Shown here one piece after another: positions 1 to 64,000 of a DNA stretch of 64,000 nt. Below the pieces are notes generated by a model that made no database searches, had not been told where the DNA came from, and saw only the letters and a list, made by a program, of their open reading frames with translations. This stretch comes from Chloroflexus sp. Y-396-1. GTDB taxonomy: Bacteria; Chloroflexota; Chloroflexia; Chloroflexales; Chloroflexaceae. The stretch's first letter is position 1. Every line of letters begins with the position of its first letter. The translations under genes were made by a program, and so were the position numbers. The stretch covers positions 1,830,881 through 1,894,880 of the forward strand of contig NZ_KI911784.1 of NCBI RefSeq assembly GCF_000516515.1, in the 5' to 3' direction.

Positions 1-1
1 T

Positions 2-298
2 TCCAGTCAGCTTGAACAAGGGCCGGGAGATACCCGTGCGACACGGAATTTCGTTGGTTTTAATGATGCAATCTACGATGAGCAGGCCCTGATTGCCCGG
101 CAGCTCTACACGCTCGACGAACGGCGCAGTGCGATTGCTCAGGCCCAGGCTCGGCTGGCCGAGACGTTGCCGTATCTGTATTTGTGGGTTGACCGCACGG
201 CAGTCATTGTTGATACACGCCTGCACACGCTTGACGGGCCAATCGATCTGACAACGCCGCGTTATCTGTGGAATATCGAGCGCTGGTATATTCGGTAA
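2..298 (+). CDS. C-terminal end of an oligopeptide-type ABC substrate-binding protein (partial)
   Basis: An open frame enters from the left edge and stops at TAA 296-298, giving about 98 residues. The text (FVGFNDAIYDEQALIARQLY, then LPYLYLWVDRTAVIVDTRL, ending in WNIERWYIR) resembles the C-terminal lobe of family 5 extracellular solute-binding proteins (OppA/DppA type), in which a run of xLPxxxLW before a final Trp/Tyr-rich strand is common. The N-terminus, signal peptide and ligand are outside the window. It ends 21 bp before the next gene on the same strand, so the two may be co-transcribed. The family call is from pattern memory of a short fragment. Confidence 0.6.
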   Translation, partial: SSQLEQGPGDTRATRNFVGFNDAIYDEQALIARQLYTLDERRSAIAQAQARLAETLPYLYLWVDRTAVIVDTRLHTLDGPIDLTTPRYLWNIERWYIR

Positions 299-319
299 CA
301 CTGGTGGAGGCAGACAGGA

Positions 320-1372
320 ATGACCAATCCCTTCAGTGAACGCGGACGGATCACCGATCCTGCCAGGTTTGTCGGGCGATGGCGTGAGTTAGGTGCTGCC
401 TGTGAACAGCTCGAACGACGGCGTCCGCTGTTACTGTACGGGCCGAGCGGAAGTGGCCGTTCATCATTGCTGACCCATCTGGCTCAGGCGGCAGGCGCTG
501 TGCTGGAAATTCCTAATCTCAATGCGTTTTACCTCGATCTGTCGCTGCTTCCCGATGCCACTACCACGTATGGGCTGATCGTGCGCGCCCTTGGGGGTAA
601 CGAACCGACGATCACCGTCCTTGAACAACGGCTGGCAGCCAGCGGTCGTCCGGTGTTGATTTGTCTTGATGGAGTAGAATCGGCGATTGCCGCCGGTTGG
701 GGAACCGAACTGCTCGAACGGCTAGGCCGGCTGGCCCGGCGGAGTGCTCCTGGCTACCACGGTGTAGCCGGGCCAACTGGTCAGAGCCTGGCCTACGATC
801 TAATGGTCGTAGGTGCAGTGCGTGGCGCGCCACCATTGCTGAGTGAACCCTTCGCCACAGTGCGTCTCGGTCCGCTCAGTTTCGCCGAAGCTCGCTTGCT
901 GCTCGACAGTTACCTCGCCGAGGGTGAACAGCTCTTTAGCGCCGATGAGGTGCGTGAACTGATGGCGCTTAGTGCCGGTCAACCGGCCTTCTTACAACGT
1001 GCCGCTTATCATCTGTACGAAACCCGTCGTCGGCCAACATACCGTTGGCGCAAGGCGTATCGGGCAGAGTTACGTGAACATCCACCAGTAGATAATCCCT
1101 TACCACCGGCTATTTTCGAGACTGACGAGGATGAAGATGAGGAGGATTCATCACCACCAGAGTGGCAGACTGAAGAGGCACCGCTGGCACCACGTCGCCC
1201 GCGGCTGCCTCCGCCTCCAGATGATGATCTGCGCCCCCTATTGGCGGCAGTTGGCCCATTGCTGGTTGGACTGGTCGGTTCGCAGGTCAGTAACTCGTGG
1301 CCGGTCGGGGTCGCAATTGGCGTTGCCGGATACCTCTCAGTCATTATCTGGAACAAATACGGTCATAAGTAG
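320..1372 (+). CDS. Membrane-anchored AAA/STAND-type ATPase, function unknown
   Basis: The protein has 350 aa. A Walker A loop (GPSGSGRSS) lies at residues 41-49 and a Walker B-like strand (VLICLDG) near 114-120. The layout matches the AAA ATPases of STAND and archaeal-ATPase type that begin with FVGR (residues 17-20) just before the P-loop. Residues about 268-280 are a highly acidic linker, followed by a Pro-rich stretch. The last 45 residues contain two hydrophobic segments, so the ATPase is probably cytoplasmic and tethered by its C-terminus. GGAGG at 304-308 precedes the ATG. The partner and substrate are unknown. Confidence 0.7.
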   Translation: MTNPFSERGRITDPARFVGRWRELGAACEQLERRRPLLLYGPSGSGRSSLLTHLAQAAGAVLEIPNLNAFYLDLSLLPDATTTYGLIVRALGGNEPTITVLEQRLAASGRPVLICLDGVESAIAAGWGTELLERLGRLARRSAPGYHGVAGPTGQSLAYDLMVVGAVRGAPPLLSEPFATVRLGPLSFAEARLLLDSYLAEGEQLFSADEVRELMALSAGQPAFLQRAAYHLYETRRRPTYRWRKAYRAELREHPPVDNPLPPAIFETDEDEDEEDSSPPEWQTEEAPLAPRRPRLPPPPDDDLRPLLAAVGPLLVGLVGSQVSNSWPVGVAIGVAGYLSVIIWNKYGHK

Positions 1373-1390
1373 TTAGTCAATCATCGTTGC

Positions 1391-2290
1391 TCAGTCGCCG
1401 GCAAGAAGAGCGACGCGGGAATCGCCCGAATACTGGCTCTGACATCTAGTGGGAAAGCTACAGGCAATCAACTCCTCAACCATACCGCGACGAGAACCGT
1501 TGCAGTTAATTTTACGACTGGCTAAGACCACATCGACCTGGCAGGCACTGGCATACAACTGACGAGCCAGCGCGGTTGACGAGTTCGAGAGCATCACAAA
1601 ACAATTACGGGCAGCCAGTTGATGAAACACCTGTGCTAATCGACGCTGCTCGGTTTCATCGAAGCCGCGCCTGGTGTAACTCGTAAACGATGCTGTTGAA
1701 CTAACCGGTACATACGGTGGGTCAAAGTAGATGAAATCGCCCGGTTGAGCCGTATCAAGCACCGTAGCGAAATCAGCAACCCGTAGGTCAACATTGTGTA
1801 AGGCCCGGCTGACTTCACGGAGATTATCGCTATCGACGATCAGTGGATTTTTGTAGTAACCAAAGGGGGCATTGAATTGGCCTTTGTTGTTAAGCCGGTA
1901 CAGGCCATTGTAACACGTGCGATTAAGAAAGATGGTACGCGCTGCGCGTTCCACCCGTGGCCGATGAGCGAAATCCGGTCGGCGATCCCAACTGCGAATC
2001 TCGTAGAAGAACTCGCGATCCGTTGCGTAAGGACGCAGACGATAGAGGAGTTCGATCAACTCGTCAACTTCATCGCGAACGGCAATATAACAGTCGATCA
2101 GTTCTGCGTTGAGATCGCTCAGCAATGCTCCTTGCCGTAACAATCCATTATTCCAGAGATAAAAGAACAAGGCGCCACCGCCGACAAACGGCTCATGATA
2201 GCGGCCAAAGTGCGCTGGAATGCGCCGCGAAAGCTCTGGCAGAAGCTGACTTTTACCACCAGCCCACTTGAGAAATGGACGCGCAGGCAC
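1391..2290 (-). CDS. dam: Dam-type DNA adenine N6-methyltransferase
   Basis: Class D12 (Dam) adenine methyltransferase. The N-terminal PFLKWAGGKSQLLPEL is the SAM-binding FxGxG-type motif, FVGGGALFF follows about 35 residues later, and YFDPPYVPV is the DPPY catalytic motif. I chose GTG at 2290 (299 aa): AGGGAG sits 6 nt upstream, and the promoter-like TATAAT at 2354-2359 lies inside the longer frame that would begin at 2365, which rules that start out if the promoter is real. No restriction endonuclease is adjacent, so it looks like an orphan methylase that could act on GATC in regulation or repair. Target specificity is inferred only. Confidence 0.88.
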   Translation of the reverse strand: MPARPFLKWAGGKSQLLPELSRRIPAHFGRYHEPFVGGGALFFYLWNNGLLRQGALLSDLNAELIDCYIAVRDEVDELIELLYRLRPYATDREFFYEIRSWDRRPDFAHRPRVERAARTIFLNRTCYNGLYRLNNKGQFNAPFGYYKNPLIVDSDNLREVSRALHNVDLRVADFATVLDTAQPGDFIYFDPPYVPVSSTASFTSYTRRGFDETEQRRLAQVFHQLAARNCFVMLSNSSTALARQLYASACQVDVVLASRKINCNGSRRGMVEELIACSFPTRCQSQYSGDSRVALLAGD

Positions 2291-2353
2291 TAAAGACTCC
2301 CTGACGAACACGATAGTCGTGCCCGCCTCATACATGCAGCTACCGAGAGTTGG

Positions 2354-2362
2354 ATTATAACA
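2354..2362 (-). promoter_or_regulatory. Extended -10 promoter of the Dam methylase
   Basis: On the minus strand the sequence reads TGTTATAAT, an extended -10 (TGN plus TATAAT). No good -35 is visible 17 nt upstream. Transcription would start near 2347, about 57 nt before the GTG at 2290. Confidence 0.5.
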
Positions 2363-2400
2363 CATCAGCTACGTTCAGTAACCGAGATACCACACCAGGG

Positions 2401-2780
2401 ACGCGGCGATGCGGCACTCACCTCCCCCTCAGTGCGCTCTGTGCGCTCCGTGGTGCAACAACACCCCCACTAGGGGCGGAGCGCGCCTCCTTCTCTGTGC
2501 TCTCTGTGCGCTCTGTGGTGCAACAACACCCCCACCAGGAGCACGGCGATGCGGCACTCACCTCCCCCTCAATTCGCTCTGTGCGCTCCGTGGTGCAAAA
2601 ACACCCCCACCAGGAGTGCGGCGATGCGGCACTCGCCTCCCCCTCAGTGCGCTCTGTGCGCTCCGTGGTGCAAAAACACCCCCACCAGGGGCGGAGCGCG
2701 CCTCCTTCTCTGTGCTCTCTGTGCGCTCTGTGGTGCAACAACACCCCCACTGGAGGCAGAGCGCGCCTCCCTGTAGGGGC
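2401..2780. repeat. Alternating 65/75-bp tandem repeat array
   Basis: Copies of a unit beginning TGGTGCAA(C/A)AACACCCCCAC start at 2451, 2516, 2591, 2666 and 2731, so the spacings are 65, 75, 75 and 65 bp. The 65-bp type carries GGGGCGGAGCGCGCCTCC. The 75-bp type carries CGGCGATGCGGCACTC and CCTCCCCCTC. Partial units flank the array. All share GCGCTCTGTGCGCTCYG-like pyrimidine-rich text. Long frames exist on both strands only because the unit lacks stops; unit lengths are not multiples of three and no product is credible. A degenerate relative lies near 43,862-43,935. Confidence 0.9.
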
Positions 2781-2800
2781 AAGTTCCAAACCCGCCATAC
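2781..2800. repeat. Dispersed repeat element (TTCCAAACCCGCC family)
   Basis: TTCCAAACCCGCC at about 2784-2796 is one copy, reverse orientation, of a short intergenic element whose core is GGGTTTGGAACCCGCC. Other copies lie near 22,331, 23,941, 31,940, 42,395 and 43,625, all outside genes. Confidence 0.55.
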
Positions 2801-2975
2801 CCCTCTATATTCTCTTTCCTATCTGCGTAGGGAAAGAATGTTGAAAGTCCTACAACGTAGCTGTCCGCTGACAAACGGATTGAAGTGGCCGCGTATAATA
2901 GACCCAGAACGTTTCGTCGTCACGCCCGTTGCTGCTCCGATACTGTATTCATGAATAGCCGTCATGAGGATACCT

Positions 2976-3740
2976 ATGCACATTGATATCCGACCCATCG
3001 AAACCTATGCCGAATATCGAGCGTGTGAACAACTACAGAAACTGGTTTGGGGAGATGAATTTGTCGTCCCTTTGAATGTATTGACCACCGTGCAACGCAA
3101 CGGCGGGCTGGTACTAGGAGCATTTATCGGTCAAGAGCTGGTCGGGTTCGTCTTTGGCTTTCTTGCCCGTACTGCTGATGGTCGGCTCAAGCATGCCTCG
3201 CATATGGCCGCAGTTCGTCCTGATCTGCGCGACTCTCGGATCGGTGAACGGCTCAAACGGGCGCAACGGGAGTTTGCCTTAGCGCAAGACCTTGAATTGA
3301 TGACGTGGACGTTCGATCCATTGCTGGCGCGCAACGCCCATTTTAATATTCACAAGCTTGGTGCGATCTGCCGCACCTATTTGCGAAATGTCTATGGCCC
3401 TGAGCCAGAGTTGGTCGATGGTATCCTACCGAGTGATCGTTTCCAGGTTGAATGGTGGCTGGTGCAATCGCCCATAACTCGTCCCGCAGCCGAACTGGTT
3501 GCCACGGCGCCGCTGATCAATCCTTCACTCGATGCGCCACCGCAAATCACCGGTGCGCCAGTACTACGATTACGCATTCCGTCTGACTTCATGACACTCC
3601 AACAGCATGATCCCTCAGCAGCGCAGGCGTGGCGCTATCATATTCGGGCCTGTGCTGAAGTCGCTTTCGCGGCTCATTATGTGGTTGTAGATTTTATCCG
3701 CGCTGAAAGTCAGTATGTGCTGTTAAAGCCAGCCGCCTGA
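2976..3740 (+). CDS. GNAT-fold acetyltransferase-like protein (COG3375 type)
   Basis: The protein has 254 aa from ATG 2976. A GAGG four bases before this ATG favours it over the ATG at 2964. The N-terminal text ending KLVWGDEFVVPLNVL, then VLGAFIGQELVGFVFGFLA and SHMAAVRPDLRDSRIGERLK, follows the GNAT plan: a strand, then an acetyl-CoA loop of the form R/Q-x-x-G-x-G/A (here DSRIGERL). MTWTFDPLLARNAHFNIHKLGA and YLRNVYG are characteristic of the COG3375 branch. The substrate is unknown. A TATAAT at 2894-2899 may be its -10. The gene converges with the next one. Confidence 0.75.
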   Translation: MHIDIRPIETYAEYRACEQLQKLVWGDEFVVPLNVLTTVQRNGGLVLGAFIGQELVGFVFGFLARTADGRLKHASHMAAVRPDLRDSRIGERLKRAQREFALAQDLELMTWTFDPLLARNAHFNIHKLGAICRTYLRNVYGPEPELVDGILPSDRFQVEWWLVQSPITRPAAELVATAPLINPSLDAPPQITGAPVLRLRIPSDFMTLQQHDPSAAQAWRYHIRACAEVAFAAHYVVVDFIRAESQYVLLKPAA

Positions 3741-3761
3741 ATACCAGTACGTTCGTTCAAA

Positions 3762-3798
3762 CTGATAGGTCGACAGCGGACTATTACCGACCTATCAG
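3762..3798. terminator. Bidirectional hairpin between convergent genes
   Basis: CTGATAGGTCG (3762-3772) pairs perfectly with CGACCTATCAG (3788-3798), an 11-bp stem. The right arm doubles as the last codons of the minus-strand gene. There is no strong U-tract on either side. Confidence 0.5.
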
Positions 3799-4554
3799 AA
3801 AGCTACCGACGATAAGCGCCAGCCCAATCACTGCACTGGCAATAGCAGCATAACTCATACTACGTGCCCAAAATGCTGCCGAAGCTGCTAATTCTTGCTC
3901 GCTCTTGCGACTAATCAAGAGCGGTTGCTTTCCATAGGGTGTATAACTAGCAACGGCAGGTCTTCCATCGTGGTCAATTGCGATCCCAGATACAAACACG
4001 CGCGTTCCAACGTCAAGACCTCGCTCTACCTGACGCCACCCAAGCGTATTGATGGAACTTGTCCACGACGGTGACTGCGGTGTTGTGACAAAACGGTTCA
4101 CCGTTTCAATGAGATCAATAGTTGCACCATCCGGTAATACTAGTACCCTACCGGTATCATCACGGACAAAAAACGGTATGCGCCGTTCTTCCGATTCAAT
4201 TGACGTACTACGCCGCTCGGTGGTAGTAGATTCGCGACCTTCGTCATCTCTCGTTGTGACTTCCTCCTCATATTCTTCGTAAACATCGTACTTGTACGCA
4301 ACAAATGCTCTACCGGAGACAGGACCGATCAAAGGAGTGTCACACTCAATAATACCGGTGACTTCACAAGGTCGAATAAAGTAATTTGCTCCCAGCGATG
4401 TGGTAATGCGACGATGGATCTCGTCTAATGTAGCTGCATTGTATGTTTCTACTGTATTAAGCCTGTGTAGCAACCTGGCATTTGCGCGAGCTACGAAAAA
4501 GCAGGGAACAGACAACACTAATAATACTATTCCGATGAAAACAAGTACACTCAT
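3784..4554 (-). CDS. GIDE-domain membrane protein (MULAN-like, no RING)
   Basis: The protein has 256 aa. A hydrophobic segment fills residues 1-22 and another 230-254, so it is anchored at both ends. The middle contains CEVTGIIECDTPLIGPVSGRAFVAYKYDVYEE, then a charged loop rich in Glu/Arg/Thr, then RIPFFVRDDTGRVLVLPDGATIDL and a later ERGLDVGTRVFVSG. This is the pattern of the GIDE domain of eukaryotic MUL1/MULAN and its bacterial homologues. No RING finger follows. The biochemical role of bacterial GIDE proteins is not established. Codon AT content looks higher than in neighbours. No convincing RBS is seen at the ATG, so the exact start is tentative. Confidence 0.65.
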   Translation of the reverse strand: MSVLVFIGIVLLVLSVPCFFVARANARLLHRLNTVETYNAATLDEIHRRITTSLGANYFIRPCEVTGIIECDTPLIGPVSGRAFVAYKYDVYEEYEEEVTTRDDEGRESTTTERRSTSIESEERRIPFFVRDDTGRVLVLPDGATIDLIETVNRFVTTPQSPSWTSSINTLGWRQVERGLDVGTRVFVSGIAIDHDGRPAVASYTPYGKQPLLISRKSEQELAASAAFWARSMSYAAIASAVIGLALIVGSFLIGR

Positions 4555-4679
4555 GTGAATTTTTTCAGAAACCTGTAACCCATGATAAGCAGAAACATCC
4601 GCCTTACTATTTACCGAACAAATACCAAAGACTGATTGTTAATCACGTGAAAATAGATAAAGCAATTTACAGATTCCAT

Positions 4680-4714
4680 CCTCTTCCTCTCCGACTGAAG
4701 GGGAAAGGAAGAGG
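4680..4714. repeat. Imperfect purine/pyrimidine hairpin (dispersed family)
   Basis: CCTCTTCCTCTCC pairs with GGGGAAAGGAAGAGG around a short loop, one mismatch. It is one of several CT/GA-rich hairpins outside genes in this window (compare about 24,065-24,102, 34,430-34,475 and 44,868-44,902). It lies 20 nt after the stop of the minus-strand gene ending at 4734, so it may also terminate that transcript, but there is no U-tract. Confidence 0.55.
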
Positions 4715-4733
4715 AAGTCAGACATTCTTCTGA

Positions 4734-4964
4734 TTAATCCTTCTTACCCCCAAACAATCCACCTAACATCGTTTTGGCGGCATCGATCTGATCGGCAATC
4801 GCACTGACATCACTCTTGAGCACCATATCAACCTGTGCAGCAATTGGTTCCGGTAACTTCTCCTTCAGAAAGCCAACCACTACATCAATCGCCTGCTGCG
4901 CCTGTTCGGCGCTTACTCCCGTCTTCTCGCGGATCAACTCGACAAGCGTCTTGGCCGAACTCAT
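4734..4964 (-). CDS. Small helical protein, DUF2267/DUF937-like
   Basis: The protein has 76 aa from ATG 4964. AAAGGGG lies 6 nt upstream, whereas the longer frame (from 4991) has none. The text TLVELIREKTGVSAEQAQQAIDVV and FLKEKLPEPIAAQVDMVL is an amphipathic helical pattern seen in small DUF2267/DUF937-like proteins of Chloroflexota and cyanobacteria; it ends in Gly/Lys (GGLFGGKKD). There is no signal peptide or membrane segment. Function unknown. It is divergent from the DtxR-family gene to its right. Confidence 0.6.
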   Translation of the reverse strand: MSSAKTLVELIREKTGVSAEQAQQAIDVVVGFLKEKLPEPIAAQVDMVLKSDVSAIADQIDAAKTMLGGLFGGKKD

Positions 4965-5038
4965 CTCAGGCCCCTTTCTTTTACGAGCCAAAAACCGGAC
5001 AACTTCAGTATACCACTCTGTCGCAAGCCTTCTGCGTC

Positions 5039-5047
5039 TGCTATAAT
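5039..5047 (+). promoter_or_regulatory. Extended -10 promoter of the DtxR-family regulator
   Basis: TGCTATAAT is an extended -10 (TGN plus a consensus TATAAT at 5042-5047). No clear -35 is seen. It lies about 100 nt before the GTG start at 5150. Confidence 0.5.
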
Positions 5048-5149
5048 GGGAAATAGCGTATTATTTATCCGTTCAATACCAGCCAATTGTGGATCGTGCC
5101 GCTGTTGAGCTGGCGTCAGAACGACACTGCTGACGAAAAGGAGGCAGGT

Positions 5150-5869
5150 GTGAGTACTTCGCAATCGACCACCACCTTGCGTCGCCGCCACATCAGTACT
5201 GCTGGCGAACCGACTGCAAAAGAGCGGGAATATCTTGAAGTCATCTATTATCTCGCGTCGCGCAACGAGCCGGTGATCGCGGCCCGCCTGGCACGCTGGA
5301 TGAAGGTTCAACCACCAACGGTAACTCATATCGTTACCCGCTTACTTGAAAAGGGTTTCATTGAGCGTAACGCACACGGTGAAATCACGCTTACGCCGAG
5401 CGGCCTGCAACTGGCCGAAGCAATGGTACGCCGCCATCGAATTCTCGAGCGATTCCTCGTTGATGTCATGGGATTGCCCTGGCACCTGATCCACGAGGAG
5501 GCAGTTCGCCTTGAACATGCTCTCTCACCGGTGATGGAAGAGCGGATCATGGCGCTGGTCGGCCAGGCAACAACGTGTCCGCACGGCAACCCGATCCCTG
5601 GTCAAAATGAAGGGTATGCTGGTCAAGTCCGTCTCGATGCAACCAGTGCAGGTCAAGTCTTTACCATCAGGCGGATCGCGGAAGAGGCCGAAGAAGAAAC
5701 ACCAATTGTAGCCTTTCTCGAAGCCAACGGTTTGGTACCCGGCGCACGCTTCACAATAGCAGACAACGCTACTCCTATCGGTGTCACGTTGCAGCGGCCA
5801 GGTCTGTCGATAACCGTTCCAACTCATATCGCCGAATTCATTTGGGGTGATGTGGAAGAAGATCGGTAA
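5150..5869 (+). CDS. DtxR/MntR-family metal-dependent repressor
   Basis: The protein has 239 aa from GTG 5150, chosen because AAGGAGG ends 5 nt before it. Residues about 20-80 form the winged helix (EREYLEVIYYL, MKVQPPTVTHIVTRLLEKGFIE). The metal-binding and dimerisation part carries the RHRILERFL and IHEEAVRLEHALS motifs: the His, Glu, His and Glu-His pattern of DtxR is kept, but the position of DtxR Cys102 is Val. CPHGNPIPG precedes a C-terminal FeoA/SH3-like domain. Such proteins repress metal uptake genes when Fe or Mn is bound. No obvious metal transporter is beside it; the next gene is a signalling cyclase. Confidence 0.88.
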   Translation: MSTSQSTTTLRRRHISTAGEPTAKEREYLEVIYYLASRNEPVIAARLARWMKVQPPTVTHIVTRLLEKGFIERNAHGEITLTPSGLQLAEAMVRRHRILERFLVDVMGLPWHLIHEEAVRLEHALSPVMEERIMALVGQATTCPHGNPIPGQNEGYAGQVRLDATSAGQVFTIRRIAEEAEEETPIVAFLEANGLVPGARFTIADNATPIGVTLQRPGLSITVPTHIAEFIWGDVEEDR

Positions 5870-5923
5870 CCGCTAACCGGCAAGATTGCCCGACAGATTA
5901 CGGGAGAGGCTGGAGCAGAAGGA

Positions 5924-7480
5924 ATGGCGCGGGTCACGGTCACCATTCAGGGTGAACAGCATACGTTCCCGATCACCGAGCGCGGCCTGACCATTGGGCG
6001 GCAGCTTGATAACGAGATTGTGCTTAACCACGCGATAGTCTCGCGCAAGCATGCCCGGATTGAATTGCGTGGTCACCGGGCATGGGTGATCGACCTCAAC
6101 AGCCGTAACGGCGTAACGGTTAACCGGCTACGGGTAAAAGAAGAGCAACTGAACGATGGCGATGTGATCGGCATCGGCCCATTCGAGCTGATTTACGAAG
6201 ACCGCGCTGCGCAAAGTGTTGTTTTTGACGATAACCGCTATTTTCCGGTAACGTCGGAATCACGAGTGGTAGCAGCCCATGAGTTGCAGTTGCTACCATC
6301 TGACCTTCAAGCCTTTTACCAGATCAGTATGCGGATCAATCAGGTACTGGATTACCGCGAACTCCTCGATCTGGTGATGGAAGAGATCATCCGCTTAGTC
6401 CCCGCACAGCGTGGATTTTTACTCTTGCGAAAGGGCGATGAACTAGTTCCGCGCGTCATCTTCCCACCCGGCCTCGGTGACGTAGCGATTGCCGGGAGTA
6501 TCGTGCGCAAAGCCATTGAACGCGGTGAAGCCGTGTTGACCCACGATGCTCGGATCGAGTTTGCCGGTTCAAAGAGCATTATTGCCGCTAACATCCGTTC
6601 AGCTATTTGTGCGCCGTTGCTGACCCAAGGCGGAGCGATTGGGGTGATCTTGCTCGACTCGCCTGGCCGTGAACAGTTTTCCGTGCGTGACCGTGATATG
6701 GTTGTAGCTATCGCCAATCTGGCTGCCGTTGCCATCGAGCGCGCCCGTCTGACCGAAGAATTGCGGGTACAGGGTCAGGTGCGGCAGAATCTCGAGCGTT
6801 TCCTCTCGCCAAATGTTGCCCAGGCCCTGGCCCGTTACGTCGCCCAACACGGGAAACTCTGGGAAGCGCAAGAACAGATCGTCACCGTTCTCTTTGCCGA
6901 CGTTAAGGGCTTTACGGCCCTCTCTGAACGTCTCTCGCCGCGTGAAGTGCAAGACTTGCTCAATGAGTATTTGCATGAAATGACCGATGTCATTTTCCGT
7001 TACAATGGCACGGTCGATAAGTATATCGGCGATGGCATTATGGCGATCTTCGGTGCACCACGGTTACCAGAAGATCCGCTCGATGAACAACATGCGTTCC
7101 GTGCAGTGTCAGCGGCGGTTGAAATGCAACAGGCTCAACAACGACTGGTACGCAAACTCGATCCCGATAAAGCCTTTACCATTCGGATCGGGGTGAATAC
7201 CGGCCCGGCATTTACCGGCTTTTTTGGCACCCGCCATCGGCTAGAATACACAGCTATCGGCGATACGGTTAATACTGCATCGCGGCTGGAATCAGCCGCT
7301 GAACCGGGTACCGTGTTTATTGGTGAAGATACGGCGCGTCTGGTTAGTGACCAGTTTGAACTGCAAGAAATGGGTGAGCTGCAATTGAAGGGAAAGCAGC
7401 AACGGGTGCGTGCTTATAAAGTGCTAGGAAGACGATCTAAACCAGGTGGACAGGCGACGATTGCCTATACAGGGCCATAA
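5924..7480 (+). CDS. FHA-GAF-class III nucleotide cyclase
   Basis: The protein has 518 aa and three domains. FHA, residues about 22-95: GRQLDNEIVLNHAIVSRKHAR and DLNSRNGVTVN contain the phosphothreonine-binding RK and NSRNG loops. GAF, about 140-285, ligand unknown. Class III cyclase, about 315-505: VLFADVKGFT holds the first metal Asp, VDKYIGDGIMA the Lys/Asp pair, and YTAIGDTVNTASRLES the transition-state Asn/Arg. Key catalytic residues appear intact, so it probably makes cAMP. It is cytoplasmic and should sense a phosphoprotein through FHA. A Crp/Fnr-type regulator lies at 20,186. A weak AAGGA precedes the ATG. Confidence 0.88.
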   Translation: MARVTVTIQGEQHTFPITERGLTIGRQLDNEIVLNHAIVSRKHARIELRGHRAWVIDLNSRNGVTVNRLRVKEEQLNDGDVIGIGPFELIYEDRAAQSVVFDDNRYFPVTSESRVVAAHELQLLPSDLQAFYQISMRINQVLDYRELLDLVMEEIIRLVPAQRGFLLLRKGDELVPRVIFPPGLGDVAIAGSIVRKAIERGEAVLTHDARIEFAGSKSIIAANIRSAICAPLLTQGGAIGVILLDSPGREQFSVRDRDMVVAIANLAAVAIERARLTEELRVQGQVRQNLERFLSPNVAQALARYVAQHGKLWEAQEQIVTVLFADVKGFTALSERLSPREVQDLLNEYLHEMTDVIFRYNGTVDKYIGDGIMAIFGAPRLPEDPLDEQHAFRAVSAAVEMQQAQQRLVRKLDPDKAFTIRIGVNTGPAFTGFFGTRHRLEYTAIGDTVNTASRLESAAEPGTVFIGEDTARLVSDQFELQEMGELQLKGKQQRVRAYKVLGRRSKPGGQATIAYTGP

Positions 7481-7546
7481 TTGTGCAGCGAGTGAACCAT
7501 TACCCCTATTATAGGAATGTAATCCATTCCTTAGGAAAGATACACT

Positions 7547-8785
7547 ATGCCGGTTGTCGTTGGGATTCGCTTCAAAGACAGTGGAAAAGTATACTATTTT
7601 GATCCACGAGATCTCGATCTACGTGTCGGCGATCAGGTAATAGTCGAAACAGTGCGAGGTCAGGAACTGGCTAAAGTAGCTTTTGAGCGCCGCGAAGTCA
7701 GCGATGAGGAAATTGTCGGCGAACTGAAGCCAGTAGTGCGGCGAGCCGAGCTAAGCGATCTGGCACGAATGGCCGAACTGCAACAGTATCACGCCGAGGC
7801 CCTGGCACGCTGCGCCGAAAAGGTGAAAGAACACGGCTTGCCGATGAAGCTGGTGAAGGCCGAATATTCGTTTGACGGCTCACGCCTGACCTTCTACTTT
7901 ACTGCCGACCAGCGCGTCGATTTTCGCCAATTAGTGCGTGATCTGGCACGCATGTTCAAGACCCGTATTGAATTACGCCAGATCGGGCCACGTGATGAAG
8001 CTAAAATGCTCGGCGGCATCGGGCCATGTGGTCGTATTCTCTGCTGCACCGCCTTCTTACCCGATTACGCACGGGTCACGATCAAGATGGCGAAAGATCA
8101 GGACCTGCCACTCAACCCGAGCAAGATCAGCGGTGTCTGTGGGCGTCTGCTTTGCTGCCTTTCCTACGAGCATGAACAGTATATCGAAATGCGCGCACAG
8201 TTACCAAAGCGCGGGACATGGGTCATGACTCCAGATGGGCCGGGCGAGGTCATTGGTCAGCATGTGCTGAAACAGCAGGTGTTGGTACAACTGGCCAGCA
8301 GTGGGATGATTGAAACCTACGACATCCCGCAAATCACGATTGCCACCGAGCAAGTGGCCGCGTTGGCCCGTGCCCGTGCTGCTGAAGGGATTACACCCGC
8401 TTCGACATTGAAGCCCGAACGTGGTGAGCAGCGCCTGCTCCGTGATGAGATTGATGCTTTGGATTGGAATGATGACTTGAGTCTGCTAGAAGACGATGAT
8501 CTACCTCAGCCACCACCTCCTCATGTGTTACCTACTCCCGTGTTACCGCCCGCTGTAGAATCAAAGCGGGTTTCAGAGCCGAAGACAACACCAAAGCCGC
8601 GTGGCCGTCGCCAGGGCAATCAGCAAGATAAAGAAGCAGCGACTACCGTCAATAACGCAGCCAAACCAGCACCGTCTCAGCCACGGAAGGCCACTGCGCC
8701 GACCCCGCCGGCGAAAACCGTACCATCGGATTCGCCTGCGAAAGCTGGCAATGATGTCAGGCGTCGGCGACGTCGGCGAAATTAG
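7547..8785 (+). CDS. ricT: PSP1-domain protein (RicT/YaaT type) with basic C-terminal tail
   Basis: The protein has 412 aa. The first 270 residues are the PSP1 domain: VVGIRFKDSGKVYYFDP at the N-terminus and a Cys-rich core (MLGGIGPCGRILCCTAFLP, then ISGVCGRLLCCLSYEHEQY) whose cysteines bind Fe-S clusters in the Bacillus RicT complex, where the protein promotes RNase Y-dependent mRNA maturation. The last 140 residues are Pro/Lys/Ala-rich, low in complexity and end in a run of Arg, perhaps an RNA-binding tail; typical RicT is about 275 aa. ricA and ricF partners are not visible here. AGGAAAG lies 10 nt before the ATG. Confidence 0.85.
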   Translation: MPVVVGIRFKDSGKVYYFDPRDLDLRVGDQVIVETVRGQELAKVAFERREVSDEEIVGELKPVVRRAELSDLARMAELQQYHAEALARCAEKVKEHGLPMKLVKAEYSFDGSRLTFYFTADQRVDFRQLVRDLARMFKTRIELRQIGPRDEAKMLGGIGPCGRILCCTAFLPDYARVTIKMAKDQDLPLNPSKISGVCGRLLCCLSYEHEQYIEMRAQLPKRGTWVMTPDGPGEVIGQHVLKQQVLVQLASSGMIETYDIPQITIATEQVAALARARAAEGITPASTLKPERGEQRLLRDEIDALDWNDDLSLLEDDDLPQPPPPHVLPTPVLPPAVESKRVSEPKTTPKPRGRRQGNQQDKEAATTVNNAAKPAPSQPRKATAPTPPAKTVPSDSPAKAGNDVRRRRRRRN

Positions 8786-8878
8786 GCGACGCTCTGACAA
8801 CCTACCGACCCTGCTTTACCTGCCGTGAAGTGGGAAATCGTCTCGAATTGTCTTCATTTCAGCCAGCGAGGGTGAAGG

Positions 8879-9781
8879 ATGGAGATTTTTGCAGTCGATA
8901 GTCACATTTGGGCCATTGACCATGAACTGCTGGGTTTACCTGGTGTCGGTGTGACCTACGTCGTCACTGGTGAAGAGATCGCCCTGATCGAGACCGGCAC
9001 GCCATTGACCGTACCACAAACACTGGCAGGGTTGGATGCGTTAGGCATCGACCGCGCCGCCGTTCGACACATTCTCTGCACCCACATCCATATGGATCAT
9101 GCGGGTGGTTCAGGCCATCTGGCAGCGGCATTGCCGAATGCGTTTGTCTACATCAATAGCAGTGTAGCCGAACACCTGGTAAATCCGACTAAACTGATGG
9201 CAAGCGTGCGGCGAGCAGTTGGAGAGGAGGCCTGGCCGCTACACGGTGAACTACTCCCTATTCCCGCTGAACGCATCCGACCTGCCGAACAGCTTCACCT
9301 GGATTTAGGGCGTGATGTTGTCCTGACGGCTATTGCAACGCCAGGCCATTCGCCCGATCACCTTTCCTACCTCGACCACAAGAGCGGCGGATTGTTCATC
9401 GGTGATGCCGCCGGGTTGGCAATGGATCGCTGGGGCCTCGCTTTCCCGGTTACACCGGTACCCACCTATGATCTTGAAGCGCATCGGGCAACCATTGCCA
9501 GGTTACGCGCTCTCGATCTCCCCCGGATTTATCTTACGCACTACGGGCCTCACGACGACGTGACCTATCAGCTTGATCGGGCCGCTGAACGACTTGAGGA
9601 GCTGGTTGAACTGGTCAATCGGGCATTGGCGGATGGCGATCCTGATATAGCAGCACTGGCGGCTCGTTGGGTTCCCTATCCAGAGGACGGGCCGGCCGGA
9701 GTCGTTGCTCGAAGCTGGACCCAAATGAGCGTAGCCGGTCTGATTCGCTACGAATTGAAACGGCGGCAGGCAACCGGATAA
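8879..9781 (+). CDS. Metallo-beta-lactamase-fold hydrolase
   Basis: The protein has 300 aa. CTHIHMDHAGG (about 71-80) is the HxHxDH zinc motif; TPGHSPDH (about 158-165) gives the third His, GDAAG the bridging Asp and THYGPHDD the last His. The zinc site therefore looks complete. The closest style is the glyoxalase II-like or lactonase-like group with a C-terminal helical extension. The substrate cannot be told. GAAGG precedes the ATG by 3-4 nt. It converges on the polyamine operon. Confidence 0.85.
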   Translation: MEIFAVDSHIWAIDHELLGLPGVGVTYVVTGEEIALIETGTPLTVPQTLAGLDALGIDRAAVRHILCTHIHMDHAGGSGHLAAALPNAFVYINSSVAEHLVNPTKLMASVRRAVGEEAWPLHGELLPIPAERIRPAEQLHLDLGRDVVLTAIATPGHSPDHLSYLDHKSGGLFIGDAAGLAMDRWGLAFPVTPVPTYDLEAHRATIARLRALDLPRIYLTHYGPHDDVTYQLDRAAERLEELVELVNRALADGDPDIAALAARWVPYPEDGPAGVVARSWTQMSVAGLIRYELKRRQATG

Positions 9782-9818
9782 ACAGCGCACGGGATGGAAC
9801 GATCGCAAAACGTGGGGC

Positions 9819-9848
9819 GTGTCGGAGCGCATGAGTACGCTCCGACAC
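9819..9848. terminator. Hairpin between convergent MBL-fold gene and potD
   Basis: GTGTCGGAGCG (9819-9829) pairs perfectly with CGCTCCGACAC (9838-9848), an 11-bp stem with an 8-nt loop. It lies 38 nt after the plus-strand stop and 20 nt after the minus-strand stop, suiting a bidirectional terminator, though U-tracts are weak. Confidence 0.55.
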
Positions 9849-9868
9849 AGCGTTCACCGGCATCGTCA

Positions 9869-11020
9869 TTATTTACTCTTGATCTCCGTCCACAGATCAT
9901 CGAACGCGGTTGTACCTTCGTTACGCACTGCCCACTCGAGACGCTGGTACATCGCTTCATCAGGAGCAAATCCCTGCGCGTATAGCTCGCGCACTTCCGG
10001 CGAGATTAATTCAAGCGCATCTTTGTTCGGTGTCAGGTAACCGATATATTCGGTATTCTGAGCTGACACCTCTGGACGCATTAGAAAATTGATGAAGATG
10101 TGTGCAGTATAGGCATTGGGTGAATCTTTCAGGATAACAAGATTATCCATCCAGATCATGCCACCCTCTTTTGGAATCACGAAGGCGATGTTCGGATTAC
10201 CACTAAACTCATCGCCAAGCCCGTTGCGCGCCTGCATTGCCGTACCGCTCCAGGCATGTGCCATCACATACTCTTCACTGGCTAGTTTTCGATTGACATC
10301 GGAACTGTTGTAAGCGGCAAGGTATGGCTTCTGCGCCAATAAAATCTCTTTCACTCGCTCCAGCGCTGCTGGATCCGTTGAGTTAAGTGATTGACCAATA
10401 TAGCGCAGGGCGGCGCCCGGCGTTTCACGAGAGTCATCGAGCATACTAAACTTACCGGCAAATTGGGCAATCTGATCGGGTTCAAAAATTGCCGCCCAGC
10501 TATCAATCCCGTTCGGGAAGAACTTCGTATTGTAGGCAATACCGGTGATGCCGTACATATACGGAACTGAATAGACATTACCTTTATCGAAGTATTGATC
10601 GAGCAGATTCGGATCGAGATGGACGATATTGGAGAGGAGTGACTTATCAATTGGTGCAGCCAGCCCTTCGGCGATCATAATCTGCACTGCATAGTCAGAG
10701 GGCACGACGATATCGTATCCCGAATTGCCGGCGCGTATCTTCGCCAGCATATCCTCGTTGCTGTCGTAGGTGTCAACGATCACTTCGACCCCGTATTCGG
10801 CTTTAAACTGTTCGAGAATAGCAGGGTCGATATAATCTGACCAATTGTAGAAGTAGAGCTTACTCGCGAGTTTACTACGATCAACCCCATCGGTCGTGGT
10901 CGATCCACTGTCACCCCCGCCAGTACCGTACTCGTTCCCTGGGCTGATTGCAGCACCACCGCCGCCACATGCGGTTAGTATCAGCAGCATTACCAGCAAC
11001 ACGCTTCGGAACATCTGCAT
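9869..11020 (-). CDS. potD: Spermidine/putrescine-binding lipoprotein PotD
   Basis: The protein has 383 aa. The N-terminus (MQMFRSVLLVMLLILTACGG) is a lipoprotein signal with a lipobox cysteine at 18, so the protein is tethered outside the membrane. A Ser/Gly/Thr linker follows, then KLYFYNWSDYIDPAILEQF, the diagnostic start of PotD/PotF, with the aromatic NWSDY that lines the polyamine pocket. VPYMYGITGIAYN and HAWSGTAMQAR are also typical. It captures polyamine for PotABC. It is last in the operon, 30 nt after potC; GGGAGG precedes the ATG. Confidence 0.93.
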   Translation of the reverse strand: MQMFRSVLLVMLLILTACGGGGAAISPGNEYGTGGGDSGSTTTDGVDRSKLASKLYFYNWSDYIDPAILEQFKAEYGVEVIVDTYDSNEDMLAKIRAGNSGYDIVVPSDYAVQIMIAEGLAAPIDKSLLSNIVHLDPNLLDQYFDKGNVYSVPYMYGITGIAYNTKFFPNGIDSWAAIFEPDQIAQFAGKFSMLDDSRETPGAALRYIGQSLNSTDPAALERVKEILLAQKPYLAAYNSSDVNRKLASEEYVMAHAWSGTAMQARNGLGDEFSGNPNIAFVIPKEGGMIWMDNLVILKDSPNAYTAHIFINFLMRPEVSAQNTEYIGYLTPNKDALELISPEVRELYAQGFAPDEAMYQRLEWAVRNEGTTAFDDLWTEIKSK

Positions 11021-11050
11021 TTTGACCTCCCTCGCTACTGCGATTCCTAA

Positions 11051-11917
11051 CTATCGACGTCGCTGCAATAGTTGTGACAGTGCAACCAGCACCATCGACA
11101 AGAGCAGCATCAGGGTTGAGATCGCGTTAATTTCCGGCGTTACCGCACGTCGCACCCGATTGTACACTTCTACCGGTAACAGTGATGTACCTGGCCCAGA
11201 GAGGAACAACGAAATAATGAAATCATCCAGAGAAAGTGTAAAGGCTAACAAGGCGCCACCAATGATACCCGGTAAAATCAATGGAAACGTAATTCGCCAG
11301 AAGATATTCCAGCTATCAGCGCCGAGATCGGCAGCAGCTTCTTCCAACCGCCGATCAAAGTTCTTAAGACTGGTGCGAACAACCACCACGACGAAAGAGA
11401 TGCTAAATGCGATGTGGCCGATAGTGACGGTTGTCAGATTACGGCGCAGTGTTTCACCGGTGACCAGCTTGATCAAATCGAACGCAATCGCCGAGAATGC
11501 CAGCAGCGCAACAGCCATGACGATCTCGGGGACTACGATTGGTAAATAGATCAACCCTTCCATCGCACCACGCCCGCGAAAACGGTACCGCTCCATCGCC
11601 ATGGCTAGCAGGGTTCCGATAATTGTTGAGACTACTGTTGACACACTGGCAACAACCAGTGTATTCCAGGCGGCGCCCATCATACGGGGGTTGTTAAACA
11701 GGCGAATGTACCAATCCAAGGTAAAGCCTGTCCAACGAACACCAAATTCGTCGCGGGTGAACGAAAAAATCACCAGAATGACGATTGGCGCATACAGAAA
11801 CAGATAGATCAGGATCGAGAAGACCGTTAGCGCCAACCCACTCCAGGTCAACCGACCTTCAGCAAACGCCCCTCGTGCGCGGGCCAGCGTTGTTGAAGCA
11901 GATGCCGTCTTAATCAT
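11051..11917 (-). CDS. potC: Polyamine ABC transporter permease PotC
   Basis: The protein has 288 aa with about six membrane segments. RFRGRGAMEGLIYLPIVVPEIVMA and the EAAADLGADSWNIFWRITFPLILPGI loop carry the EAA motif that docks on the ATPase. VYNRVRRAVTPEINAISTLML near the C-terminus is typical of PotC. Its ATG overlaps the potB stop (ATGA at 11914-11917), indicating translational coupling. An AGGAAG lies before the ATG. Confidence 0.93.
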   Translation of the reverse strand: MIKTASASTTLARARGAFAEGRLTWSGLALTVFSILIYLFLYAPIVILVIFSFTRDEFGVRWTGFTLDWYIRLFNNPRMMGAAWNTLVVASVSTVVSTIIGTLLAMAMERYRFRGRGAMEGLIYLPIVVPEIVMAVALLAFSAIAFDLIKLVTGETLRRNLTTVTIGHIAFSISFVVVVVRTSLKNFDRRLEEAAADLGADSWNIFWRITFPLILPGIIGGALLAFTLSLDDFIISLFLSGPGTSLLPVEVYNRVRRAVTPEINAISTLMLLLSMVLVALSQLLQRRR

Positions 11918-12783
11918 CGTTCTTCCTCCGTAGTGGCACGGAAGTACAACATTATCAACACCAGCAAGACGATCATCATCAAGACGGCCATTGCCGATCC
12001 AAGTGGCCAGTTGATTGGATTGGCACGCAGGAAGAGGCGCTGAATCAGATTCCCAAGATAGTCAACCTTTGCCCCGCCTAACAGTTCAGAAACAACAAAT
12101 TGGCCAAGTGTGGGAATAAAAACCAACACTGAGCCGGCGACAATTCCCGGCATAGTCATCGGGAGCATAATCCGCAGAAAAGCCTGCACCCTACTGGCGC
12201 CCAGATCGGCTGCTGCCTCCATCAGGGTAAAATCAAAACGGTCAATAGCCGCATAAAGCGGCAAGACCATAAACGGCAACTCTCCGTAGATCAGCCCAAT
12301 CAGTGTTGCCCCCTCGTTATTGATCAGCGACAAACGACCAACGCCGATGATTTCTAAGAGGCCATTGATCAGACCATTATTCGCCAGAATGATCTGCCAC
12401 GCATAAATCCGCACCAGAAAATTTGTCCAGAATGGAATCAGTATGAGCATCAGCAGTGGCATGCGCCATCGCTGCGGACTACGAGCGATGAAGAGGGCGA
12501 GCGGATAGCCGAGTAACAAGCAGATCACTGTAGTCAAGACACTCGTCCAGATCGACCGCCAGTAGGCATTGACGTACAGACTCTGCGTAAAGATCGTAAT
12601 ATAGTTATCAAGCGTTGGCTGATAGACTACACGACCTAACGCATCGTTGGTCATGAAGCTGTAGACAACAATGATCACCAAGGGTAACGCGAAAAAGAGC
12701 ACCAGCCAGAGCAAGCCAGGAGTCAGCAACAACATTAGTCGAATTCGGTCACGACGTTGTTGCTGCTGTTGAAGCGCTGCCAT
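11914..12783 (-). CDS. potB: Polyamine ABC transporter permease PotB
   Basis: The protein has 289 aa from ATG 12783, chosen because AAGGAGG lies 6 nt upstream; the longer frame to 12801 would overlap potA. A Gln-rich cytoplasmic start (ALQQQQQQR) is followed by six membrane segments. EAAADLGASRVQAFLRIMLPMTMPGI is the EAA loop, and YGELPFMVLPLYA and LGGAKVDYLGNLIQRLF are PotB signatures. Gap to potA is 10 nt; it overlaps potC by 4 nt. Confidence 0.93.
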   Translation of the reverse strand: MAALQQQQQRRDRIRLMLLLTPGLLWLVLFFALPLVIIVVYSFMTNDALGRVVYQPTLDNYITIFTQSLYVNAYWRSIWTSVLTTVICLLLGYPLALFIARSPQRWRMPLLMLILIPFWTNFLVRIYAWQIILANNGLINGLLEIIGVGRLSLINNEGATLIGLIYGELPFMVLPLYAAIDRFDFTLMEAAADLGASRVQAFLRIMLPMTMPGIVAGSVLVFIPTLGQFVVSELLGGAKVDYLGNLIQRLFLRANPINWPLGSAMAVLMMIVLLVLIMLYFRATTEEER

Positions 12784-12793
12784 TGCTCCCTCC

Positions 12794-13891
12794 TTATTCA
12801 CTCAGCACTAAGGCATTGTCAGGCGGACAGACAACAACGGCTGCTTCGCCTGGTTGCCAGTACTCGTCACGGTCAAGGGTCGAACGTGTATTCTGCTCCC
12901 AAATATCAATGGTCCGACGGTCATTAATCCGAACGGTAATACGGGTATCGCTCCCGATATAGTTAACACTTACCACTGTACCGGCCAGTCCATCAGGCGG
13001 CAGATCACTATTAGCTGCTAACAAGCGCACCTTCTCTGGGCGGATCGAATAGGTTACCATTGTGCCATCACTCAGTGGACGGTGAGCTAACCCACGAAAA
13101 CGCAACCCATCTGGCGTTTCCAGGACGGTATAGTTCCCATCACGCCCGATGACTACCCCATCGATGAAATTGGTCTCACCAATAAAATCAGCAACGAAAC
13201 GACAGTTGGGGCGCTCGTAGATTTCGGTTGGTGTTCCAACTTGTAAGACTTTCCCCTTATTCATGACCGCAATCCGATCCGACATTGTCAATGCTTCTTC
13301 CTGATCGTGGGTCACGAACACAAAGGTAATGCCAACCCGCGCCTGAAGGCTCTTCAGTTCGAGCTGCATCTCTTTGCGCAATTTTTGGTCGAGCGCACCT
13401 AGTGGCTCATCGAGCAACAAGACTTCGGGATGGTTCACAAGGGCACGGGCCAGCGCAACCCGCTGTTGTTGACCGCCGGAGAGCTGACGCGGGCGGCGTT
13501 CTTCCAGCCCGCTTAACCGTACCAGGTCAAGAGCCTCTTTCACTCGTCGGGCAATTTCAGCCTTTGGTGTTTTCTTCATCTCCAGACCAAAGGCAATATT
13601 TTGTGCTACTGTCATGTGGGGAAAGAGGGCATACGACTGAAAGACGGTGTTAACTGGCCGCAAATGTGGTGGCGTGATCCCCATCTCTCGCCCATGAATA
13701 ATGATACTTCCTGCGGTCGGCAATTCAAACCCGGCGATCATGCGCAACGTTGACGTCTTGCCACAACCGCTCGGTCCTAACAACGAAAAAAACTCGCCGT
13801 CACGAATTTGCAAATTTACGTGATCGACTGCAACCACGTCGCCAAACCGTTTGACAACATCACGGAGTTCAATCGCGATGGAATCGTTCAC
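12794..13891 (-). CDS. potA: Polyamine ABC transporter ATPase PotA
   Basis: The protein has 365 aa from GTG 13891, GGGAGG 9 nt upstream. Walker A is GPSGCGKTS (about 39-47), the signature is LSGGQQQR and Walker B is [12 protein letters not shown], so the ATPase is complete. The last 110 residues form a TOBE domain ([10 protein letters not shown]). It powers import of spermidine and putrescine through PotBC. First gene of potABCD. The order A-B-C-D with tight spacing implies one transcript from the promoter near 14,049. Confidence 0.93.
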
Positions 13892-14048
13892 CTTTACAAT
13901 CCTCCCATCAGGTTACATACCAGTGATGAGTAGCGGATACCGGGAAGGCTGTCTGTAACAGCCATGATGTTTTACAACACTTCCCAACATGAGTAAAGTC
14001 TCGGCAGCATGGCCCAATCGCATCACGTTGTGCATTTGTTTAGAGAGT

Positions 14049-14057
14049 AGTATACCA
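14049..14057 (-). promoter_or_regulatory. Extended -10 promoter of potABCD
   Basis: On the minus strand the text is TGGTATACT, an extended -10 inside TTATGGTATACT. The same 12 bases appear on the plus strand before the GTPase operon (15,836-15,847). No clear -35. The leader to potA would be about 150 nt and includes a small hairpin, GGCTGT/ACAGCC, near 13,947-13,963. Confidence 0.5.
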
Positions 14058-14310
14058 TAACCTCTTGCCGGAACTTTGTATCGAGATGCACAGATTTATT
14101 AATTTTATTTCCGACAGATATAACAAACCTGATAAGTACGCTTCTTATGACATTTGGTATCATCAGTGCGGGCAGATTCGACCTTTTCAAGGTTTTTCCC
14201 TCGCCTATCCTCACCGGTGGCGAGGCAGTTATAATTGCCCCAAACCACCACACAGATGCCATCGTGTATTCGGAATTGAAATGCCGACATCTTACGCGAC
14301 AGAGATTTGT
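14058..14310 (+). other. Leader region upstream of the TrmA-like gene
   Basis: The reading frame is open here, but codon content is unlike the downstream gene and the family's TRAM domain begins only at 14,311, so I treat this stretch as non-coding. CAGTTATAATTG near 14,227-14,238 contains a TATAAT that could be the -10. Nothing else is evident. Confidence 0.45.
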
Positions 14311-15549
14311 ATGACCGAGACTATCGAACTTGAGATTGAGGGGATCGCCCAGGGCGGCGACGGTGTTGGACGGTTAGAGGAGTTAGTTGTCTTCGTAAGC
14401 GGAGCCCTGCCGGGAGAACGGGTGCGCGCCAATGTTTACGAACGTCATACCCGCTTCTTGCGCGCTACCCTCAGCGAAATCCTGCGTGCAGCACCCGAAC
14501 GAGTAGCACCTCGGGTTAGCCCTGGCGATCATGTGCCATGGCAACATATTGACTATCCGGCCCAGGTACGTTTGAAGGGCGCAATTGTTGCCGAACAGAT
14601 ACGTAAGTTTCTACCGAATGTTGCAGTTCCGATCCAGCCGGTCATTGCTGCACCGCAACCATGGGGGTACCGCAACAGTGCTCGTCTCCACGTCGCCGGT
14701 TCTGCGCTTGGCTATCACGCTACGGGCACAAAGACGGTGATTGATCTGACAGACGATCCCTTGCTGCTGCCGGTACTAAGAGAAGCACTCGCGGGCCTGC
14801 GTCAGTTATCGTTTGCCGGTTTGATCAACGAAGTCACGCTGCGAGCCAGCGCCGCTTACGGCTATGCTGCGGCTCGCCTGTCGCCTACGTTGCCTGCCGA
14901 CTACCCGGCGCTGGTGCGATTGGCTACAAGCTGGATGGCATCAACTCCTGGCCTGGCCGGTATCACTCTCAATGACGAGCCACTACTGGGAACGGCGCAC
15001 ATTTACGATGAACTAGATGATGTTGTCTTTCGGCTAAGCCTCAACAGCTTTTTTCAGGTCAATCACGCACAGGCTGAACGGATGGTAGCCATAGTACGAA
15101 CAGCGCTGGCGCCTCACGGCGGTCGTTTACTCGATGCCTACAGCGGTGTTGGCAGTTTTGCTCTGCCTCTAGCCAGATTCTACGATGAAGTGATCGCGGT
15201 TGAAGTGCATGAACCGGCTGTGCATGATGGTCGCCAGAGTGCACGCGATAACCGGATTCAAAACGTTCACTTTATCGCCGGTGTTGCCGAGCGGATAGTT
15301 GCCAGCCTGTCCGGCCCGTTTCAAGCAGTCATTCTTGATCCGCCTCGTCGCGGGTGTCATCCGGCCCTTATTTCGGCGATCATTGCGCATGCTCCAGCAC
15401 GAATCATTTACATTTCGTGCCATCCAGGCCTCATCGGGCGCGACTTGATGCCGTTACTTGCGGCTGGTTACCAGATAACACTCGTGCAACCTATTGATCT
15501 CTTTCCGCAGACACCGCATATCGAGACGATTATTGCGCTACAACGCTAG
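14311..15549 (+). CDS. TrmA/RlmD-family RNA uracil-C5 methyltransferase lacking the Fe-S cysteines
   Basis: The protein has 412 aa from ATG 14311. Residues 1-58 are a TRAM RNA-binding domain (IELEIEGIAQGGDGVGR). The C-terminal SAM-dependent domain has LLDAYSGVGSFALPLA, VILDPPRRGCHPAL, and YISCHPGLIGRDL, which contains the catalytic Cys (family norm SCNP, here SCHP) and the RD pair. The 4Fe-4S ligands of RlmD-type enzymes (CxxCGGC before QHxxYxxQ) are absent: the sequence reads SPGDHVPWQHIDYPAQVRLK. It probably methylates a tRNA or rRNA uridine; which site cannot be told. RBS weak. Confidence 0.85.
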   Translation: MTETIELEIEGIAQGGDGVGRLEELVVFVSGALPGERVRANVYERHTRFLRATLSEILRAAPERVAPRVSPGDHVPWQHIDYPAQVRLKGAIVAEQIRKFLPNVAVPIQPVIAAPQPWGYRNSARLHVAGSALGYHATGTKTVIDLTDDPLLLPVLREALAGLRQLSFAGLINEVTLRASAAYGYAAARLSPTLPADYPALVRLATSWMASTPGLAGITLNDEPLLGTAHIYDELDDVVFRLSLNSFFQVNHAQAERMVAIVRTALAPHGGRLLDAYSGVGSFALPLARFYDEVIAVEVHEPAVHDGRQSARDNRIQNVHFIAGVAERIVASLSGPFQAVILDPPRRGCHPALISAIIAHAPARIIYISCHPGLIGRDLMPLLAAGYQITLVQPIDLFPQTPHIETIIALQR

Positions 15550-15905
15550 AAAGTATCGGTGAATAACTAAAATGTAGTTGTCATTATTACGAATGCAAAT
15601 AAATGTAGAGTGGAACATAAATTTCTTCAATATTTCTAAATTTTTTCGGTTACGTTTAACGGTCGAGTTGATCAGCAGAATATCTGTTTTTCTCTCAGAA
15701 GAAACATCAAAATTCGCTAATTTTGGCTGTGATCTCGGTGGTAAAGAAGACCATTTGCAGTGCAGTCAAGGATTAAAAAAGATCGTGAAGTATTCTGCGC
15801 CAACGCCAAACGAACTGCAATTCGGCTAGTACAGATTATGGTATACTATGCACAAGATGCAAACATATCAACGTATGAACAGGTCATACTGATCGGTAAA
15901 CTGTT
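15550..15905 (+). promoter_or_regulatory. AT-rich intergenic region with GTPase-operon promoter
   Basis: This 356-bp stretch is clearly richer in A/T than its surroundings and holds no credible gene. TGGTATACT at 15,839-15,847 is an extended -10 identical to that of the polyamine operon. Transcription would start near 15,854, about 50 nt before the GTG at 15,906. Confidence 0.45.
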
Positions 15906-16424
15906 GTGGGTCGACTTACTGCCAAAATTTGCTTGCTCGGCGAATTCTCTGTCGGCAAGACCAGTCTCGTCCGCCGCTTTGTTGAAGGTATCTTCGATGA
16001 GCGGTATTTAAGTACGCTTGGCGTAAAGATCAGTCGCCACACGTTACGAATCGATCAGACCGACATCGATCTGATTATCTGGGATACAGCCGGAGGCGAG
16101 AAACTCGATCAGATCGTCCAGAATTATTATCGCGGTGCGGCAGGAGCACTCCTGGTCTGTGATGTCACGCGCCCTGAAACATTGCCTGCGTTACACGAGT
16201 ACGCTACAGCCTTTCACAAGGCCAGCCCTGATACCCCGCTGGTCATCGCTGCCAATAAAATCGATCTGAGCAACCAACGACGGCTCAGTGATGAAGAGAT
16301 TGCTAGTGTTGCCGCTACCCTGAATGCCACCTGGTACACGACCAGCGCCCGTACCGGTGAAGGAGTACATGAGGCGTTCCAGCACTTAGGACAGCGGATC
16401 AGACAGCAGAGGGGGCGTGTATGA
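15906..16424 (+). CDS. Small Ras/Rab-like GTPase
   Basis: The protein has 172 aa from GTG 15906. G1 is GEFSVGKT (12-19), the switch I Thr is near 37, G3 is DTAGG (60-64), G4 is NKID (117-120) and G5 is TSART. It is about the size of Ras and lacks any C-terminal lipidation Cys. The residue equal to Ras Gln61 is Gly64 (DTAGGEK instead of DTAGQEE), so intrinsic hydrolysis may be slow or use another residue. Its stop overlaps the next ATG (ATGA at 16,421-16,424), and the partner genes downstream suggest a dedicated effector. Prokaryotic Rup/MglA-like GTPases of this kind usually act in polarity or signalling; its role here is unknown. Confidence 0.88.
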   Translation: MGRLTAKICLLGEFSVGKTSLVRRFVEGIFDERYLSTLGVKISRHTLRIDQTDIDLIIWDTAGGEKLDQIVQNYYRGAAGALLVCDVTRPETLPALHEYATAFHKASPDTPLVIAANKIDLSNQRRLSDEEIASVAATLNATWYTTSARTGEGVHEAFQHLGQRIRQQRGRV

Positions 16425-17128
16425 CCAACGAAGCGAATGGAATCAACAGCTCACAGGAAGCAGAAGAACTTGAGCGGGTACGGCAGATTATTCTCGGATC
16501 GAGTGCTCGCCAACCACGCCAGGCGGAAGTTGATCGCCTGCGCGAGATACTCTTTGGCCCGCAGATGGAGGAATATGCACGGACGTTTAGCGATCTCCGT
16601 CGCCAGATCGAACATCTCACTGAAGACGTGCGCCAGTTGCAAGACCGCCTGGGTGAAGTTGAAAAGACGATGCAGCGTCGCTTCGATGCGCTTGATGTTG
16701 AAACACGCCGCCTAAACGACGACCTACGCCGCGAGATTGAACGTCAACGCGCTCGTGAGGCCCTTTTGCAACAGATCGCATCCCAAAGTCGGCAACATGA
16801 AGCAGCAATCAACAGTCTTGGTGAAGGGGTCAGTGAATTGCGACGAGTACAAAACCATCATGACCTGGAAATTCGCTCCGGGCGTGCCGGACTGGCCGAG
16901 ACACGTGATCTGCTTGAACAACGAACGCAGTCGCTCCGTCGCGAGCTGCGCAATACTGAAGATGCCCTGCGTACCGAGTTGCGCCGGATAGCTGATCGTC
17001 TCGATAATCAGAAGACTGACCGCAAGGCATTGGCCAGTATGCTGATCGAAATTGCTACCCGACTCGAGACTGGAAGCACGGTTGCCGGTTTGCTCGATGG
17101 CCTTTCTGCAACGAAAGATGATTCATAG
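16421..17128 (+). CDS. Coiled-coil protein of the small-GTPase operon
   Basis: The protein has 235 aa, almost entirely charged heptads from about 55 to 215 (for example EHLTEDVRQLQDRLGEVEKTM), with no membrane segment or signal. A short N-terminal motif, EELERVRQIILG, recurs in altered form as VDRLREILFG at 38-47. It overlaps the GTPase gene by 4 nt and is followed after 6 nt by the membrane protein, so the three are surely co-expressed. A natural guess is an adaptor between the GTPase and the membrane protein, but no enzymatic domain is visible. Confidence 0.8.
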   Translation: MTNEANGINSSQEAEELERVRQIILGSSARQPRQAEVDRLREILFGPQMEEYARTFSDLRRQIEHLTEDVRQLQDRLGEVEKTMQRRFDALDVETRRLNDDLRREIERQRAREALLQQIASQSRQHEAAINSLGEGVSELRRVQNHHDLEIRSGRAGLAETRDLLEQRTQSLRRELRNTEDALRTELRRIADRLDNQKTDRKALASMLIEIATRLETGSTVAGLLDGLSATKDDS

Positions 17129-17134
17129 CAGACT

Positions 17135-18493
17135 ATGACCACTGAACCGCCGTCGAGTCAGGCGATTGAAGAGCTAAGACGTGTGCTTTTAAAACCAGAA
17201 GCGCTGGTCGATAAGATCAGTCCGGTCATTGCTGACATTCTGGCCGAGCAGATTCACACGTCTAAAGATGAGATCGCCCGTGCTCTTGCGCCAGCCATCG
17301 GTGAAGCGATTCGCCAGCAGGTGTACCAGGCGCGTGAAGATATAATCGACGCGCTTTATCCGGTGATCGGCGCTATGATCGCCCGCGCTGCGACCGAAGC
17401 GATCCGCGATTTGGCTTCACAGATTGACTCGCGCATTCGCAGTGGTCCCCTCCTGATGCTTGATCCAGGATATTGGAAAGCGCGAGCCCAGGGAATTTCT
17501 GCGGGTGAGTATGCGCTTCGCCGTCAACTGCCTTTCTCGGTGCAAGAGGTCTTCCTGATTCAACGCGACTCTGGTATTCTGATCTGCCATCTTGCTGCAC
17601 CTGGCATCCCCGCCGCTGACCGCGATCTGGTTAGTGGGATGCTGACCGCGATTCGGGATTTTGCCCGTGATGCTCTTGGCGAAGGTGATGAACTGGGAGC
17701 GATCAGTTATGAGTCACGCCAGATCGTGATTGCTAGCGGCAGTGCAGCGTACCTCGCCGCCGTTATTAGTGGCGTTGAGCCAGCCGGGTTTCGCGAACAG
17801 TTACGGCAAACGCTGGTGGCGATTCATGAAGGGCGCTACGAACGGCTGCGCAACTTTGCAGGTGACGACGAAACATTGATTCGCGAAGCTGAAGCGCTGA
17901 TACGGCAACGAATTTCGTTATCTTCTGGACAAGACAAACGTTCTCGACCGACTAACACCTTTCTGCAACGCGCAATTCTAGTGATCCTGTTCCTGATTGC
18001 CCTGTCGCCACTTTTTATATGCGGCTGGTGGGTTATGAGTGTCGAAGCGCGCATGGCAGTACTGTTTGCGCCGACCGCGACGCCAACCGCTACGGCCACG
18101 GCCACCCCGACCGCGACGCCAACCGCTACGGCCACGGCCACCCCGACCGCGACACCAACCGCTACCCCAACTCCAACGGCAACACCTACCCGAACACCAA
18201 CCCCAACAAGTACACCGACACCAACGGCAACGCCAATACCATACGACGGCGTGATGACGGGAAATGTGTTTCTATACAGTGCGCCTGATGAAAGGAGTGA
18301 GCGGAGCTTCATCGTTGCGCCGCGTAATGCACCCGTTATCGTGCTCGCTCAATACGGAGACTGGTATCAAGTGCGCGTTGATGTGCGAATCGATCAACAG
18401 GCGGTACAACTTATCGGCTGGGTACCATCGCAGTGGGTGGGTTTGGTAAAGCCAATCCCGCCAGCCATTGTCACGCCATTCCCCCAACCCTAA
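17135..18493 (+). CDS. Membrane protein with cytoplasmic helical domain, Thr/Pro stalk and SH3-like end
   Basis: The protein has 452 aa. Residues 1-105 form a helical domain with internal near-repeats (SPVIADILAEQI, APAIGEAIRQQV, YPVIGAMIARAA), also known to me from cyanobacterial OmpA-like proteins next to small GTPases. Residues about 105-265 are a roadblock-like globular part (VQEVFLIQRDSGILICHLA; GAISYESRQIVIAS). One membrane segment at 276-300 is followed by a (PTATATA)n stalk to about 370, then an SH3-like domain (NVFLYSAPDERS; WYQVRVDVRI; GWVPSQWVGL). The C-terminus should lie outside. It may couple cytoplasmic GTPase state to the envelope. Confidence 0.8.
   Translation: MTTEPPSSQAIEELRRVLLKPEALVDKISPVIADILAEQIHTSKDEIARALAPAIGEAIRQQVYQAREDIIDALYPVIGAMIARAATEAIRDLASQIDSRIRSGPLLMLDPGYWKARAQGISAGEYALRRQLPFSVQEVFLIQRDSGILICHLAAPGIPAADRDLVSGMLTAIRDFARDALGEGDELGAISYESRQIVIASGSAAYLAAVISGVEPAGFREQLRQTLVAIHEGRYERLRNFAGDDETLIREAEALIRQRISLSSGQDKRSRPTNTFLQRAILVILFLIALSPLFICGWWVMSVEARMAVLFAPTATPTATATATPTATPTATATATPTATPTATPTPTATPTRTPTPTSTPTPTATPIPYDGVMTGNVFLYSAPDERSERSFIVAPRNAPVIVLAQYGDWYQVRVDVRIDQQAVQLIGWVPSQWVGLVKPIPPAIVTPFPQP
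18071..18166 (+). repeat. 36-bp in-frame tandem repeat in the Thr/Pro stalk
   Basis: A 36-bp unit starting CCGACCGCGACGCCAACCGC is repeated perfectly at 18,071 and 18,107, with a third, two-thirds copy at 18,143 carrying one change. Each copy encodes 12 residues of the PTATPTATATAT stalk, so copy-number change would alter stalk length in steps of 12 residues without frameshift. Confidence 0.9.
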
Positions 18494-18512
18494 TAAGCGA
18501 GGAGCTTATACA

Positions 18513-20132
18513 ATGTCGTTATCGGTTGAACAACAGGTTTTGCGCGAGACCGGCAGTGCGTATCTGATCGTCGATCCCGACCTGCGCATCCAGGGCGCAG
18601 GTGGGATGCTGGCCCTGGTAGGCGGTGTACCGCCGATTGGCGTGATGCTCACCGATCTGCTACCAGAACTGTTTGGCAATGAAACGGCACTGGCTGAAAT
18701 CCTCAAAGGTGATCGTGATCGCCTTCACTTACCGTTAATTAATCGTCAGTTACCCGATGGTTCTCTGCTCTACCTTGACCTTTTGACCATCCCACTCACC
18801 GATGATCGAGGGACAATTACCGGCCTGATCCAGATCATTACCGATACTACGCAACGCAGTATCGTTGAACAACTACGCTCGCAGCAGCGAAATGAATTGC
18901 AACTCTTGAAAGATCGTCTTCAACGACAGAATGTTGAATTGGCACGTGTGAACGCAGGCTTACTCAAGGCGACAAAGATTAAAGATGAATTTCTGGCCAG
19001 TATGAGCCACGAAATTCGGACACCGCTCACTGCCATTCTTGGCTTAGTTGATGTTTTACAAGCCCAATTGGTTGGACCGCTCAGTGATCAGCAAATGAGC
19101 GCCATTAATGGCATTAAACAAGGCGGACAACACCTGCTCTCGTTGATCAATGATTATCTCGATATTGCCAAGATTGAAGCCGGACGGCTTGAGCTAGACC
19201 TAGGGCCGGTCTCGGTGCAAGATGTTTGTCAGTCCTTACGATCCATGGTGGCCGACATGGCACGTCGTGCCAACCTAAAGCTCGTTTACGACATCGATCC
19301 GAGTGTAAAGGTTATCCTGGCCGATGCCCGTCGTTTGCGTCAGATTCTGATCAATCTGCTCTCAAATGCGATCAAGTTCACCCCCGCTGGTGGTCAGGTG
19401 GGGCTAGAAGTGCGCGGCCAACCTGAACGAGGTGCAGTACGATTTACAGTCTGGGACACAGGTATTGGTATTTCAGCAGAAGATGCTGCTCGTCTGTTTG
19501 AGCCATTCCAACAAATCGAGAGCGAACGACAAAAAGAAGTAACCGGCAGTGGACTTGGCCTGGCGCTGGTTGCCAAATTAACCCGACTCCACGGCGGGAG
19601 TGTCAGTCTCGAAAGTGAAATAGGCGTTGGCAGTCGCTTCCATGTAACGTTGCCATGGGAACCGCAAGAACAGCAATACTTCCTCGAACAACTTTCCAGC
19701 CAACGCGAAGCCGAAGAAGCGTATGCTAAAGAGGTGCCAACAGCCTCGCCGTTGGCTGGTGATCGCCCTATCTTGATAGTTGAAGACGATCAAGCAAGTG
19801 CAACCCTCTTTTCCCAATACCTAAATCGTTGCGGCTATCGGGTCGTCCATGTCGAATCAGGCGAGGAGGCGCTGGCCTACGTACAGGGTGAACTCCCGTG
19901 TCTGGTGCTGCTCGATGTTCGCCTGCGCACAATGGACGGGATCGAGGTTATGCGACATTTGCGTGCTCATCCGACAACTCGTAGTATCCCGATCCTTGTC
20001 TTGACTGCCCTGGTGATGCCGGGTGATCGCGAGCGGTGTCTGGCAGCCGGTGCTGACGCCTATCTCGCCAAACCGGTGCGGTTACGATTGCTTGCCGAAC
20101 GGATTGCAACGCTGCTCGAGCAGAAAGAGTAG
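18513..20132 (+). CDS. Hybrid histidine kinase: PAS, HisKA, HATPase, receiver
   Basis: The protein has 539 aa from ATG 18513, with GAGGAG 9 nt upstream; an in-frame start at 18,468 overlaps the previous gene and lacks an RBS. Residues 1-120 are PAS-like, 120-150 coiled coil, HisKA has SMSHEIRTPL with phospho-acceptor His166, the ATPase has LINLLSNAIKF, DTGIGIS and GSGLGLAL, and a C-terminal receiver has VEDD and LLDVRLRTMDG with the phospho-Asp, then Lys in LAKPV. No membrane segment: a soluble kinase. It starts 19 nt after the SH3-like membrane protein gene, so it may report on that module. Confidence 0.9.
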   Translation: MSLSVEQQVLRETGSAYLIVDPDLRIQGAGGMLALVGGVPPIGVMLTDLLPELFGNETALAEILKGDRDRLHLPLINRQLPDGSLLYLDLLTIPLTDDRGTITGLIQIITDTTQRSIVEQLRSQQRNELQLLKDRLQRQNVELARVNAGLLKATKIKDEFLASMSHEIRTPLTAILGLVDVLQAQLVGPLSDQQMSAINGIKQGGQHLLSLINDYLDIAKIEAGRLELDLGPVSVQDVCQSLRSMVADMARRANLKLVYDIDPSVKVILADARRLRQILINLLSNAIKFTPAGGQVGLEVRGQPERGAVRFTVWDTGIGISAEDAARLFEPFQQIESERQKEVTGSGLGLALVAKLTRLHGGSVSLESEIGVGSRFHVTLPWEPQEQQYFLEQLSSQREAEEAYAKEVPTASPLAGDRPILIVEDDQASATLFSQYLNRCGYRVVHVESGEEALAYVQGELPCLVLLDVRLRTMDGIEVMRHLRAHPTTRSIPILVLTALVMPGDRERCLAAGADAYLAKPVRLRLLAERIATLLEQKE

Positions 20133-20185
20133 TATGAGATTGTGTCTGTTACGCAGATTTAACCACTATGAGACGAGGTTAGGGC

Positions 20186-20866
20186 ATGCTCACACCGCAA
20201 GAGCTGCGCATTGCAAAGGAAATACTACCTTTTCTCGGTGACCCGGCAACGCAGATTGGTCAGGACTTCACCACTCAAGCTACCCTTCTCCACATTCCAG
20301 CCGGTACGATCATCTTTTCAGAAGGCGATGAGTGTAACGTTTTTGCCGTGTTAGCAAGCGGTACTGTGCGCGTTTTTAAAATCGGTGAAACGGGACGAGA
20401 AATCACGCTCTACCGCTTCGGTCGCGGCGAGAGCTGCATTCTAACCACGAGCTGTGTCTTGAGCGCACGACAGTTTCCAGCCATTGCTATCGTTGAAAAA
20501 GACACAACTGCTTTCGTGATCGACCAGATCACATTTCGCGATTGGATCAACCGATACAGTGAATGGCGTGATTACGTCTTTCAACTACTCTCACAGCGAT
20601 TAGCGACCGTCATGGCTATCGTTGACGAAATCGCCTTTCGGCGGGTCGATGTACGCCTGGCCGAATTTTTGTTACGACATGCTGCTGGTAAACCACCCAT
20701 TCTCTATGCTACCCATCAACACATCGCCGCCGAATTGGGCACATCCCGTGAAGTGGTCAGTCGTATTCTCGCCGATTTCAGTGATGATGGCTTAATCAGT
20801 AGTGGGCGAGGGCAAATCATTGTGCTTGATCGTGAACGGTTGCAGCAACGCACTCAGGCAAGATAG
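20186..20866 (+). CDS. Crp/Fnr-family transcription regulator
   Basis: The protein has 226 aa. The cNMP-binding fold spans about 30-130 (IPAGTIIFSEGDECNVFAVLASGTVRVF; RFGRGESCILTTSC) and the winged helix about 150-220 (RLAEFLLRHA; HIAAELGTSREVVSRILADFSDDGLI). There is no CX2-3C Fnr iron-sulfur N-terminus. The CILTTSC stretch belongs to a Crp/Fnr branch whose effector is not known. It lies 53 nt after the hybrid kinase on the same strand, so co-transcription is likely. Confidence 0.88.
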   Translation: MLTPQELRIAKEILPFLGDPATQIGQDFTTQATLLHIPAGTIIFSEGDECNVFAVLASGTVRVFKIGETGREITLYRFGRGESCILTTSCVLSARQFPAIAIVEKDTTAFVIDQITFRDWINRYSEWRDYVFQLLSQRLATVMAIVDEIAFRRVDVRLAEFLLRHAAGKPPILYATHQHIAAELGTSREVVSRILADFSDDGLISSGRGQIIVLDRERLQQRTQAR

Positions 20867-20890
20867 GCGTGTGACGTTTACCTGGCTTAC

Positions 20891-22159
20891 TCAGGTAACG
20901 ATAGGACGATGAGACTGATACTTCAGATAACGTTTTTCAGTAACCGCTTGCGCCAATCGTTCTACAGCAATGTAAAGATCGCGAAAGCTGGTATAGAGTG
21001 GCGCAATACCGAGCCGGATGTTGTCGGGAGCACGAAAATCAGGCAGAACATTCAGCTCATTAATGAGCGCCAGATCAATACCTAACCCCGCCGGATGACC
21101 GAGCGAAATATGAGAACCACGACGTGCCGGGTCTCGTGGCGAGTTTAGCGTATACCCTAGCGGTGCCAGTCGCTGCTGCCACAGGTCGATCAGATATTCA
21201 GTTTGCGCTATCGATTTGGCGCGTAAGCGTTCAATCCCGGCGGCCAGTACGAGATCAACTCCCGGCTCAATCAGCGCTAGCGACACTACTGGTGGTGTAC
21301 CCGTCAGAAAACGGCGTAAGCCGGCTGCAGGGGTATAGGTAAGGTCAAAGTCAAACATATTCTGCTGCCCCATCCAACCGGCAATAGAGTTCACCAACCG
21401 ATCTTGCAAATCACGCCGAATATATAAGAAGGCTGGCGCACCCGGTCCCCCATTCAGATATTTATAGCAACAGCCAACCGCCAGATCGACATCGCTGCCG
21501 TTGAGATCAATCGGTACCACACCCACAGAATGGCTGAGATCCCACAGGGTCAGGGCACCAACGGCATGAGCAGCAGCGGTGAGAGCCTTCATGTCGTAGA
21601 GAAAGCCACTCTTGAACGTCACGTGCGATAACGTTAGCAAAGCCGTGCTATGATCGAGCAGACCGAGTATCGCCTCAACCGGGCCATGAATACCATCGGC
21701 TGAATAAGCCAGCGCAATTTCGTGCCCTGCATTTAGCAGATCGGCCACTCCTTGCAAGATGTACAGATCGGAGGGAAAATTGAGGTCGTCACTCACGATG
21801 CGCACTCGACCAGGACGGGCGCGGAGTGCAGCTACTACCAGCTTGAACAGATTCACCGAGGTACTATCGGCAACGATCACCTCATCGGGAGCGGCACCGA
21901 TCAGACGTGCGATTTTGGCCCCGATCCGTTCGGGTAAATCAAACCAACCCTCATTCCAACCACGGATCAGCCGTTCTCCCCATTGTCGTTGTACCAGATC
22001 GTTGACCACATCGACTGCGGCTTTCGGCAGGCGACCCAGGGAGTTGCCATCAAGATAGATCAGATCTGGCTCTTTATGCACAAATGCCTGCCGCAATCCA
22101 GCTAAGTCATCTGCGGCATCAAGCTGATCGGCATAGGCAGCATCAAGCGGCACGGTCAT
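20891..22159 (-). CDS. kynU: Kynureninase
   Basis: The protein has 422 aa from ATG 22159, GGAAAGGA 8 nt upstream. This PLP enzyme cleaves kynurenine or 3-hydroxykynurenine to anthranilate or 3-hydroxyanthranilate plus alanine. YLDGNSLGRLP at the N-terminus, DSTSVNLFKL, DLSHSVGVVPIDL and GCCYKYLNGGPGAPAFLY (holding the PLP lysine) are all kynureninase hallmarks, and RRGSHISLGH lies near the C-terminus. Length fits the family. No tryptophan dioxygenase or formamidase is adjacent, so it acts either in a split pathway or on imported kynurenine. Confidence 0.93.
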   Translation of the reverse strand: MTVPLDAAYADQLDAADDLAGLRQAFVHKEPDLIYLDGNSLGRLPKAAVDVVNDLVQRQWGERLIRGWNEGWFDLPERIGAKIARLIGAAPDEVIVADSTSVNLFKLVVAALRARPGRVRIVSDDLNFPSDLYILQGVADLLNAGHEIALAYSADGIHGPVEAILGLLDHSTALLTLSHVTFKSGFLYDMKALTAAAHAVGALTLWDLSHSVGVVPIDLNGSDVDLAVGCCYKYLNGGPGAPAFLYIRRDLQDRLVNSIAGWMGQQNMFDFDLTYTPAAGLRRFLTGTPPVVSLALIEPGVDLVLAAGIERLRAKSIAQTEYLIDLWQQRLAPLGYTLNSPRDPARRGSHISLGHPAGLGIDLALINELNVLPDFRAPDNIRLGIAPLYTSFRDLYIAVERLAQAVTEKRYLKYQSHRPIVT

Positions 22160-22256
22160 TGCGATGTCCTTTCCAAGGGTATGTCTCGCCCTCACCATTC
22201 CTCAAACCGACTCCGTGCCAACAACTCCATAAACGAAACACCCCAACCTGGTGGTA

Positions 22257-22265
22257 ATCATACCA
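22257..22265 (-). promoter_or_regulatory. Extended -10 promoter of kynU
   Basis: The minus strand reads TGGTATGAT within TTATGGTATGAT, close to the polyamine and GTPase promoters. It lies about 100 nt before the kynU ATG. Confidence 0.45.
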
Positions 22266-22305
22266 TAAGAAATTTAGTAAAAGGTCACACTGTCCGCGTT
22301 TTGCG

Positions 22306-22345
22306 CGGTTGGCGCTTCCGTTCCCCATTGCGGGCGGGTTGGGAA
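22306..22345 (+). repeat. Left arm of 40-bp inverted repeat around the CHAT-like gene
   Basis: This 40-bp segment (starting CGGTTGGCGCTTCCG and ending GGGCGGGTTGGGAA) matches the reverse complement of 23,941-23,980 at 35 of 40 positions by my hand alignment. The two arms flank the CHAT-like gene. Confidence 0.8.
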
Positions 22346-22493
22346 CCTATCCCTACACTGCGCTAACGCGCATGACTGGCGATCTCACAACGGTTTGGCG
22401 GCAACCCACGTTGGAACTGGAAGCCACAAGTCTCATGACGGACTGTGGACGGCTTGGGTTTCCGGAATTCCTGTTTACCTGGCTTTTCTATCT

Positions 22494-22535
22494 CATCCCT
22501 CCTCACCTCGCCACTATTGGGTAGGATGAAAACTC
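22494..22535 (+). repeat. Dispersed repeat (GGGTAGGATGAAAACT family)
   Basis: CATCCCTCCTCACC followed by GGGTAGGATGAAAACTCTGAAA. The reverse complement of about 31,766-31,817 reads almost the same, including the CATCCCTC lead. Both copies are intergenic. Confidence 0.6.
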
Positions 22536-22628
22536 TGAAAGCCCCTGAACGACACGACAATATGCGGTAGACAGTCGCAGTCAGGCGTGTTATATTCAGA
22601 GATAAAGCGTCTACATCTGAATACTGGC

Positions 22629-23918
22629 ATGCAAGAGACTGTCATACCATTTCATATTCAGATCGCAACACGTACTCCGCAGGGCTATCCACTGCGGGCA
22701 ACCTGCGGTGGTCGTAGCGCTGAAGCAGTGATGCCACCGCCATTGGTATTGGAAACACCAGCAGTAGCCGGCAGTGAATTGGGAGAATTGTTGTTGCCGC
22801 CTCCCCTGCGGCAGTTATTGATCGAAACCGCCCGTGAAGCAATCGATCACAAAGCTCGGATGCAGCTACGACTCGAAATTGACGCACCTGAACTGGTAGT
22901 TTTGCCATGGGAGTGGCTTTCGCTGAGCAGAGGTGATCAGCATTGGCAGCCTGCAATTCGTGATGATTACACACTGGTGCGTGTTAGCGCACGTTCGCCG
23001 CGTCCATTACCTCCGCGTCGGGTGGCAGGGCCGTTGCGTCTGTTGATTGCTGTAGCGCGTGGCTACGAGGCGGTTGCCGACGCCTTGGGCGAGGCACTGG
23101 TTGAGCCAGTGCGTTCTGGTAAGTTCATCGTCGACCGATTGCGTGAAGCAACTGCCGATGAGATTGTTGCCGAACTGGCTGCCGAGCCGCGCCATATTCT
23201 CCATCTGATCGGTGAGTTTGAACAACCACCCCGTCAATCAGCACGCATGCGTTTAGGACGAGCGGTGACCGCTGGTGAGCTGGCTGAATTGCTGATAGGG
23301 ATCGAAGATTTGCGTTTGCTAACGGTTGCTGGTAGTCCGTTTTCAGTTTGTACCAGTTTCGCCAGCGGATTGCACGAGCACGACGGTCGTGCCGTGGTCG
23401 TGCTTCCCGAACTCGGTGCTGCGGCGCAGGCGCGCTGGAGTGCGGCCTGTTATCAGGCCCTGGCGAGTGGTGAACCGGTTGATCTTGCTGTCACCCTTGG
23501 GCGAGCGGCGCTAGCCGGTGCACAGGAAGCCTGGGGAGCACCCCAGCTCTATCTGGCGCCGGGCGGTGAACAACTCTTTCGCCTCGGCGAACCACCGGTG
23601 GCGCCAGCACCTCCTGAAGCAGTGCGAACCATTCGCACGACGATACCACAGCAACGTCGACCGCGCTTTGCACCAATCGCTACGAATGCTGGTGTACCGA
23701 CGCGCCGGATTCAGGAGCTGAGCCGTCAATTACGTCTTCGTCCTCAGCTTGTTGCTCTCATTATTGCCTCACTGGTGTTGATCGTATTGGTAAGCCAGGT
23801 TATCAGCCTCCCTGGTAGCACGGTAGCACCCACACCCGTCGTTACCCCGACACCGCCACTCTTGCTCGATCCAATACGGATTCCGGTGCCGACGCTAATG
23901 CCGACCACGATACCATAG
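22629..23918 (+). CDS. CHAT-like protein with degenerate active site and C-terminal membrane anchor
   Basis: The protein has 429 aa from ATG 22629 (a GTG at 22,587 is an alternative). LRLEIDAPELVVLPWEWLSL is typical of the N-terminal half of CHAT caspase-like proteins. Where the family has HxxGHG, this one has ILHLIGEFEQ, so the catalytic His appears replaced. The region expected to hold the catalytic Cys reads LRLLTVAGSPFSVCTSF, where C may or may not align. Residues about 383-405 are a membrane segment, followed by a Thr/Pro tail. This looks like a non-catalytic CHAT homologue on the membrane. It sits alone between inverted repeats. Confidence 0.6.
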   Translation: MQETVIPFHIQIATRTPQGYPLRATCGGRSAEAVMPPPLVLETPAVAGSELGELLLPPPLRQLLIETAREAIDHKARMQLRLEIDAPELVVLPWEWLSLSRGDQHWQPAIRDDYTLVRVSARSPRPLPPRRVAGPLRLLIAVARGYEAVADALGEALVEPVRSGKFIVDRLREATADEIVAELAAEPRHILHLIGEFEQPPRQSARMRLGRAVTAGELAELLIGIEDLRLLTVAGSPFSVCTSFASGLHEHDGRAVVVLPELGAAAQARWSAACYQALASGEPVDLAVTLGRAALAGAQEAWGAPQLYLAPGGEQLFRLGEPPVAPAPPEAVRTIRTTIPQQRRPRFAPIATNAGVPTRRIQELSRQLRLRPQLVALIIASLVLIVLVSQVISLPGSTVAPTPVVTPTPPLLLDPIRIPVPTLMPTTIP

Positions 23919-23940
23919 CAGTTGCTGTTTGCAGAGGTTG

Positions 23941-23980
23941 TTCCCAACCCGCCCGCGATAGGGTACGAAAGCGTCAACCG
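23941..23980 (-). repeat. Right arm of 40-bp inverted repeat around the CHAT-like gene
   Basis: Reverse-complement partner of 22,306-22,345 (35 of 40 identical). The core GCGGGCGGGTTGGGAA also belongs to the dispersed element seen at 31,940 and 43,625. Confidence 0.8.
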
Positions 23981-24059
23981 ATGGGTTACAGCCGCGTACC
24001 TAGGCGCCTGCGTGGGAGCCAGCGCACGTCTCATCGAGCACGTTTAGCGCCCTCACCTT

Positions 24060-24110
24060 CCTCCTAACCCCTTTCCTCTCCCCTTGTGGAAGAGGAAGGG
24101 GAGGGTGTGA
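24060..24110. repeat. CT/GA-rich hairpin repeat
   Basis: CCCCTTTCCTCT pairs with AGAGGAAGGGG with short loop. This belongs to the same dispersed class as 4680-4714. The stretch 23,981-24,316 contains no gene. Confidence 0.55.
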
Positions 24111-24222
24111 CGAAGTGACGCGAAAGAACGATCCATATTGGCGAACGACTCACCCGCCGGTGGGGTGGAAGGAAGGGCGTGTGACAGAGTTGAACCTCGC
24201 TTGTCAGCGTCCTAAATGCGAC

Positions 24223-24249
24223 GCTCCCCCTTCGCGAGGAAGGGGGAGC
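24223..24249. repeat. Perfect 11-bp hairpin with flanking direct repeats
   Basis: GCTCCCCCTTC and GAAGGGGGAGC form a perfect stem around GCGAG. It is flanked by two copies of GACAGARTTGAACCTCG (24,183-24,199 and 24,253-24,269), giving a repeat-hairpin-repeat layout. It also lies beyond the purC stop, so it may serve as a terminator for that operon. Confidence 0.6.
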
Positions 24250-24316
24250 ATGCGACAGAATTGAACCTCGATCGTCCCACTCACTCCTGACCGGTCACCC
24301 TCTAAACAGGTATAGC

Positions 24317-25054
24317 TCACCAACGACCGGTTAGCTCAGCAACCAACGCATAACGCGCACGCACATCGGCAAGGAGCGCATCATCCACTATCTGCGCATT
24401 GCGATAGACTTGCTTGTCGAGCATGCGGTCAGGGTCACCGCCAGGCCAGATTCGCCACGAGTCGTTATCAATCACATCAGCCACCACCAGATTCCCCTGG
24501 ACAGTCCGCCCAAATTCAATTTTGAGATCGACCAGGGTGACGTCAAGCTGTTGCCATGCTGCTTCCAGCGTCAAAAAGACCTTACGCCCGGTATCGATCA
24601 TCTGCTCAACCTCAGCAGGCGAAGCAATGCCTTGTGACATGATCTCTTGGGGCGAGATTTGGGGATCGTGGCGGGCATCATCTTTCAAGAAGAACTCGAT
24701 CAATGGTGGATCGAAGCGTTGGCCGGCAGCTTCAGGATGACGACGCAAATACGAACCTGCCGGTAAGCGCCGCATCACCACTTCAAGGGGGATCATTGTA
24801 CACCGACGAACGATGGTCAATGTCGGTTCAGGCGCATCGACAAAGTGCGTTGCAATCCCAGCCCGGTTAAGCAATCGAAACACATTAGCTGTTGTTTGTC
24901 CGGCCAATGCTCCCTTTCCTTCAATAATGCTCCGACGCGCACCATCGCCAGCAGTGATGCCATCTTTATGGTACAAAATTGCCAGATCGGGGTCGGATGG
25001 ATGCGCATACACGATTTTGGTCTTACCTTCAGCGATTACAGCGCCCAGTTCCAT
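24317..25054 (-). CDS. purC: SAICAR synthetase
   Basis: The protein has 245 aa. It makes SAICAR from CAIR, aspartate and ATP in purine synthesis. AEGKTKIVYAHPSDPDLAILYHKDGITAGDGARR at the start is the ATP-binding signature with the usual KDxxTAGDG, and VDLKIEFGR and DVIDNDSWRIWPGG in the C-terminal half are PurC signatures. Length fits. AAGGAGA lies before the ATG. Last gene of the hisS-like/hisG/purM/purC operon, 11 nt after purM. Confidence 0.95.
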   Translation of the reverse strand: MELGAVIAEGKTKIVYAHPSDPDLAILYHKDGITAGDGARRSIIEGKGALAGQTTANVFRLLNRAGIATHFVDAPEPTLTIVRRCTMIPLEVVMRRLPAGSYLRRHPEAAGQRFDPPLIEFFLKDDARHDPQISPQEIMSQGIASPAEVEQMIDTGRKVFLTLEAAWQQLDVTLVDLKIEFGRTVQGNLVVADVIDNDSWRIWPGGDPDRMLDKQVYRNAQIVDDALLADVRARYALVAELTGRW

Positions 25055-25065
25055 AATCGTCTCCT

Positions 25066-26094
25066 TTACACATCGACCAGCCGGACAGCCGGTTCTGTCG
25101 CTACCCGGCCTACCAGGCGTGCTTCCGGGATAGTCGCCAGTACCTGGCTCACCGACTCGGCAGGCACAATCACCAGCATGCCCAGCCCCATATTGAGGGC
25201 ATGAAACGCTTCTTGTTCGTCAAGGCGCCCAAGTTCAACCAGCAACTGGCAAATTGGCGGAATAGACCAGCTTCCCCGCACAATCTCGGCACCCAACCCG
25301 TCAGGGAGTACCCGTGGCAGATTATCGTAAATGCCACCACCGGTAATGTGACACAGCGCCTTCACCGGCACTACGGCGCGCAAAGCAGTCACTTCAGACA
25401 GGTAACAACGATGAACAGCTAACAACGCTTCACCAATTGTTTGCCCACCGAGAATGGCCGGACGCGCCGCATAACCTTCGGTTGCAAAATGGTGCTTCAC
25501 GAGCCGTCGCGCAAGTGAATAGCCATTGGTATGCAAACCGCTACTGGGAAGCGCGATGATAGCATCACCGGCAACAATATCGGTACGCGGTAACATTGCC
25601 GACCGTTCGACCACCCCCACAATCGTACCGGCCAGATCGAAGGCACCCGGTGCATATACATCGGGCATTTCGGCCGTTTCGCCACCGATCAACGCACAAC
25701 CGGTAGCCCGGCACCCCTCAGCAACACCGGCTACAATTGCTGCCACCTGTACCGGATCGAGTTTTGCAACGGCGATATAGTCGAGGAAGAAAAGCGGACG
25801 TGCCCCCTGCACCAGAATATCGTTCACCGCGTGATGGACCAGGTCTTGCCCCACTGTATCATAGCGACCTACAGCGGCAGCCACCAGGGTCTTGGTGCCA
25901 ACACCATCGGTACTACTCACCAACACCGGCGCTTGCATCCCTGCCAGCGCCAGAGCCGCATCAAAACAACCACCAAACGCACCCATGCCGGCCAATACTG
26001 CCGGCCCATGCGTACTACGTACTGCGGCTGCCATTAACTCTTTAGCTCGTGTTGCGGCGGCAATATCAACGCCGGCTGCACTATACTGGCTCAT
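25066..26094 (-). CDS. purM: AIR synthetase (phosphoribosylformylglycinamidine cyclo-ligase)
   Basis: The protein has 342 aa. It converts FGAM to AIR with ATP. YSAAGVDIAAATRAK near the start, SSTDGVGTKTLVA, DLVHHAVNDILVQGARPLFFLDY, CALIGGETAEMP and ITGGGIYDNLPRVLP are the PurM landmarks. It overlaps the hisG stop by 4 nt (ATGA), indicating coupling, and is followed by purC. Coupling to hisG is sensible because both pathways draw on PRPP and histidine synthesis returns AICAR. Confidence 0.95.
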   Translation of the reverse strand: MSQYSAAGVDIAAATRAKELMAAAVRSTHGPAVLAGMGAFGGCFDAALALAGMQAPVLVSSTDGVGTKTLVAAAVGRYDTVGQDLVHHAVNDILVQGARPLFFLDYIAVAKLDPVQVAAIVAGVAEGCRATGCALIGGETAEMPDVYAPGAFDLAGTIVGVVERSAMLPRTDIVAGDAIIALPSSGLHTNGYSLARRLVKHHFATEGYAARPAILGGQTIGEALLAVHRCYLSEVTALRAVVPVKALCHITGGGIYDNLPRVLPDGLGAEIVRGSWSIPPICQLLVELGRLDEQEAFHALNMGLGMLVIVPAESVSQVLATIPEARLVGRVATEPAVRLVDV

Positions 26095-27101
26095 ACCTGC
26101 TCCTCACCGAGACGTGCGCAGAGTCGCGCAAACGCCTCGCTCTGTGCCCGAAAGACGTGTTGTACCTGCACCGTTGTCACACTGCTAGCCCCGATGCTCC
26201 GCAGATAATCGATAGCCGGTAGTAACTCCTCTTGCGGCACTACGACGTTCACAGCGTACCAGCCGCTATCACCGGCAAACTTACTCCAGACCGGTGCAAT
26301 CGTTGGCCCCTGCAAACCGGCCAGTTCATGACGAGCTGTGACCTTGCGTCCGACCTCTTCGACCGAGGTACCGGGGAGATTGGCAGTCAGCGAGTAGAAG
26401 AGACGCCCACGTCGGCGCGCTTCAATCAATTCACAAAGTTGACGCACCAGCTCGAGCCGGGAAGGGTTCCCGCGCAGTGTACGCCGGGAACCGATGAGGA
26501 CCGCCTGCGAACGTAGCAACGGCCCACCAACGATCTTCAATTGATTCTCACGAATGGCAGTACCCGTTTCAGTAATGTCGGCAATAATATCGGCATAGCC
26601 AAGGCCAGGCGCAGCTTCGGTTGCCCCTTGCGATTCAACCAACTCAAAGACATTGATGCCATGAGCATAACAAAAACGTCGTACCGTATTAGGATATTTG
26701 GTAGCAATCCGTAACCGGCGACCACGTGACTGAAACTCTACCGCCAGATCGGCCAGATCGGCCCACGACGTTACATCGATCCAACTCTGAGGGACGGCAA
26801 AGACCAGTTCTACCCGCCAGAAACCGAGATCTTCAATCACGATCAACACATCATCATCGTCGCCACGGAGTTCGTGCAAGAGGTCGTAACCGGTTACACC
26901 GAGATCGATTGCCCCCTCGGCCACCTTCAACACAATGTCTGCCGGCCGATGCAGTAATACTTCGGTATCGGGAAGCCCGCGTAACACCGCCGTATACTGG
27001 CGGGGATTGGCCCGCGTCACTCGCAAACCACAGCTCTCAAGCAAGGCAATCGTTGCATCGTAACCAGAGCCTTTTGAAGGGATTGCAAAACGAAGTGTCA
27101 T
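26091..27101 (-). CDS. hisG: ATP phosphoribosyltransferase, long form
   Basis: The protein has 336 aa. It condenses ATP and PRPP, the first step of histidine synthesis. LRFAIPSKGSGYDATIALLESCGL opens the fold, GVTGYDLL and the PRPP loop DITETGTAIREN (family ETGTTLR) form the active site, and the C-terminal 100 residues (LPGTSVEE...GPTIAPV; VNVVVPQEELLPAIDYLRSIGASSV) form the allosteric domain, so it is the long, HisZ-independent type. It is slightly longer than usual because of an insert near DDDDVL. It starts 5 nt after the creatininase-like gene. Confidence 0.93.
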   Translation of the reverse strand: MTLRFAIPSKGSGYDATIALLESCGLRVTRANPRQYTAVLRGLPDTEVLLHRPADIVLKVAEGAIDLGVTGYDLLHELRGDDDDVLIVIEDLGFWRVELVFAVPQSWIDVTSWADLADLAVEFQSRGRRLRIATKYPNTVRRFCYAHGINVFELVESQGATEAAPGLGYADIIADITETGTAIRENQLKIVGGPLLRSQAVLIGSRRTLRGNPSRLELVRQLCELIEARRRGRLFYSLTANLPGTSVEEVGRKVTARHELAGLQGPTIAPVWSKFAGDSGWYAVNVVVPQEELLPAIDYLRSIGASSVTTVQVQHVFRAQSEAFARLCARLGEEQV

Positions 27102-27106
27102 AGCAG

Positions 27107-27784
27107 TTATGAAGTATAGCGCACACGGCGCTGCTGATAGAGAGCAGCAATGACTGACGTATCACGACGTTCCAAAAGATCACGTACCGCAATAGCAAGC
27201 CGTTCACCGGCCAGATGCAATGCCTGTTGGCCAAGTGATGGGCTGGCGACATGACGGACATCTTGCCTATCGTGGTCTGCGATTTGGTTCACATCCACTA
27301 AATCGGGCCGAATCGCCAGCATCAATGACGTTTCCCAGAGTGCACCATGATCCTGCATCTTCTCGTCAACCAGCTCGAACGGCGAAACTGCCAGAACGAG
27401 CAGGCGATGCTGATGTTGCGCTGACTCTGCAACCTCCATGACAGCCAGATCGTCGGTGGCCGTTTCCGGGAGACCTACAACAACTGCAATCTGAAACGCC
27501 TGACCGGCAACCATGGCTAACCGTGCCGTGAGCATCTGGCGAAACAGGTTTATATCAAGATCGCGATCACGCCACAAGACGGGATACACCACCCCACCCA
27601 CGCGCTGAGCAGCCCGCTCAACAATGGCTGTCGTGATAAACCCAGGCGAGCCCAAGGGCAAGTGATTCCCATACGTCGCATAGGTCGCCCATGGCAGCCA
27701 ACAGACTGGAGTGCCGGCAGCAATCTGTTGTTGTTGACACACTAACAATTCAATAGCGCGCCCCCAGACCGGTGCAGCACTCAT
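27107..27784 (-). CDS. Creatininase-family protein missing most metal ligands
   Basis: The protein has 225 aa. The fold is recognisable from PWATYATYGNHLPLGSPGFITTAIVERAA (family PWGSTEQHGPHLPLGTD) and DHGALWETSLMLAIRPDLV (family HAGxxETSxML). In the first motif Glu becomes Ala, His becomes Tyr and the Asp becomes Pro. The GHGGN motif is not seen. Hydrolase activity is therefore unlikely. AGGAGGAAAGGT before the ATG and a 4-nt overlap with the upstream gene show tight coupling to hisG and the hisS-like gene. It may be regulatory or structural; substrate-free roles are only inference. Confidence 0.7.
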   Translation of the reverse strand: MSAAPVWGRAIELLVCQQQQIAAGTPVCWLPWATYATYGNHLPLGSPGFITTAIVERAAQRVGGVVYPVLWRDRDLDINLFRQMLTARLAMVAGQAFQIAVVVGLPETATDDLAVMEVAESAQHQHRLLVLAVSPFELVDEKMQDHGALWETSLMLAIRPDLVDVNQIADHDRQDVRHVASPSLGQQALHLAGERLAIAVRDLLERRDTSVIAALYQQRRVRYTS

Positions 27785-29220
27785 ACCTTTCCTCCTAACG
27801 CGGCAAAGGGAATCCGCTGTTCGGTTCGCGTCGCCAGATCGCGCCAGACGATGTACTCTCCCGCCCGTTCGTCTGCCCCTACGATAACAGCGGCAGTAAA
27901 ATGGCGGCGTGTGGCATCGCGTAGATTATCTTTCACGCTACGTCTCCGTACATCGAGCACCACCGTATAGCCACTGGCACGCAGCCGCCCGGCAACCCGC
28001 AACGCATACGGATAATCATCGTCATGGACGGCTGCGACCAATATTGTCTGGGGCGCATCTTTGTCTTCAATGGCAGCGGCTGCCATTACTCGTTCTAGCC
28101 CATAGGCAAAGCCGACCGCAGGAGTTGGCTGCCGTCCGCCCAGCGCTCCCACCAGATCGTCGTACCGCCCTCCTCCACAGAGCTGATTCCCTTCTCGATC
28201 ATAAATCTCAAATATCAAGCCGGTGTAGTAGTGGAGACCACGGCCAAGCGCACCATCGATGGTAATGCACGTGGACGGCACCGCATGCGCTTCTAACAGT
28301 TCAAGAATGGCTTGCAACTCACGAAACGCCACCGAATCGACACCGAGCAGATCGGCCAATTGCGGCATTGCCTGATCAGGCGAACCACCAATTGCTGCCA
28401 GACGCACCAGACGATCGAGGGCCGCGTCAACCAGTGGTTGCTCATCAGCACGTCGTAATGTGCGGAGCAAGCGTTGTATGACCTCTGACGGGCTCCTGGT
28501 ACCGGTACGGAGATCGATCTGCATGGCCGCCAGCACTCGCTCAAGCCAGACAACTGCCTGTTCATCATCAATCCCGACCGGTAACTCAAGACCCTCTGGC
28601 GGTGTCCCAAGGTTCGCCAGCACCCGTTCGCGCACCGGTGCTATTCCTTCAGCGCGCAACCGTTCGAGACTCCAAATCAATAATCCACGGGTACGTTCAG
28701 GTAGGTTGAAACGGCTCAGCAACTCACGCGCCAAACCAATGTGGCCGATCCGCACTGTGTAATCGGTTACGCCTACCGCAGCTAGACCTGCACAAGCCAG
28801 TGCGATCACCTCGGCATCGGCACGTGGTGGCAGCCCACCAATAATCTCGCCACCTACCTGCGTGAACTGGCGATAAGTGTGGCGTTGTGGACGCTCATAG
28901 CGAAATACCGGCCCAGCATAGCTCAAGCGCAAGGGTAACGGCTGATCCTGCATCCCGGCCACATACGCCCGCAGCACCGAAGCTGTCCACTCCGGTCGCA
29001 ACGCCAGATCGCGCCCACCAAAGCTAAACTCGTAAACCTTACCAACTAAATCTTCACCTAATTTACGGAGATAGAGTTCTCGATGCTCAATTATCGGTGT
29101 ATCGAGCATCTGAAAACCATAAGCGGACATCGTCCGTTCTAATATCGTCTGAATATGTCGGCTTAGCGTGTATTCTGCCGGTAATACATCACGCATGCCG
29201 CGCACAAGATCAACGGTCAC
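27781..29220 (-). CDS. Histidyl-tRNA synthetase-like protein (HisS or HisZ)
   Basis: The protein has 479 aa from GTG 29220, with GGGAGGT 5 nt upstream. Class II motif 1 is VRGMRDVLPAE, motif 2 is FRYERPQRHTYRQFTQVGGE (family norm PQxGRYRxF, so Gly-Arg are His-Thr), and the histidine-binding loop is GRGLHYYTGLIFE (norm RGLDYYTG). A full anticodon-binding domain follows (RLRASGYTVVLDVRRRSVKDNLRDA). It is about 50 residues longer than usual HisS owing to a helical insert near 215-300. First gene of the operon with hisG. It may be the true HisS or a divergent paralogue tuned to regulation. Confidence 0.75.
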   Translation of the reverse strand: MTVDLVRGMRDVLPAEYTLSRHIQTILERTMSAYGFQMLDTPIIEHRELYLRKLGEDLVGKVYEFSFGGRDLALRPEWTASVLRAYVAGMQDQPLPLRLSYAGPVFRYERPQRHTYRQFTQVGGEIIGGLPPRADAEVIALACAGLAAVGVTDYTVRIGHIGLARELLSRFNLPERTRGLLIWSLERLRAEGIAPVRERVLANLGTPPEGLELPVGIDDEQAVVWLERVLAAMQIDLRTGTRSPSEVIQRLLRTLRRADEQPLVDAALDRLVRLAAIGGSPDQAMPQLADLLGVDSVAFRELQAILELLEAHAVPSTCITIDGALGRGLHYYTGLIFEIYDREGNQLCGGGRYDDLVGALGGRQPTPAVGFAYGLERVMAAAAIEDKDAPQTILVAAVHDDDYPYALRVAGRLRASGYTVVLDVRRRSVKDNLRDATRRHFTAAVIVGADERAGEYIVWRDLATRTEQRIPFAALGGKV

Positions 29221-29280
29221 AACACCTCCCATACCCGATCCATACTCTTCCTTTCAATTGTAACCGAAGGCATGGTATTC

Positions 29281-29410
29281 GTGTTGACCTAACCAGAGGA
29301 AGAGGGGAGTGAGCAATGAGCGAGAGGGATGGGTTCGCAACCATCTTCGACCCATCCCTGTTCTTCGTCTAGAAGAGAACGGAAGTTGGGGAAGGAAGAG
29401 AGCTTTTCAC
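29281..29410. other. Intergenic repeats, no gene
   Basis: The region 29,221-29,754 has no credible gene. It holds CT/GA-rich text, GAGGGATGGGTTCGCAAC and CGACCCATCCCTG forming an imperfect hairpin near 29,322-29,358, and at 29,497-29,527 a stretch (AGGCGTATTCCGCCGCATAGGCACT) that recurs at 44,925-44,950. Confidence 0.5.
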
Positions 29411-29581
29411 CGCTTACTTCCTACACTGCCCACCGCAACATGCAGGCCGGAGGCTCACACTCCTATGCAACTGCGTAGTTAGGGTTTCCTGGGCCAGGCG
29501 TATTCCGCCGCATAGGCACTGAACACGTAGAAATCCCCTGCTATCTACAGATGCATGGGGGAACGCTACTCGTTGTGCCCC

Positions 29582-29612
29582 TCATCCACAGATTTTCCAC
29601 AAGTTTTCCACA
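29582..29612 (+). promoter_or_regulatory. Three DnaA-box-like sites at exact 11-bp spacing
   Basis: TCATCCACA (29,582-29,590), TTTTCCACA (29,593-29,601) and TTTTCCACA (29,604-29,612). The last two fit TTWTNCACA fully; the first has one mismatch. Starts are exactly 11 bp apart and on one strand, so bound proteins would lie on one face of the helix. Confidence 0.6.
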
Positions 29613-29754
29613 TTAACTGCACGAAGAACTTCTAGGACGTAAACCTGCATATCCTGGCAGAGACGTGCGATAGCCCCTACGGTTCTCTAATGCAATTCAC
29701 CTGCCGTAGACGCTATGTGACCTCATTGTCATCTGAACGAACGATCTGGCTCGT

Positions 29755-30114
29755 TCAGCGCCCGACCAGATCGCGCACGGTGCTGAGCAAATTGGTGAGA
29801 TTACCCGTCTTCGGCACGTAGGCATCAAAACCCTGGGCCACAAACTCACCCGGCGTCTTCTCTGTACGGGCAGTGTGGGCGATGATCGGGCATGTAACCC
29901 CCATCGCTCGCAGATCACGTAATACCATCAGACCATCGCGGTCGGCCATACTAATATCGAGAACGATGACATCAGGGGCAAATTCCCGCACCTTCGCCAG
30001 CGCCTCGGCGCCACTCCCCACCGAGAGTACCTCGTGTCGGCCGACATGACGGAGCACACGTTCAAACATCGAACGGGCCGTATAGACATCATCGACAAGG
30101 AGAATTCTGGCCAT
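29755..30114 (-). CDS. Single-domain response regulator
   Basis: The protein has 119 aa and is a receiver domain only: LLVDDVYTA gives the acidic pair, VIVLDISMADRDG the phospho-Asp, HTA the Thr/Ser switch (Ala follows) and YVPKTGN the Lys. There is no output domain, so it works as a phosphate shuttle or by protein contact. It follows the membrane histidine kinase gene on the same strand after 72 nt and is its likely partner. Confidence 0.88.
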   Translation of the reverse strand: MARILLVDDVYTARSMFERVLRHVGRHEVLSVGSGAEALAKVREFAPDVIVLDISMADRDGLMVLRDLRAMGVTCPIIAHTARTEKTPGEFVAQGFDAYVPKTGNLTNLLSTVRDLVGR

Positions 30115-30186
30115 CGTTCCCCGCTCCTTCGCTAGACACCATCACCGATGACAATTAGCCGACTCCATTGACGGCTTGCCAGCATG

Positions 30187-31629
30187 TTACAGAGGCAAAT
30201 CCCCACCTGCCCGTGTGCGCGGTAACGAGAAGAAAAAGATACTGCCCTTCCCCAATTCACTCTCTAGCCACATCCGTCCGCCATGCAATTCAACCAGCCA
30301 GCGACAGATCGAGAGACCAAGCCCGGTACCGGCGTGCTGACGGGTATCCGCGTGTTCGATCTGCTCAAACTGTTGGAAAACACGTTCCTGATCTGCGGGT
30401 GCAATCCCAATTCCGGTATCACGCACCCATAAGATCACCTCATTACTATCGGCGCGGGCACCAACCGCAATTTCACCCGAATGGGTAAACTTACAGGCAT
30501 TCGAGACTAGATTGAGCAGGACTTGCCGCACCCGCACTTCATCAGCAAACACCGTCGGTAAGGGTTCGCAGTATTCACGGCGCAGTTGAATGGGGCGGTC
30601 GTTGATCAATGCCTGTGCAGTACGTATGGTCTCTTCAAGCAAGGGCAGTAATTGTAGATTTGTCTTATTAAGTTCAAGCTTACCGGCTTCAACTTTCGCC
30701 AGATCGAGAATATCGTTGATTAAGCCGAGCAGGTGCTGGCCACTACGCCGAATCTCGGCAATATCTTGCAAGATCTGTTCGTCGAGCTTGACATCGCCGT
30801 ACATTTCAGGATGTTCCAGAATAGCCGTACTAAAACCGATAATAATATTGAGCGGAGTACGCAACTCGTGCGACATCGTTGCCATAAAGTTCGACTTCGA
30901 GCGATAGGCTGCTTCCGCTGCTGCCCGTGCCTCTTCAAGCGCCAGGGTTGTGCGGTAGAGTTGTTCATTAAGAAGATCACGCTCTAACAACGCTCGCTCA
31001 AGACTCGCCTGGGTTTCACGCAATAACTGCTCACGCCGTTCCGATTTTTGCGCTGTATCGATTGCCCAGCTTATCGTACCCCGCACTACATAGGCCGCCG
31101 CCCAACTGAGAGTCGCTGCTCCCAACAAAAGTGCAATCTGAAAGAGAAGCTGACCGATAACCTCAAACCAAGTTGGTCGAGGCTGACCGATCAGATCGGC
31201 GCCGAGAAGTAGGATCAAGTAGAGCAGAATTGCTGCCTGCGTAGCCCGAAACGGCGCCCGCGAAGACACCATAATGCCGGCGGCAAAGACACCGAGGACT
31301 GAAAGATATAGGAAGATGTTGTTAACAAAACCAAAAGCAGCACAGCTCAATACCGGTAAGAGGGTCAAGGCTGTTACAACAGTCACACTGGCCTTATGCA
31401 AATCGCCCCGTCGTCGAAAACGATCACTCACCACCAGAAAGCTCATCAGCAATAGAATGATCGCGTAAGGCCAGAAATTACCATCCCACCGGTTAAGGAG
31501 CAAGAGACCAATTGCAGCACCTGCCAATGTAGCCAACAAGACCAACATTGGAGGAAGGATATCGGCGACCAACCCCTCATCGGGGGTTGCCACTGGTGTG
31601 CGGGAAGGGTGGATCGAGCGCGCAACCAT
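30187..31629 (-). CDS. Membrane histidine kinase
   Basis: The protein has 480 aa. Residues about 25-190 hold six hydrophobic segments, then a coiled coil (about 195-245), HisKA with FMATMSHELRTPLNIIIGF (phospho-acceptor His) and an ATPase with LLNLVSNACKF, RDTGIGIAPADQERVFQQFEQ and GTGLGLSIC. No periplasmic sensor domain is evident, so the membrane bundle itself may be the sensor. AGAAGGA precedes the ATG. A response regulator follows downstream. Confidence 0.9.
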   Translation of the reverse strand: MVARSIHPSRTPVATPDEGLVADILPPMLVLLATLAGAAIGLLLLNRWDGNFWPYAIILLLMSFLVVSDRFRRRGDLHKASVTVVTALTLLPVLSCAAFGFVNNIFLYLSVLGVFAAGIMVSSRAPFRATQAAILLYLILLLGADLIGQPRPTWFEVIGQLLFQIALLLGAATLSWAAAYVVRGTISWAIDTAQKSERREQLLRETQASLERALLERDLLNEQLYRTTLALEEARAAAEAAYRSKSNFMATMSHELRTPLNIIIGFSTAILEHPEMYGDVKLDEQILQDIAEIRRSGQHLLGLINDILDLAKVEAGKLELNKTNLQLLPLLEETIRTAQALINDRPIQLRREYCEPLPTVFADEVRVRQVLLNLVSNACKFTHSGEIAVGARADSNEVILWVRDTGIGIAPADQERVFQQFEQIEHADTRQHAGTGLGLSICRWLVELHGGRMWLESELGKGSIFFFSLPRTRAGGDLPL

Positions 31630-31661
31630 TAATCTTTATCCTTCTGGATACTCTGTTTTGT

Positions 31662-31676
31662 CCATATATTATATGG
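31662..31676. promoter_or_regulatory. Palindrome over the -10 of the histidine kinase gene
   Basis: CCATATATTATATGG is a perfect inverted repeat with one central base. On the minus strand it contains TATAAT (31,668-31,673); 17 nt upstream lies TTCTCA, a weak -35. The start would be near 31,660, 30 nt before the ATG. An operator overlapping the -10 would allow repression. Confidence 0.5.
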
Positions 31677-31765
31677 CAATCGTCGTATTTTGAGAAGGCA
31701 GCCTGCGGATGCGGAGATTGAAAGATGATGAAAAAAAACGCACACGATGTTCAGATTTATTAGGT

Positions 31766-31817
31766 AGGAGTTTTCAAAGTTTTCATCCTACCCATCAGAC
31801 GTGAGGAGTGAGGGATG
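31766..31817 (-). repeat. Dispersed repeat (GGGTAGGATGAAAACT family)
   Basis: Inverted partner of 22,494-22,535. The remainder of the gap up to 32,229 contains another dispersed element, GGGTTTGGAACCCGCCC near 31,945-31,961, and no gene. Confidence 0.6.
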
Positions 31818-32000
31818 TGTCGCGAGGAGTGAGCGGGATGTCCGCAGCGTGGGCAACGGCGCGCTACGTTCCGCGCCGCCAATGGTCTACGATCGGAGCC
31901 ATGGTTGTGCGCCGATGATGCCCGTGAGCGTGTGGTAGGGACGGGTTTGGAACCCGCCCCAATGGCGTGCTCCTACGACGGGATCTGTTCCACCACTGCC

Positions 32001-32135
32001 ACGACAGGATGCGGGGCGACGGCCTGCGCTCTCAGATGACTACGTGAGTTGGGGCATTCTGAGAATCGCTCGCGGCACGCCGTTTGTTCACTGATAAGGA
32101 GCCGTCATGACACTAAAAGATGAAATCTCTGCAAT
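32001..32135 (+). repeat. Direct repeat, copy 1, beside the first VWA-fused gene
   Basis: The segment 32,065-32,130 (ATCGCTCGCGGCACGCCG and on to AAATCTCT) matches 34,351-34,415 at roughly 80 percent by eye, with weaker similarity extending upstream (CAGGATGCGGG). Copy 2 lies on the far side of the VWA-fused gene at 32,230-33,867. Confidence 0.55.
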
Positions 32136-32229
32136 CGTATGATACCGTCTCCAGTCTTACGGCTCCCGCTGGCACGATGGGTAGCGGGGAAAAACAGAGG
32201 TCGCCGACAATCTTGCCGACAGAAACCCT

Positions 32230-33867
32230 CTAAAAATAGCGGCTGAGGTTCTCAAAGATTTGTGCAATATCGCCGGTATCACCCACCACGACAATGGTAC
32301 GGCTAAACTCGGCAATCACATCAAGTACCTGCCGATCCGCGTCACTCCCGTAGGCAACCGGGAAGATAGAGATTCCGCTCTCATCAAACGCATTGCGGAG
32401 CTGATCCAAAGACATCTGGCTCGCGTTATCTGCACCATCTGACAGCAACACAATCGCCCGGATTCGATCATCCTCCGCTGGCGGCAGCGCTTCCAGCGTC
32501 TGCCGGGCCAGTTCGAGGGCATCGAACAGCGCGGTGCGTCCTGATGCCCGCATCTCCTGCACCGCCGTTTGGATCGCAATCCGGTTTTCACTCAAGGGCG
32601 CCATTGGTACCACCAGCCGCGCCTTCGAGTCAAACGTGATCAAACCCAAACGGTCTTCCGGCAAAATGCGTAACAAGAAGGTCTCAATGCCCGCCTTCAC
32701 CATCGTCAGCTTGTCGCCTTCCATCGAGCCAGAGGTATCAACGACCAACAGAATATCTGCCCGCTTGCGATTGAGCTTCCAAGCGTCCTTGATGGCGACA
32801 ATCACCTCGGCAGAAGGGACCGCTAATACTGTCTGCACTCCCTGCGGGTCAGCGCCAAAGGCCGGACTAATGGGGTCGGTAAGTGGAACATTGGGATTGG
32901 CCGGACGAAAGCCATACCCCATCGCTGCCCGCTGGCTCTCTTCGCTGAGCAGAAATTCGTAGAGCCGTTCGGCGGCCGCCCGTTCATCGGCGCTGGCGCT
33001 CGCCATTATGATGAACGGGTTATCGTGCCAGAAGGTACCCTCCGCCGGATAGATCGCCACTAGCGGCGTCGGTGGTGGATTGAATTTATTAAAGTCGATG
33101 AGCGTAATCTCCTCCATTGGGAAAGCCGAGATGTAGCTCATGCCGAACTTTTTCATATTTTCACTGAAGACCAGGGTATTGTAGCCGTAATGCTTAATAC
33201 TCCGTCCGAGCTGGCGGATGAAGGCAGTCGCCTGCTCACTCTGCACATCGGCGACGGTCAAACCTTCACGTTTGCCGGTGGCGGCGTAGAACTCGGCGAT
33301 TAAGGTGCTGAGGGCGGTAGTACTGATTTCAGGGTCGGTGTGACCCCACGAAAAGCGCCCCCACTCAGGATGCCCGAAGCGCCCCCAGCCTTGCGGATCA
33401 TTAGTCAGTTCGAGAATGTCTTTCCACCCAATGGGTCGATTGGGCCAACCCATCGCTTCCGCCATGGGTTTCCACATCGCAATGACGACCGGGGTTAGCA
33501 CAAGAGGCTTATTTGAAACAGCAACATTCTGGTTGCCGGTCTCTTGCTTAAGCACCTCGAGCCAGGTACTGGCCGATGGACTCCAGACGGTGACGTTCAA
33601 CGTACCGTTCTTGATCTCGGTACGGGCGGCTCCCGACGACTTGTTGATCCCTTCCACCACCACGCGCCGGTCGTTGACGATAATTCGTTGCTCGTTGAAG
33701 CGGGCAATTTGTTCGGTAAGCCATTTATCCTTTTCTGGACTGTAGGCAATAGTAATCTTGAGCGCATTCGCGTCGCCTAGACCAAAGGGTAAGAGTTCCC
33801 CACAACCGCTGAGGAGCATGAGGAGGAGCACCAGGACGGTACAGAGCCTAAACCAGCGAGACATCAT
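32230..33867 (-). CDS. Lipoprotein: solute-binding domain fused to VWA domain, copy 1
   Basis: The protein has 545 aa from ATG 33867, AGAGGATG upstream. Signal with lipobox (VLVLLLMLLSGCG). Residues about 35-345 are a binding-protein fold (ITIAYSPEKDKWLTEQIARFNE; FWHDNPFIIMASASADERAAAERLYEFLL). Residues about 360-540 are a von Willebrand A domain with intact MIDAS: DTSGS, GRTALFDAL and LSDGAD. It should sit outside the membrane and bind a metal-dependent ligand. No ABC permease or ATPase is adjacent, so transport is doubtful. It is a close paralogue of the gene at 35,598-37,235. Confidence 0.85.
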   Translation of the reverse strand: MMSRWFRLCTVLVLLLMLLSGCGELLPFGLGDANALKITIAYSPEKDKWLTEQIARFNEQRIIVNDRRVVVEGINKSSGAARTEIKNGTLNVTVWSPSASTWLEVLKQETGNQNVAVSNKPLVLTPVVIAMWKPMAEAMGWPNRPIGWKDILELTNDPQGWGRFGHPEWGRFSWGHTDPEISTTALSTLIAEFYAATGKREGLTVADVQSEQATAFIRQLGRSIKHYGYNTLVFSENMKKFGMSYISAFPMEEITLIDFNKFNPPPTPLVAIYPAEGTFWHDNPFIIMASASADERAAAERLYEFLLSEESQRAAMGYGFRPANPNVPLTDPISPAFGADPQGVQTVLAVPSAEVIVAIKDAWKLNRKRADILLVVDTSGSMEGDKLTMVKAGIETFLLRILPEDRLGLITFDSKARLVVPMAPLSENRIAIQTAVQEMRASGRTALFDALELARQTLEALPPAEDDRIRAIVLLSDGADNASQMSLDQLRNAFDESGISIFPVAYGSDADRQVLDVIAEFSRTIVVVGDTGDIAQIFENLSRYF

Positions 33868-34677
33868 ACGGTAACATCCTCTTTTGATGACCGAACGTAC
33901 AGTATGATTATACTCTGTCAGCATGAATATAGCTACGATAACATCGACACTCGCCGGAAAACGAATTACCTCCGTTCGCTAGGGCAAAGCAGCGCCTCGC
34001 TCCGACGGTCATACTCCTGTACCTCGGGAGCGCGTACCAGAGGCCCGCGTTCTTTCTTGTTCGAGTGAAATCTTGTCGAAGCTGTTGTCCGACTGCACTC
34101 GTACGGTCGACTCACAGCACGGCAATCCCCTCACCTTATCTATCCGCAGCATGTGTAGAACTGCTTCCCGTGCCGACAGTGGTCTCCGTCAGGGATTGTT
34201 CTCTCGCCGATTATGCTTATCAATACATTAGAGGTGTACTCCTCAGACAGGTGCGCTTCCAACGCTGACACCGCAGGATGCGGGCCAGAGGCCCGCGATC
34301 CCAGGGCGACAGTGTGTGTCGGGCGTATGCTGAGGGTCTGGAAGACGCTTATCGCTCTCGGCACGTCATTCGTTCGCCGATAAGTAGCCGTTATAACACC
34401 AAAAACTGAACTCTCCGAAAACCGCTACCTCCCTCCTAGCCTCCTTCCTCTTCCGCATGGGGAGAAGAAAGAGAAGAACAATATGGGACAAAGAGGTTTT
34501 CAGGCACGCTTTATTGAGGCTGATAGACGAATCTGCCACCAGAGGTGCTCACCTACAACGGTGAATGAATCAGCACTGCGCCAGTATCGTGTGAACAGGA
34601 GGCTAAAGAGCGGTATGAACGTCTCTGTACAGAGTGGCGGTGCGCTTGAAGTTCCAGACCGACAAAACCCACATAGC
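33868..34677. other. 810-bp gene-free interval with repeats
   Basis: No frame here looks coding. Contents: a perfect hairpin GCGGGCC/GGCCCGC (34,280-34,296), a related AGAGGCCCGCG near 34,041, direct-repeat copy 2 (34,268-34,420), and CT/GA-rich text at 34,425-34,480. It separates VWA copy 1 from the coiled-coil gene. Confidence 0.55.
34268..34420 (+). repeat. Direct repeat, copy 2
   Basis: Same orientation as 32,001-32,135; strongest over 34,351-34,415. Together the copies bracket the first VWA-fused gene. Confidence 0.55.
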
Positions 34678-35403
34678 CTAGATACCCGTCATTGCCGTGT
34701 CGAGCACTTTACGGAACACCTCCATATCGCTACGCAAATCGTCTAGCCGTTGTTGAACAGCACCACTGGCTGATGACATCGCTACTGCATCAGCAGTACG
34801 CAAACGGATCGTTTCGGCCAAAATAGTATCGAGGCTGGCATCAATATTTGCCAGTTGTGCCTGAATACGATCGAAATAAACCCGCAAATCCTGAAAATGT
34901 TTTTGCTGGGTCAGAAGAGCTTGCCGACGCTCTTCAAGTTGTTGACGGGTAAAAGGATCGATGGTTGCACTTATCTGCCAGTTTAGTTGCGTCAGTTGTT
35001 GTTCAAATTTCTGGTAATTATTGTCTTTGAAGTAGCGTTCAATAATCTGTCCCTTATCAGCCAGGTAGTACGCTTCTTCGAGCAAATCACGAGTCTGTGA
35101 TACAACATTATTGAGAATACCGGTTAATGGCCCTTGAACGCCCGCGACCGCCTGTTCAATCTCCTTTTGTGAGCGTTCAATCTCGCGGATCAGCGCACGC
35201 AGCGTTGGGCTGGTAATACGCGGACGCGGCCGAGGCGGGGGCAACGTCAGAAGTGGGTCTTGGGCGGCCATCCACACTACAACACCGTAAACTATCAAGC
35301 CGAGCGGAAGCCACCAGATGGTGATAGTTAAGCCACCGAATATTGCCGCTACCAGCACGAGCAAGTAGAGAGGTCGAAAGGCTGCTACACGTAAGGCATT
35401 CAT
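34678..35403 (-). CDS. Membrane-anchored coiled-coil protein
   Basis: The protein has 241 aa from ATG 35403 (35,421 is an alternative). Residues 8-48 are two adjoining membrane segments, then a Pro/Arg-rich hinge (PPPRPRPRITSP), then 170 residues of charged helix, for example LIREIERSQKEIEQAV and QQLEERRQALLTQQKHFQDL. No enzymatic motif. It lies 177 nt after VWA copy 2 on the same strand and may be a partner of that group. Weak GGGAAAAAA before the ATG. Function unknown. Confidence 0.75.
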   Translation of the reverse strand: MNALRVAAFRPLYLLVLVAAIFGGLTITIWWLPLGLIVYGVVVWMAAQDPLLTLPPPRPRPRITSPTLRALIREIERSQKEIEQAVAGVQGPLTGILNNVVSQTRDLLEEAYYLADKGQIIERYFKDNNYQKFEQQLTQLNWQISATIDPFTRQQLEERRQALLTQQKHFQDLRVYFDRIQAQLANIDASLDTILAETIRLRTADAVAMSSASGAVQQRLDDLRSDMEVFRKVLDTAMTGI

Positions 35404-35597
35404 ACATTTTTTCCCGAGCAATAGCAGTTCTAGTCTGATGATTGTACATCAGAACCAGTATATCTGCAGGATTGTTTGAACGCCATCCCTGTTCTAATGG
35501 TAATGGAAGTTGGCTGTTACGGGCAACGCCTGCAAGTTATGACAGGAGGTCGAGCATTGCCCGGCTTACTTCACTCCCGATCTTCCCAGACCCACAC

Positions 35598-37235
35598 TTA
35601 GAAATAGCGGCTGAGGTTCTCGAAGATTTGTGCAATATCGCCGGTATCACCCACCACGACAATGGTACGGCTAAACTCGGCAATCACATCAAGTACCTGC
35701 CGATCCGCGTCACTCCCGTAGGCTATCGGGAAAATCGAAATATCACTCTCCTCGAACGCATCGCGGAGTTGATCCAGCGATATCCTGCTTGCGTTATCAG
35801 CTCCGTCAGATAGTAAGACAATCGCCCGGATTCGATCATCCTCCGCTGGCGGCAGCGCTTCCAGCGTCTGCCGGGCCAGTTCGAGGGCATCGAACAGCGC
35901 GGTGCGTCCTGATGCCCGCATCTCCTGCACCGCCGTTTGGATCGCAATCCGGTTTTCACTCAAGGGCGCCATCGGTACCACCAGCCGCGCCTTCGAGTCA
36001 AACGTGATCAAACCCAACCGGTCTTCCGGCAAAATGCGTAACAAGAAGGTCTCAATGCCCGCCTTCACCATCGTCAGCTTGTCGCCTTCCATCGAGCCAG
36101 AGGTATCAACGACCAACAGAATATCTGCCCGCTTGCGATTGAGCTTCCAAGCGTCCTTGATGGCGACAATCACCTCGGCAGGTGGCATTGTCAGTACTTC
36201 CTGCACCCCTTGCGGATCAACGCCATAGGCCGGACTAATGGGGTCGGTGAGTGGAATATTGGGATCGGCTGGACGAAGACCATACCCCATCGCTGCCCGC
36301 TGGCTCTCTTCGCTGAGCAGAAATTCGTAGAGCCGTTCGGCGGCTGCCCGTTCATCGGCGCTGGCGCTCGCCATTATGATGAACGGGTTATCGTGCCAGA
36401 AGGTACCCTCCGCCGGATAGATTGCTACCAGCGGCGTTGCTGGCGGATCGAATTTGTTGAAGTCGATGAGCGTAAGCTCTCCCATTGGGAAAGCCGAGAT
36501 GTAGCTCATACCAAACTTCTTCATGTTTTGACTAAAGACCACTGTATTGTAACCGTAATGCTTGATGCTCCGTCCGAGCTGGCGGATGAAGGCAGTCGCC
36601 TGCTCACTCTGCACATCGGCGACGGTCAACCCTTCACGTTTGCCGGTGGCAGCGTAGAACTCGGCGATTAAGGTACTGAGGCCAGTGGTACTAACTTCAG
36701 GATCGGTATGCCCCCACGAAAAGCGGCCCCACTCAGGATGCCCGAAACGTCCCCAGCCTTGCGGGTCGTTGCTCAGTTCAAGCATATCTTTCCAGCCGAT
36801 AGGCCGATTGGGCCAACCCATTGCTTCCGCCATGGGTTTCCACATTGCAATGACAACTGGAGATAGCGCCAGGGGCTTGTTTGAGACAGCAATATTCTGG
36901 TTGCCGGTCTCTTGCTTAAGCACCTCAAGCCAGGTACTGGCCGATGGACTCCAGACAGTGACGTTTAATGTACCTTTCTTGATTTCGGTACGAGCGACAC
37001 CAGACGCTTCACTCATACCTTCTACCACTACACGCCGGTTGTTGACGGTGATTCGTTGCTCATTGAAACGAGCAATTTGCTCGGTGAGCCATTTCTCTTT
37101 ATCTTGACTATAGGCAAACCTGATCGTAATCGGATTATCATCACCAAGCCCAGCGGGCAAGAAATCGCCACAACCGCTCAACGGTAAGAGGAATATCATC
37201 AGAATGGCATAGAGCTTGAACCAGCGCGAAATCAT
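35598..37235 (-). CDS. Lipoprotein: solute-binding domain fused to VWA domain, copy 2
   Basis: The protein has 545 aa, the same length and plan as copy 1: lipobox LPLSGCG, binding-protein domain, VWA with DTSGS, GRTALFDAL and LSDGAD. The DNA at 35,821-36,181 differs from 32,453-32,813 at only two positions, yet a patch of about 100 bp beside it and the N-terminal coding DNA are much more diverged. This mosaic points to recent gene conversion. It follows the third binding protein (37,265) by 29 nt and is likely co-transcribed with it. AGGAGGAAG precedes the ATG. Confidence 0.87.
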   Translation of the reverse strand: MISRWFKLYAILMIFLLPLSGCGDFLPAGLGDDNPITIRFAYSQDKEKWLTEQIARFNEQRITVNNRRVVVEGMSEASGVARTEIKKGTLNVTVWSPSASTWLEVLKQETGNQNIAVSNKPLALSPVVIAMWKPMAEAMGWPNRPIGWKDMLELSNDPQGWGRFGHPEWGRFSWGHTDPEVSTTGLSTLIAEFYAATGKREGLTVADVQSEQATAFIRQLGRSIKHYGYNTVVFSQNMKKFGMSYISAFPMGELTLIDFNKFDPPATPLVAIYPAEGTFWHDNPFIIMASASADERAAAERLYEFLLSEESQRAAMGYGLRPADPNIPLTDPISPAYGVDPQGVQEVLTMPPAEVIVAIKDAWKLNRKRADILLVVDTSGSMEGDKLTMVKAGIETFLLRILPEDRLGLITFDSKARLVVPMAPLSENRIAIQTAVQEMRASGRTALFDALELARQTLEALPPAEDDRIRAIVLLSDGADNASRISLDQLRDAFEESDISIFPIAYGSDADRQVLDVIAEFSRTIVVVGDTGDIAQIFENLSRYF

Positions 37236-37264
37236 ACGGCAGCTTCCTCCTTTGATGAATGGAC

Positions 37265-38365
37265 TTACGGTCTGATCGCACTCTGCCAGGTTGAAATGAG
37301 CGCCTCTACAACCGCTTGCGAAGGGTTCTCGAGTTGTGTTTTCAGATCGAGCTGTAAACCGAGATCACGGTAACGACCAAAGAGCGAGTCCCGATCATCG
37401 AGATTTACAGTCACTTGAGGGATGACCGGACGAAAACCGAATTCACGCATCGCAATCGTCTGCTCCGCTGGACTGAGCAAAAAGTCGCGTAAGTGGAGCG
37501 CCGCTGCTCGTTCAGCGCTATCAACCCACGGCGCTGTCAAAATGGTAAAGGGATGATCACTGAGCAACGTTGTCTCAGGATAGTAGACTCGTACCTCCAA
37601 GAAACGTCCTTCGGCCTGGCGAAACACCTGCAACGCGAGACTTTCGTAGGTCGTAATGATGTCATACACGCCGGGCCGAATAACGAAATCGGTTGTCAGC
37701 GTACCAGTACTATCCGGCCAAGCCGGTACCTTCAGTTGTCGCAACCAATCACGAAACCCGGAGTCACGTACCTGACTAACATTCAATTGGGTAGTCTGAT
37801 GATACTGCGCGGCCAAAATGATTAGCGTCTGCAACCCCCCATTACTTGAGACGGGTGAAGAAATCCCGACCTTCACCGCTTTAGCCTGATCGGGGAGTTC
37901 ACGCTGCCATAATAACCACGGATTTGTAATTCCGGCGGTTGATTGAGCATCACGCATGAGAGCCACGATTGGCGAGAAGACCAGGGGTGAGACCGAATCA
38001 CGCAAGAGATCGGGTCGTATCTGGCGCAGTTCATCAATTTGAATCATACTGGCCGGGCTGATGGCTGTCGGTTGATACCCTTCGCGTTCAATGGCCTCTA
38101 TCAAGCCACGCGAACCGGCTACCCGGAAGCGAACTTCAATCCGGCGACCGTTGATGTTTGGGTTCGTCTGAGCAAACCGTTCAAGGGCACTCCGAATCCA
38201 GGCTTCTTTCTCGGAACTGACAGCCAGTTCGACCCGAATTGGTGGCGCGGCAGCGGCAAGCGGAAATGGAGACCATCCAATCGGGCCAAAAATCACCGTT
38301 GTCGTGGCCATCAGAATAGTGGCTAAGAGGTATATACCAGCAATGACACGGGAGATTCTGAGCAT
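37265..38365 (-). CDS. Secreted solute-binding protein, VWA-less relative of the neighbouring pair
   Basis: The protein has 366 aa. Signal peptide, residues 1-40, ending near PLAAAAPP with no lipobox. VELAVSSEKEAWIRSALERFAQTNP parallels ITIAYSPEKDKWLTEQIARFNE of the VWA fusions; LLSDHPFTILTAPWVDSAERAAALHLRDFLL parallels their WHDNPF segment. It ends at ALISTWQSAIRP, just where the fusions continue into VWA. It heads the minus-strand cluster. GAGGAGTG precedes the ATG. The ligand is unknown. Confidence 0.8.
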   Translation of the reverse strand: MLRISRVIAGIYLLATILMATTTVIFGPIGWSPFPLAAAAPPIRVELAVSSEKEAWIRSALERFAQTNPNINGRRIEVRFRVAGSRGLIEAIEREGYQPTAISPASMIQIDELRQIRPDLLRDSVSPLVFSPIVALMRDAQSTAGITNPWLLWQRELPDQAKAVKVGISSPVSSNGGLQTLIILAAQYHQTTQLNVSQVRDSGFRDWLRQLKVPAWPDSTGTLTTDFVIRPGVYDIITTYESLALQVFRQAEGRFLEVRVYYPETTLLSDHPFTILTAPWVDSAERAAALHLRDFLLSPAEQTIAMREFGFRPVIPQVTVNLDDRDSLFGRYRDLGLQLDLKTQLENPSQAVVEALISTWQSAIRP

Positions 38366-38786
38366 GCACTCCTCGCTCGACTACTGCGGCAGTTCAATGG
38401 TCGTATCTTCACCCAACCTCGATAGACGATACCGCGAAACCGGTAGATAGCAGTCTTCCTTATTCGACAAGATCAGTAGTAGAAAAACCTGACGAAGTCG
38501 GTAAACCTATTCGTTGTAGCTCGTCGACCACGTTGCCGAGAATACGTTAAGACCATTTCCATGGTAGCACCTTATCAATACCAGGACATTGCCAATTTGA
38601 TGAATTCATCTACTGATACGTAATCAATACAGCTATCGTTACAGAAAAGAAGTTATTATTGTGTTGGCAAATTGTGAAGAGTTTAACTTAATCTAAATAT
38701 CTACATTACTTAACCATTACTTAATAATTCAATGATGATTGATTAATCTGGGTATCCTACTATGACATCACGATGAACGAATACCA
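38366..38786 (+). other. Intergenic region between the binding-protein cluster and ugp
   Basis: The last 200 bp are distinctly A/T-rich. No gene is seen. Pho-box-like repeats are listed separately. A TATCCT at 38,752-38,757 could be the -10 of the ugp operon. Confidence 0.45.
38682..38727 (+). promoter_or_regulatory. Pho-box-like direct repeats before ugpA
   Basis: Octamers fitting or nearly fitting PyTTAAPyPyW occur at 38,682 (TTTAACTT), 38,687 (CTTAATCT), 38,709 (CTTAACCA) and 38,720 (CTTAATAA, one mismatch). The last three start 22 and 11 bp apart, the 11-bp phase of PhoB-type sites. They lie about 60 bp before a glycerol-3-phosphate importer, a classic Pho-regulon member. Confidence 0.5.
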
Positions 38787-39722
38787 ATGCAACAGATGAG
38801 TATGGCCACGTATACACCCAGACAAGAGCGACATCCGAATACGTTACGTCGCGAACATCGTGAATGGTTATTGTTCGCACTCTTCATCGGTCCCAATCTG
38901 TTCCTTTTTGCAGTATTCACTTATTGGCCGCTACTCTACAACATCTACCTCAGCATGGTACGTTGGGATTTTCTCCGCCCAACAATGACATTCGTCGGTC
39001 TACAAAACTACATCGATGCATTTAGCGACCGGCGGTTTTGGAACATCATCTGGCAAACCGCTACGTTCACGATATGTTCGGTTGGATTGACCCTCATTTT
39101 AGGATTACTCCTAGCCCTGCTGCTCAATCAACCGCTACGCTACCGAAACACTGCGCGTGCCATCGTCTTTTCACCGGTAGTGATGTCAGGCGCGGTTGTA
39201 GCAGTAGTTTGGAGCTATATTTTCGATCCACGCTACGGGCTTATCGATCAATTATTAGGCTTTATCGGTCTTGACTCACCCAACTGGCTGGCCGATCCAT
39301 TTTGGGCGATGCCGGCAGTGATCATTGTCTACGTATGGAAAAATCTCGGCTACGCTGTTGTGATCTATCTTGCTGGCCTGCAGAGTATTCCGCGAGAGTT
39401 GTACGATGCGGCACGGGTGGACGGCGCTGGCGCATGGGAGCGGTTCTGGAATGTCACCCTCCCCGGTCTCTCGCCAGTTGCCTTTTTCCTTTCGGTGACC
39501 AGTGTCTTGACCTGCTTTCAAGCCTTTGACATTATTCGCGTACTGACCAATGGTGGCCCGGCTGATGCAACGACCACACTTATTTTCCACCTTTATGAAT
39601 TGGGATTTGTCTCATACGATGCCGGGAAGGCTGGAGTGGTTGCAATTGTACTGTTCCTGATCATGCTCTTCTTAACGATTGTGCAGATCCGTTATATCGA
39701 GCGACAAGTGACTTACGGATGA
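38787..39722 (+). CDS. ugpA: Glycerol-3-phosphate ABC permease UgpA
   Basis: The protein has 311 aa (ATGs at 38,787, 38,796 and 38,802 are all possible). Six membrane segments. FIGPNLFLFAVFTYWPLLYNIYLSM is the usual first segment of MalF/UgpA-type permeases, and the EAA loop reads ELYDAARVDGAGAWERFWNVTLPGLSPV. LTNGGPADATTTLIFHLYELGF is typical of sugar and glycerol-phosphate permeases. The Ugp assignment rests on the binding protein two genes on. No ATPase is encoded nearby. Confidence 0.85.
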   Translation: MQQMSMATYTPRQERHPNTLRREHREWLLFALFIGPNLFLFAVFTYWPLLYNIYLSMVRWDFLRPTMTFVGLQNYIDAFSDRRFWNIIWQTATFTICSVGLTLILGLLLALLLNQPLRYRNTARAIVFSPVVMSGAVVAVVWSYIFDPRYGLIDQLLGFIGLDSPNWLADPFWAMPAVIIVYVWKNLGYAVVIYLAGLQSIPRELYDAARVDGAGAWERFWNVTLPGLSPVAFFLSVTSVLTCFQAFDIIRVLTNGGPADATTTLIFHLYELGFVSYDAGKAGVVAIVLFLIMLFLTIVQIRYIERQVTYG

Positions 39723-39773
39723 GGTGCAGGCGTCTGCGATAACAGAGCAGTTCGTTTTGAAACGTGGATAGAT

Positions 39774-40664
39774 ATGGCGACGATTAACGAACTTGAGCAT
39801 TCGGTCAAACCGACCACTGTCCATCAACGACGCCTTCCACTCTCATTGCTAGGATGGCGTATTGCTGGGTATCTTGCCCTTATCATTACTGTGCTCATCA
39901 TTGGACTACCAGTTTACTGGACGGTGATGGCATCCTTCAAGGAGACTCGTGAAATCTACTCGCTACCGGTAACGTGGTGGCCTACCAGTCCTACCCTCAA
40001 CAATTTTCCGGCAGCCTGGCAGGCGGCGCCCTTTGGACGATATTACCTGAATAGCTTTATCACGACGTTCTTTGGTGCAGGAATTGAAGTAATCCTGGCG
40101 CTGTTTTCGGCTTATGCGCTGGCATACCTGCATTTTCCGCGCAAAGACCTTGTCTTTCTGCTGTTGCTGGCAGCCCTGATGGTACCGGTTGAGATTACTA
40201 TTGTGCCCAATTATCTGACCATCGCTCGCCTCGGCTGGATCAACACCTACCAGGGCATCATTATTCCAGGTGCAGCAATTGCCTACGGTACCTTTTTGCT
40301 ACGCCAGGCATTTATGGCTGTTCCGCACGAAATCCTCGAAGCGGCGCGCGTTGATGGAGCCGGGCACTTGCGCATCCTGTTTAGCGTCGTAGCACCGATA
40401 ACACAACCGGCTATCGTTACGATGGCATTGCTATCAATAGTGAGCAAGTGGAATGAATTCCTCTGGCCACTCATCGTTACCAACACCACCGATATGCGCA
40501 CCTTACCGATTGGTGTCTTCTGGCTACGCAATAGTGAGGGTCTGTCCAATTGGGGCGTTGTAATGGCCGGGTCACTCTTCCTGATCGTACCGGTCTTGAT
40601 CACCTTTCTCTTCGCCCAGCGGGCCATTGTTGAAGGAATGACCGCCGGTGCGGTGAAGGGTTAG
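39774..40664 (+). CDS. ugpE: Glycerol-3-phosphate ABC permease UgpE
   Basis: The protein has 296 aa with six membrane segments. FKETREIYSLPVTWWPTSPTLNNFPAAW is the external loop after the first segment, as in MalG/UgpE, and EILEAARVDGAGHLRILFSVVAPITQPAI is the EAA loop. It is 51 nt after ugpA. Pairs with UgpA as the membrane channel. Confidence 0.87.
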   Translation: MATINELEHSVKPTTVHQRRLPLSLLGWRIAGYLALIITVLIIGLPVYWTVMASFKETREIYSLPVTWWPTSPTLNNFPAAWQAAPFGRYYLNSFITTFFGAGIEVILALFSAYALAYLHFPRKDLVFLLLLAALMVPVEITIVPNYLTIARLGWINTYQGIIIPGAAIAYGTFLLRQAFMAVPHEILEAARVDGAGHLRILFSVVAPITQPAIVTMALLSIVSKWNEFLWPLIVTNTTDMRTLPIGVFWLRNSEGLSNWGVVMAGSLFLIVPVLITFLFAQRAIVEGMTAGAVKG

Positions 40665-40683
40665 GACAACGTCGGAGCATATC

Positions 40684-40723
40684 TCGTAGAGCGAGGGCAA
40701 TGCGCCCTTGCAGCGTGGATAAT
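40684..40723. other. Small hairpin in the ugpE-ugpB gap
   Basis: GAGGGCAATGCGCCCTTG near 40,692-40,709 can fold into a 6-bp stem. It could stabilise or partly terminate the transcript ahead of ugpB. Confidence 0.3.
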
Positions 40724-40818
40724 TCACAAAACGGTTGGTGCATAACGGTACCCACTCCGTATGCGAATAGATGGTCTTTTCCCCCTTCGGTCCAAGTTCT
40801 GTGAAAGAAGGAGCAAAC

Positions 40819-42159
40819 ATGAAGCGAACATTCACCCGACGCGAATTCCTGCGTCTGATGATGGCAGGCGGCGGTGCAGCAGTTTTGGCAGCTTGTGGTG
40901 GGCAGAGTGGGCAATCAACGAGTCCTACTGCACCAGCAGTCGTGAGTCAGCCCGGCTCGAAGGTGAAGATTACCTACTGGGGTTCATTTAGCGGCAACCT
41001 GGGTGAAGCCGAGCAGGCGATGGTCAAAGCATTCAACGAATCTCAGAATGAGGTTGAAGTTGAGTACCAGTTCCAGGGAAGCTACGAAGAGACCGCGCAG
41101 AAGTTCACGGCAGCGTTGCAGGCCAATACCACGCCCGATGTTATTTTGCTCTCGGATGTGTGGTGGTTCGGCTTCTACCTGGCCGGCGCGATCACAGCAC
41201 TTGACGATCTGGCCCGCCAGGTCAACCTCGATTTCAACGACTACGAGCCGGTTCTGCTCAACGAAGGTGTGCGTAAAGGCGTCCATTACTGGATACCGTT
41301 CGCCCGCAGTACGCCACTCTTCTACTACAACAAAAGCATCTGGGCCGAAGCTGGCTTACCCGACCGTGCACCGGAAACATGGGCCGAGTTTTCCGAGTGG
41401 GCGCCAAAGCTGGTAAAGAGCGACGGCAGTCGGGCAGCATTTGGTCATCCCAATGGCGCTAGCTACATTGCCTGGCTCTTCCAGGGTGTGGTCTGGCAAT
41501 TCGGCGGTCAATACTCTCTCCCCGACTTTACTATGACAATGACCGATCCCAACACGCTCCGTGCAGCCCAGTTCTACCAGGATACGGTCGTGAAAGAGAA
41601 GTGGGCCATCTTGTCGCCAAACCTGAATCAGGATTTCATTGGTGGCGCGATTGCCTCGATGATGGCATCAACCGGTGCGCTGGCCGGCATTCAGGCGAAC
41701 GCAACCTTCCCGGTTGGCGTTGGTTTCCTACCCCGTGAGACCAACTTCGGTTGTCCGACCGGCGGCGCTGGCCTGGCGATTGTCAGTCGGGCACCCGCCG
41801 AGAAGCAACTGGCAGCGATGAAGTACATTGCCTTTGCTACCAATCCGACCAGTGCAGGAGTTTGGGCACGTAGTACCGGCTACATGCCGGTGCGGATCAG
41901 CACCAAGCAAACCCCAGAAATGATTGAATTCTTCAAGCAGAATCCGAATTTCAAGACCGCCGTCGATCAGTTACCGAAGACCCGTGCTCAGGACGCGGCC
42001 CGTGTGTTTGTACGCAACGGCGACCAGATCATCGGCAAGGGCCTGGAGCGGATTATCGTCAATGGCGAAGCACCAAGCTCGGTGTTTGCTGATGTGAATG
42101 ATGAATTGACAAAGGCGGCCCAGCCAATCCTCGAAGACCTGAAGGCGGTCGAGGGTTAA
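40819..42159 (+). CDS. ugpB: Glycerol-3-phosphate-binding lipoprotein UgpB
   Basis: The protein has 446 aa from ATG 40819, AAGGAG 7 nt upstream. The N-terminus has a twin-arginine motif (TRREFLRLM) and a lipobox (VLAACGG), so it is probably a Tat-exported lipoprotein. KITYWGSFSGNLGEAEQAMVKAFNE, VDWW-like SDVWWFGFYLAG and WIPFARSTPLFYYNKSIWAEAG match UgpB, where the STP-x-x-YYNK segment lines the ligand site. Order ugpA-ugpE-ugpB; the ATPase UgpC must be encoded elsewhere or shared. Confidence 0.9.
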   Translation: MKRTFTRREFLRLMMAGGGAAVLAACGGQSGQSTSPTAPAVVSQPGSKVKITYWGSFSGNLGEAEQAMVKAFNESQNEVEVEYQFQGSYEETAQKFTAALQANTTPDVILLSDVWWFGFYLAGAITALDDLARQVNLDFNDYEPVLLNEGVRKGVHYWIPFARSTPLFYYNKSIWAEAGLPDRAPETWAEFSEWAPKLVKSDGSRAAFGHPNGASYIAWLFQGVVWQFGGQYSLPDFTMTMTDPNTLRAAQFYQDTVVKEKWAILSPNLNQDFIGGAIASMMASTGALAGIQANATFPVGVGFLPRETNFGCPTGGAGLAIVSRAPAEKQLAAMKYIAFATNPTSAGVWARSTGYMPVRISTKQTPEMIEFFKQNPNFKTAVDQLPKTRAQDAARVFVRNGDQIIGKGLERIIVNGEAPSSVFADVNDELTKAAQPILEDLKAVEG

Positions 42160-42684
42160 AAGGGCAGGCACCGGTATTTGTAAAATCAGTGCCTGACTGA
42201 AGAGCATTACCGGTGGCGAGGGCGAACCATTGATGAACGCCTATGCTATTCCCTCGCCTTAATTCCACGCACTGTTGGTGAATTCACACTTTGCAGCAGA
42301 CCGTCTTCGGGATATTCGGCAGCAAAGCGAGTGTGAAATGCTGTAATGTACGCACCAATTTTAGCCGAAACGATGAAATATTTACACGACAGCAAGGTAG
42401 GTTTGGAACCCGCTTCTATCGTAACGATTGTAATGATGACTTCTACAACTATGCTCTTCACACAAAAAGCATTTTACGGACTATAGCAATATTAAGATCA
42501 CACTGAGATTTAAAGGCTCCTGCTGTACAACTAATTGACGGGAACGTTCAAAAGCGTTATCATCACCTACTTACCATTCCATTACTTTATGAGAGAAGAA
42601 CAAAGGAACGTACATATACGAATCCTTGTACCCGATAACCTGACGTTGATTGGCATCTAAGAATCATTAAATCGTTTGGTCGTC
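42160..42684 (+). other. Gene-free interval after ugpB
   Basis: CAGGCAC (42,165-42,171) and GTGCCTG (42,189-42,195) can pair, a weak terminator for ugpAEB. A dispersed element (GGTTTGGAACCCGC) lies at 42,396-42,409. From 42,420 on it is A/T-rich with no credible gene. Confidence 0.45.
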
Positions 42685-43449
42685 ATGCTGACCATCACCA
42701 ATCCCAAAATTGCCGGTTTTGCACCACGCTGGGCCTCATATCGTGGTTTAACCATTCTTTTCGATAACATTGGTTTACGCCGTGACGGCCCATGGTTACG
42801 GCTCGATTGCGCGCTTGATGCAATTCCTGAATATACGCTTTACCGTGGTCTGCGCGCCACGATGTGTCATCTCAATCCCGATCTCCTGTTACAAAAGTAT
42901 CTTTTTTGTGCTCTTCCCCCCTCGACATACCATGTCACTCTATGGGATGGGCCAAACGATGGGAATGTTGGGCAGGCATTACCACACATGCGTCAACGAA
43001 TGGACGATCTCTTGATCGATATTCCTGGTGCACTCAGCCATGGAAACCTGATCAGTGGAACAATCGCCGGTTCACCGCTTATTCGACGGAAAGGGTGGAC
43101 GGTCAGCTTTACCGTTCAAAGGTTGGTAATTGTGCATCAGGCAGCACTGGTGGCTCTGTTAACGCCAACCCCTGAAACTACTGACACCTTTATGACTTTG
43201 AACCAATTACGGAGTACCTGGAATACAACGTTTCGTAATCGGTTTGGCATTGCGGCATACGAACCGTACCTGCCTCACATCACCCTGGGCTATTTCGCGA
43301 ATGCAGCGCTGGCCGACGCAGCACAAAACGAACTTTCACGGTGGGAAGATGTCGCGTTACAACATACGGCCGGTACAAGTATCACTTTCAAGAGCGCCAG
43401 TCTTTACGGCATGCTCGATATGGTTACGTTCTTTCGCACCGTGCGGTGA
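42685..43449 (+). CDS. 2H-phosphoesterase-family protein
   Basis: The protein has 254 aa from ATG 42685. Two HxT/S motifs define the family: YHVTLWDG near residue 83 and LPHITLGYF near 195. The spacing and the flanking hydrophobic strands match LigT / 2'-5' RNA ligase-like enzymes that cut cyclic phosphates or 2'-5' bonds, probably on RNA or nucleotides. No ligase or other RNA gene is next to it. No clear RBS. Confidence 0.72.
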   Translation: MLTITNPKIAGFAPRWASYRGLTILFDNIGLRRDGPWLRLDCALDAIPEYTLYRGLRATMCHLNPDLLLQKYLFCALPPSTYHVTLWDGPNDGNVGQALPHMRQRMDDLLIDIPGALSHGNLISGTIAGSPLIRRKGWTVSFTVQRLVIVHQAALVALLTPTPETTDTFMTLNQLRSTWNTTFRNRFGIAAYEPYLPHITLGYFANAALADAAQNELSRWEDVALQHTAGTSITFKSASLYGMLDMVTFFRTVR

Positions 43450-43595
43450 CGGGGGCAGAGGAACAGCGCTACCATGCCCCTGGCAATACCGCGACCGTCA
43501 GTCAACACGCCAGAGCCGCGCCCACTATCATGAGGTGAACCTGTACCCACCAATGCGGTGACAGGGAGTAGAGGCACAGCGCTGCTGTGCCCCTA
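43447..43595 (+). repeat. Two direct repeats, the second containing a perfect hairpin
   Basis: GCGGTGACGGGGGCAGAGG (43,443-43,461) and GCGGTGACAGGGAGTAGAGG (43,555-43,574) each continue into CAGCGCT and CCCCT. The second contains GGCACAGC-GCT-GCTGTGCC (43,573-43,591), a perfect 8-bp stem. Another dispersed element (GGGAACCCGCCC) follows at 43,628-43,639. Confidence 0.65.
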
Positions 43596-43646
43596 ATGTT
43601 GTCGTGCCTACCATTCAGGGCAGATTGGGAACCCGCCCATACAGAC

Positions 43647-43678
43647 AAAAAAAAGAGACATTGCTACGCAATGTCTCT
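43647..43678 (-). terminator. Intrinsic terminator of the tiny gene
   Basis: On the minus strand GAGACATTGC / GCAATGTCTC form a perfect 10-bp stem (43,655-43,677) with a 3-nt loop, followed directly by a run of 8 T. This is the cleanest rho-independent terminator in the window. Confidence 0.93.
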
Positions 43679-43710
43679 CGCAGAGGAAGGGGTCACCGGT
43701 TCGGTGAAGT

Positions 43711-43758
43711 CTAGCGAGCCTCACCAGCGGTGACGCCCGTATGCTTACTACTACCCAT
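43711..43758 (-). CDS. 15-codon ORF with an exceptionally strong ribosome-binding site
   Basis: ATG at 43,758 to TAG, peptide MGSSKHTGVTAGEAR. On the minus strand AAGGAGGTGAT (43,763-43,773) matches the 16S 3' end complement over all 11 bases, spacing 8 nt from GGAGG. A sigma70 promoter lies upstream and an intrinsic terminator downstream, so the peptide is the only product apart from the RNA itself. A 6-bp hairpin (TCACCG/CGGTGA, 43,693-43,707) follows the stop. The peptide is hydrophilic, has no signal and matches nothing I know. It could be a microprotein, a leader-like regulator or a small RNA. Confidence 0.75.
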   Translation of the reverse strand: MGSSKHTGVTAGEAR

Positions 43759-43815
43759 GGGCATCACCTCCTTCGTGCCTGATCGGCTGTTCAATGTGCA
43801 AATACTGACATAAGC

Positions 43816-43844
43816 ACTATACCTGAGATTTTCGCCAAAGTCAA
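43816..43844 (-). promoter_or_regulatory. Near-consensus sigma70 promoter of the tiny gene
   Basis: Minus strand: TTGACT (43,839-43,844), a 17-nt spacer, TATAGT (43,816-43,821). Five of six matches at each hexamer. Transcription should start near 43,809, giving a transcript of about 160 nt. Confidence 0.85.
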
Positions 43845-43861
43845 GGGCAAAAAAAGCTATC

Positions 43862-43935
43862 CCAACCGGAGTGCATAGAGATCACGGAGAGTTCGACCTG
43901 GAATCATCTCACTCAGTGTGCTCCGTGGTGCGTTT
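43862..43935 (+). repeat. Degenerate relative of the 2.4-2.8 kb repeat
   Basis: CTCACTCAGTGTGCTCCGTGGTGC (43,907-43,930 region) resembles the GCTCTGTGCGCTCCGTGGTGC core of the array at 2401-2780. Confidence 0.45.
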
Positions 43936-43953
43936 TTGTAATGAACGCAAAGA

Positions 43954-43962
43954 TGGTATAGT
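43954..43962 (+). promoter_or_regulatory. Extended -10 promoter of rnhA
   Basis: TGGTATAGT: extended -10 with TATAGT at 43,957-43,962; TTTTGT lies 17 nt upstream as a weak -35. Start about 30 nt before the ATG. Confidence 0.5.
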
Positions 43963-43998
43963 ATCGTCAGGTCAACCAGTACAGACACGGCATCAACA

Positions 43999-44739
43999 AT
44001 GGCACCAAAAAAGACATACTACCTCGTCGTGCGTGGGCACAAGCCTGGTCTCTACCAACAATGGCACGGAGCAGAAGGAGCAGCGGCCCAGGTTCAGGGC
44101 TTCCCCAACGCACTTTACAAAGGCTTTGCTACTCTTGAAGCTGCTCATGAATGGATTCGTTCACTCACGCCGGCAAATCAGGCGCTGGCTCAACAGCTCC
44201 TCACAATGTCGAACGCGGTAGACTCTGCTGAACATCTACAGATACCAGCCGACATCGTCGTTATGTACACTGACGGTAGTGCGCTTGGGAATCCAGGGCC
44301 TGGAGGATACGGGGTTGTGTTACGCTACAACCACCATTACAAAGAACTTTCTGGTGGGTTTCGTCTGACCACCAACAACCGTATGGAGCTTATGGCCTGT
44401 ATTCTTGGTCTGAAGTCGTTGGATCGTTCGATACAGGTAAGGATTTACAGTGACTCAAAGTATGTTGTCGACTCCATCCGCAACGGCTGGGCAAAGCGCT
44501 GGCAGGCCAACAACTGGATGCGCAGCAAAACCGAGCCGGCAAAAAATGCCGATCTCTGGGCAGAACTGTTGATGCTCTGTGAACGTCACCAGGTCGAGTT
44601 TATATGGGTTCCTGGTCACAGTGGCGTGCCGGATAACGAACGTTGCCACGAGTTGGCTACTTCAGCAGCGCAACAACCAGATTTGCCACCAGATATTGCA
44701 TTTGAAGCACAGCTCCAGGGGGCTGGTTTGGTAGAGTGA
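43999..44739 (+). CDS. rnhA: Ribonuclease HI with N-terminal hybrid-binding domain
   Basis: The protein has 246 aa. Residues 1-55 form the caulimovirus VI-type hybrid-binding domain of eukaryotic-like RNases H1 (YYLVVRGHKPGLYQQW; NALYKGFATLEAAHEWI). The catalytic domain follows: YTDGSALGNPGPGGYG (first Asp), NNRMELMACILGL (Glu), IYSDSKYVVDSI (second Asp), and PGHSGVPDNERCHELA (His and last Asp). All active residues are present. It removes RNA from RNA:DNA hybrids. Monocistronic, promoter at 43,954. Confidence 0.93.
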   Translation: MAPKKTYYLVVRGHKPGLYQQWHGAEGAAAQVQGFPNALYKGFATLEAAHEWIRSLTPANQALAQQLLTMSNAVDSAEHLQIPADIVVMYTDGSALGNPGPGGYGVVLRYNHHYKELSGGFRLTTNNRMELMACILGLKSLDRSIQVRIYSDSKYVVDSIRNGWAKRWQANNWMRSKTEPAKNADLWAELLMLCERHQVEFIWVPGHSGVPDNERCHELATSAAQQPDLPPDIAFEAQLQGAGLVE

Positions 44740-44867
44740 ATGTTGTGCAAGGGGTTCTTATCTCGGGGATTTTCAGGGCCTGATCAAAAAAACGTTGGGT
44801 ATGTACCGCGCCTGTGCGACTATTGCATGAGAGGTTTTCAACGTTCTTTCTCTCCAGCCCCCACGTT

Positions 44868-44902
44868 CCCCCTACCCCTCCCCGTGAGGGAGAGGTAGGG
44901 GG
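44868..44902. repeat. CT/GA-rich hairpin repeat
   Basis: CCCCCTACCCCTCCC and GGGAGAGGTAGGGGG pair with one mismatch. Followed at 44,925-44,950 by AGGCATACTCCGCAGCATAGGCACT, a copy of the stretch at 29,497-29,527. Region 44,740-45,147 holds no gene. Confidence 0.6.
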
Positions 44903-45147
44903 CAAGGGGGAGGTGAGAGGGCGCTAGGCATACTCCGCAGCATAGGCACTAAAACCCTTTTCCCTCGCGTAGCGGAGGCGCATGCGTTGCCCGCTAGCGT
45001 TCAAAACACGATATTGCGTACCATTGTCAAGTCTCATCAAAAGCCCAAGTTTTTGATCACACTCTAAGAGATTCGTCTTACCATCCTACCGCAGATGGTC
45101 ATTTCTCGTTCGCGGCTACGTTTGGGCGCCGATGGGTATTACGCCGG

Positions 45148-45300
45148 CTACGCAGCGTCGTGCCGCCGATAGTACAGGTGCGGTTCAGACGGTGGCGACG
45201 GTGTCGGGTCGACAGGAGGCGGACGATGGCGGCGCGGACGAGTTTGGCGCGGACGACGTTGGCGGCGCCGAACCCGTCGGCGATGGGATATGACCACCAT
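45148..45300 (-). CDS. Possible Arg/Pro-rich 50-aa protein
   Basis: ATG 45300 with CGAGG 5 nt upstream. The peptide starts MVVISHRRRVRRRQRRPRQ and continues Pro/Arg-rich to YYRRHDAA. Such composition could suit nucleic-acid binding, but also arises from GC-rich repeats. No homologue is known to me. Listed at low confidence. Confidence 0.25.
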   Translation of the reverse strand: MVVISHRRRVRRRQRRPRQTRPRRHRPPPVDPTPSPPSEPHLYYRRHDAA

Positions 45301-45395
45301 CCGGCCTCGGAACAATGATCCAGGTATCACATCAGGTCAAATGCGTGGGATGCCATCACATCACAAGGGACAGAAGACAGGTTTCTGATCACGCT

Positions 45396-45830
45396 CTAAC
45401 GACCCGGATCGGTGAGGGCAAAGAGCAATTCTGCTTCACAAGCTAGTTGATCGGCGACAGTAGCACGCGCCTGACCTTTACCAATTCCTCTTCGCATCTT
45501 TTCGAGTTGTACTTCGAGTCGCAGCGTATCTCCGGGGCGTACCACTCGCTTAAAACGCACGCCATCAATCCCGGCAAAAAGGACCAGCTTACCGGCATGT
45601 TCAGGGAGGCTCAAAGCAGCAACCGCACCAGTTTGTGCCAGTGCTTCAAGCATCAACACACCGGGCATGATTGGATTACCGGGAAAATGCCCCTGAAAAT
45701 ACGGCTCGTTGGCTGAGACCAGTTTTTCACCTACAGCACGCACGCCAGGCTCTAACTCAACAATCCGATCTACGAGCAGAAATGGGTAACGATGAGGAAT
45801 GAGGGCCATAATTTCCTGAATCGACAACAT
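45396..45830 (-). CDS. fabZ: 3-hydroxyacyl-ACP dehydratase FabZ
   Basis: The protein has 144 aa from ATG 45830, with GAGGAG 6 nt upstream; the frame to 45,989 overlaps the upstream gene. Hot-dog fold: [19 protein letters not shown] includes the catalytic His, and [21 protein letters not shown] the catalytic Glu. It dehydrates 3-hydroxyacyl-ACP in fatty acid synthesis. It lies 20 nt after a methyltransferase gene on the same strand; no other fab genes are here. Confidence 0.95.
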
Positions 45831-45850
45831 ACATGCTCCTCGTTTGTAAC

Positions 45851-46612
45851 TCAGCGTCTTGGTGAGGCCACTACGATCAAGCGCGGACTGGCAGACGTAT
45901 ACGGTTCGAGATCGTAATTCCCATAAACGGCGCGTAGGGTAAACCCGGCCCGCGCCAGCAGATGCTCTAACTCGAAGCGGTAGAGCCAACGCATTGTAAA
46001 TTGCATAGTTCGTCGAGTAAGTGAACCGTCGGCGGCTGTTTCGTCATAGATAAACGTAACGTGGCTGATTTGCTCGGCAGGGTCACTCTCGATCATCACA
46101 AACTTTTGTACATAGCGACCATCGAGTTCGTAGCTACGCTCAAACTGCATGCGGCCATCTTCGCGGGTAATCACCAGCGGATCGGGGTTGAAGAGGTCGA
46201 TAATCAAGGTTCCCCGCCGTGTCAACGCCCGCCGCACAACCGCTAGAGTAGCCAGTTGATCTTCGACAGTTGTTAAGTGCATAAACGAATTGACAGCCAC
46301 AAACGCCAGTGAAAAATGATTTTCTGGTAAAGAAACGCTGCGCACATCAGCTTCAATCAGCGTTACCCGTTCGATGACATTCTCAGCAACCAACCGTTCA
46401 CGAGCCAGTGCCAGCATTGCCGGCGAGAGATCGACACCAGTTAGATGATGACCGGCGCTGGCCAAGGGGAGCAAGACGCGACCGGTACCACACATCAACT
46501 CCAGGATTGGATCGCCGGTACGGCGCGCCCATTCACGGTAGAAGGGTATGTCATCGTGAAAGTGCCGAAAGTCGGCATCGTAGTAGCGAGCAAACGGATC
46601 GTAGAGATGCAT
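45851..46612 (-). CDS. Class I SAM-dependent methyltransferase
   Basis: The protein has 253 aa from ATG 46612. [16 protein letters not shown] is motif [14 protein letters not shown] motif [23 protein letters not shown] motif III, then a C-terminal part with [38 protein letters not shown] at the N-terminus is usual in ubiE-like small-molecule methyltransferases. The substrate is unknown. RBS poor. Confidence 0.85.
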
Positions 46613-46832
46613 GAGTTTCAGCCTGAAATATATCACAGATGTGTCGCACAGCCACGTGCAGCGTATAACAGCTATATCAGCCCAGGAACTTCGTCATTCC
46701 CATAACCTATTCCGCTCGTAGCAAAACAATGGAATGGCACGATGAATAAGCGCACCTGCGGCACTTCTTGAACGTAGAAACGAATATTAATCCAAGATCA
46801 GAGACAAACACTATGCCTGAAAGGCGTCATAG

Positions 46833-47297
46833 TCACGGATTGAACAGCAAAAAGAGTACACCAAAGGTAAACAACATCAGTATCAAACCCAAAATACCAA
46901 TGAGTAGTATGCGTGGATCGATGATCGGCTCGAATCGCGGAGCGCCAGGTAGTTGCGTCTTCGACAGAGGTACGCGGGGTGGCTCAGGTGGCGGCGGCGG
47001 TACCCGAAAGACGTCTTCTGGCGTCAACGTTGGTATACGCGAGAGGTCATCTGGCTTGGGCACCGACAGTGAGTCACGAGCCTCACTGGCACGACGGAGC
47101 GCCCCAAATAGGCTACTGCCAATAGAGATGACCACTATAAGTACGATAATAGCAATGAGTAGTTCTGCTGTACTAATAGGTCTTCCGATCTGCTGACTCA
47201 ACCAACGAGCCAGCGGTGGTAGAATAGAAGGGGCAATGATAAAAAGGATAAACACGAGCCAGCCCAGCCAGCCCGAACCACGACGACGTTCTTCCAT
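46833..47297 (-). CDS. Small membrane protein next to the sortase
   Basis: The protein has 154 aa from ATG 47297, AAAGGGGAAG upstream. Hydrophobic segments at about 12-30, 48-70 and 130-152; between the last two, a Pro-rich polar loop (FRVPPPPPEPPRVPLSK). It begins 13 nt after the sortase stop, so the two are co-transcribed. No family recognised; it could help place the sortase or its substrates. Confidence 0.7.
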   Translation of the reverse strand: MEERRRGSGWLGWLVFILFIIAPSILPPLARWLSQQIGRPISTAELLIAIIVLIVVISIGSSLFGALRRASEARDSLSVPKPDDLSRIPTLTPEDVFRVPPPPPEPPRVPLSKTQLPGAPRFEPIIDPRILLIGILGLILMLFTFGVLFLLFNP

Positions 47298-47310
47298 AGC
47301 TTCCCCTTTC

Positions 47311-48363
47311 TCACGAACCGGCAACCGGCGCTGCACGCACAATCAGGCGATGAGAGTAGATTCCGATAGGAACACACGTTATCAAGGTCAGCGTCTCTCG
47401 ACTGGTTGGCGCCAACACCCAGGTTTCATCAGGGAGAACAGTGAGGACTTCGCGAACCTCATAGCGCCGATCAACACCATTAACGGTTACCAGTACCTCA
47501 TCACCAACGGCAATTGCCGGTAACTGATTGAAGATAATACCACGGTACCCAACATGACCGGCAATGACGATATTGCCGGCGGTACCGGGATAGCCACTGA
47601 TAGGCCAGTAGTGAACAGCCGTATAACGTGGGACATCCCAGGTGCCGAATGAGAATCCGGCACTGATGACTCCGGTATCAACTCCGATCCGAGGAACCCG
47701 CACCCGCGTCGGGCGGATTGCTGCCCACGCAGCGTCAGGTGTGTTCACCGCTTGCAGTGCCCACTCAGGTACCGGATGAGCAGCCAGCCAGTCACGACCT
47801 AGATGCCCGAGTAAGACCTGATAGCGCGGCGGATTTTGTGGATGCCATTCAAAACGGGCACGTTCAAAGAATTGAACCAGACGCTGCTGGCCGTTTTCGT
47901 CGGTAAATTCAAACGGTTCAGAGAGTGGAAAACCGAAGGTTGGCAGACCGCCGTTCGCCCACCAGAATGATCGGAAGGCACCACTCAGACTATGGCCGGT
48001 TTCAGGGAAAAAGTCAGCATCGGCGGGCGGAGCGGCGAGCGGTGCAAACGCCGGATGGTCGGCCCATGCAGCGGCAGCCCATCGGCCAAGATGACCGACC
48101 TGCACTAACGCCAACTCCGCGTGCCATTCAAAACGAGCACGCTCGAAGTACTGAACCGGACGGCCATCCTCGATGAATACCTCTGTCAATGGATAGCCGA
48201 AAATCGGTAAGCCACCTTGCCGGTCATAAAATTCACGAAACGCATACGCCAACGTATGCCCGGTTTCGCGGAAGAGGATCGGGATTCCGGCTATCGTGTT
48301 CGCTGCCGCCGATAGCGGTGAAAGGGTTAGTACTACCAGCAAAAAGACCAATAACTGCCGCAT
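47311..48363 (-). CDS. Sortase with two N-terminal surface modules
   Basis: The protein has 350 aa from ATG 48363, signal peptide to about residue 22 (AAANT). Two repeats, residues about 30-85 and 95-160, share FRETGHxLxxxFRxFYxxxGGLPxFGYPLxExF and VQYFERARFEWH, a module seen in Chloroflexota cell-surface proteins. The sortase domain follows: AGHVGY (catalytic His), LTLITCV (Cys), and HRLIVRA (Arg). All three are present. No obvious LPxTG substrate gene is adjacent. The modules could bind the envelope. Confidence 0.85.
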   Translation of the reverse strand: MRQLLVFLLVVLTLSPLSAAANTIAGIPILFRETGHTLAYAFREFYDRQGGLPIFGYPLTEVFIEDGRPVQYFERARFEWHAELALVQVGHLGRWAAAAWADHPAFAPLAAPPADADFFPETGHSLSGAFRSFWWANGGLPTFGFPLSEPFEFTDENGQQRLVQFFERARFEWHPQNPPRYQVLLGHLGRDWLAAHPVPEWALQAVNTPDAAWAAIRPTRVRVPRIGVDTGVISAGFSFGTWDVPRYTAVHYWPISGYPGTAGNIVIAGHVGYRGIIFNQLPAIAVGDEVLVTVNGVDRRYEVREVLTVLPDETWVLAPTSRETLTLITCVPIGIYSHRLIVRAAPVAGS

Positions 48364-48629
48364 AATTGTATTGTAGCGCATCATAGACTATATCCGGCGT
48401 CTCATTCGTTCCCCGACGTTCACAGATAGCATACCAGATGTAGGATGAAAGACAACAGCGCCCAAAAGCGCAACTACAGACATACGGCATTGAAGGGCGG
48501 TTCAGTAACCGCCCTTCTTGCCCTAGTCAACTCGTTGGCGTTGTTTGCGCTCACCATATCTCGGCACCAACCTGGCCGTGTGCAACCGTGTTTAACTTTC
48601 TCCGATCATCGACCGCATCCGAACTCATT

Positions 48630-49799
48630 TCACGGCATATCAAGGGTATTGGCAGCCAGCGAGAGTAAGAGTAGTGCCTGCATCCCGCGACCGAGGTTTG
48701 TGGGCAAGATATACTCATCAGTACGATGCGCATTGCCACCGTCGGTCAGGCCAACACATATCGCCGGAATACCCAAACTCAGTGGAATATTGGCATCAGT
48801 ACTGCTTTGCTGAAAAGAAATCTGCGCACCAACCATCTGATAGGCCGCAACAGCCGCCTGCACGAGTGGATGCTCACGTGGAATAGCTCCTGACGGACGA
48901 TCTCCTACCTTGATAATCTGCAAATGTACTTCTGGTTGATCAAGAGTCGCTTCTTCGACCAGTCGGTACACTTCGCTTACCAGATCGCTCAACACCGCTG
49001 ATGAAACTGATCGCAAGTCAAGGAGCATGCTGGCATAGTGGGCAATGGTGTTCACCGATGTACCACCACTAATCATACCAATATTGAAGGTTGTGCGGGG
49101 TGACACCGGGACTTGAAGTTCGGTCAAACGAGCAGCCAGGCGTACCAGAACATGAATGGCGCTCGGTGTACCAAAGTTCCCCCACGAGTGACCACCAGGG
49201 CCTCTCGCTTCGATCCGGAATCGACGCACACCGATTGCTTGATGGTGGAGGGAACCAAAATCACACCCTTCAATAACGATAACACCGCCGATACGTGTCC
49301 GTAAACGCTCAACAACTGCCCGCATCCCGCGTAGATCGCCTAAACCCTCTTCACCCACGTTAGCAACGAACCAAATGTCGCCCTGCATCGGCAGATCACA
49401 CCGTTGATATATTTCAGCCAGACGCAAAAGACCAGCAACACCAACACTATTGTCGCCAATACCTGGGCCGTACACGCGCTCGCCCTCATAACGAATTGAA
49501 AGGTCCGTATCAGCCGGAAAAACCGTATCGAGGTGGGCTGAAATCAATAGCGCCGGACGTTCAACAATACCAGGACGCCGACCGTAGACATTCCCTAATT
49601 CGTCGATCTCGACGTCGTGCAGACCGAGCGCTTGCATTCGCTGACTGACTAATACTGATCGTGGCCGTTCAGCAAAGGTCGGTGCCGGTACTTGTTGAAT
49701 TTCAATAGCCGTAGCCAGGGTTGGTCGATAGTCGGCAAGGTCGGCCAGAGCAGCCCGCACAGCGGGGTGAGCATACCATTGCTGAACGACGGTTTTCAT
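48630..49799 (-). CDS. M20-family metallopeptidase
   Basis: The protein has 389 aa from ATG 49799, AAGGA 8 nt upstream. Metal ligands: SAHLDTVFP (His, Asp), GPGIGDNSVG (bridging Asp), NVGEEGLGDLRG (Glu pair), VIEGCDFG (Asp) and a final His near GGNAHRTDEYI. RIEARGPGGHSWGNFGTPSAIH starts the lid domain. M20 includes dipeptidases and acetylornithine/peptidase T-like enzymes; the substrate is not told by sequence. Confidence 0.88.
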   Translation of the reverse strand: MKTVVQQWYAHPAVRAALADLADYRPTLATAIEIQQVPAPTFAERPRSVLVSQRMQALGLHDVEIDELGNVYGRRPGIVERPALLISAHLDTVFPADTDLSIRYEGERVYGPGIGDNSVGVAGLLRLAEIYQRCDLPMQGDIWFVANVGEEGLGDLRGMRAVVERLRTRIGGVIVIEGCDFGSLHHQAIGVRRFRIEARGPGGHSWGNFGTPSAIHVLVRLAARLTELQVPVSPRTTFNIGMISGGTSVNTIAHYASMLLDLRSVSSAVLSDLVSEVYRLVEEATLDQPEVHLQIIKVGDRPSGAIPREHPLVQAAVAAYQMVGAQISFQQSSTDANIPLSLGIPAICVGLTDGGNAHRTDEYILPTNLGRGMQALLLLSLAANTLDMP

Positions 49800-50086
49800 C
49801 GACGATTCCTTCTGTCTGTTGGCAACCGACACCGATGCCGGTAGAACGTCCTGAGAATTGGTCACCTGGGTAAAGCGTACCTACGACTTCTGTGAAGGAT
49901 ACAACCTTCGTTCGGGCACTGATACGAGCAGGCAGGATTTATCTAACCATGCTCCCTAGTATACGTCTGTGAACAGAACTGGCGAATGGTAGGTCAACGT
50001 TTTCTAACTCAGCGGAAAGTCTATCATAGAAGACCATCAACCGCAAGGAATGACCCATTATCAACCGGTGAAGCCGGTCACATCAT
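49800..50086. other. Intergenic region before asnS
   Basis: No gene seen. Small hairpin-capable GAAGG/CCTTC near 49,894-49,910 and ACCGGTGAAGCCGGT near 50,064. No T-box element (no TGGNACCGCG) was found before asnS. Confidence 0.4.
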
Positions 50087-50115
50087 TTGCCAGCCATATC
50101 AAATCGTGGCATACT
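50087..50115 (+). promoter_or_regulatory. Sigma70-type promoter of asnS
   Basis: TTGCCA (50,087-50,092), 17-nt spacer, CATACT (50,110-50,115). Start near 50,122, leader about 35 nt. AAGGAG precedes the ATG at 50,157. Confidence 0.6.
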
Positions 50116-50156
50116 GACGCCTGAGAAAGAGAAGTGTATAGAAATAAGGAGCGTTT

Positions 50157-51479
50157 ATGTCGCTGTTGCCGACTGCAACTGTTGCGACCATTGCCCATCA
50201 TGTTGGTCAGCGTGTTACACTGGCCGGCTGGGTATATCACAAAACAGAAAAAGGGAAACTCATTTTCATCCTCTTACGTGATGGAAGTGGGATCATTCAG
50301 TGTGTAACGTTCAAGAAGAACGTCAGCGAAGCAACCTTTGCAACAGCACAGGCCCTTACCCAAGAGAGTTCTTGTCGCATTACGGGCAACGTGCGCGCTG
50401 ACGAGCGGGCACCGGGCGGTTACGAACTCGATGTCGAGGAGATCGAACTCATTGGCCCCAGCCACGAGTATCCGATTACGCCCAAAGAGCATGGTGTTGA
50501 ATTTCTGATGGCCCATCGCCATCTGTGGGTACGATCCTCAAAACAGCACGCCATCTTGCGCATCCGGGCTGAGGTGATAGCGGCTGCCCAGGAATGGCTT
50601 AATGCGCAGGGGTTTGTCCGATTCGATACCCCGATTCTGACTGCAACGGCGGCGGAAGGGACAACAAATCTGTTCGCAACCGACTATTTCGATCTAGGAA
50701 AGGCATACCTTGCGCAAACTGGACAACTCTATGTCGAAGCTGGGATGATGGCTTTTGGGCGTGTGTATTGCTTTGGGCCAACATTTCGGGCCGAGAAGAG
50801 TAAAACCCGTCGTCACCTTACCGAGTTCTGGATGATCGAACCAGAAGTTGCCTTTGCCGACCATGAAGACAACATGCGACTTCAGGAGCAATTTGTCAGT
50901 GCGATTATCGCTCGCGTGCTCGAACGTCGGCGTGACGATTTGCAGACGCTCGAACGAGATACAACGTTGCTCGAACGGGTCGCCCCGCCGTTCCCGCGCA
51001 TCACATACGACCAGGCCATCGAACTCATCGCCGCTCACCAGGGGGAAGTCGAGGGCGCCGATCCATTGCCGTGGGGAGAGGATTTTGGCGCACCGCACGA
51101 AACGTTAATTGCCTCGAAGTTTGACCGTCCGGTGTTCGTCGAACGATTCCCATCAGCGGTAAAAGCCTTCTACATGCAGCCCGATCCCAACCGCCCCGAA
51201 GTAGCGTTGTGCGCCGATCTGTTAGCACCTGAGGGATACGGCGAGATCATCGGTGGTTCGCAACGGATTCACGATCCGGTCTTGCTCGAGCAACGGATCC
51301 GCGAGCACGGCTTACGGATCGAAGACTACGAATGGTACCTCGATCTCCGTCGCTATGGTACCGTTCCTCATAGCGGCTTTGGAATGGGAATTGAACGGGT
51401 AGTGGCCTGGATCACCGGTACGCGGCATATCCGCGAGACGATTCCGTTCCCACGTCAGTTGTACCGGATATATCCATAG
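50157..51479 (+). CDS. asnS: Asparaginyl-tRNA synthetase
   Basis: The protein has 440 aa. N-terminal OB-fold anticodon domain ([33 protein letters not shown]), class II motif 2 [25 protein letters not shown] and motif 3 [29 protein letters not shown] and PHSGFG are as in AsnRS (not AspRS). Charges tRNA-Asn. It coexists with a gatC gene at 52,054, so the GatCAB complex here is likely needed for tRNA-Gln. Confidence 0.94.
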
Positions 51480-51491
51480 CGGAGCAGTGAT

Positions 51492-51518
51492 TGCGGCGTG
51501 GAATAGATCCACGCCGCA
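51492..51518. terminator. Bidirectional terminator hairpin between asnS and the next gene
   Basis: TGCGGCGTGGA (51,492-51,502) and TCCACGCCGCA (51,508-51,518) form a perfect 11-bp stem with a 5-nt loop, between convergent genes. Confidence 0.7.
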
Positions 51519-51530
51519 CTTGTTTAGATG

Positions 51531-51977
51531 TTACTGCCGCACGACCATCCGTCGCACCTGTTCGGCCGCACGTTGGGCGGTGGTCAGATATGCAGCATAC
51601 ACACCGGCCCGATTGAAAGCGAGGGGCGTTGCAATTCCAACTGCCAGCAAGGCTGGCACCCAGAAGAGAACGAAGAACTGAGCCAACCAGGCACAGACTA
51701 GCCCAGCACCAACCAACGTATTGAGTAGTGCAGTGCTGCCACGCTGCGTATAGCCATAGCCTAACAGCTCACGCAGGTTGGCGATCAAAAGCAGGAGGCC
51801 AGCGAAAGCACCGAAATGCATCGTCAGACCAATGTTAAAAAATCGCAGGAGCAAGTAGACCAGCAAACCAAAAACGATTACCCCTCCGACCACGAGGTAA
51901 ATCGGTTTAACCGGGTAACCGCCAATCAGCACATACGATCGGCGCGAGCCATTGTTATTGTTATAGTTCCCGTACAT
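51531..51977 (-). CDS. Small four-segment membrane protein
   Basis: The protein has 148 aa. Asn-rich N-terminus (MYGNYNNNNGSRRSY), then four hydrophobic segments at about 25-47, 50-66, 82-100 and 100-120. C-terminal amphipathic end with TTAQRAAEQVRRMV. No family recognised. Follows gatC after 76 nt on the same strand. AAAGGA precedes the ATG. Confidence 0.65.
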   Translation of the reverse strand: MYGNYNNNNGSRRSYVLIGGYPVKPIYLVVGGVIVFGLLVYLLLRFFNIGLTMHFGAFAGLLLLIANLRELLGYGYTQRGSTALLNTLVGAGLVCAWLAQFFVLFWVPALLAVGIATPLAFNRAGVYAAYLTTAQRAAEQVRRMVVRQ

Positions 51978-52053
51978 CGTCGTATCCTTTCGCAGTTGTC
52001 ATAACCATTCCCGCTATCGGTACGACGTTTACGTATCGATAAAAGTTGCACCC

Positions 52054-52344
52054 TTATTCATCAAATACAGCACGTACCCGGAACATACCATCCTGCTGAT
52101 CAGGAGCATTAGCCAGTGCCTGTTCCTGGGTCAGCATTTCGCCCACTACATCAGGTCGCCAGACCGTCGTTAAACCGGTTACTTGAGCTGTTGGCGGAAC
52201 GTTACTGACATCAACTTCCTGCAACATAGCAATATAGTCAAGGATCGCCGAAAGCTGCGCCTGCATCACCGCAATCTCTTCATCGGAGAGGGCAAGGCGA
52301 GCGAGACGGGCAACATGGCGAACTTCAGCTTCCGAGATTGCCAT
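52054..52344 (-). CDS. gatC: Aspartyl/glutamyl-tRNA amidotransferase subunit C
   Basis: The protein has 96 aa from ATG 52344, AGGAGAGG upstream. EAEVRHVARLARLALSDEEI opens as in GatC, then LSAILDYIAMLQEVDVSNVPPTAQV and the C-terminal LANAPDQQDGMFRVRAVF. It stabilises GatA in the GatCAB amidase that makes Gln-tRNA-Gln or Asn-tRNA-Asn. gatA and gatB are not adjacent. 21 nt after the CDP-alcohol gene. Confidence 0.93.
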   Translation of the reverse strand: MAISEAEVRHVARLARLALSDEEIAVMQAQLSAILDYIAMLQEVDVSNVPPTAQVTGLTTVWRPDVVGEMLTQEQALANAPDQQDGMFRVRAVFDE

Positions 52345-52365
52345 AGGAACCTCTCCTGTCAATGA

Positions 52366-53004
52366 TTAAACAATTTCCGATCCTTTACGAAACTTTGAAC
52401 TGCGGGTCGCACCAATCAGTATCTGGCGGGTGTACAAAAGTCGCTGTACGGCGGTAATATGAGATGCAATGCCGACTGCAATAACAGCCCATTCAAGAAC
52501 AGGCAAATCCGGCAGGAGCGGCATCAGCAACAAACCAATCAGTAGCAAGCCAAGTTTCTCCTGTCGGCCGGCGAAACCAACGTTGCAAGACGACAGTTTA
52601 CCGGTGGCCTCAGCCCTGGCACGAACATAACTTGCCATCACCATCCCAAAGATGGCGAAGAGAGACCAGACCGGTGCTACTGCCCCAGAAAGCATCACCC
52701 CACCAATAACGAAGGCTTCTGCATATCGATCAGTAACATGGTCGAGCACAGTACCGTATTCACTGGCCGTACCACTAGCACGTGCAGTAGCGCCGTCTAA
52801 TACATCGGCAAAGCCCATGAGTAAGATAAAAACAACCCCCCATAGAAATGCCCGCTGGGACAATAGGTAACCAGCCCAGACACTGAAAAACAGGCTCAGG
52901 TAAGTCAAAGCGTTAGGATGAATTCCTAACCGCGAGCAAAAATGACCGAGTGGAAGTGAGGCCTGTTCGTAGAGCTGGCGAAAACGAGCAAGCAATGGCA
53001 TCAT
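52366..53004 (-). CDS. CDP-alcohol phosphatidyltransferase (PgsA-like)
   Basis: The protein has 212 aa with several membrane segments. DVLDGATARASGTASEYGTVLDHVTDR is the full DGx2ARx8Gx3Dx3D signature that binds CDP-diacylglycerol and metal. Family members make phosphatidylglycerophosphate, phosphatidylserine, phosphatidylinositol or archaetidyl-type lipids; the acceptor alcohol is unclear. Start ATG 53,004 or 53,001. It sits between the sugar kinase and gatC. Confidence 0.87.
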   Translation of the reverse strand: MMPLLARFRQLYEQASLPLGHFCSRLGIHPNALTYLSLFFSVWAGYLLSQRAFLWGVVFILLMGFADVLDGATARASGTASEYGTVLDHVTDRYAEAFVIGGVMLSGAVAPVWSLFAIFGMVMASYVRARAEATGKLSSCNVGFAGRQEKLGLLLIGLLLMPLLPDLPVLEWAVIAVGIASHITAVQRLLYTRQILIGATRSSKFRKGSEIV

Positions 53005-53065
53005 TGACGTTCATCCTTTTCGTGTTCACACTCTTATACGAGCGACAGAAGGTCGTAACGTTGTC

Positions 53066-53968
53066 TTACTGCTGTAACAAAACCTTCATCCGTCGTTCAA
53101 CTTCTTGCAGAGTAATCGGTGCATCGGGACCGGTGTATTCGATCCAGATCGAAGCAGTAGCTGCACCTGTACAACCGGCACGGAAAAGGTCATCTGGATT
53201 GGTCAGATATGCATGGAGGAATCCGGCCATATAGGTATCACCGGCGCCGGTCGGATCACGCGCCTCGGTCGCATACGCCGGTACCGAGATGGATTGTTTC
53301 CCATCATCAATGTGAGAACCGGCTTCGGCAATCGTAACAATCGCAATTGCGCAACCGGTCTCGCGCAAGCGTCGTGCGGCCATAACCGGATCGATCCGCG
53401 GATCAATGCCGGTGATCACTTTGGTTTCCACTTCGTTCGCTTTAATAACGTGGCAGAGGGGAGCAATGGCCGCGAATTCCGCCGGCAAAAAATGTTCGAT
53501 GCGTCCATCTGCACCGAAGCGGCGTAGGAGTCCTTGGGGATCAAGGAAAATTGGAGCACTGGTGCGATCCCGGATCGTGCGAATCAGGTCCAGCGGTGTC
53601 TCTTGCAGAATGGGACCAACAATAACTGCGGCAGCCGTCTCGACAACATCAGGGACGATCTGGATCGGTTCGGCAACACCGAGGACATCGAGCGTGCGAT
53701 CGCCCCTAGCATCGTAAACCAGCTTAAATCCACCGGTTTGTCCTGAGAGGGTCACAAACGGGGTAATACCATACCGAACTAAATCAGACTGAAACCGGTC
53801 TGCATAATCAGGCCCAACCCGCCCAACAAGAGCCGTCGTTCGACCCAACCGGCTAAGAGCAAGACATGCGTTGGTTGAGCAGCCGGAGAGGACACGCCCA
53901 TCGGTACGCACCACTGGCGTAATGATCTCGTCGTATACTGGATTTCCAAAAGCCACAATTGTTGTCAT
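53066..53968 (-). CDS. PfkB-family carbohydrate kinase
   Basis: The protein has 300 aa from ATG 53968 (a TTG at 53,983 overlaps parB). SGCSTNACLALSRLGRTTALVGRVGPD is the N-terminal sugar site, and ARDPTGAGDTYMAGFLHAYL the C-terminal motif with catalytic Asp and anion hole. VIKANEVETKVITG replaces the usual NxxE with ANEVE. It phosphorylates a sugar or nucleoside, unknown. It follows parB almost without gap. Confidence 0.87.
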   Translation of the reverse strand: MTTIVAFGNPVYDEIITPVVRTDGRVLSGCSTNACLALSRLGRTTALVGRVGPDYADRFQSDLVRYGITPFVTLSGQTGGFKLVYDARGDRTLDVLGVAEPIQIVPDVVETAAAVIVGPILQETPLDLIRTIRDRTSAPIFLDPQGLLRRFGADGRIEHFLPAEFAAIAPLCHVIKANEVETKVITGIDPRIDPVMAARRLRETGCAIAIVTIAEAGSHIDDGKQSISVPAYATEARDPTGAGDTYMAGFLHAYLTNPDDLFRAGCTGAATASIWIEYTGPDAPITLQEVERRMKVLLQQ

Positions 53969-53979
53969 GCGATCACCAA

Positions 53980-55083
53980 TCAATACGTTCCAGACAAGCG
54001 ATCATACAATCCCTGTAACTGTTCTTCATCATAAAGGGTAATGGTTACTCTGATGGTTCGACCACTGCGTGTAATCTGAACCGGTGTTTGCAACAACTCT
54101 TCAAACATCTGCTGCGCCATTTGATCTTCAGCGGAGCGATTCCCGCCGCTCTGTTTTCGATCTGAAACCGAGCGTGAAATGGCTGATTCAGCTCCTGTTT
54201 TCTCTGTAGAGGACAACACTCGAGCAAGGGCAGTTGATAGATCGGCCCCGGCAACGAGTACAGTACACATTTGTTCGGTCGCCAACGAATCGAGGTGGTG
54301 TTTCACTACAGCCTCACAGGCAGCAGCCTGGGTATGAGGATCAGGTATTTGCAGAAGGGCGAGCGCACGTGTCGGATCAATCTGACCGGTGCAGAGAGCG
54401 TGGCGTACAGGCGCAGTCAAGCCGGGATGAGCTGCAATTTCGGTCAGACGTTCTACCTCACGTACATTCAATTCGCGCTCTTTAATCAACGCTAACGCGG
54501 CTTGTTGGTCAATAGGGTCTTCGATCCGGAGCAATGCTCGTCCGTGACCAGCGCTAATTACGCCATCGAGGAGTGCCTGCCGTGCCTGTGGTGTGAGGCG
54601 AAGGAGTCGTCGGCTATTCACAATTGCAACACGGCTCTTTCCCACACGGCGGGCAATTTCGTCATCACTCAGCCCAAACTCACGACGTAGTGTTTCGTAG
54701 GCCTGCGCTTCTTCGATCGGATTGAGATCCGCACGTTGAACATTTTCTACCAGGGCCAGTTCAAGAAACTGTTGCGGTGTTGCATGCTTTACAATCGCCG
54801 GTACGGTGTTCAGGCCGGCGATGCGCGCAGCCCGTAATCTCCGTTCACCAGCGATCAATTCGTAGCCTCCTTCTGGGTCTTCGCTCACGATCAACGGTTG
54901 GAGGATGCCATGAGTCTGGATGGAAGCCACCAGTTCAGCCAGCGCTTCCTCATCGAACGAGGTGCGGGGCTGGGCGCGGTTAGCTCTGATAGCAGCAACC
55001 GGCAATTCGCGCACCGGTGCCTGTTCAGCCGAAGCAGGCGGAATCAGTGCATCCAGACCACTTCCCAATCCCCGTTTTCTCAT
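53980..55083 (-). CDS. parB: Chromosome partition protein ParB
   Basis: The protein has 367 aa. LGSGLDALIPP at the N-terminus is the usual ParA-activating and nuclease start of Spo0J; LPVAAIRANRAQPRTSFDEEALAELVASIQTHGILQPLIV and YELIAGERRLRAARIAGL form the CTP-binding ParB domain (GERRxRA); DDEIARRVGKSRVAIVNSRRLLRL is the parS-reading helix-turn-helix. A long C-terminal linker with Ser/Gln precedes the dimer domain. Overlaps parA by 4 nt (ATGA). Confidence 0.94.
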   Translation of the reverse strand: MRKRGLGSGLDALIPPASAEQAPVRELPVAAIRANRAQPRTSFDEEALAELVASIQTHGILQPLIVSEDPEGGYELIAGERRLRAARIAGLNTVPAIVKHATPQQFLELALVENVQRADLNPIEEAQAYETLRREFGLSDDEIARRVGKSRVAIVNSRRLLRLTPQARQALLDGVISAGHGRALLRIEDPIDQQAALALIKERELNVREVERLTEIAAHPGLTAPVRHALCTGQIDPTRALALLQIPDPHTQAAACEAVVKHHLDSLATEQMCTVLVAGADLSTALARVLSSTEKTGAESAISRSVSDRKQSGGNRSAEDQMAQQMFEELLQTPVQITRSGRTIRVTITLYDEEQLQGLYDRLSGTY

Positions 55084-55886
55084 AAGATTCGCTCCTCTCG
55101 TCCGATTAGTTCTTCGGTTAACAGGGCGTAGGCTTGTGCACCGCGACCGTGTGGTTCATACTCATGGGCTATACGGCCATGACTGGGAGCTTCGCTCAAT
55201 CGTACACTGCGCGGGATAAGGGTTCGGCAGATCAGGCGGGGAAAGTAGCGTTGCACCTCATCAACCACCTGTTGGGCCAGATTAGTCCGCCCATCGTACA
55301 TGGTCATGACAACGCCGATGATCCGTAGGTTCGGATTGAGGCTTTCGCGCACCCGTTCCAATGTCTGTTTAAGCTGCGCCAACCCTTCCAGTGCGAGATA
55401 TTCACACTGCAATGGGATGAGAACGGCATTCGCAGCACAGAGGGCATTGAGGGTGAGTAAACCCAACGAGGGTGGACAGTCAATAATGATCCAGTCATAA
55501 CGTGGGAACAGACTCACCAACCCATCGCGCAATCGCCACTCACGCCGCGCTACATCAACCAGTTCAATCGACGCACCGGCCAGTTCCTGATCGGCCGGAA
55601 TGATGTCAAGGCGATCCCGGCCACTCGGTTGCGGGATTGTTTCTGGCGGCGCCCCACCGAGCAGCAGATCGTAGCTGGTAACGGTCAACGAAGCCTTTGC
55701 AATCCCAAGACTGGTGGTGGCATTTCCCTGCGGATCGATATCTACCAGCAGGACCCGTCGCCCACGACGTGCAAGCTCACCAGCGACATTAACGGCAGTC
55801 GTTGTTTTGCCAACCCCACCTTTCTGGTTGGCAATCGCCATAATGCGAGGTTGTGTTGATTGCTGTTTCACGTGAAACACCTGCAC
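55080..55886 (-). CDS. parA: Chromosome partition ATPase ParA (Soj)
   Basis: The protein has 268 aa from GTG 55886; GTG 55,880 is possible too, and a Met lies at 55,841. Deviant Walker A is NQKGGVGKTTTAVN, then DIDPQGNATTSLGI and IIDCPPSLGLLTLNAL. The first codons, MQVFHVKQ, are read out of a parS site, so the partition site is inside the gene. With ParB it moves origins apart and may control initiation through DnaA. Confidence 0.94.
   Translation of the reverse strand: MQVFHVKQQSTQPRIMAIANQKGGVGKTTTAVNVAGELARRGRRVLLVDIDPQGNATTSLGIAKASLTVTSYDLLLGGAPPETIPQPSGRDRLDIIPADQELAGASIELVDVARREWRLRDGLVSLFPRYDWIIIDCPPSLGLLTLNALCAANAVLIPLQCEYLALEGLAQLKQTLERVRESLNPNLRIIGVVMTMYDGRTNLAQQVVDEVQRYFPRLICRTLIPRSVRLSEAPSHGRIAHEYEPHGRGAQAYALLTEELIGREERIL
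55864..55879. promoter_or_regulatory. parS: parS partition site
   Basis: TGTTTCACGTGAAACA, a perfect 16-bp palindrome identical to the Spo0J consensus TGTTNCACGTGAAACA. It overlaps the first codons of parA. It is the only copy I find in the window. Confidence 0.95.
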
Positions 55887-55907
55887 CGAGCAGCTATTTT
55901 CAATGCT

Positions 55908-55916
55908 ATTGTACCA
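55908..55916 (-). promoter_or_regulatory. Extended -10 promoter of parAB
   Basis: Minus strand TGGTACAAT within TATGGTACAAT: extended -10 with TACAAT at 55,908-55,913. It lies in the 50-nt gap after the M23 gene. The start point would be near 55,901, only about 15 nt before GTG 55,886 and close to parS, so ParB bound at parS could repress. Confidence 0.5.
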
Positions 55917-55936
55917 TAGGCGAGGGAAAGACTACA

Positions 55937-57328
55937 TCAGGGAAGGTATCGCAAAGGGTTCACCGCACGACCATTAACCAGAATCGTAAAGTGTAAGTGA
56001 ACACCGGTCGAATAACCACCACCGGCTCGATCATACGTGCTTCCCATATGACCGATCAACTGACCAGCCCTCACTTCCTGACCGACCCGCACAACCGGCC
56101 GAGTAATAAGATGTCCATAGATCGTTTCAATACCACCAGGATGGCGGATCTTCACACAATAGCCGTACCCACTACACCAACCGGCTTCACGAACCCAACC
56201 ACTGCTCGCAGCCACAATTGGTGTCCATGCAGCATTGGCAATATCGATCCCATTGTGAAAACCTCCCCACCGCGGCCCAAAACCCGACGTCACGACCCCC
56301 TGTGCTGGCCAGACCCAGCGCGGTGGAGGTGGCGGAAAATCGCGTACTTCTGGCAAGGCCTGTACTTGACCAGCATCAACCGATAGCAAATCAACCCGAA
56401 TCCAGCCAGAAATGTCCCCAATGTCAATCTTCACCCAATCTTGATAACGACCACGTAGCGCTACCTGCCGACCGGCTGACAACTGCGCCTGTCGAGGATG
56501 ATCCGTACTCGGACCAGATCGAACATTTGTTTCATCATTCAATACGATCCCGACCGGCTCGGCTTTCCGTTGCGCAAAGGTCGCTTCCTGTTCACTCGTC
56601 CACGGCAATTGGCCACCGGGAATGAATATCTCACGACCGACAACAAGCTGACCATTGGTCAAACGATTCGGGGCAAAGGTTGCAATGGCTTCTGGGGCTA
56701 CACCGTAGCGCTCTGCTAGCTCGATAAGTGTCTCACCCGCTGCGACCGTGTGCGTCATCCCTGCTAGACGCGCAATCCGTAACGGCTGACCAACCCGCAA
56801 GGCATCACCACGATCAAGCTGATTCGTCCAGACCAACGTCCTTAATGGTATCCGGTAACGCGCTGCGATCTCGGTCAGTGTCTCATTCTCGGCCAGAATA
56901 TGGGTCGCCTGAAAGGCAGTAGCCACGACCACAGGAGCCTGAAGGTCGGGGGCAATTGGTTCTACCTTCATAGTAGAAGTGCGACGCACTGCCGGTGCAA
57001 TCATTATTGCCTGACCAACCGGCGCCACTGACGCAGTTACCACCGGCAAGGTGGACGACGGAGTAGAAATGAATGCTTGAAGCGGAAGGGTGCGATCTAC
57101 GAAGAGAATGAAGATAGCGCTTACCACTAGCAGCAGGTGAGCAACGTACCGTGAGAATCGGAAGCATCGGAGAGACCATCGCTGCCGACCGTCAACCGTC
57201 GCAGAAATATCCCGACGGCGATACCGACCATCACGCAGACAGCGCACCGTTTCCCGTGCCGCTGCCAGTCGTCGCTGACGCCGCCACCATCGCTCAAGCC
57301 AGGGAGAACGAGTAAAGACACCTTGCAT
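55937..57328 (-). CDS. Membrane-anchored M23 peptidase with LysM and SH3 domains
   Basis: The protein has 463 aa from ATG 57328. An Arg-rich cytoplasmic start, one membrane segment at about 62-80, LysM 1 near 145-190 (HILAENETLTEIAARYRIP), LysM 2 near 195-240 (HTVAAGETLIELAERYGV), an SH3b-like domain near 275-325, then the M23 peptidase: FHNGIDIA (metal His and Asp) and GVHLHFTI (HxH). The zinc site is complete. It should cut peptidoglycan cross-links at division. Strong promoter upstream. Upstream of parA on the same strand. Confidence 0.92.
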   Translation of the reverse strand: MQGVFTRSPWLERWWRRQRRLAAARETVRCLRDGRYRRRDISATVDGRQRWSLRCFRFSRYVAHLLLVVSAIFILFVDRTLPLQAFISTPSSTLPVVTASVAPVGQAIMIAPAVRRTSTMKVEPIAPDLQAPVVVATAFQATHILAENETLTEIAARYRIPLRTLVWTNQLDRGDALRVGQPLRIARLAGMTHTVAAGETLIELAERYGVAPEAIATFAPNRLTNGQLVVGREIFIPGGQLPWTSEQEATFAQRKAEPVGIVLNDETNVRSGPSTDHPRQAQLSAGRQVALRGRYQDWVKIDIGDISGWIRVDLLSVDAGQVQALPEVRDFPPPPPRWVWPAQGVVTSGFGPRWGGFHNGIDIANAAWTPIVAASSGWVREAGWCSGYGYCVKIRHPGGIETIYGHLITRPVVRVGQEVRAGQLIGHMGSTYDRAGGGYSTGVHLHFTILVNGRAVNPLRYLP

Positions 57329-57354
57329 GTTTTTTTCTCTCACCTTTCGGTCAG

Positions 57355-57383
57355 AGGATACACGCAATATAGCGCTTTGTCAA
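57355..57383 (-). promoter_or_regulatory. Consensus-like promoter of the M23/LysM gene
   Basis: Minus strand: TTGACA (57,378-57,383), 17-nt spacer, TATCCT (57,355-57,360). Perfect -35. About 25 nt from the predicted start point to ATG 57,328. Confidence 0.75.
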
Positions 57384-57385
57384 TC

Positions 57386-57415
57386 TTGACGGCATCTTTC
57401 ATTGCATGCTAAGAT
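57386..57415 (+). promoter_or_regulatory. Divergent promoter of the bifunctional nuclease gene
   Basis: TTGACG (57,386-57,391), 18-nt spacer, TAAGAT (57,410-57,415). Its -35 box is separated by only 2 bp from the -35 of the opposite promoter, so the two polymerase sites lie back to back. Confidence 0.65.
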
Positions 57416-57495
57416 ATAGTAGCAGAATTTTCCGTTGCCCAATCCGGTATCTCTCTTGTATCACCGGTGCTGGGCGTTCTATGAAAGGCCGGCTA

Positions 57496-58071
57496 ATGAT
57501 ACGAGTCGTCGTCGATAGTATCCGTGTCAGCCTATTGACGCAGAGCCGGGTCGTCGTCCTCCGCGAAACTGAAGGGAATCGCTATCTGCCAATCTGGATC
57601 GGCCAGTTTGAAGCCGATGCCATTGCGATGGCTATTCAGGGTCACGAACCACAACGACCAATGACCCACGATCTGCTCAAGGCTGCCATCGGTGAGCTTG
57701 ACGGATTTGTCCGTCAAATCTATATCAATGATATTCGCGATAATACCTTCTTCGCACGCATCCTGATCGATCAGGCAGGACGAACGATTGAACTGGATGC
57801 GCGGCCAAGCGACGCTATCGCGCTCGCTGAGCGCGTGCAGGCCCCGATCTTTGTTGCCGACCACGTCTTGGAACAGGCCGGTGTTCTGTTTGACGAAGAA
57901 GAACAAGCTGGTGAGACGGCGACACCTCCACCACCATCAGGTGAACCAGTAACCGAAGAAACCAGCACTGAAAACGAGCCAGAACTTAACGAAGACTCTC
58001 TCTCAATCTTTCGTAACTTCATTAATACGCTCGATCTCGATGACCGTGATCGACCTAGCGAGAAGTCGTAA
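57496..58071 (+). CDS. Bifunctional nuclease-domain protein (BFN/DUF151)
   Basis: The protein has 191 aa from ATG 57496, GAAAGG upstream (ATG 57,481 possible). MIRVVVDSIRVSLLTQSRVVVLRE, YLPIWIGQFEADAIAMAIQG, RPMTHDLLKAAI and IELDARPSDAIALA are the hallmarks of DUF151. Plant members have DNase/RNase activity; bacterial roles are poorly known. The C-terminal 45 residues are acidic and low in complexity. Single gene with its own promoter and terminator. Confidence 0.9.
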   Translation: MIRVVVDSIRVSLLTQSRVVVLRETEGNRYLPIWIGQFEADAIAMAIQGHEPQRPMTHDLLKAAIGELDGFVRQIYINDIRDNTFFARILIDQAGRTIELDARPSDAIALAERVQAPIFVADHVLEQAGVLFDEEEQAGETATPPPPSGEPVTEETSTENEPELNEDSLSIFRNFINTLDLDDRDRPSEKS

Positions 58072-58154
58072 GTCATTTTGTTACCGGTATGAGTGAGTAC
58101 GCCAGGTGAGTCGCGCAGGATTCGCCTTGTCTCACTTTGCTACAGTATTGATTC

Positions 58155-58197
58155 GGGAGCGGCACGCCGCAAGACACTCGGCGTGCTGCTCCCTTTT
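58155..58197 (+). terminator. Intrinsic terminator after the bifunctional nuclease gene
   Basis: GGGAGCGGCACGCCG pairs with CGGCGTGCTGCTCCC (one G-T type wobble), 9-nt loop, followed by TTTT. Confidence 0.8.
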
Positions 58198-58272
58198 AAC
58201 GACTGACCGATGACACTCCCCGCACTGGCGACATGGGAATACCTGCATTATCCGCATTGCTGTCTGCTGCCT

Positions 58273-58557
58273 TGTGGATAACTGGCGATATTATGTGGAA
58301 AACTTTGACCATTTGTGGATAACGTGCGGAAAATCACCTTAATAACTCGTGGACGATATGCGGAAGCACACCTGTTATTCGCTGTGACCCAACGTGATGT
58401 GGATAGCTGTTCACATGTTGTCCACTCCCAAAATAGGCCACTGGAATGAGGAGAATCGTTTGTTGTCCACAGCTTCCACATGACTACGACCATGACGGTT
58501 TTTCTACAATTGCTGTATGATACTCATGGTGTGGAATATCTATAGTGCTGTGGATGA
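58273..58557. promoter_or_regulatory. DnaA-box cluster, candidate origin or DnaA-titration site
   Basis: Perfect TGTGGATAA at 58,273 and 58,314; TGTGGAAAA at 58,294; one-mismatch sites TGCGGAAAA 58,325, TGTGGATAG 58,398, TTGTCCACA 58,463 and TGTGGATGA 58,549; weaker ones at 58,472 and 58,531. No other 300-bp stretch here has this density. It sits between a terminator and the xpt start, 2.4 kb from parS. dnaA is not in the window. Confidence 0.7.
58492..58521 (+). promoter_or_regulatory. Promoter of xpt
   Basis: ATGACG (58,492-58,497), 18-nt spacer, TATGAT (58,516-58,521). It lies within the DnaA-box cluster, so DnaA could affect xpt expression. Confidence 0.45.
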
Positions 58558-58561
58558 TCCT

Positions 58562-59179
58562 ATGGAACCATCACATCCCTCATTGTGTGCGCCGTTTCCG
58601 CCGCTTGTGCAACGCATAGAGCGTGAAGGGATTGTGGTAAATAACCACATCCTCAAAATCGATCATTTTCTCAACCATCGGATTGAAACAGATCTGATGG
58701 CCGCTATCGGCGCAGAACTAACTGCCCGCCTGCAACCGTTTTCTATCGACCTCATCGTGACTGCTGAAGCGAGTGGGATTCCGCCGGCATTAGCCACGGC
58801 CTTGATAGCACATCTTCCACTTGTATACGCCAAGAAATATGATCCTGATGTGCCAACACCGGCACTCCACCGGCGGATTCCTTCGCCAACCCGTGGTCGT
58901 GAGGTGCAACTGGCAATCACGGCCCGCTTCATTCCTGCCGGTAGTCGTGTGGCAATTGTCGATGATTTTCTAGCGAATGGACGTACTGCAATGGCATTGT
59001 CTGAGATGGTGCGCGAGGTAGGCGCCAATGTCGTTGCCGCAGCATTCGTCGTGGAAAAGCAATTTCAACCGGGACGTGCACTGCTCCAGGAACAGGGGAT
59101 TCCGGTTATTGCTCTGGCGCAGATTGCACGGTTTGTTGATGGTCGCCCTGAAATCACCGGTTGGCCACTACCTGTCTGA
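58562..59179 (+). CDS. xpt: Xanthine phosphoribosyltransferase
   Basis: The protein has 205 aa from ATG 58562; the ATG at 58,517 would fall on the predicted -10. [28 protein letters not shown] is the typical Xpt start, [14 protein letters not shown] and [10 protein letters not shown] follow, and the PRPP loop is [14 protein letters not shown]. It salvages xanthine to XMP. No purine riboswitch is visible. RBS is weak. Confidence 0.92.
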
Positions 59180-59209
59180 TCCTGCCGCAGGTGATATACC
59201 ATAGGTAAT

Positions 59210-59268
59210 GGTAGCGTAGCACCCTGAGTCTGCCAACCGGTAAACCAGTTGGCGATCAGGCGCTACCG
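59210..59268. terminator. Possible hairpin between convergent xpt and ruvA
   Basis: GCCAAC and GTTGGC (near 59,234-59,255) form a 6-bp stem around ACCGGTAAACCA-like text; GGTAGCG and CGCTACC can add an outer arm. Weak evidence. Confidence 0.35.
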
Positions 59269-59843
59269 AAGTAACGGAGAGCGAGACGTAAACGCTCTTC
59301 TAACGTTGGCGGGGCATCAACCGGTAAGGCTGCAATGGCTGCTGCCGCTTCTGCTGCACTGTAGCCTAGGCTTATCAATATATCGCTCAATTCGCGATCT
59401 ATAGTATGCAGATTCACACTGCTAGCATTAGCGACCTGGCGCAGATCTAGCTTGCCACGTAACTCCAGAACGATCCGTTCGGCTGTTTTTTTGCCAATTC
59501 CTGGCACCCGTGCCAGGCGAGCTACGTCGCCACTGGCGATACTATTTCGTACCTCGTCGGGTGTTCCGCTCGATAGAAGATTCAGTGCAATCTTGGGGCC
59601 GATCCCGCTCACCCCAATCAACTGCTCGAAGAGATTTCGTTGAGCAGGATCGCTGAAGCCGTAGAGAGTGAGCGCATCTTCTCGTACAATCAACAGGGTA
59701 TGCAACACAACTTCTCTGCCAACCTCGCCGATGGTGTTTAAAGTTGGACGAGGCGCATAAATGAGAAATCCTATTCCACCTGTTTCGATGATAAGATGAT
59801 CGATGCCAATGCTCTGGATAACGCCTCGAACAGATGCAATCAT
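59256..59843 (-). CDS. ruvA: Holliday junction helicase subunit RuvA
   Basis: The protein has 195 aa. OB-fold start ([27 protein letters not shown]), two helix-hairpin-helix motifs ([35 protein letters not shown]) and the C-terminal RuvB-contact domain ([20 protein letters not shown]). It binds four-way junctions and loads RuvB. ruvB and ruvC are not here. Confidence 0.94.
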
Positions 59844-59888
59844 ACAAGTAAGCCCTTACCCGTTATCTGGTCTTGAGGGGAGAATACC

Positions 59889-60335
59889 ATGCGAATCCGT
59901 TCACCACTACGTTCCTTCGGGTTAGTGTGTGGCCAGTTTGCGTGCCTGGGTGCGATTGTCTTGAGTGGCCCCTTGATCCCTGCATCGCTGTTGTTGCTTG
60001 GTCTTTTACTCGTCGGTGTTGGGTTAGGAGTTTGGGCGCTCATAACTATGCGCATGGATCGTCTTTCAGTCTTGCCTGATCCGCTACCGCACGTCGAGTT
60101 GGTCAATACTGGCCCCTACCGCCTGATACGTCATCCGATGTATACCAGTCTCCTGATCGTCACCCTGGCCTGGGTGCTGGCTGCGCCGATATGGTGGCGC
60201 TGGGGATTGTGGTTTTCCTTGCTGGTCGTACTGGTTGTCAAACTAAGCTACGAAGAACAGTTACTGCAATGCCGGCTTCCTGGATATGACGCCTATCGAA
60301 AACGCACATGGCGATTGGTTCCGTTTATCTGGTAA
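59889..60335 (+). CDS. Isoprenylcysteine methyltransferase-like membrane protein
   Basis: The protein has 148 aa with four membrane segments. LVNTGPYRLIRHPMYTSLLI is the ICMT/PEMT core that binds SAM, and YEEQLLQCRLPGYDAYRKRTWRLVPFIW the C-terminal signature (E-E and Y-x-x-Y). Substrate unknown: bacterial members act on small lipids or metabolites. GGGGAGAA precedes the ATG. Confidence 0.87.
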   Translation: MRIRSPLRSFGLVCGQFACLGAIVLSGPLIPASLLLLGLLLVGVGLGVWALITMRMDRLSVLPDPLPHVELVNTGPYRLIRHPMYTSLLIVTLAWVLAAPIWWRWGLWFSLLVVLVVKLSYEEQLLQCRLPGYDAYRKRTWRLVPFIW

Positions 60336-60354
60336 AGCTAGTTTATCTGTCATA

Positions 60355-61674
60355 TTACCATGGCCACAACAGTGCAGCCAACATAGTACCGCTGATCAAG
60401 GTAAGCACCGGTACGATGGTTCGTCGCAAGAGGGGCGATCCGCCAACGATGACTATTCCGCCCTTGACTAACGTGTTGGTCAGAGTTGCAATCCCGATTG
60501 CTCGCGCAGCAGTGACCTCGCTAATCCCATCGCCTGTGTTTGCCAGTTCACTAAGTGAAAGGGTGATTGCATCTACGTCGAGCAATCCGCCAAAGATGCT
60601 CGAAAGGTAGAGGCCGGCATCTCCGAACAGACTGCGAGCGAGATTTGCGCCGATCAAAATAGCAGTGTAGAACAAGCTGAAACTGATAGCTGCGCCTAGC
60701 TCCAGTGGGTTACTCAAGACGAGAGAGGTGACTTCGTTGTGCTGCGCTTGCTTGGCCTGCCAGATACTACCAAGGAGGCAACTCCCACCACCCGCGATGA
60801 TGATCGGCCACAGTCTGCTAAGAACGTGTGGTGCTATAACGCCTGCAAGAACGAGCACTCGCACGAACATAACATTCCAGGCCAGGAGAATTGCCAACGC
60901 ATACGCCCCACTTAATTGAGGGTCACTCCGACTGCGCTGTGTGTTACCTAACGTGACCGCAGTTGAAGAGACGATCCCGCCGATGAGGCCGGTTAACGCG
61001 ATACCGCGAGTCGCGCCAATGATCTGGTGTAAGATATACCCAATGAAGTTAAACGCCGAGATGAGTACTACTAAAAACCATATCTTCTGTGGATTAATAA
61101 CATCGAATGGTGGTGGGCCTATTGCCGTATTGGGTAAAACCGGCAGAATTATCAGGCTGATTGCTGCCAGCGTTAATGCTGCCTGCATATCTTGCGAGCT
61201 GAGTTGATGAGCGAATGTATGTAGCCGGGACTTCATTGCCAGTAGGCCGGCGGTCGCTACACCGACCGCTGCGGCCAACGTGCCGTATCCCCAGGCTACC
61301 ATTCCTCCGCAAAGCAAAGTCGTAATGAGTGCCATCTCACTGGTTAGTCCTAGCCCCTCTTGCTTGCTTCCCAAAATGTAGGCAGCGATTAACAATCCTC
61401 CGATAACCACTACCAATGCAGCAAAAATCTCTGGCGCTTGCAATGTGGTCGCGACCAGCCCACCGGCACAACCGATCACGCCAACAATGGCGTAGGTGCG
61501 CACCCCGGCAAACAATTCGCCAACACCACTATGAGCCTGCTCGCGTTGCAGGCCGATGAGCGCACCAATGAGTAGGGCCAGGCCAAATTGGTAAAAAAGT
61601 TCAGTGTGTGGATTGCTATCAAACACGATTGCTGCCCTTACCCGTTCTTCACCGTTCGGTTGCTTCTCTATCAT
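60355..61674 (-). CDS. MgtC/SapB-DUF4010 membrane protein
   Basis: The protein has 439 aa, about 12 membrane segments. FYQFGLALLIGALIGLQRE is the MgtC N-terminal motif with the conserved acidic/Arg pair, and GVRTYAIVGVIGCAGG follows. The second half (GIALTGLIGGIVSSTAVTLGNTQRS; LSSIFGGLLDVDAITLSLSELA) is DUF4010. The ATG at 61,674 overlaps the next gene by 26 bp; GTG 61,626 with AAGG upstream is an alternative start. Function unsettled, perhaps ion-related. Confidence 0.85.
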   Translation of the reverse strand: MIEKQPNGEERVRAAIVFDSNPHTELFYQFGLALLIGALIGLQREQAHSGVGELFAGVRTYAIVGVIGCAGGLVATTLQAPEIFAALVVVIGGLLIAAYILGSKQEGLGLTSEMALITTLLCGGMVAWGYGTLAAAVGVATAGLLAMKSRLHTFAHQLSSQDMQAALTLAAISLIILPVLPNTAIGPPPFDVINPQKIWFLVVLISAFNFIGYILHQIIGATRGIALTGLIGGIVSSTAVTLGNTQRSRSDPQLSGAYALAILLAWNVMFVRVLVLAGVIAPHVLSRLWPIIIAGGGSCLLGSIWQAKQAQHNEVTSLVLSNPLELGAAISFSLFYTAILIGANLARSLFGDAGLYLSSIFGGLLDVDAITLSLSELANTGDGISEVTAARAIGIATLTNTLVKGGIVIVGGSPLLRRTIVPVLTLISGTMLAALLWPW

Positions 61675-62446
61675 ACCAGTACGGCGTAAAAATGGTGCCC
61701 CCCTCTACGGTACCGAAACTCCGACAACGAGCCGCACCCCAGCGGTGACCGTAAAGTGCAATATACGCACAAAGCAAAGCGTCTGCCTCATCTTCGATAG
61801 CTTTGAGTGCCGTTGGCCCTAACTGCTCAATTTCGATTCCTGCCCAAAGACTTTGTACCCCCGATAATGGTGGATCTAGCCGCTGGAGTTCTGTGAGTAG
61901 GTTGAGATAACGCCTGAGTTCTTGCTGTCGTTCGCTCAGTGCTCGACCTGGCCGCGCTTTATATTTCAAGATACGGGGGAGGTGAAAGAGGACGACAGTT
62001 GCCGGATGGGGAAAGACCTCAACAATCAGTCGTCCACCTGCCCCGGCCTCTATCATTGGTACATAACGAAACCCATCATTGGCCAAGGCCGTGACAATCG
62101 TTTCGCCCCGTATTCCGCCATACCGGCGTAACAACCGGCGGTTTGCCGGATGCGGCCCGGCATCGTACCTCCGAAAAGCTGCCGCCAGTTCGGCTTCTGC
62201 GCGCCGCAGCCCGGTTTCGTTTGGCACGAGCAACGGTGCGTCAATCGCCAGAATTGCCGGTTTATCGCCACAAAGGTCTCGTATTGCTTGCACAATTTCA
62301 TCGGTTGTTTGCAGCCGGCGTGGATGATAACAGAGCTGTGCTCCCTGAGAACTCCCACAACACGCTGCTAAACCGCTGAGATTGCGTTCTGACCACGCAA
62401 GGTCTAAACCGAGATATACCGTCTGTTGATACATGGATACATTCAT
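61649..62446 (-). CDS. DUF429 RNase H-fold nuclease-like protein
   Basis: The protein has 265 aa. YLGLDLAWSERNLSGLAAC holds the first Asp of an RNase H fold, AILAIDAPLLVPN the second, RRAEAELAAAFRRYDAGPHPANR and EVFPHPATVVLF are DUF429 landmarks, and EDEADALLCAYIALY carries the C-terminal acidic residues. Predicted nuclease, target unknown. The start could also be the Met at 62,434. Confidence 0.85.
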   Translation of the reverse strand: MNVSMYQQTVYLGLDLAWSERNLSGLAACCGSSQGAQLCYHPRRLQTTDEIVQAIRDLCGDKPAILAIDAPLLVPNETGLRRAEAELAAAFRRYDAGPHPANRRLLRRYGGIRGETIVTALANDGFRYVPMIEAGAGGRLIVEVFPHPATVVLFHLPRILKYKARPGRALSERQQELRRYLNLLTELQRLDPPLSGVQSLWAGIEIEQLGPTALKAIEDEADALLCAYIALYGHRWGAARCRSFGTVEGGTIFTPYWYDREATER

Positions 62447-62526
62447 CACCGGTTGCGTGAATATAACGCTGATCGCGACCTGTATGCTGTACAGTGTACC
62501 TAAACAAGTGCGACAGGGAGGTCTGT

Positions 62527-62979
62527 ATGAGTCTACTCAAGCCACCGCCAACAGCAATGGTTATTGTGTGTCGGATCGGTAGCCGATTCGTTGCTTTACC
62601 ACTGCATACCGTAGTTCACACTGCTCGCCTCGGTGAACTGACACCTCCCGGCGATGCACCAGCGGTCGTTTGCGGGATCGTCTCACTCCATGGGACAACG
62701 GTACCCGTCATTGATGGTCGCTCGCTGCTCGGCGAACCGCCTGGCTATAATCTTGACAGTCATATTCTGCTTGCAACTACGGATGGTGATCAACTACCAG
62801 AAATCGGTTTGCTGGTCGATGAGGTGATCAGCCTGCATCGAGTCGGTGCCGATGGGCTGTCACCACTTACGCACATCGACGGTTTCTCATGTGGAGTGGT
62901 GAACGACCTACCTCAACCTGCGCTCCTGCTCGACATTGATGAGCTGTTTGCGATAGCGCATGGCAGTGCCCGTGACTGA
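62527..62979 (+). CDS. CheW-like domain protein
   Basis: The protein has 150 aa from ATG 62527, GGGAGG upstream. VIVCRIGSRFVALPLHTVVHTAR, GIVSLHGTTVPVIDGRSLLG and IGLLVDEVISLHRV follow the CheW fold. No CheA, CheY or receptor gene is nearby. It may link a receptor and kinase encoded elsewhere. Confidence 0.87.
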   Translation: MSLLKPPPTAMVIVCRIGSRFVALPLHTVVHTARLGELTPPGDAPAVVCGIVSLHGTTVPVIDGRSLLGEPPGYNLDSHILLATTDGDQLPEIGLLVDEVISLHRVGADGLSPLTHIDGFSCGVVNDLPQPALLLDIDELFAIAHGSARD

Positions 62980-62984
62980 TACGG

Positions 62985-63027
62985 TGTTCGGCAAGACAGA
63001 CGACGGCGTTGCCTGTCTTGCCGAACA
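62985..63027. terminator. Perfect 15-bp hairpin between CheW-like gene and desaturase
   Basis: TGTTCGGCAAGACAG (62,985-62,999) and CTGTCTTGCCGAACA (63,013-63,027), 13-nt loop, no mismatch. It lies just after the plus-strand stop. No U-tract follows. From 63,028 to 63,207 no gene is seen. Confidence 0.6.
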
Positions 63028-63207
63028 GTGTTACCTTGCAGGAAGGGTCTTGCGAGCGATACCGCTAAACGTATCGGATCTTTTCTACGCAGGAGTTGCC
63101 AGTATAGGAGATAGGAAAAAAGATAGACCGGAGAACAGAGTAAGTTTCCAAGCTTTCCGCTGGCATGTGTAACGGTGATCCCTCTGCTATTTTCTCTCCC
63201 CTCCTTC

Positions 63208-64000
63208 CTACCTTACACTCCTCACCTCAGTCGGCTGACCAAGGGGCAAATCTTCACTTATGAAATGAATCGCACTCTTAGCCGCTTCCAGGATCGTCAT
63301 TAATCCACTCCCCGGATGCACCGCCCCACCGATCCAATAGAGGTTGCGCGCTCCATTGTGACGAATATGAGGGCGAAACGGCCCAAGCTGACTCCAGCTA
63401 TGAATCAGGTTAAAGACAGCACCAAGATAGGTGTGATGCTCGTCACGCCAGGTTTCTGCGGTGTACCGTCTCTCAACCACGATATGGCGTTCAACATCTT
63501 CAAAGCCGAGTTTTGCCATCTGACGAAGGATCAGATCGCGGTATCGCTGTTCAACATCCGCCCAATTCACCGGGTAGCGTAAATTAGGTACCGGTACCAA
63601 TACAAAGAGTGTACTATGGCCAGGGGGGGCATTCGATGGATCGACGATGGTCGGATTGCAGACATAGAACGACGGATCGTCTTCATCGAGCACTGCGCTC
63701 TTCGCCCATAGCGGATCGTTGCGACGAATGTTGGCTGACAAATACAGTTGATGGTGAGGGAGATCATCCCATCGTCGATTAACGCCCAGATAGAGCATAA
63801 AAGTCGAACATGAGAACTCCATCTTGTTCAGTTTTTGGTCGGTGTACGTTCCACGGGCGTGTGGCGGAATAAGGTGGGTCAGCGCATACCCAAAATCAGC
63901 ATTAACCACAACTGCATCGGCACTGACACGCTTACCGTCGCTTAGCTCAACGCCGCAGGCTCGTCCCTGCTCGACAATGACTTGTTTAACGGGTCGGTTA
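63208..64000 (-). CDS. crtI: Phytoene desaturase-type FAD oxidoreductase, C-terminal part
   Basis: The frame runs off the right edge, so only about 264 C-terminal residues are seen. VIVEQGRACGVELSDGKRVSADAVVVNADF is the usual sequence after the FAD domain, CSTFMLYLGVNRRW and HSTLFVLVPVPN follow, and ARNLYWIGGAVHPGSGLMTILEAAKSA is the C-terminal FAD-binding signature (GAxTHPGxGxP) of CrtI-like enzymes. It likely desaturates phytoene or a related carotenoid, fitting a phototroph. Confidence 0.9.
   Translation of the reverse strand, partial: NRPVKQVIVEQGRACGVELSDGKRVSADAVVVNADFGYALTHLIPPHARGTYTDQKLNKMEFSCSTFMLYLGVNRRWDDLPHHQLYLSANIRRNDPLWAKSAVLDEDDPSFYVCNPTIVDPSNAPPGHSTLFVLVPVPNLRYPVNWADVEQRYRDLILRQMAKLGFEDVERHIVVERRYTAETWRDEHHTYLGAVFNLIHSWSQLGPFRPHIRHNGARNLYWIGGAVHPGSGLMTILEAAKSAIHFISEDLPLGQPTEVRSVR

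Follow-up and report, generated by a model that had tools for sequence, protein, structure and literature searches.

Background

Switches built from a Shine-Dalgarno (SD) sequence, an anti-SD and an anti-anti-SD are familiar from riboswitches and translational attenuators. The element described here resembles them in having three segments, two exclusive helices and a gated SD, but it has neither a recognised aptamer nor a regulated downstream gene, and its anti-SD is placed inside its own ORF with the competitor behind that ORF. The dual-function small RNA SR1 of Bacillus subtilis is, in the part of its literature considered here, likewise a small stand-alone transcript with a short ORF, from which our element differs in that its SD sits in a conserved switch. 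SR1P is also far longer than the ORF of the element. Taken from sequence alone, the anatomy of the element and its indels in threes would favour a stand-alone transcript whose short ORF is translated.

A third comparison is with type I toxin mRNAs. These share with our element a tiny ORF, an anti-SD within the ORF that hides the SD, and sequential co-transcriptional folds, at least in the portion consulted of a study of aapA3 (PMC6733600, with hok as cited there). The peptides of the element are, in contrast, hydrophilic and divergent, the element is near-universal in its class and usually present in one copy, and it has a conserved post-stop segment that would release the SD by competing for the anti-SD. 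Among the systems compared, aapA3 of Helicobacter is the nearest in mechanism; distribution and peptide chemistry speak against a toxin.

In the sections of PMC2864571 used here, a conserved RNA tied to a short ORF, with indels in threes, is described for the cyanobacterial Downstream-peptide motif / yfr6, where it is the 5' UTR that is structured, ahead of ORFs of 17-100 residues. This motif differs from our element in belonging to another phylum, and those sections describe no SD switch for it. They also list Chloroflexi-1 RNA (RF01698), an RNA motif already named from this genus, for Chloroflexus aggregans; at gathering score the element gives no match to it. Searches with Rfam gave no match at gathering score in the window (the whole stretch of 64,000 nucleotides that was analysed), none at E<=10 for positions 43600-43900, and nothing but tRNA and rRNA near the element in 19 relatives. 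At one related locus (L009), a search at E<=1 returned sub-threshold overlaps with rnk_pseudo (36.4 bits vs 55, E 0.0018) and BSnc120 (20 vs 114). With none at the Rfam threshold, a known RNA family was ruled out. No title or abstract opening in the literature searched describes the element, with most subscription papers and all preprints outside the scope of that search.

Results and discussion

A compact unit on the minus strand

The unit occupies positions 43844-43647 on the minus strand. An earlier note on this DNA had claimed a promoter, an 11-base anti-SD match, 15 codons, a TAG stop and a terminator, all of which are present on that strand. The features are as follows:

43816..43844, minus strand: sigma-70-like promoter TTGACT-17-TATAGT (TTGACT 43844-43839, 17-nt spacer, TATAGT 43821-43816)
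43777..43787, minus strand: 5' leader hairpin GCC-GATCA-GGC (97.2% of cells paired and one double change in 36 family sequences)
43763..43773, minus strand: Shine-Dalgarno sequence AAGGAGGTGAT, an 11-base match to the 16S tail
43759..43768, minus strand: segment A GGTGATGCCC, from the end of the SD to the start codon, B-pairing, identical in 36/36 family sequences
43711..43758, minus strand: ORF MGSSKHTGVTAGEAR, 15 codons plus TAG (ATG at 43758, TAG ends 43711)
43729..43738, minus strand: segment B GGGCGTCACC, within the ORF, 16S anti-SD-like, pairs with A or with C
43688..43697, minus strand: segment C GGTGACCCCT, 3' of the stop, pairs with B at 9/10 positions in the window copy
43647..43679, minus strand: intrinsic terminator, 12-bp stem (G-T allowed) and U run

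Transcription would be expected to start near 43809, and the predicted product is a stand-alone RNA of ~160 nt. A comparable -35/-10 pair was seen by eye at the equivalent position in most of the family copies listed, and a terminator-like hairpin was detected by script in 86/99 relatives; the stem in the window comprises 12 pairs with G-T allowed, rather than the 10 given previously. The sequence AAGGAGGTGAT occurs eight times in the 4.89 Mb genome, and at three sites it follows AAAGGAGGTGATCC in an arrangement that we read as the complement of the 16S 3' end. Another AAAGGAGGTGAT is found in the same genome (L163, 1760830-1760840) ahead of an ORF which by sequence reads like a Flp-type pilin (GQGLAEYGLIITLIALV). 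Promoter-like sites (3 observed vs 2.8 expected from shuffles) and terminator-like sites (5 vs 4.4) are not above chance in the region, and conservation was therefore used as the test of whether the unit is real.

Distribution in the Chloroflexia and beyond

The element was found by BLAST in 8/8 genomes of the genus and, at E<1e-5, in 37/41 genomes of the family. Comparison of relatives, which the earlier note had proposed as a check within Chloroflexus, came out in favour of the unit, as the SD, tiny ORF, stop and terminator are kept and the stems covary. A covariance model of 36 aligned family sequences (R1) matches 39/41 family genomes, 73/82 genomes of the order (54/56 among the good-quality ones) and, at 1e-4, 134/158 genomes of the class Chloroflexia (87/93 of good quality, 69/78 genera), usually with one copy per matched class genome; two divergent copies are present in each of G324, G421 and G429.

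Because weak R1 matches can be false, we inspected 20 of the 62 matched genomes outside the order (E 6e-16 to 6e-7), and by eye each of the 20 has an SD and a tiny ORF with B inside it, as well as a stop and a C-like segment. A terminator-like hairpin comes next in 19 of them, and the other one (L268) instead enters a contig-end inverted repeat; the inverted element copy at that contig end is probably an assembly artefact. Two matches, L245 (E 6.9e-6) and L248 (E 9.8e-5), lack the anatomy and are false. In a sample of 400 genomes from the phylum R1 matched 57, five of these outside the class, and the four of the five that were inspected all show the anatomy. Searching 149 genomes of the phylum of Mycolicibacterium with stricter filters gave no match at 1e-4, although the set holds no positive and the empty result thus shows little.

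Two SD-pattern searches matched 48/400 and 40/400 genomes, many of the matches being ordinary genes or chance, compared to 1/400 and 6/400 for the reversed control patterns. Among the SD-pattern matches, several further families have divergent tiny ORFs with promoter- and terminator-like signals, and divergent versions of the element occur elsewhere in the phylum. A scan with the A-ORF-B pattern that reached beyond the phylum gave 74 stretches, 61 with and 13 without the tiny-ORF anatomy, the latter consisting of 12 titled as other phyla and L121 in a Chloroflexota genome; two of the 13 (L135 and L145) have a short ORF, with the remaining anatomy absent by eye. R1 weakly matches 5/12 of those other-phylum genomes (best E 7e-4). 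A contig titled Candidatus Gracilibacteria (L152, JAAUTF010000045.1) carries a Chloroflexaceae-type copy with a peptide matching that of L031 (G020:C153) from the family of the window, and its title looks wrong. A chance origin of the unit was ruled out by conservation and covariation, and its breadth in the class is about that of a housekeeping RNA.

Two helices compete for one segment

As both helices use segment B, A:B and B:C exclude each other, and since A and C compete for B, they would form a switch sealing or freeing the SD. Neither complementarity (SD region to ORF stretch, ORF stretch to post-stop region) featured in the earlier note, which considered all signals near optimal. That view overlooks the 10-bp helix into which one of the two folds draws the SD together with part of the ORF; the anti-SD match itself is exact.

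In the 36 family sequences, A is invariant and B varies at five positions with all variants still pairing with A (360/360 cells), while B:C is paired in 93.6% of cells with compensatory changes at 4/10 pairs. RNAalifold predicts A:B and the 5' hairpin unaided. The class alignment, consisting of 92 matches from 92 loci (91 distinct sequences), was fitted to A:B and not to B:C, which makes B:C the cleaner covariation test: it is paired in 91.3% of cells, with 91 compensatory cells over 7/10 pairs, compared to 30.8 +/- 6.3 for shuffles and at most 22 for slid versions. For A:B, to which this alignment was fitted, 97.7% of cells are paired and 12 are compensatory; of these 12, 11 fall at the two A positions which adjoin the start codon and are not fixed by the 16S tail. 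At L240 an A-U pair is replaced by G-C at the edge of the SD match. Across these alignments A shows hardly any variation, B changes almost only within A-pairing, and C covaries with B.

Duplex shuffle tests were passed (p<=0.05) by A:B in 93/99 loci overall, including 37/37 BLAST-found and 28/34 SD-pattern-found loci, and by B:C in 68/99, leaving 6/99 and 31/99 loci, respectively, where the test failed. The A:B result of the 28 A-ORF-B-pattern loci is excluded from the evidence, as these were preselected for A:B. For all counts based on the 99 rows (duplex, frame, stop, energy, peptide and codon), 22 loci without stand-alone anatomy had been removed by eye, namely the 13 anatomy-less pattern stretches and L070, L071, L085, L086, L169, L185, L189, L190 and L197; the own-genome loci L161-L168 are also left out, and the script discarded duplicate loci, those with an ORF shorter than 10 or longer than 25 codons, and those truncated at a contig end.

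Folding energies were compared for the RNA alone, with proteins, ribosomes and folding kinetics outside the scope of the comparison. Transcripts ending at B fold as A:B (median probability 0.997). With full transcripts, B:C is favoured in 40 and A:B in 37 of 77 loci, and both folds lie within 5 kcal/mol in 51/77; for rows of the Anaerolineae type, in which C pairs with B's 5' half, C was placed in the wrong register and the energy differences are inflated. In the window copy B:C carries a mismatch and A:B is favoured by 4.3 kcal/mol, and the window RNA folds better than its own shuffles (z = -3.4). Taken together, the comparisons show a tiny ORF that has been kept and, around it, a pair of conserved helices which rule each other out: A:B conceals the SD and B:C leaves it free.

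The frame is kept more strictly than the peptide

A tiny ORF of 12-24 codons is kept across lineages. In the main frame class, the distance from the start codon to B takes the values 18, 21, 24 and 27; the values for the second class are 20, 29, 32 and 35. B lies in frames 0, 2 and 1 in 61, 15 and 1 of 77 loci. Length changes within the main class thus come in threes, a mark of translation. These, and the bias in the terminal parts of the peptide (second residue Ser, Asp or Asn in 72/88 and last residue Arg in 43/88 unique peptides), suggest that the ORF is translated. With B in different frames across lineages, it is the putative translation that is conserved more strictly than the peptide.

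A rival reading of such an ORF is a microprotein gene, where the effector would be the peptide of 14-16 residues and the A/B/C structure would merely autoregulate its translation. Start, frame and stop are kept, the peptides within the family are similar, and the end residues fit this reading, as do the codon third positions just after B (Ala-Gly-Glu), which are the most variable ones in the family sequences. The overall result is mixed, as third positions before B are not the variable ones. Moreover, depending on the frame class, B encodes either G-I-T or A-S-P, so that the peptide core, which follows from the RNA segment, changes where the RNA stays. We therefore consider a microprotein gene unlikely, and of the two proposals in the earlier note, a microprotein or a ribosome-binding small RNA, it is the structured, ribosome-engaging unit that is well supported, with the microprotein the weak one.

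Stop codons are TAG in 62, TAA in 33 and TGA in 4 of 99 relatives, whereas TGA ends 198/437 long flanking ORFs (taken stop to stop and with relatedness ignored); stops read by release factor 1 seem preferred. The similarity of the family peptides, the third positions after B, the terminal Arg and the rarity of TGA could all reflect selection acting on the peptide or on termination. In L013 and L030, CAG replaces the usual stop and the ORF extends to a TGA, giving 21 and 24 codons. Hidden stops in the +2 frame before B number 163, vs 134 +/- 6.6 in codon permutations (uncorrected for relatedness). In the 88 unique ORFs, T-ending codons outnumber C-ending ones by 295 to 98 between start and B, and the ratio is 165 to 325 from B onwards; the excess before B perhaps keeps the loop unstructured.

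A trans-acting RNA or a toxin mRNA as less likely readings

A trans-acting small RNA, in which B or the pyrimidine stretch after C would bind the SDs of other mRNAs and the ORF would be secondary, finds some basis in the anti-SD-like B (reading CACCTCCTTT in the copy at L112) and in the CCCCTTCC or similar sequence which Chloroflexus copies carry after C. We judge it improbable: neither fold leaves B unpaired, the family as a whole has not retained the pyrimidine stretch, and such an RNA would have no need of the start, frame and stop.

Fainter still is the prospect of a type I toxin-antitoxin mRNA, encoding a small toxic peptide with its SD hidden by metastable hairpins. Known type I toxins are mostly hydrophobic, whereas the 88 unique peptides of the element have a median GRAVY of -0.50 (maximum 0.92), and an accessory module would not be expected in 134 of the 158 genomes of the class, usually as a single copy. 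An SD hidden by an anti-SD of the same RNA is indeed found in our element, in the form of the A:B helix and by covariation. The same applies to aapA3 of Helicobacter pylori, where the SD is transiently paired in hairpins with anti-SD segments, of which one lies within the ORF (in the part of PMC6733600 covered). A promoter scan of the region gave one weak plus-strand promoter-like site near the unit (43502-43531, 9/12) and no antisense gene was seen in it.

Genomic context

The unit is one that stands alone. In the window it is flanked by two plus-strand ORFs, one divergent (43999-44739) and the next one downstream convergent (42676-43449), and the neighbouring genes, downstream ones included, differ between lineages. 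The commonest cluster of upstream neighbours (24 ORFs) looks like a LysM lipoprotein, and the upstream neighbour at genus level looks like RNase H. Distant BLAST gave no phage or plasmid match to window positions 43640-43850, and on that basis such an origin was ruled out. Downstream of the terminator, at 43564-43597, there is a short GC-rich palindrome-like repeat; four further sites in the genome carry pieces of it, 23-32 bases long, with 88-100% identity. The combination of leader peptide, alternative hairpins and terminator is typical of a leader or attenuator regulating a downstream gene. With a convergent next gene in the window and downstream neighbours that vary we find this role scarcely credible, and attenuation of a neighbour was ruled out because neighbours change between lineages.

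A probable ribosome-gated switch

The reading we prefer, and hold to be probable from comparative sequence analysis, is that of a usually single-copy housekeeping RNA, widespread in its class, which keeps its own SD under a three-part switch, with a fold dependent on ribosome loading. By the order of transcription A:B would form first, as the default, and would hide the SD unless a 30S subunit had bound A earlier. A bound or translating ribosome would keep A off B, and once C had been transcribed B:C would hold the SD open, so that the fold would record whether a ribosome had loaded in time. If ribosome loading decides between A:B and B:C in this way, then both fold and translation would depend on the ease of ribosome initiation. 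The selected output may be the ribosome-engaged RNA, or the act of translating and terminating on it, more than one particular peptide. Candidate effects in the cell include signalling of ribosome supply, ribosome holding, a short peptide product and pairing with other RNAs.

More tentatively, the element could represent a novel type of housekeeping RNA that monitors ribosome availability as a free-standing sensor, with the RNA in its ribosome-engaged state, instead of a protein, serving as the signal or as a reserve of ribosomes; we see this as a possibility with the balance of expectation against it. Around a tiny ORF such a sensor would combine three elements, namely an SD of its own, a segment copying the 16S anti-SD and a further segment countering that copy, with ribosome loading during transcription deciding the fold and then locking it. 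The element offers a compact natural test of whether an RNA can sense the supply of ribosomes by letting 16S rRNA compete with an anti-SD copy of its own. The gene is too short for the usual gene finders and looks coding to a search for RNAs, yet in its class it is spread about as widely as a housekeeping RNA. That its reading frame is under stricter conservation than the encoded peptide also blurs the boundary between coding and non-coding.
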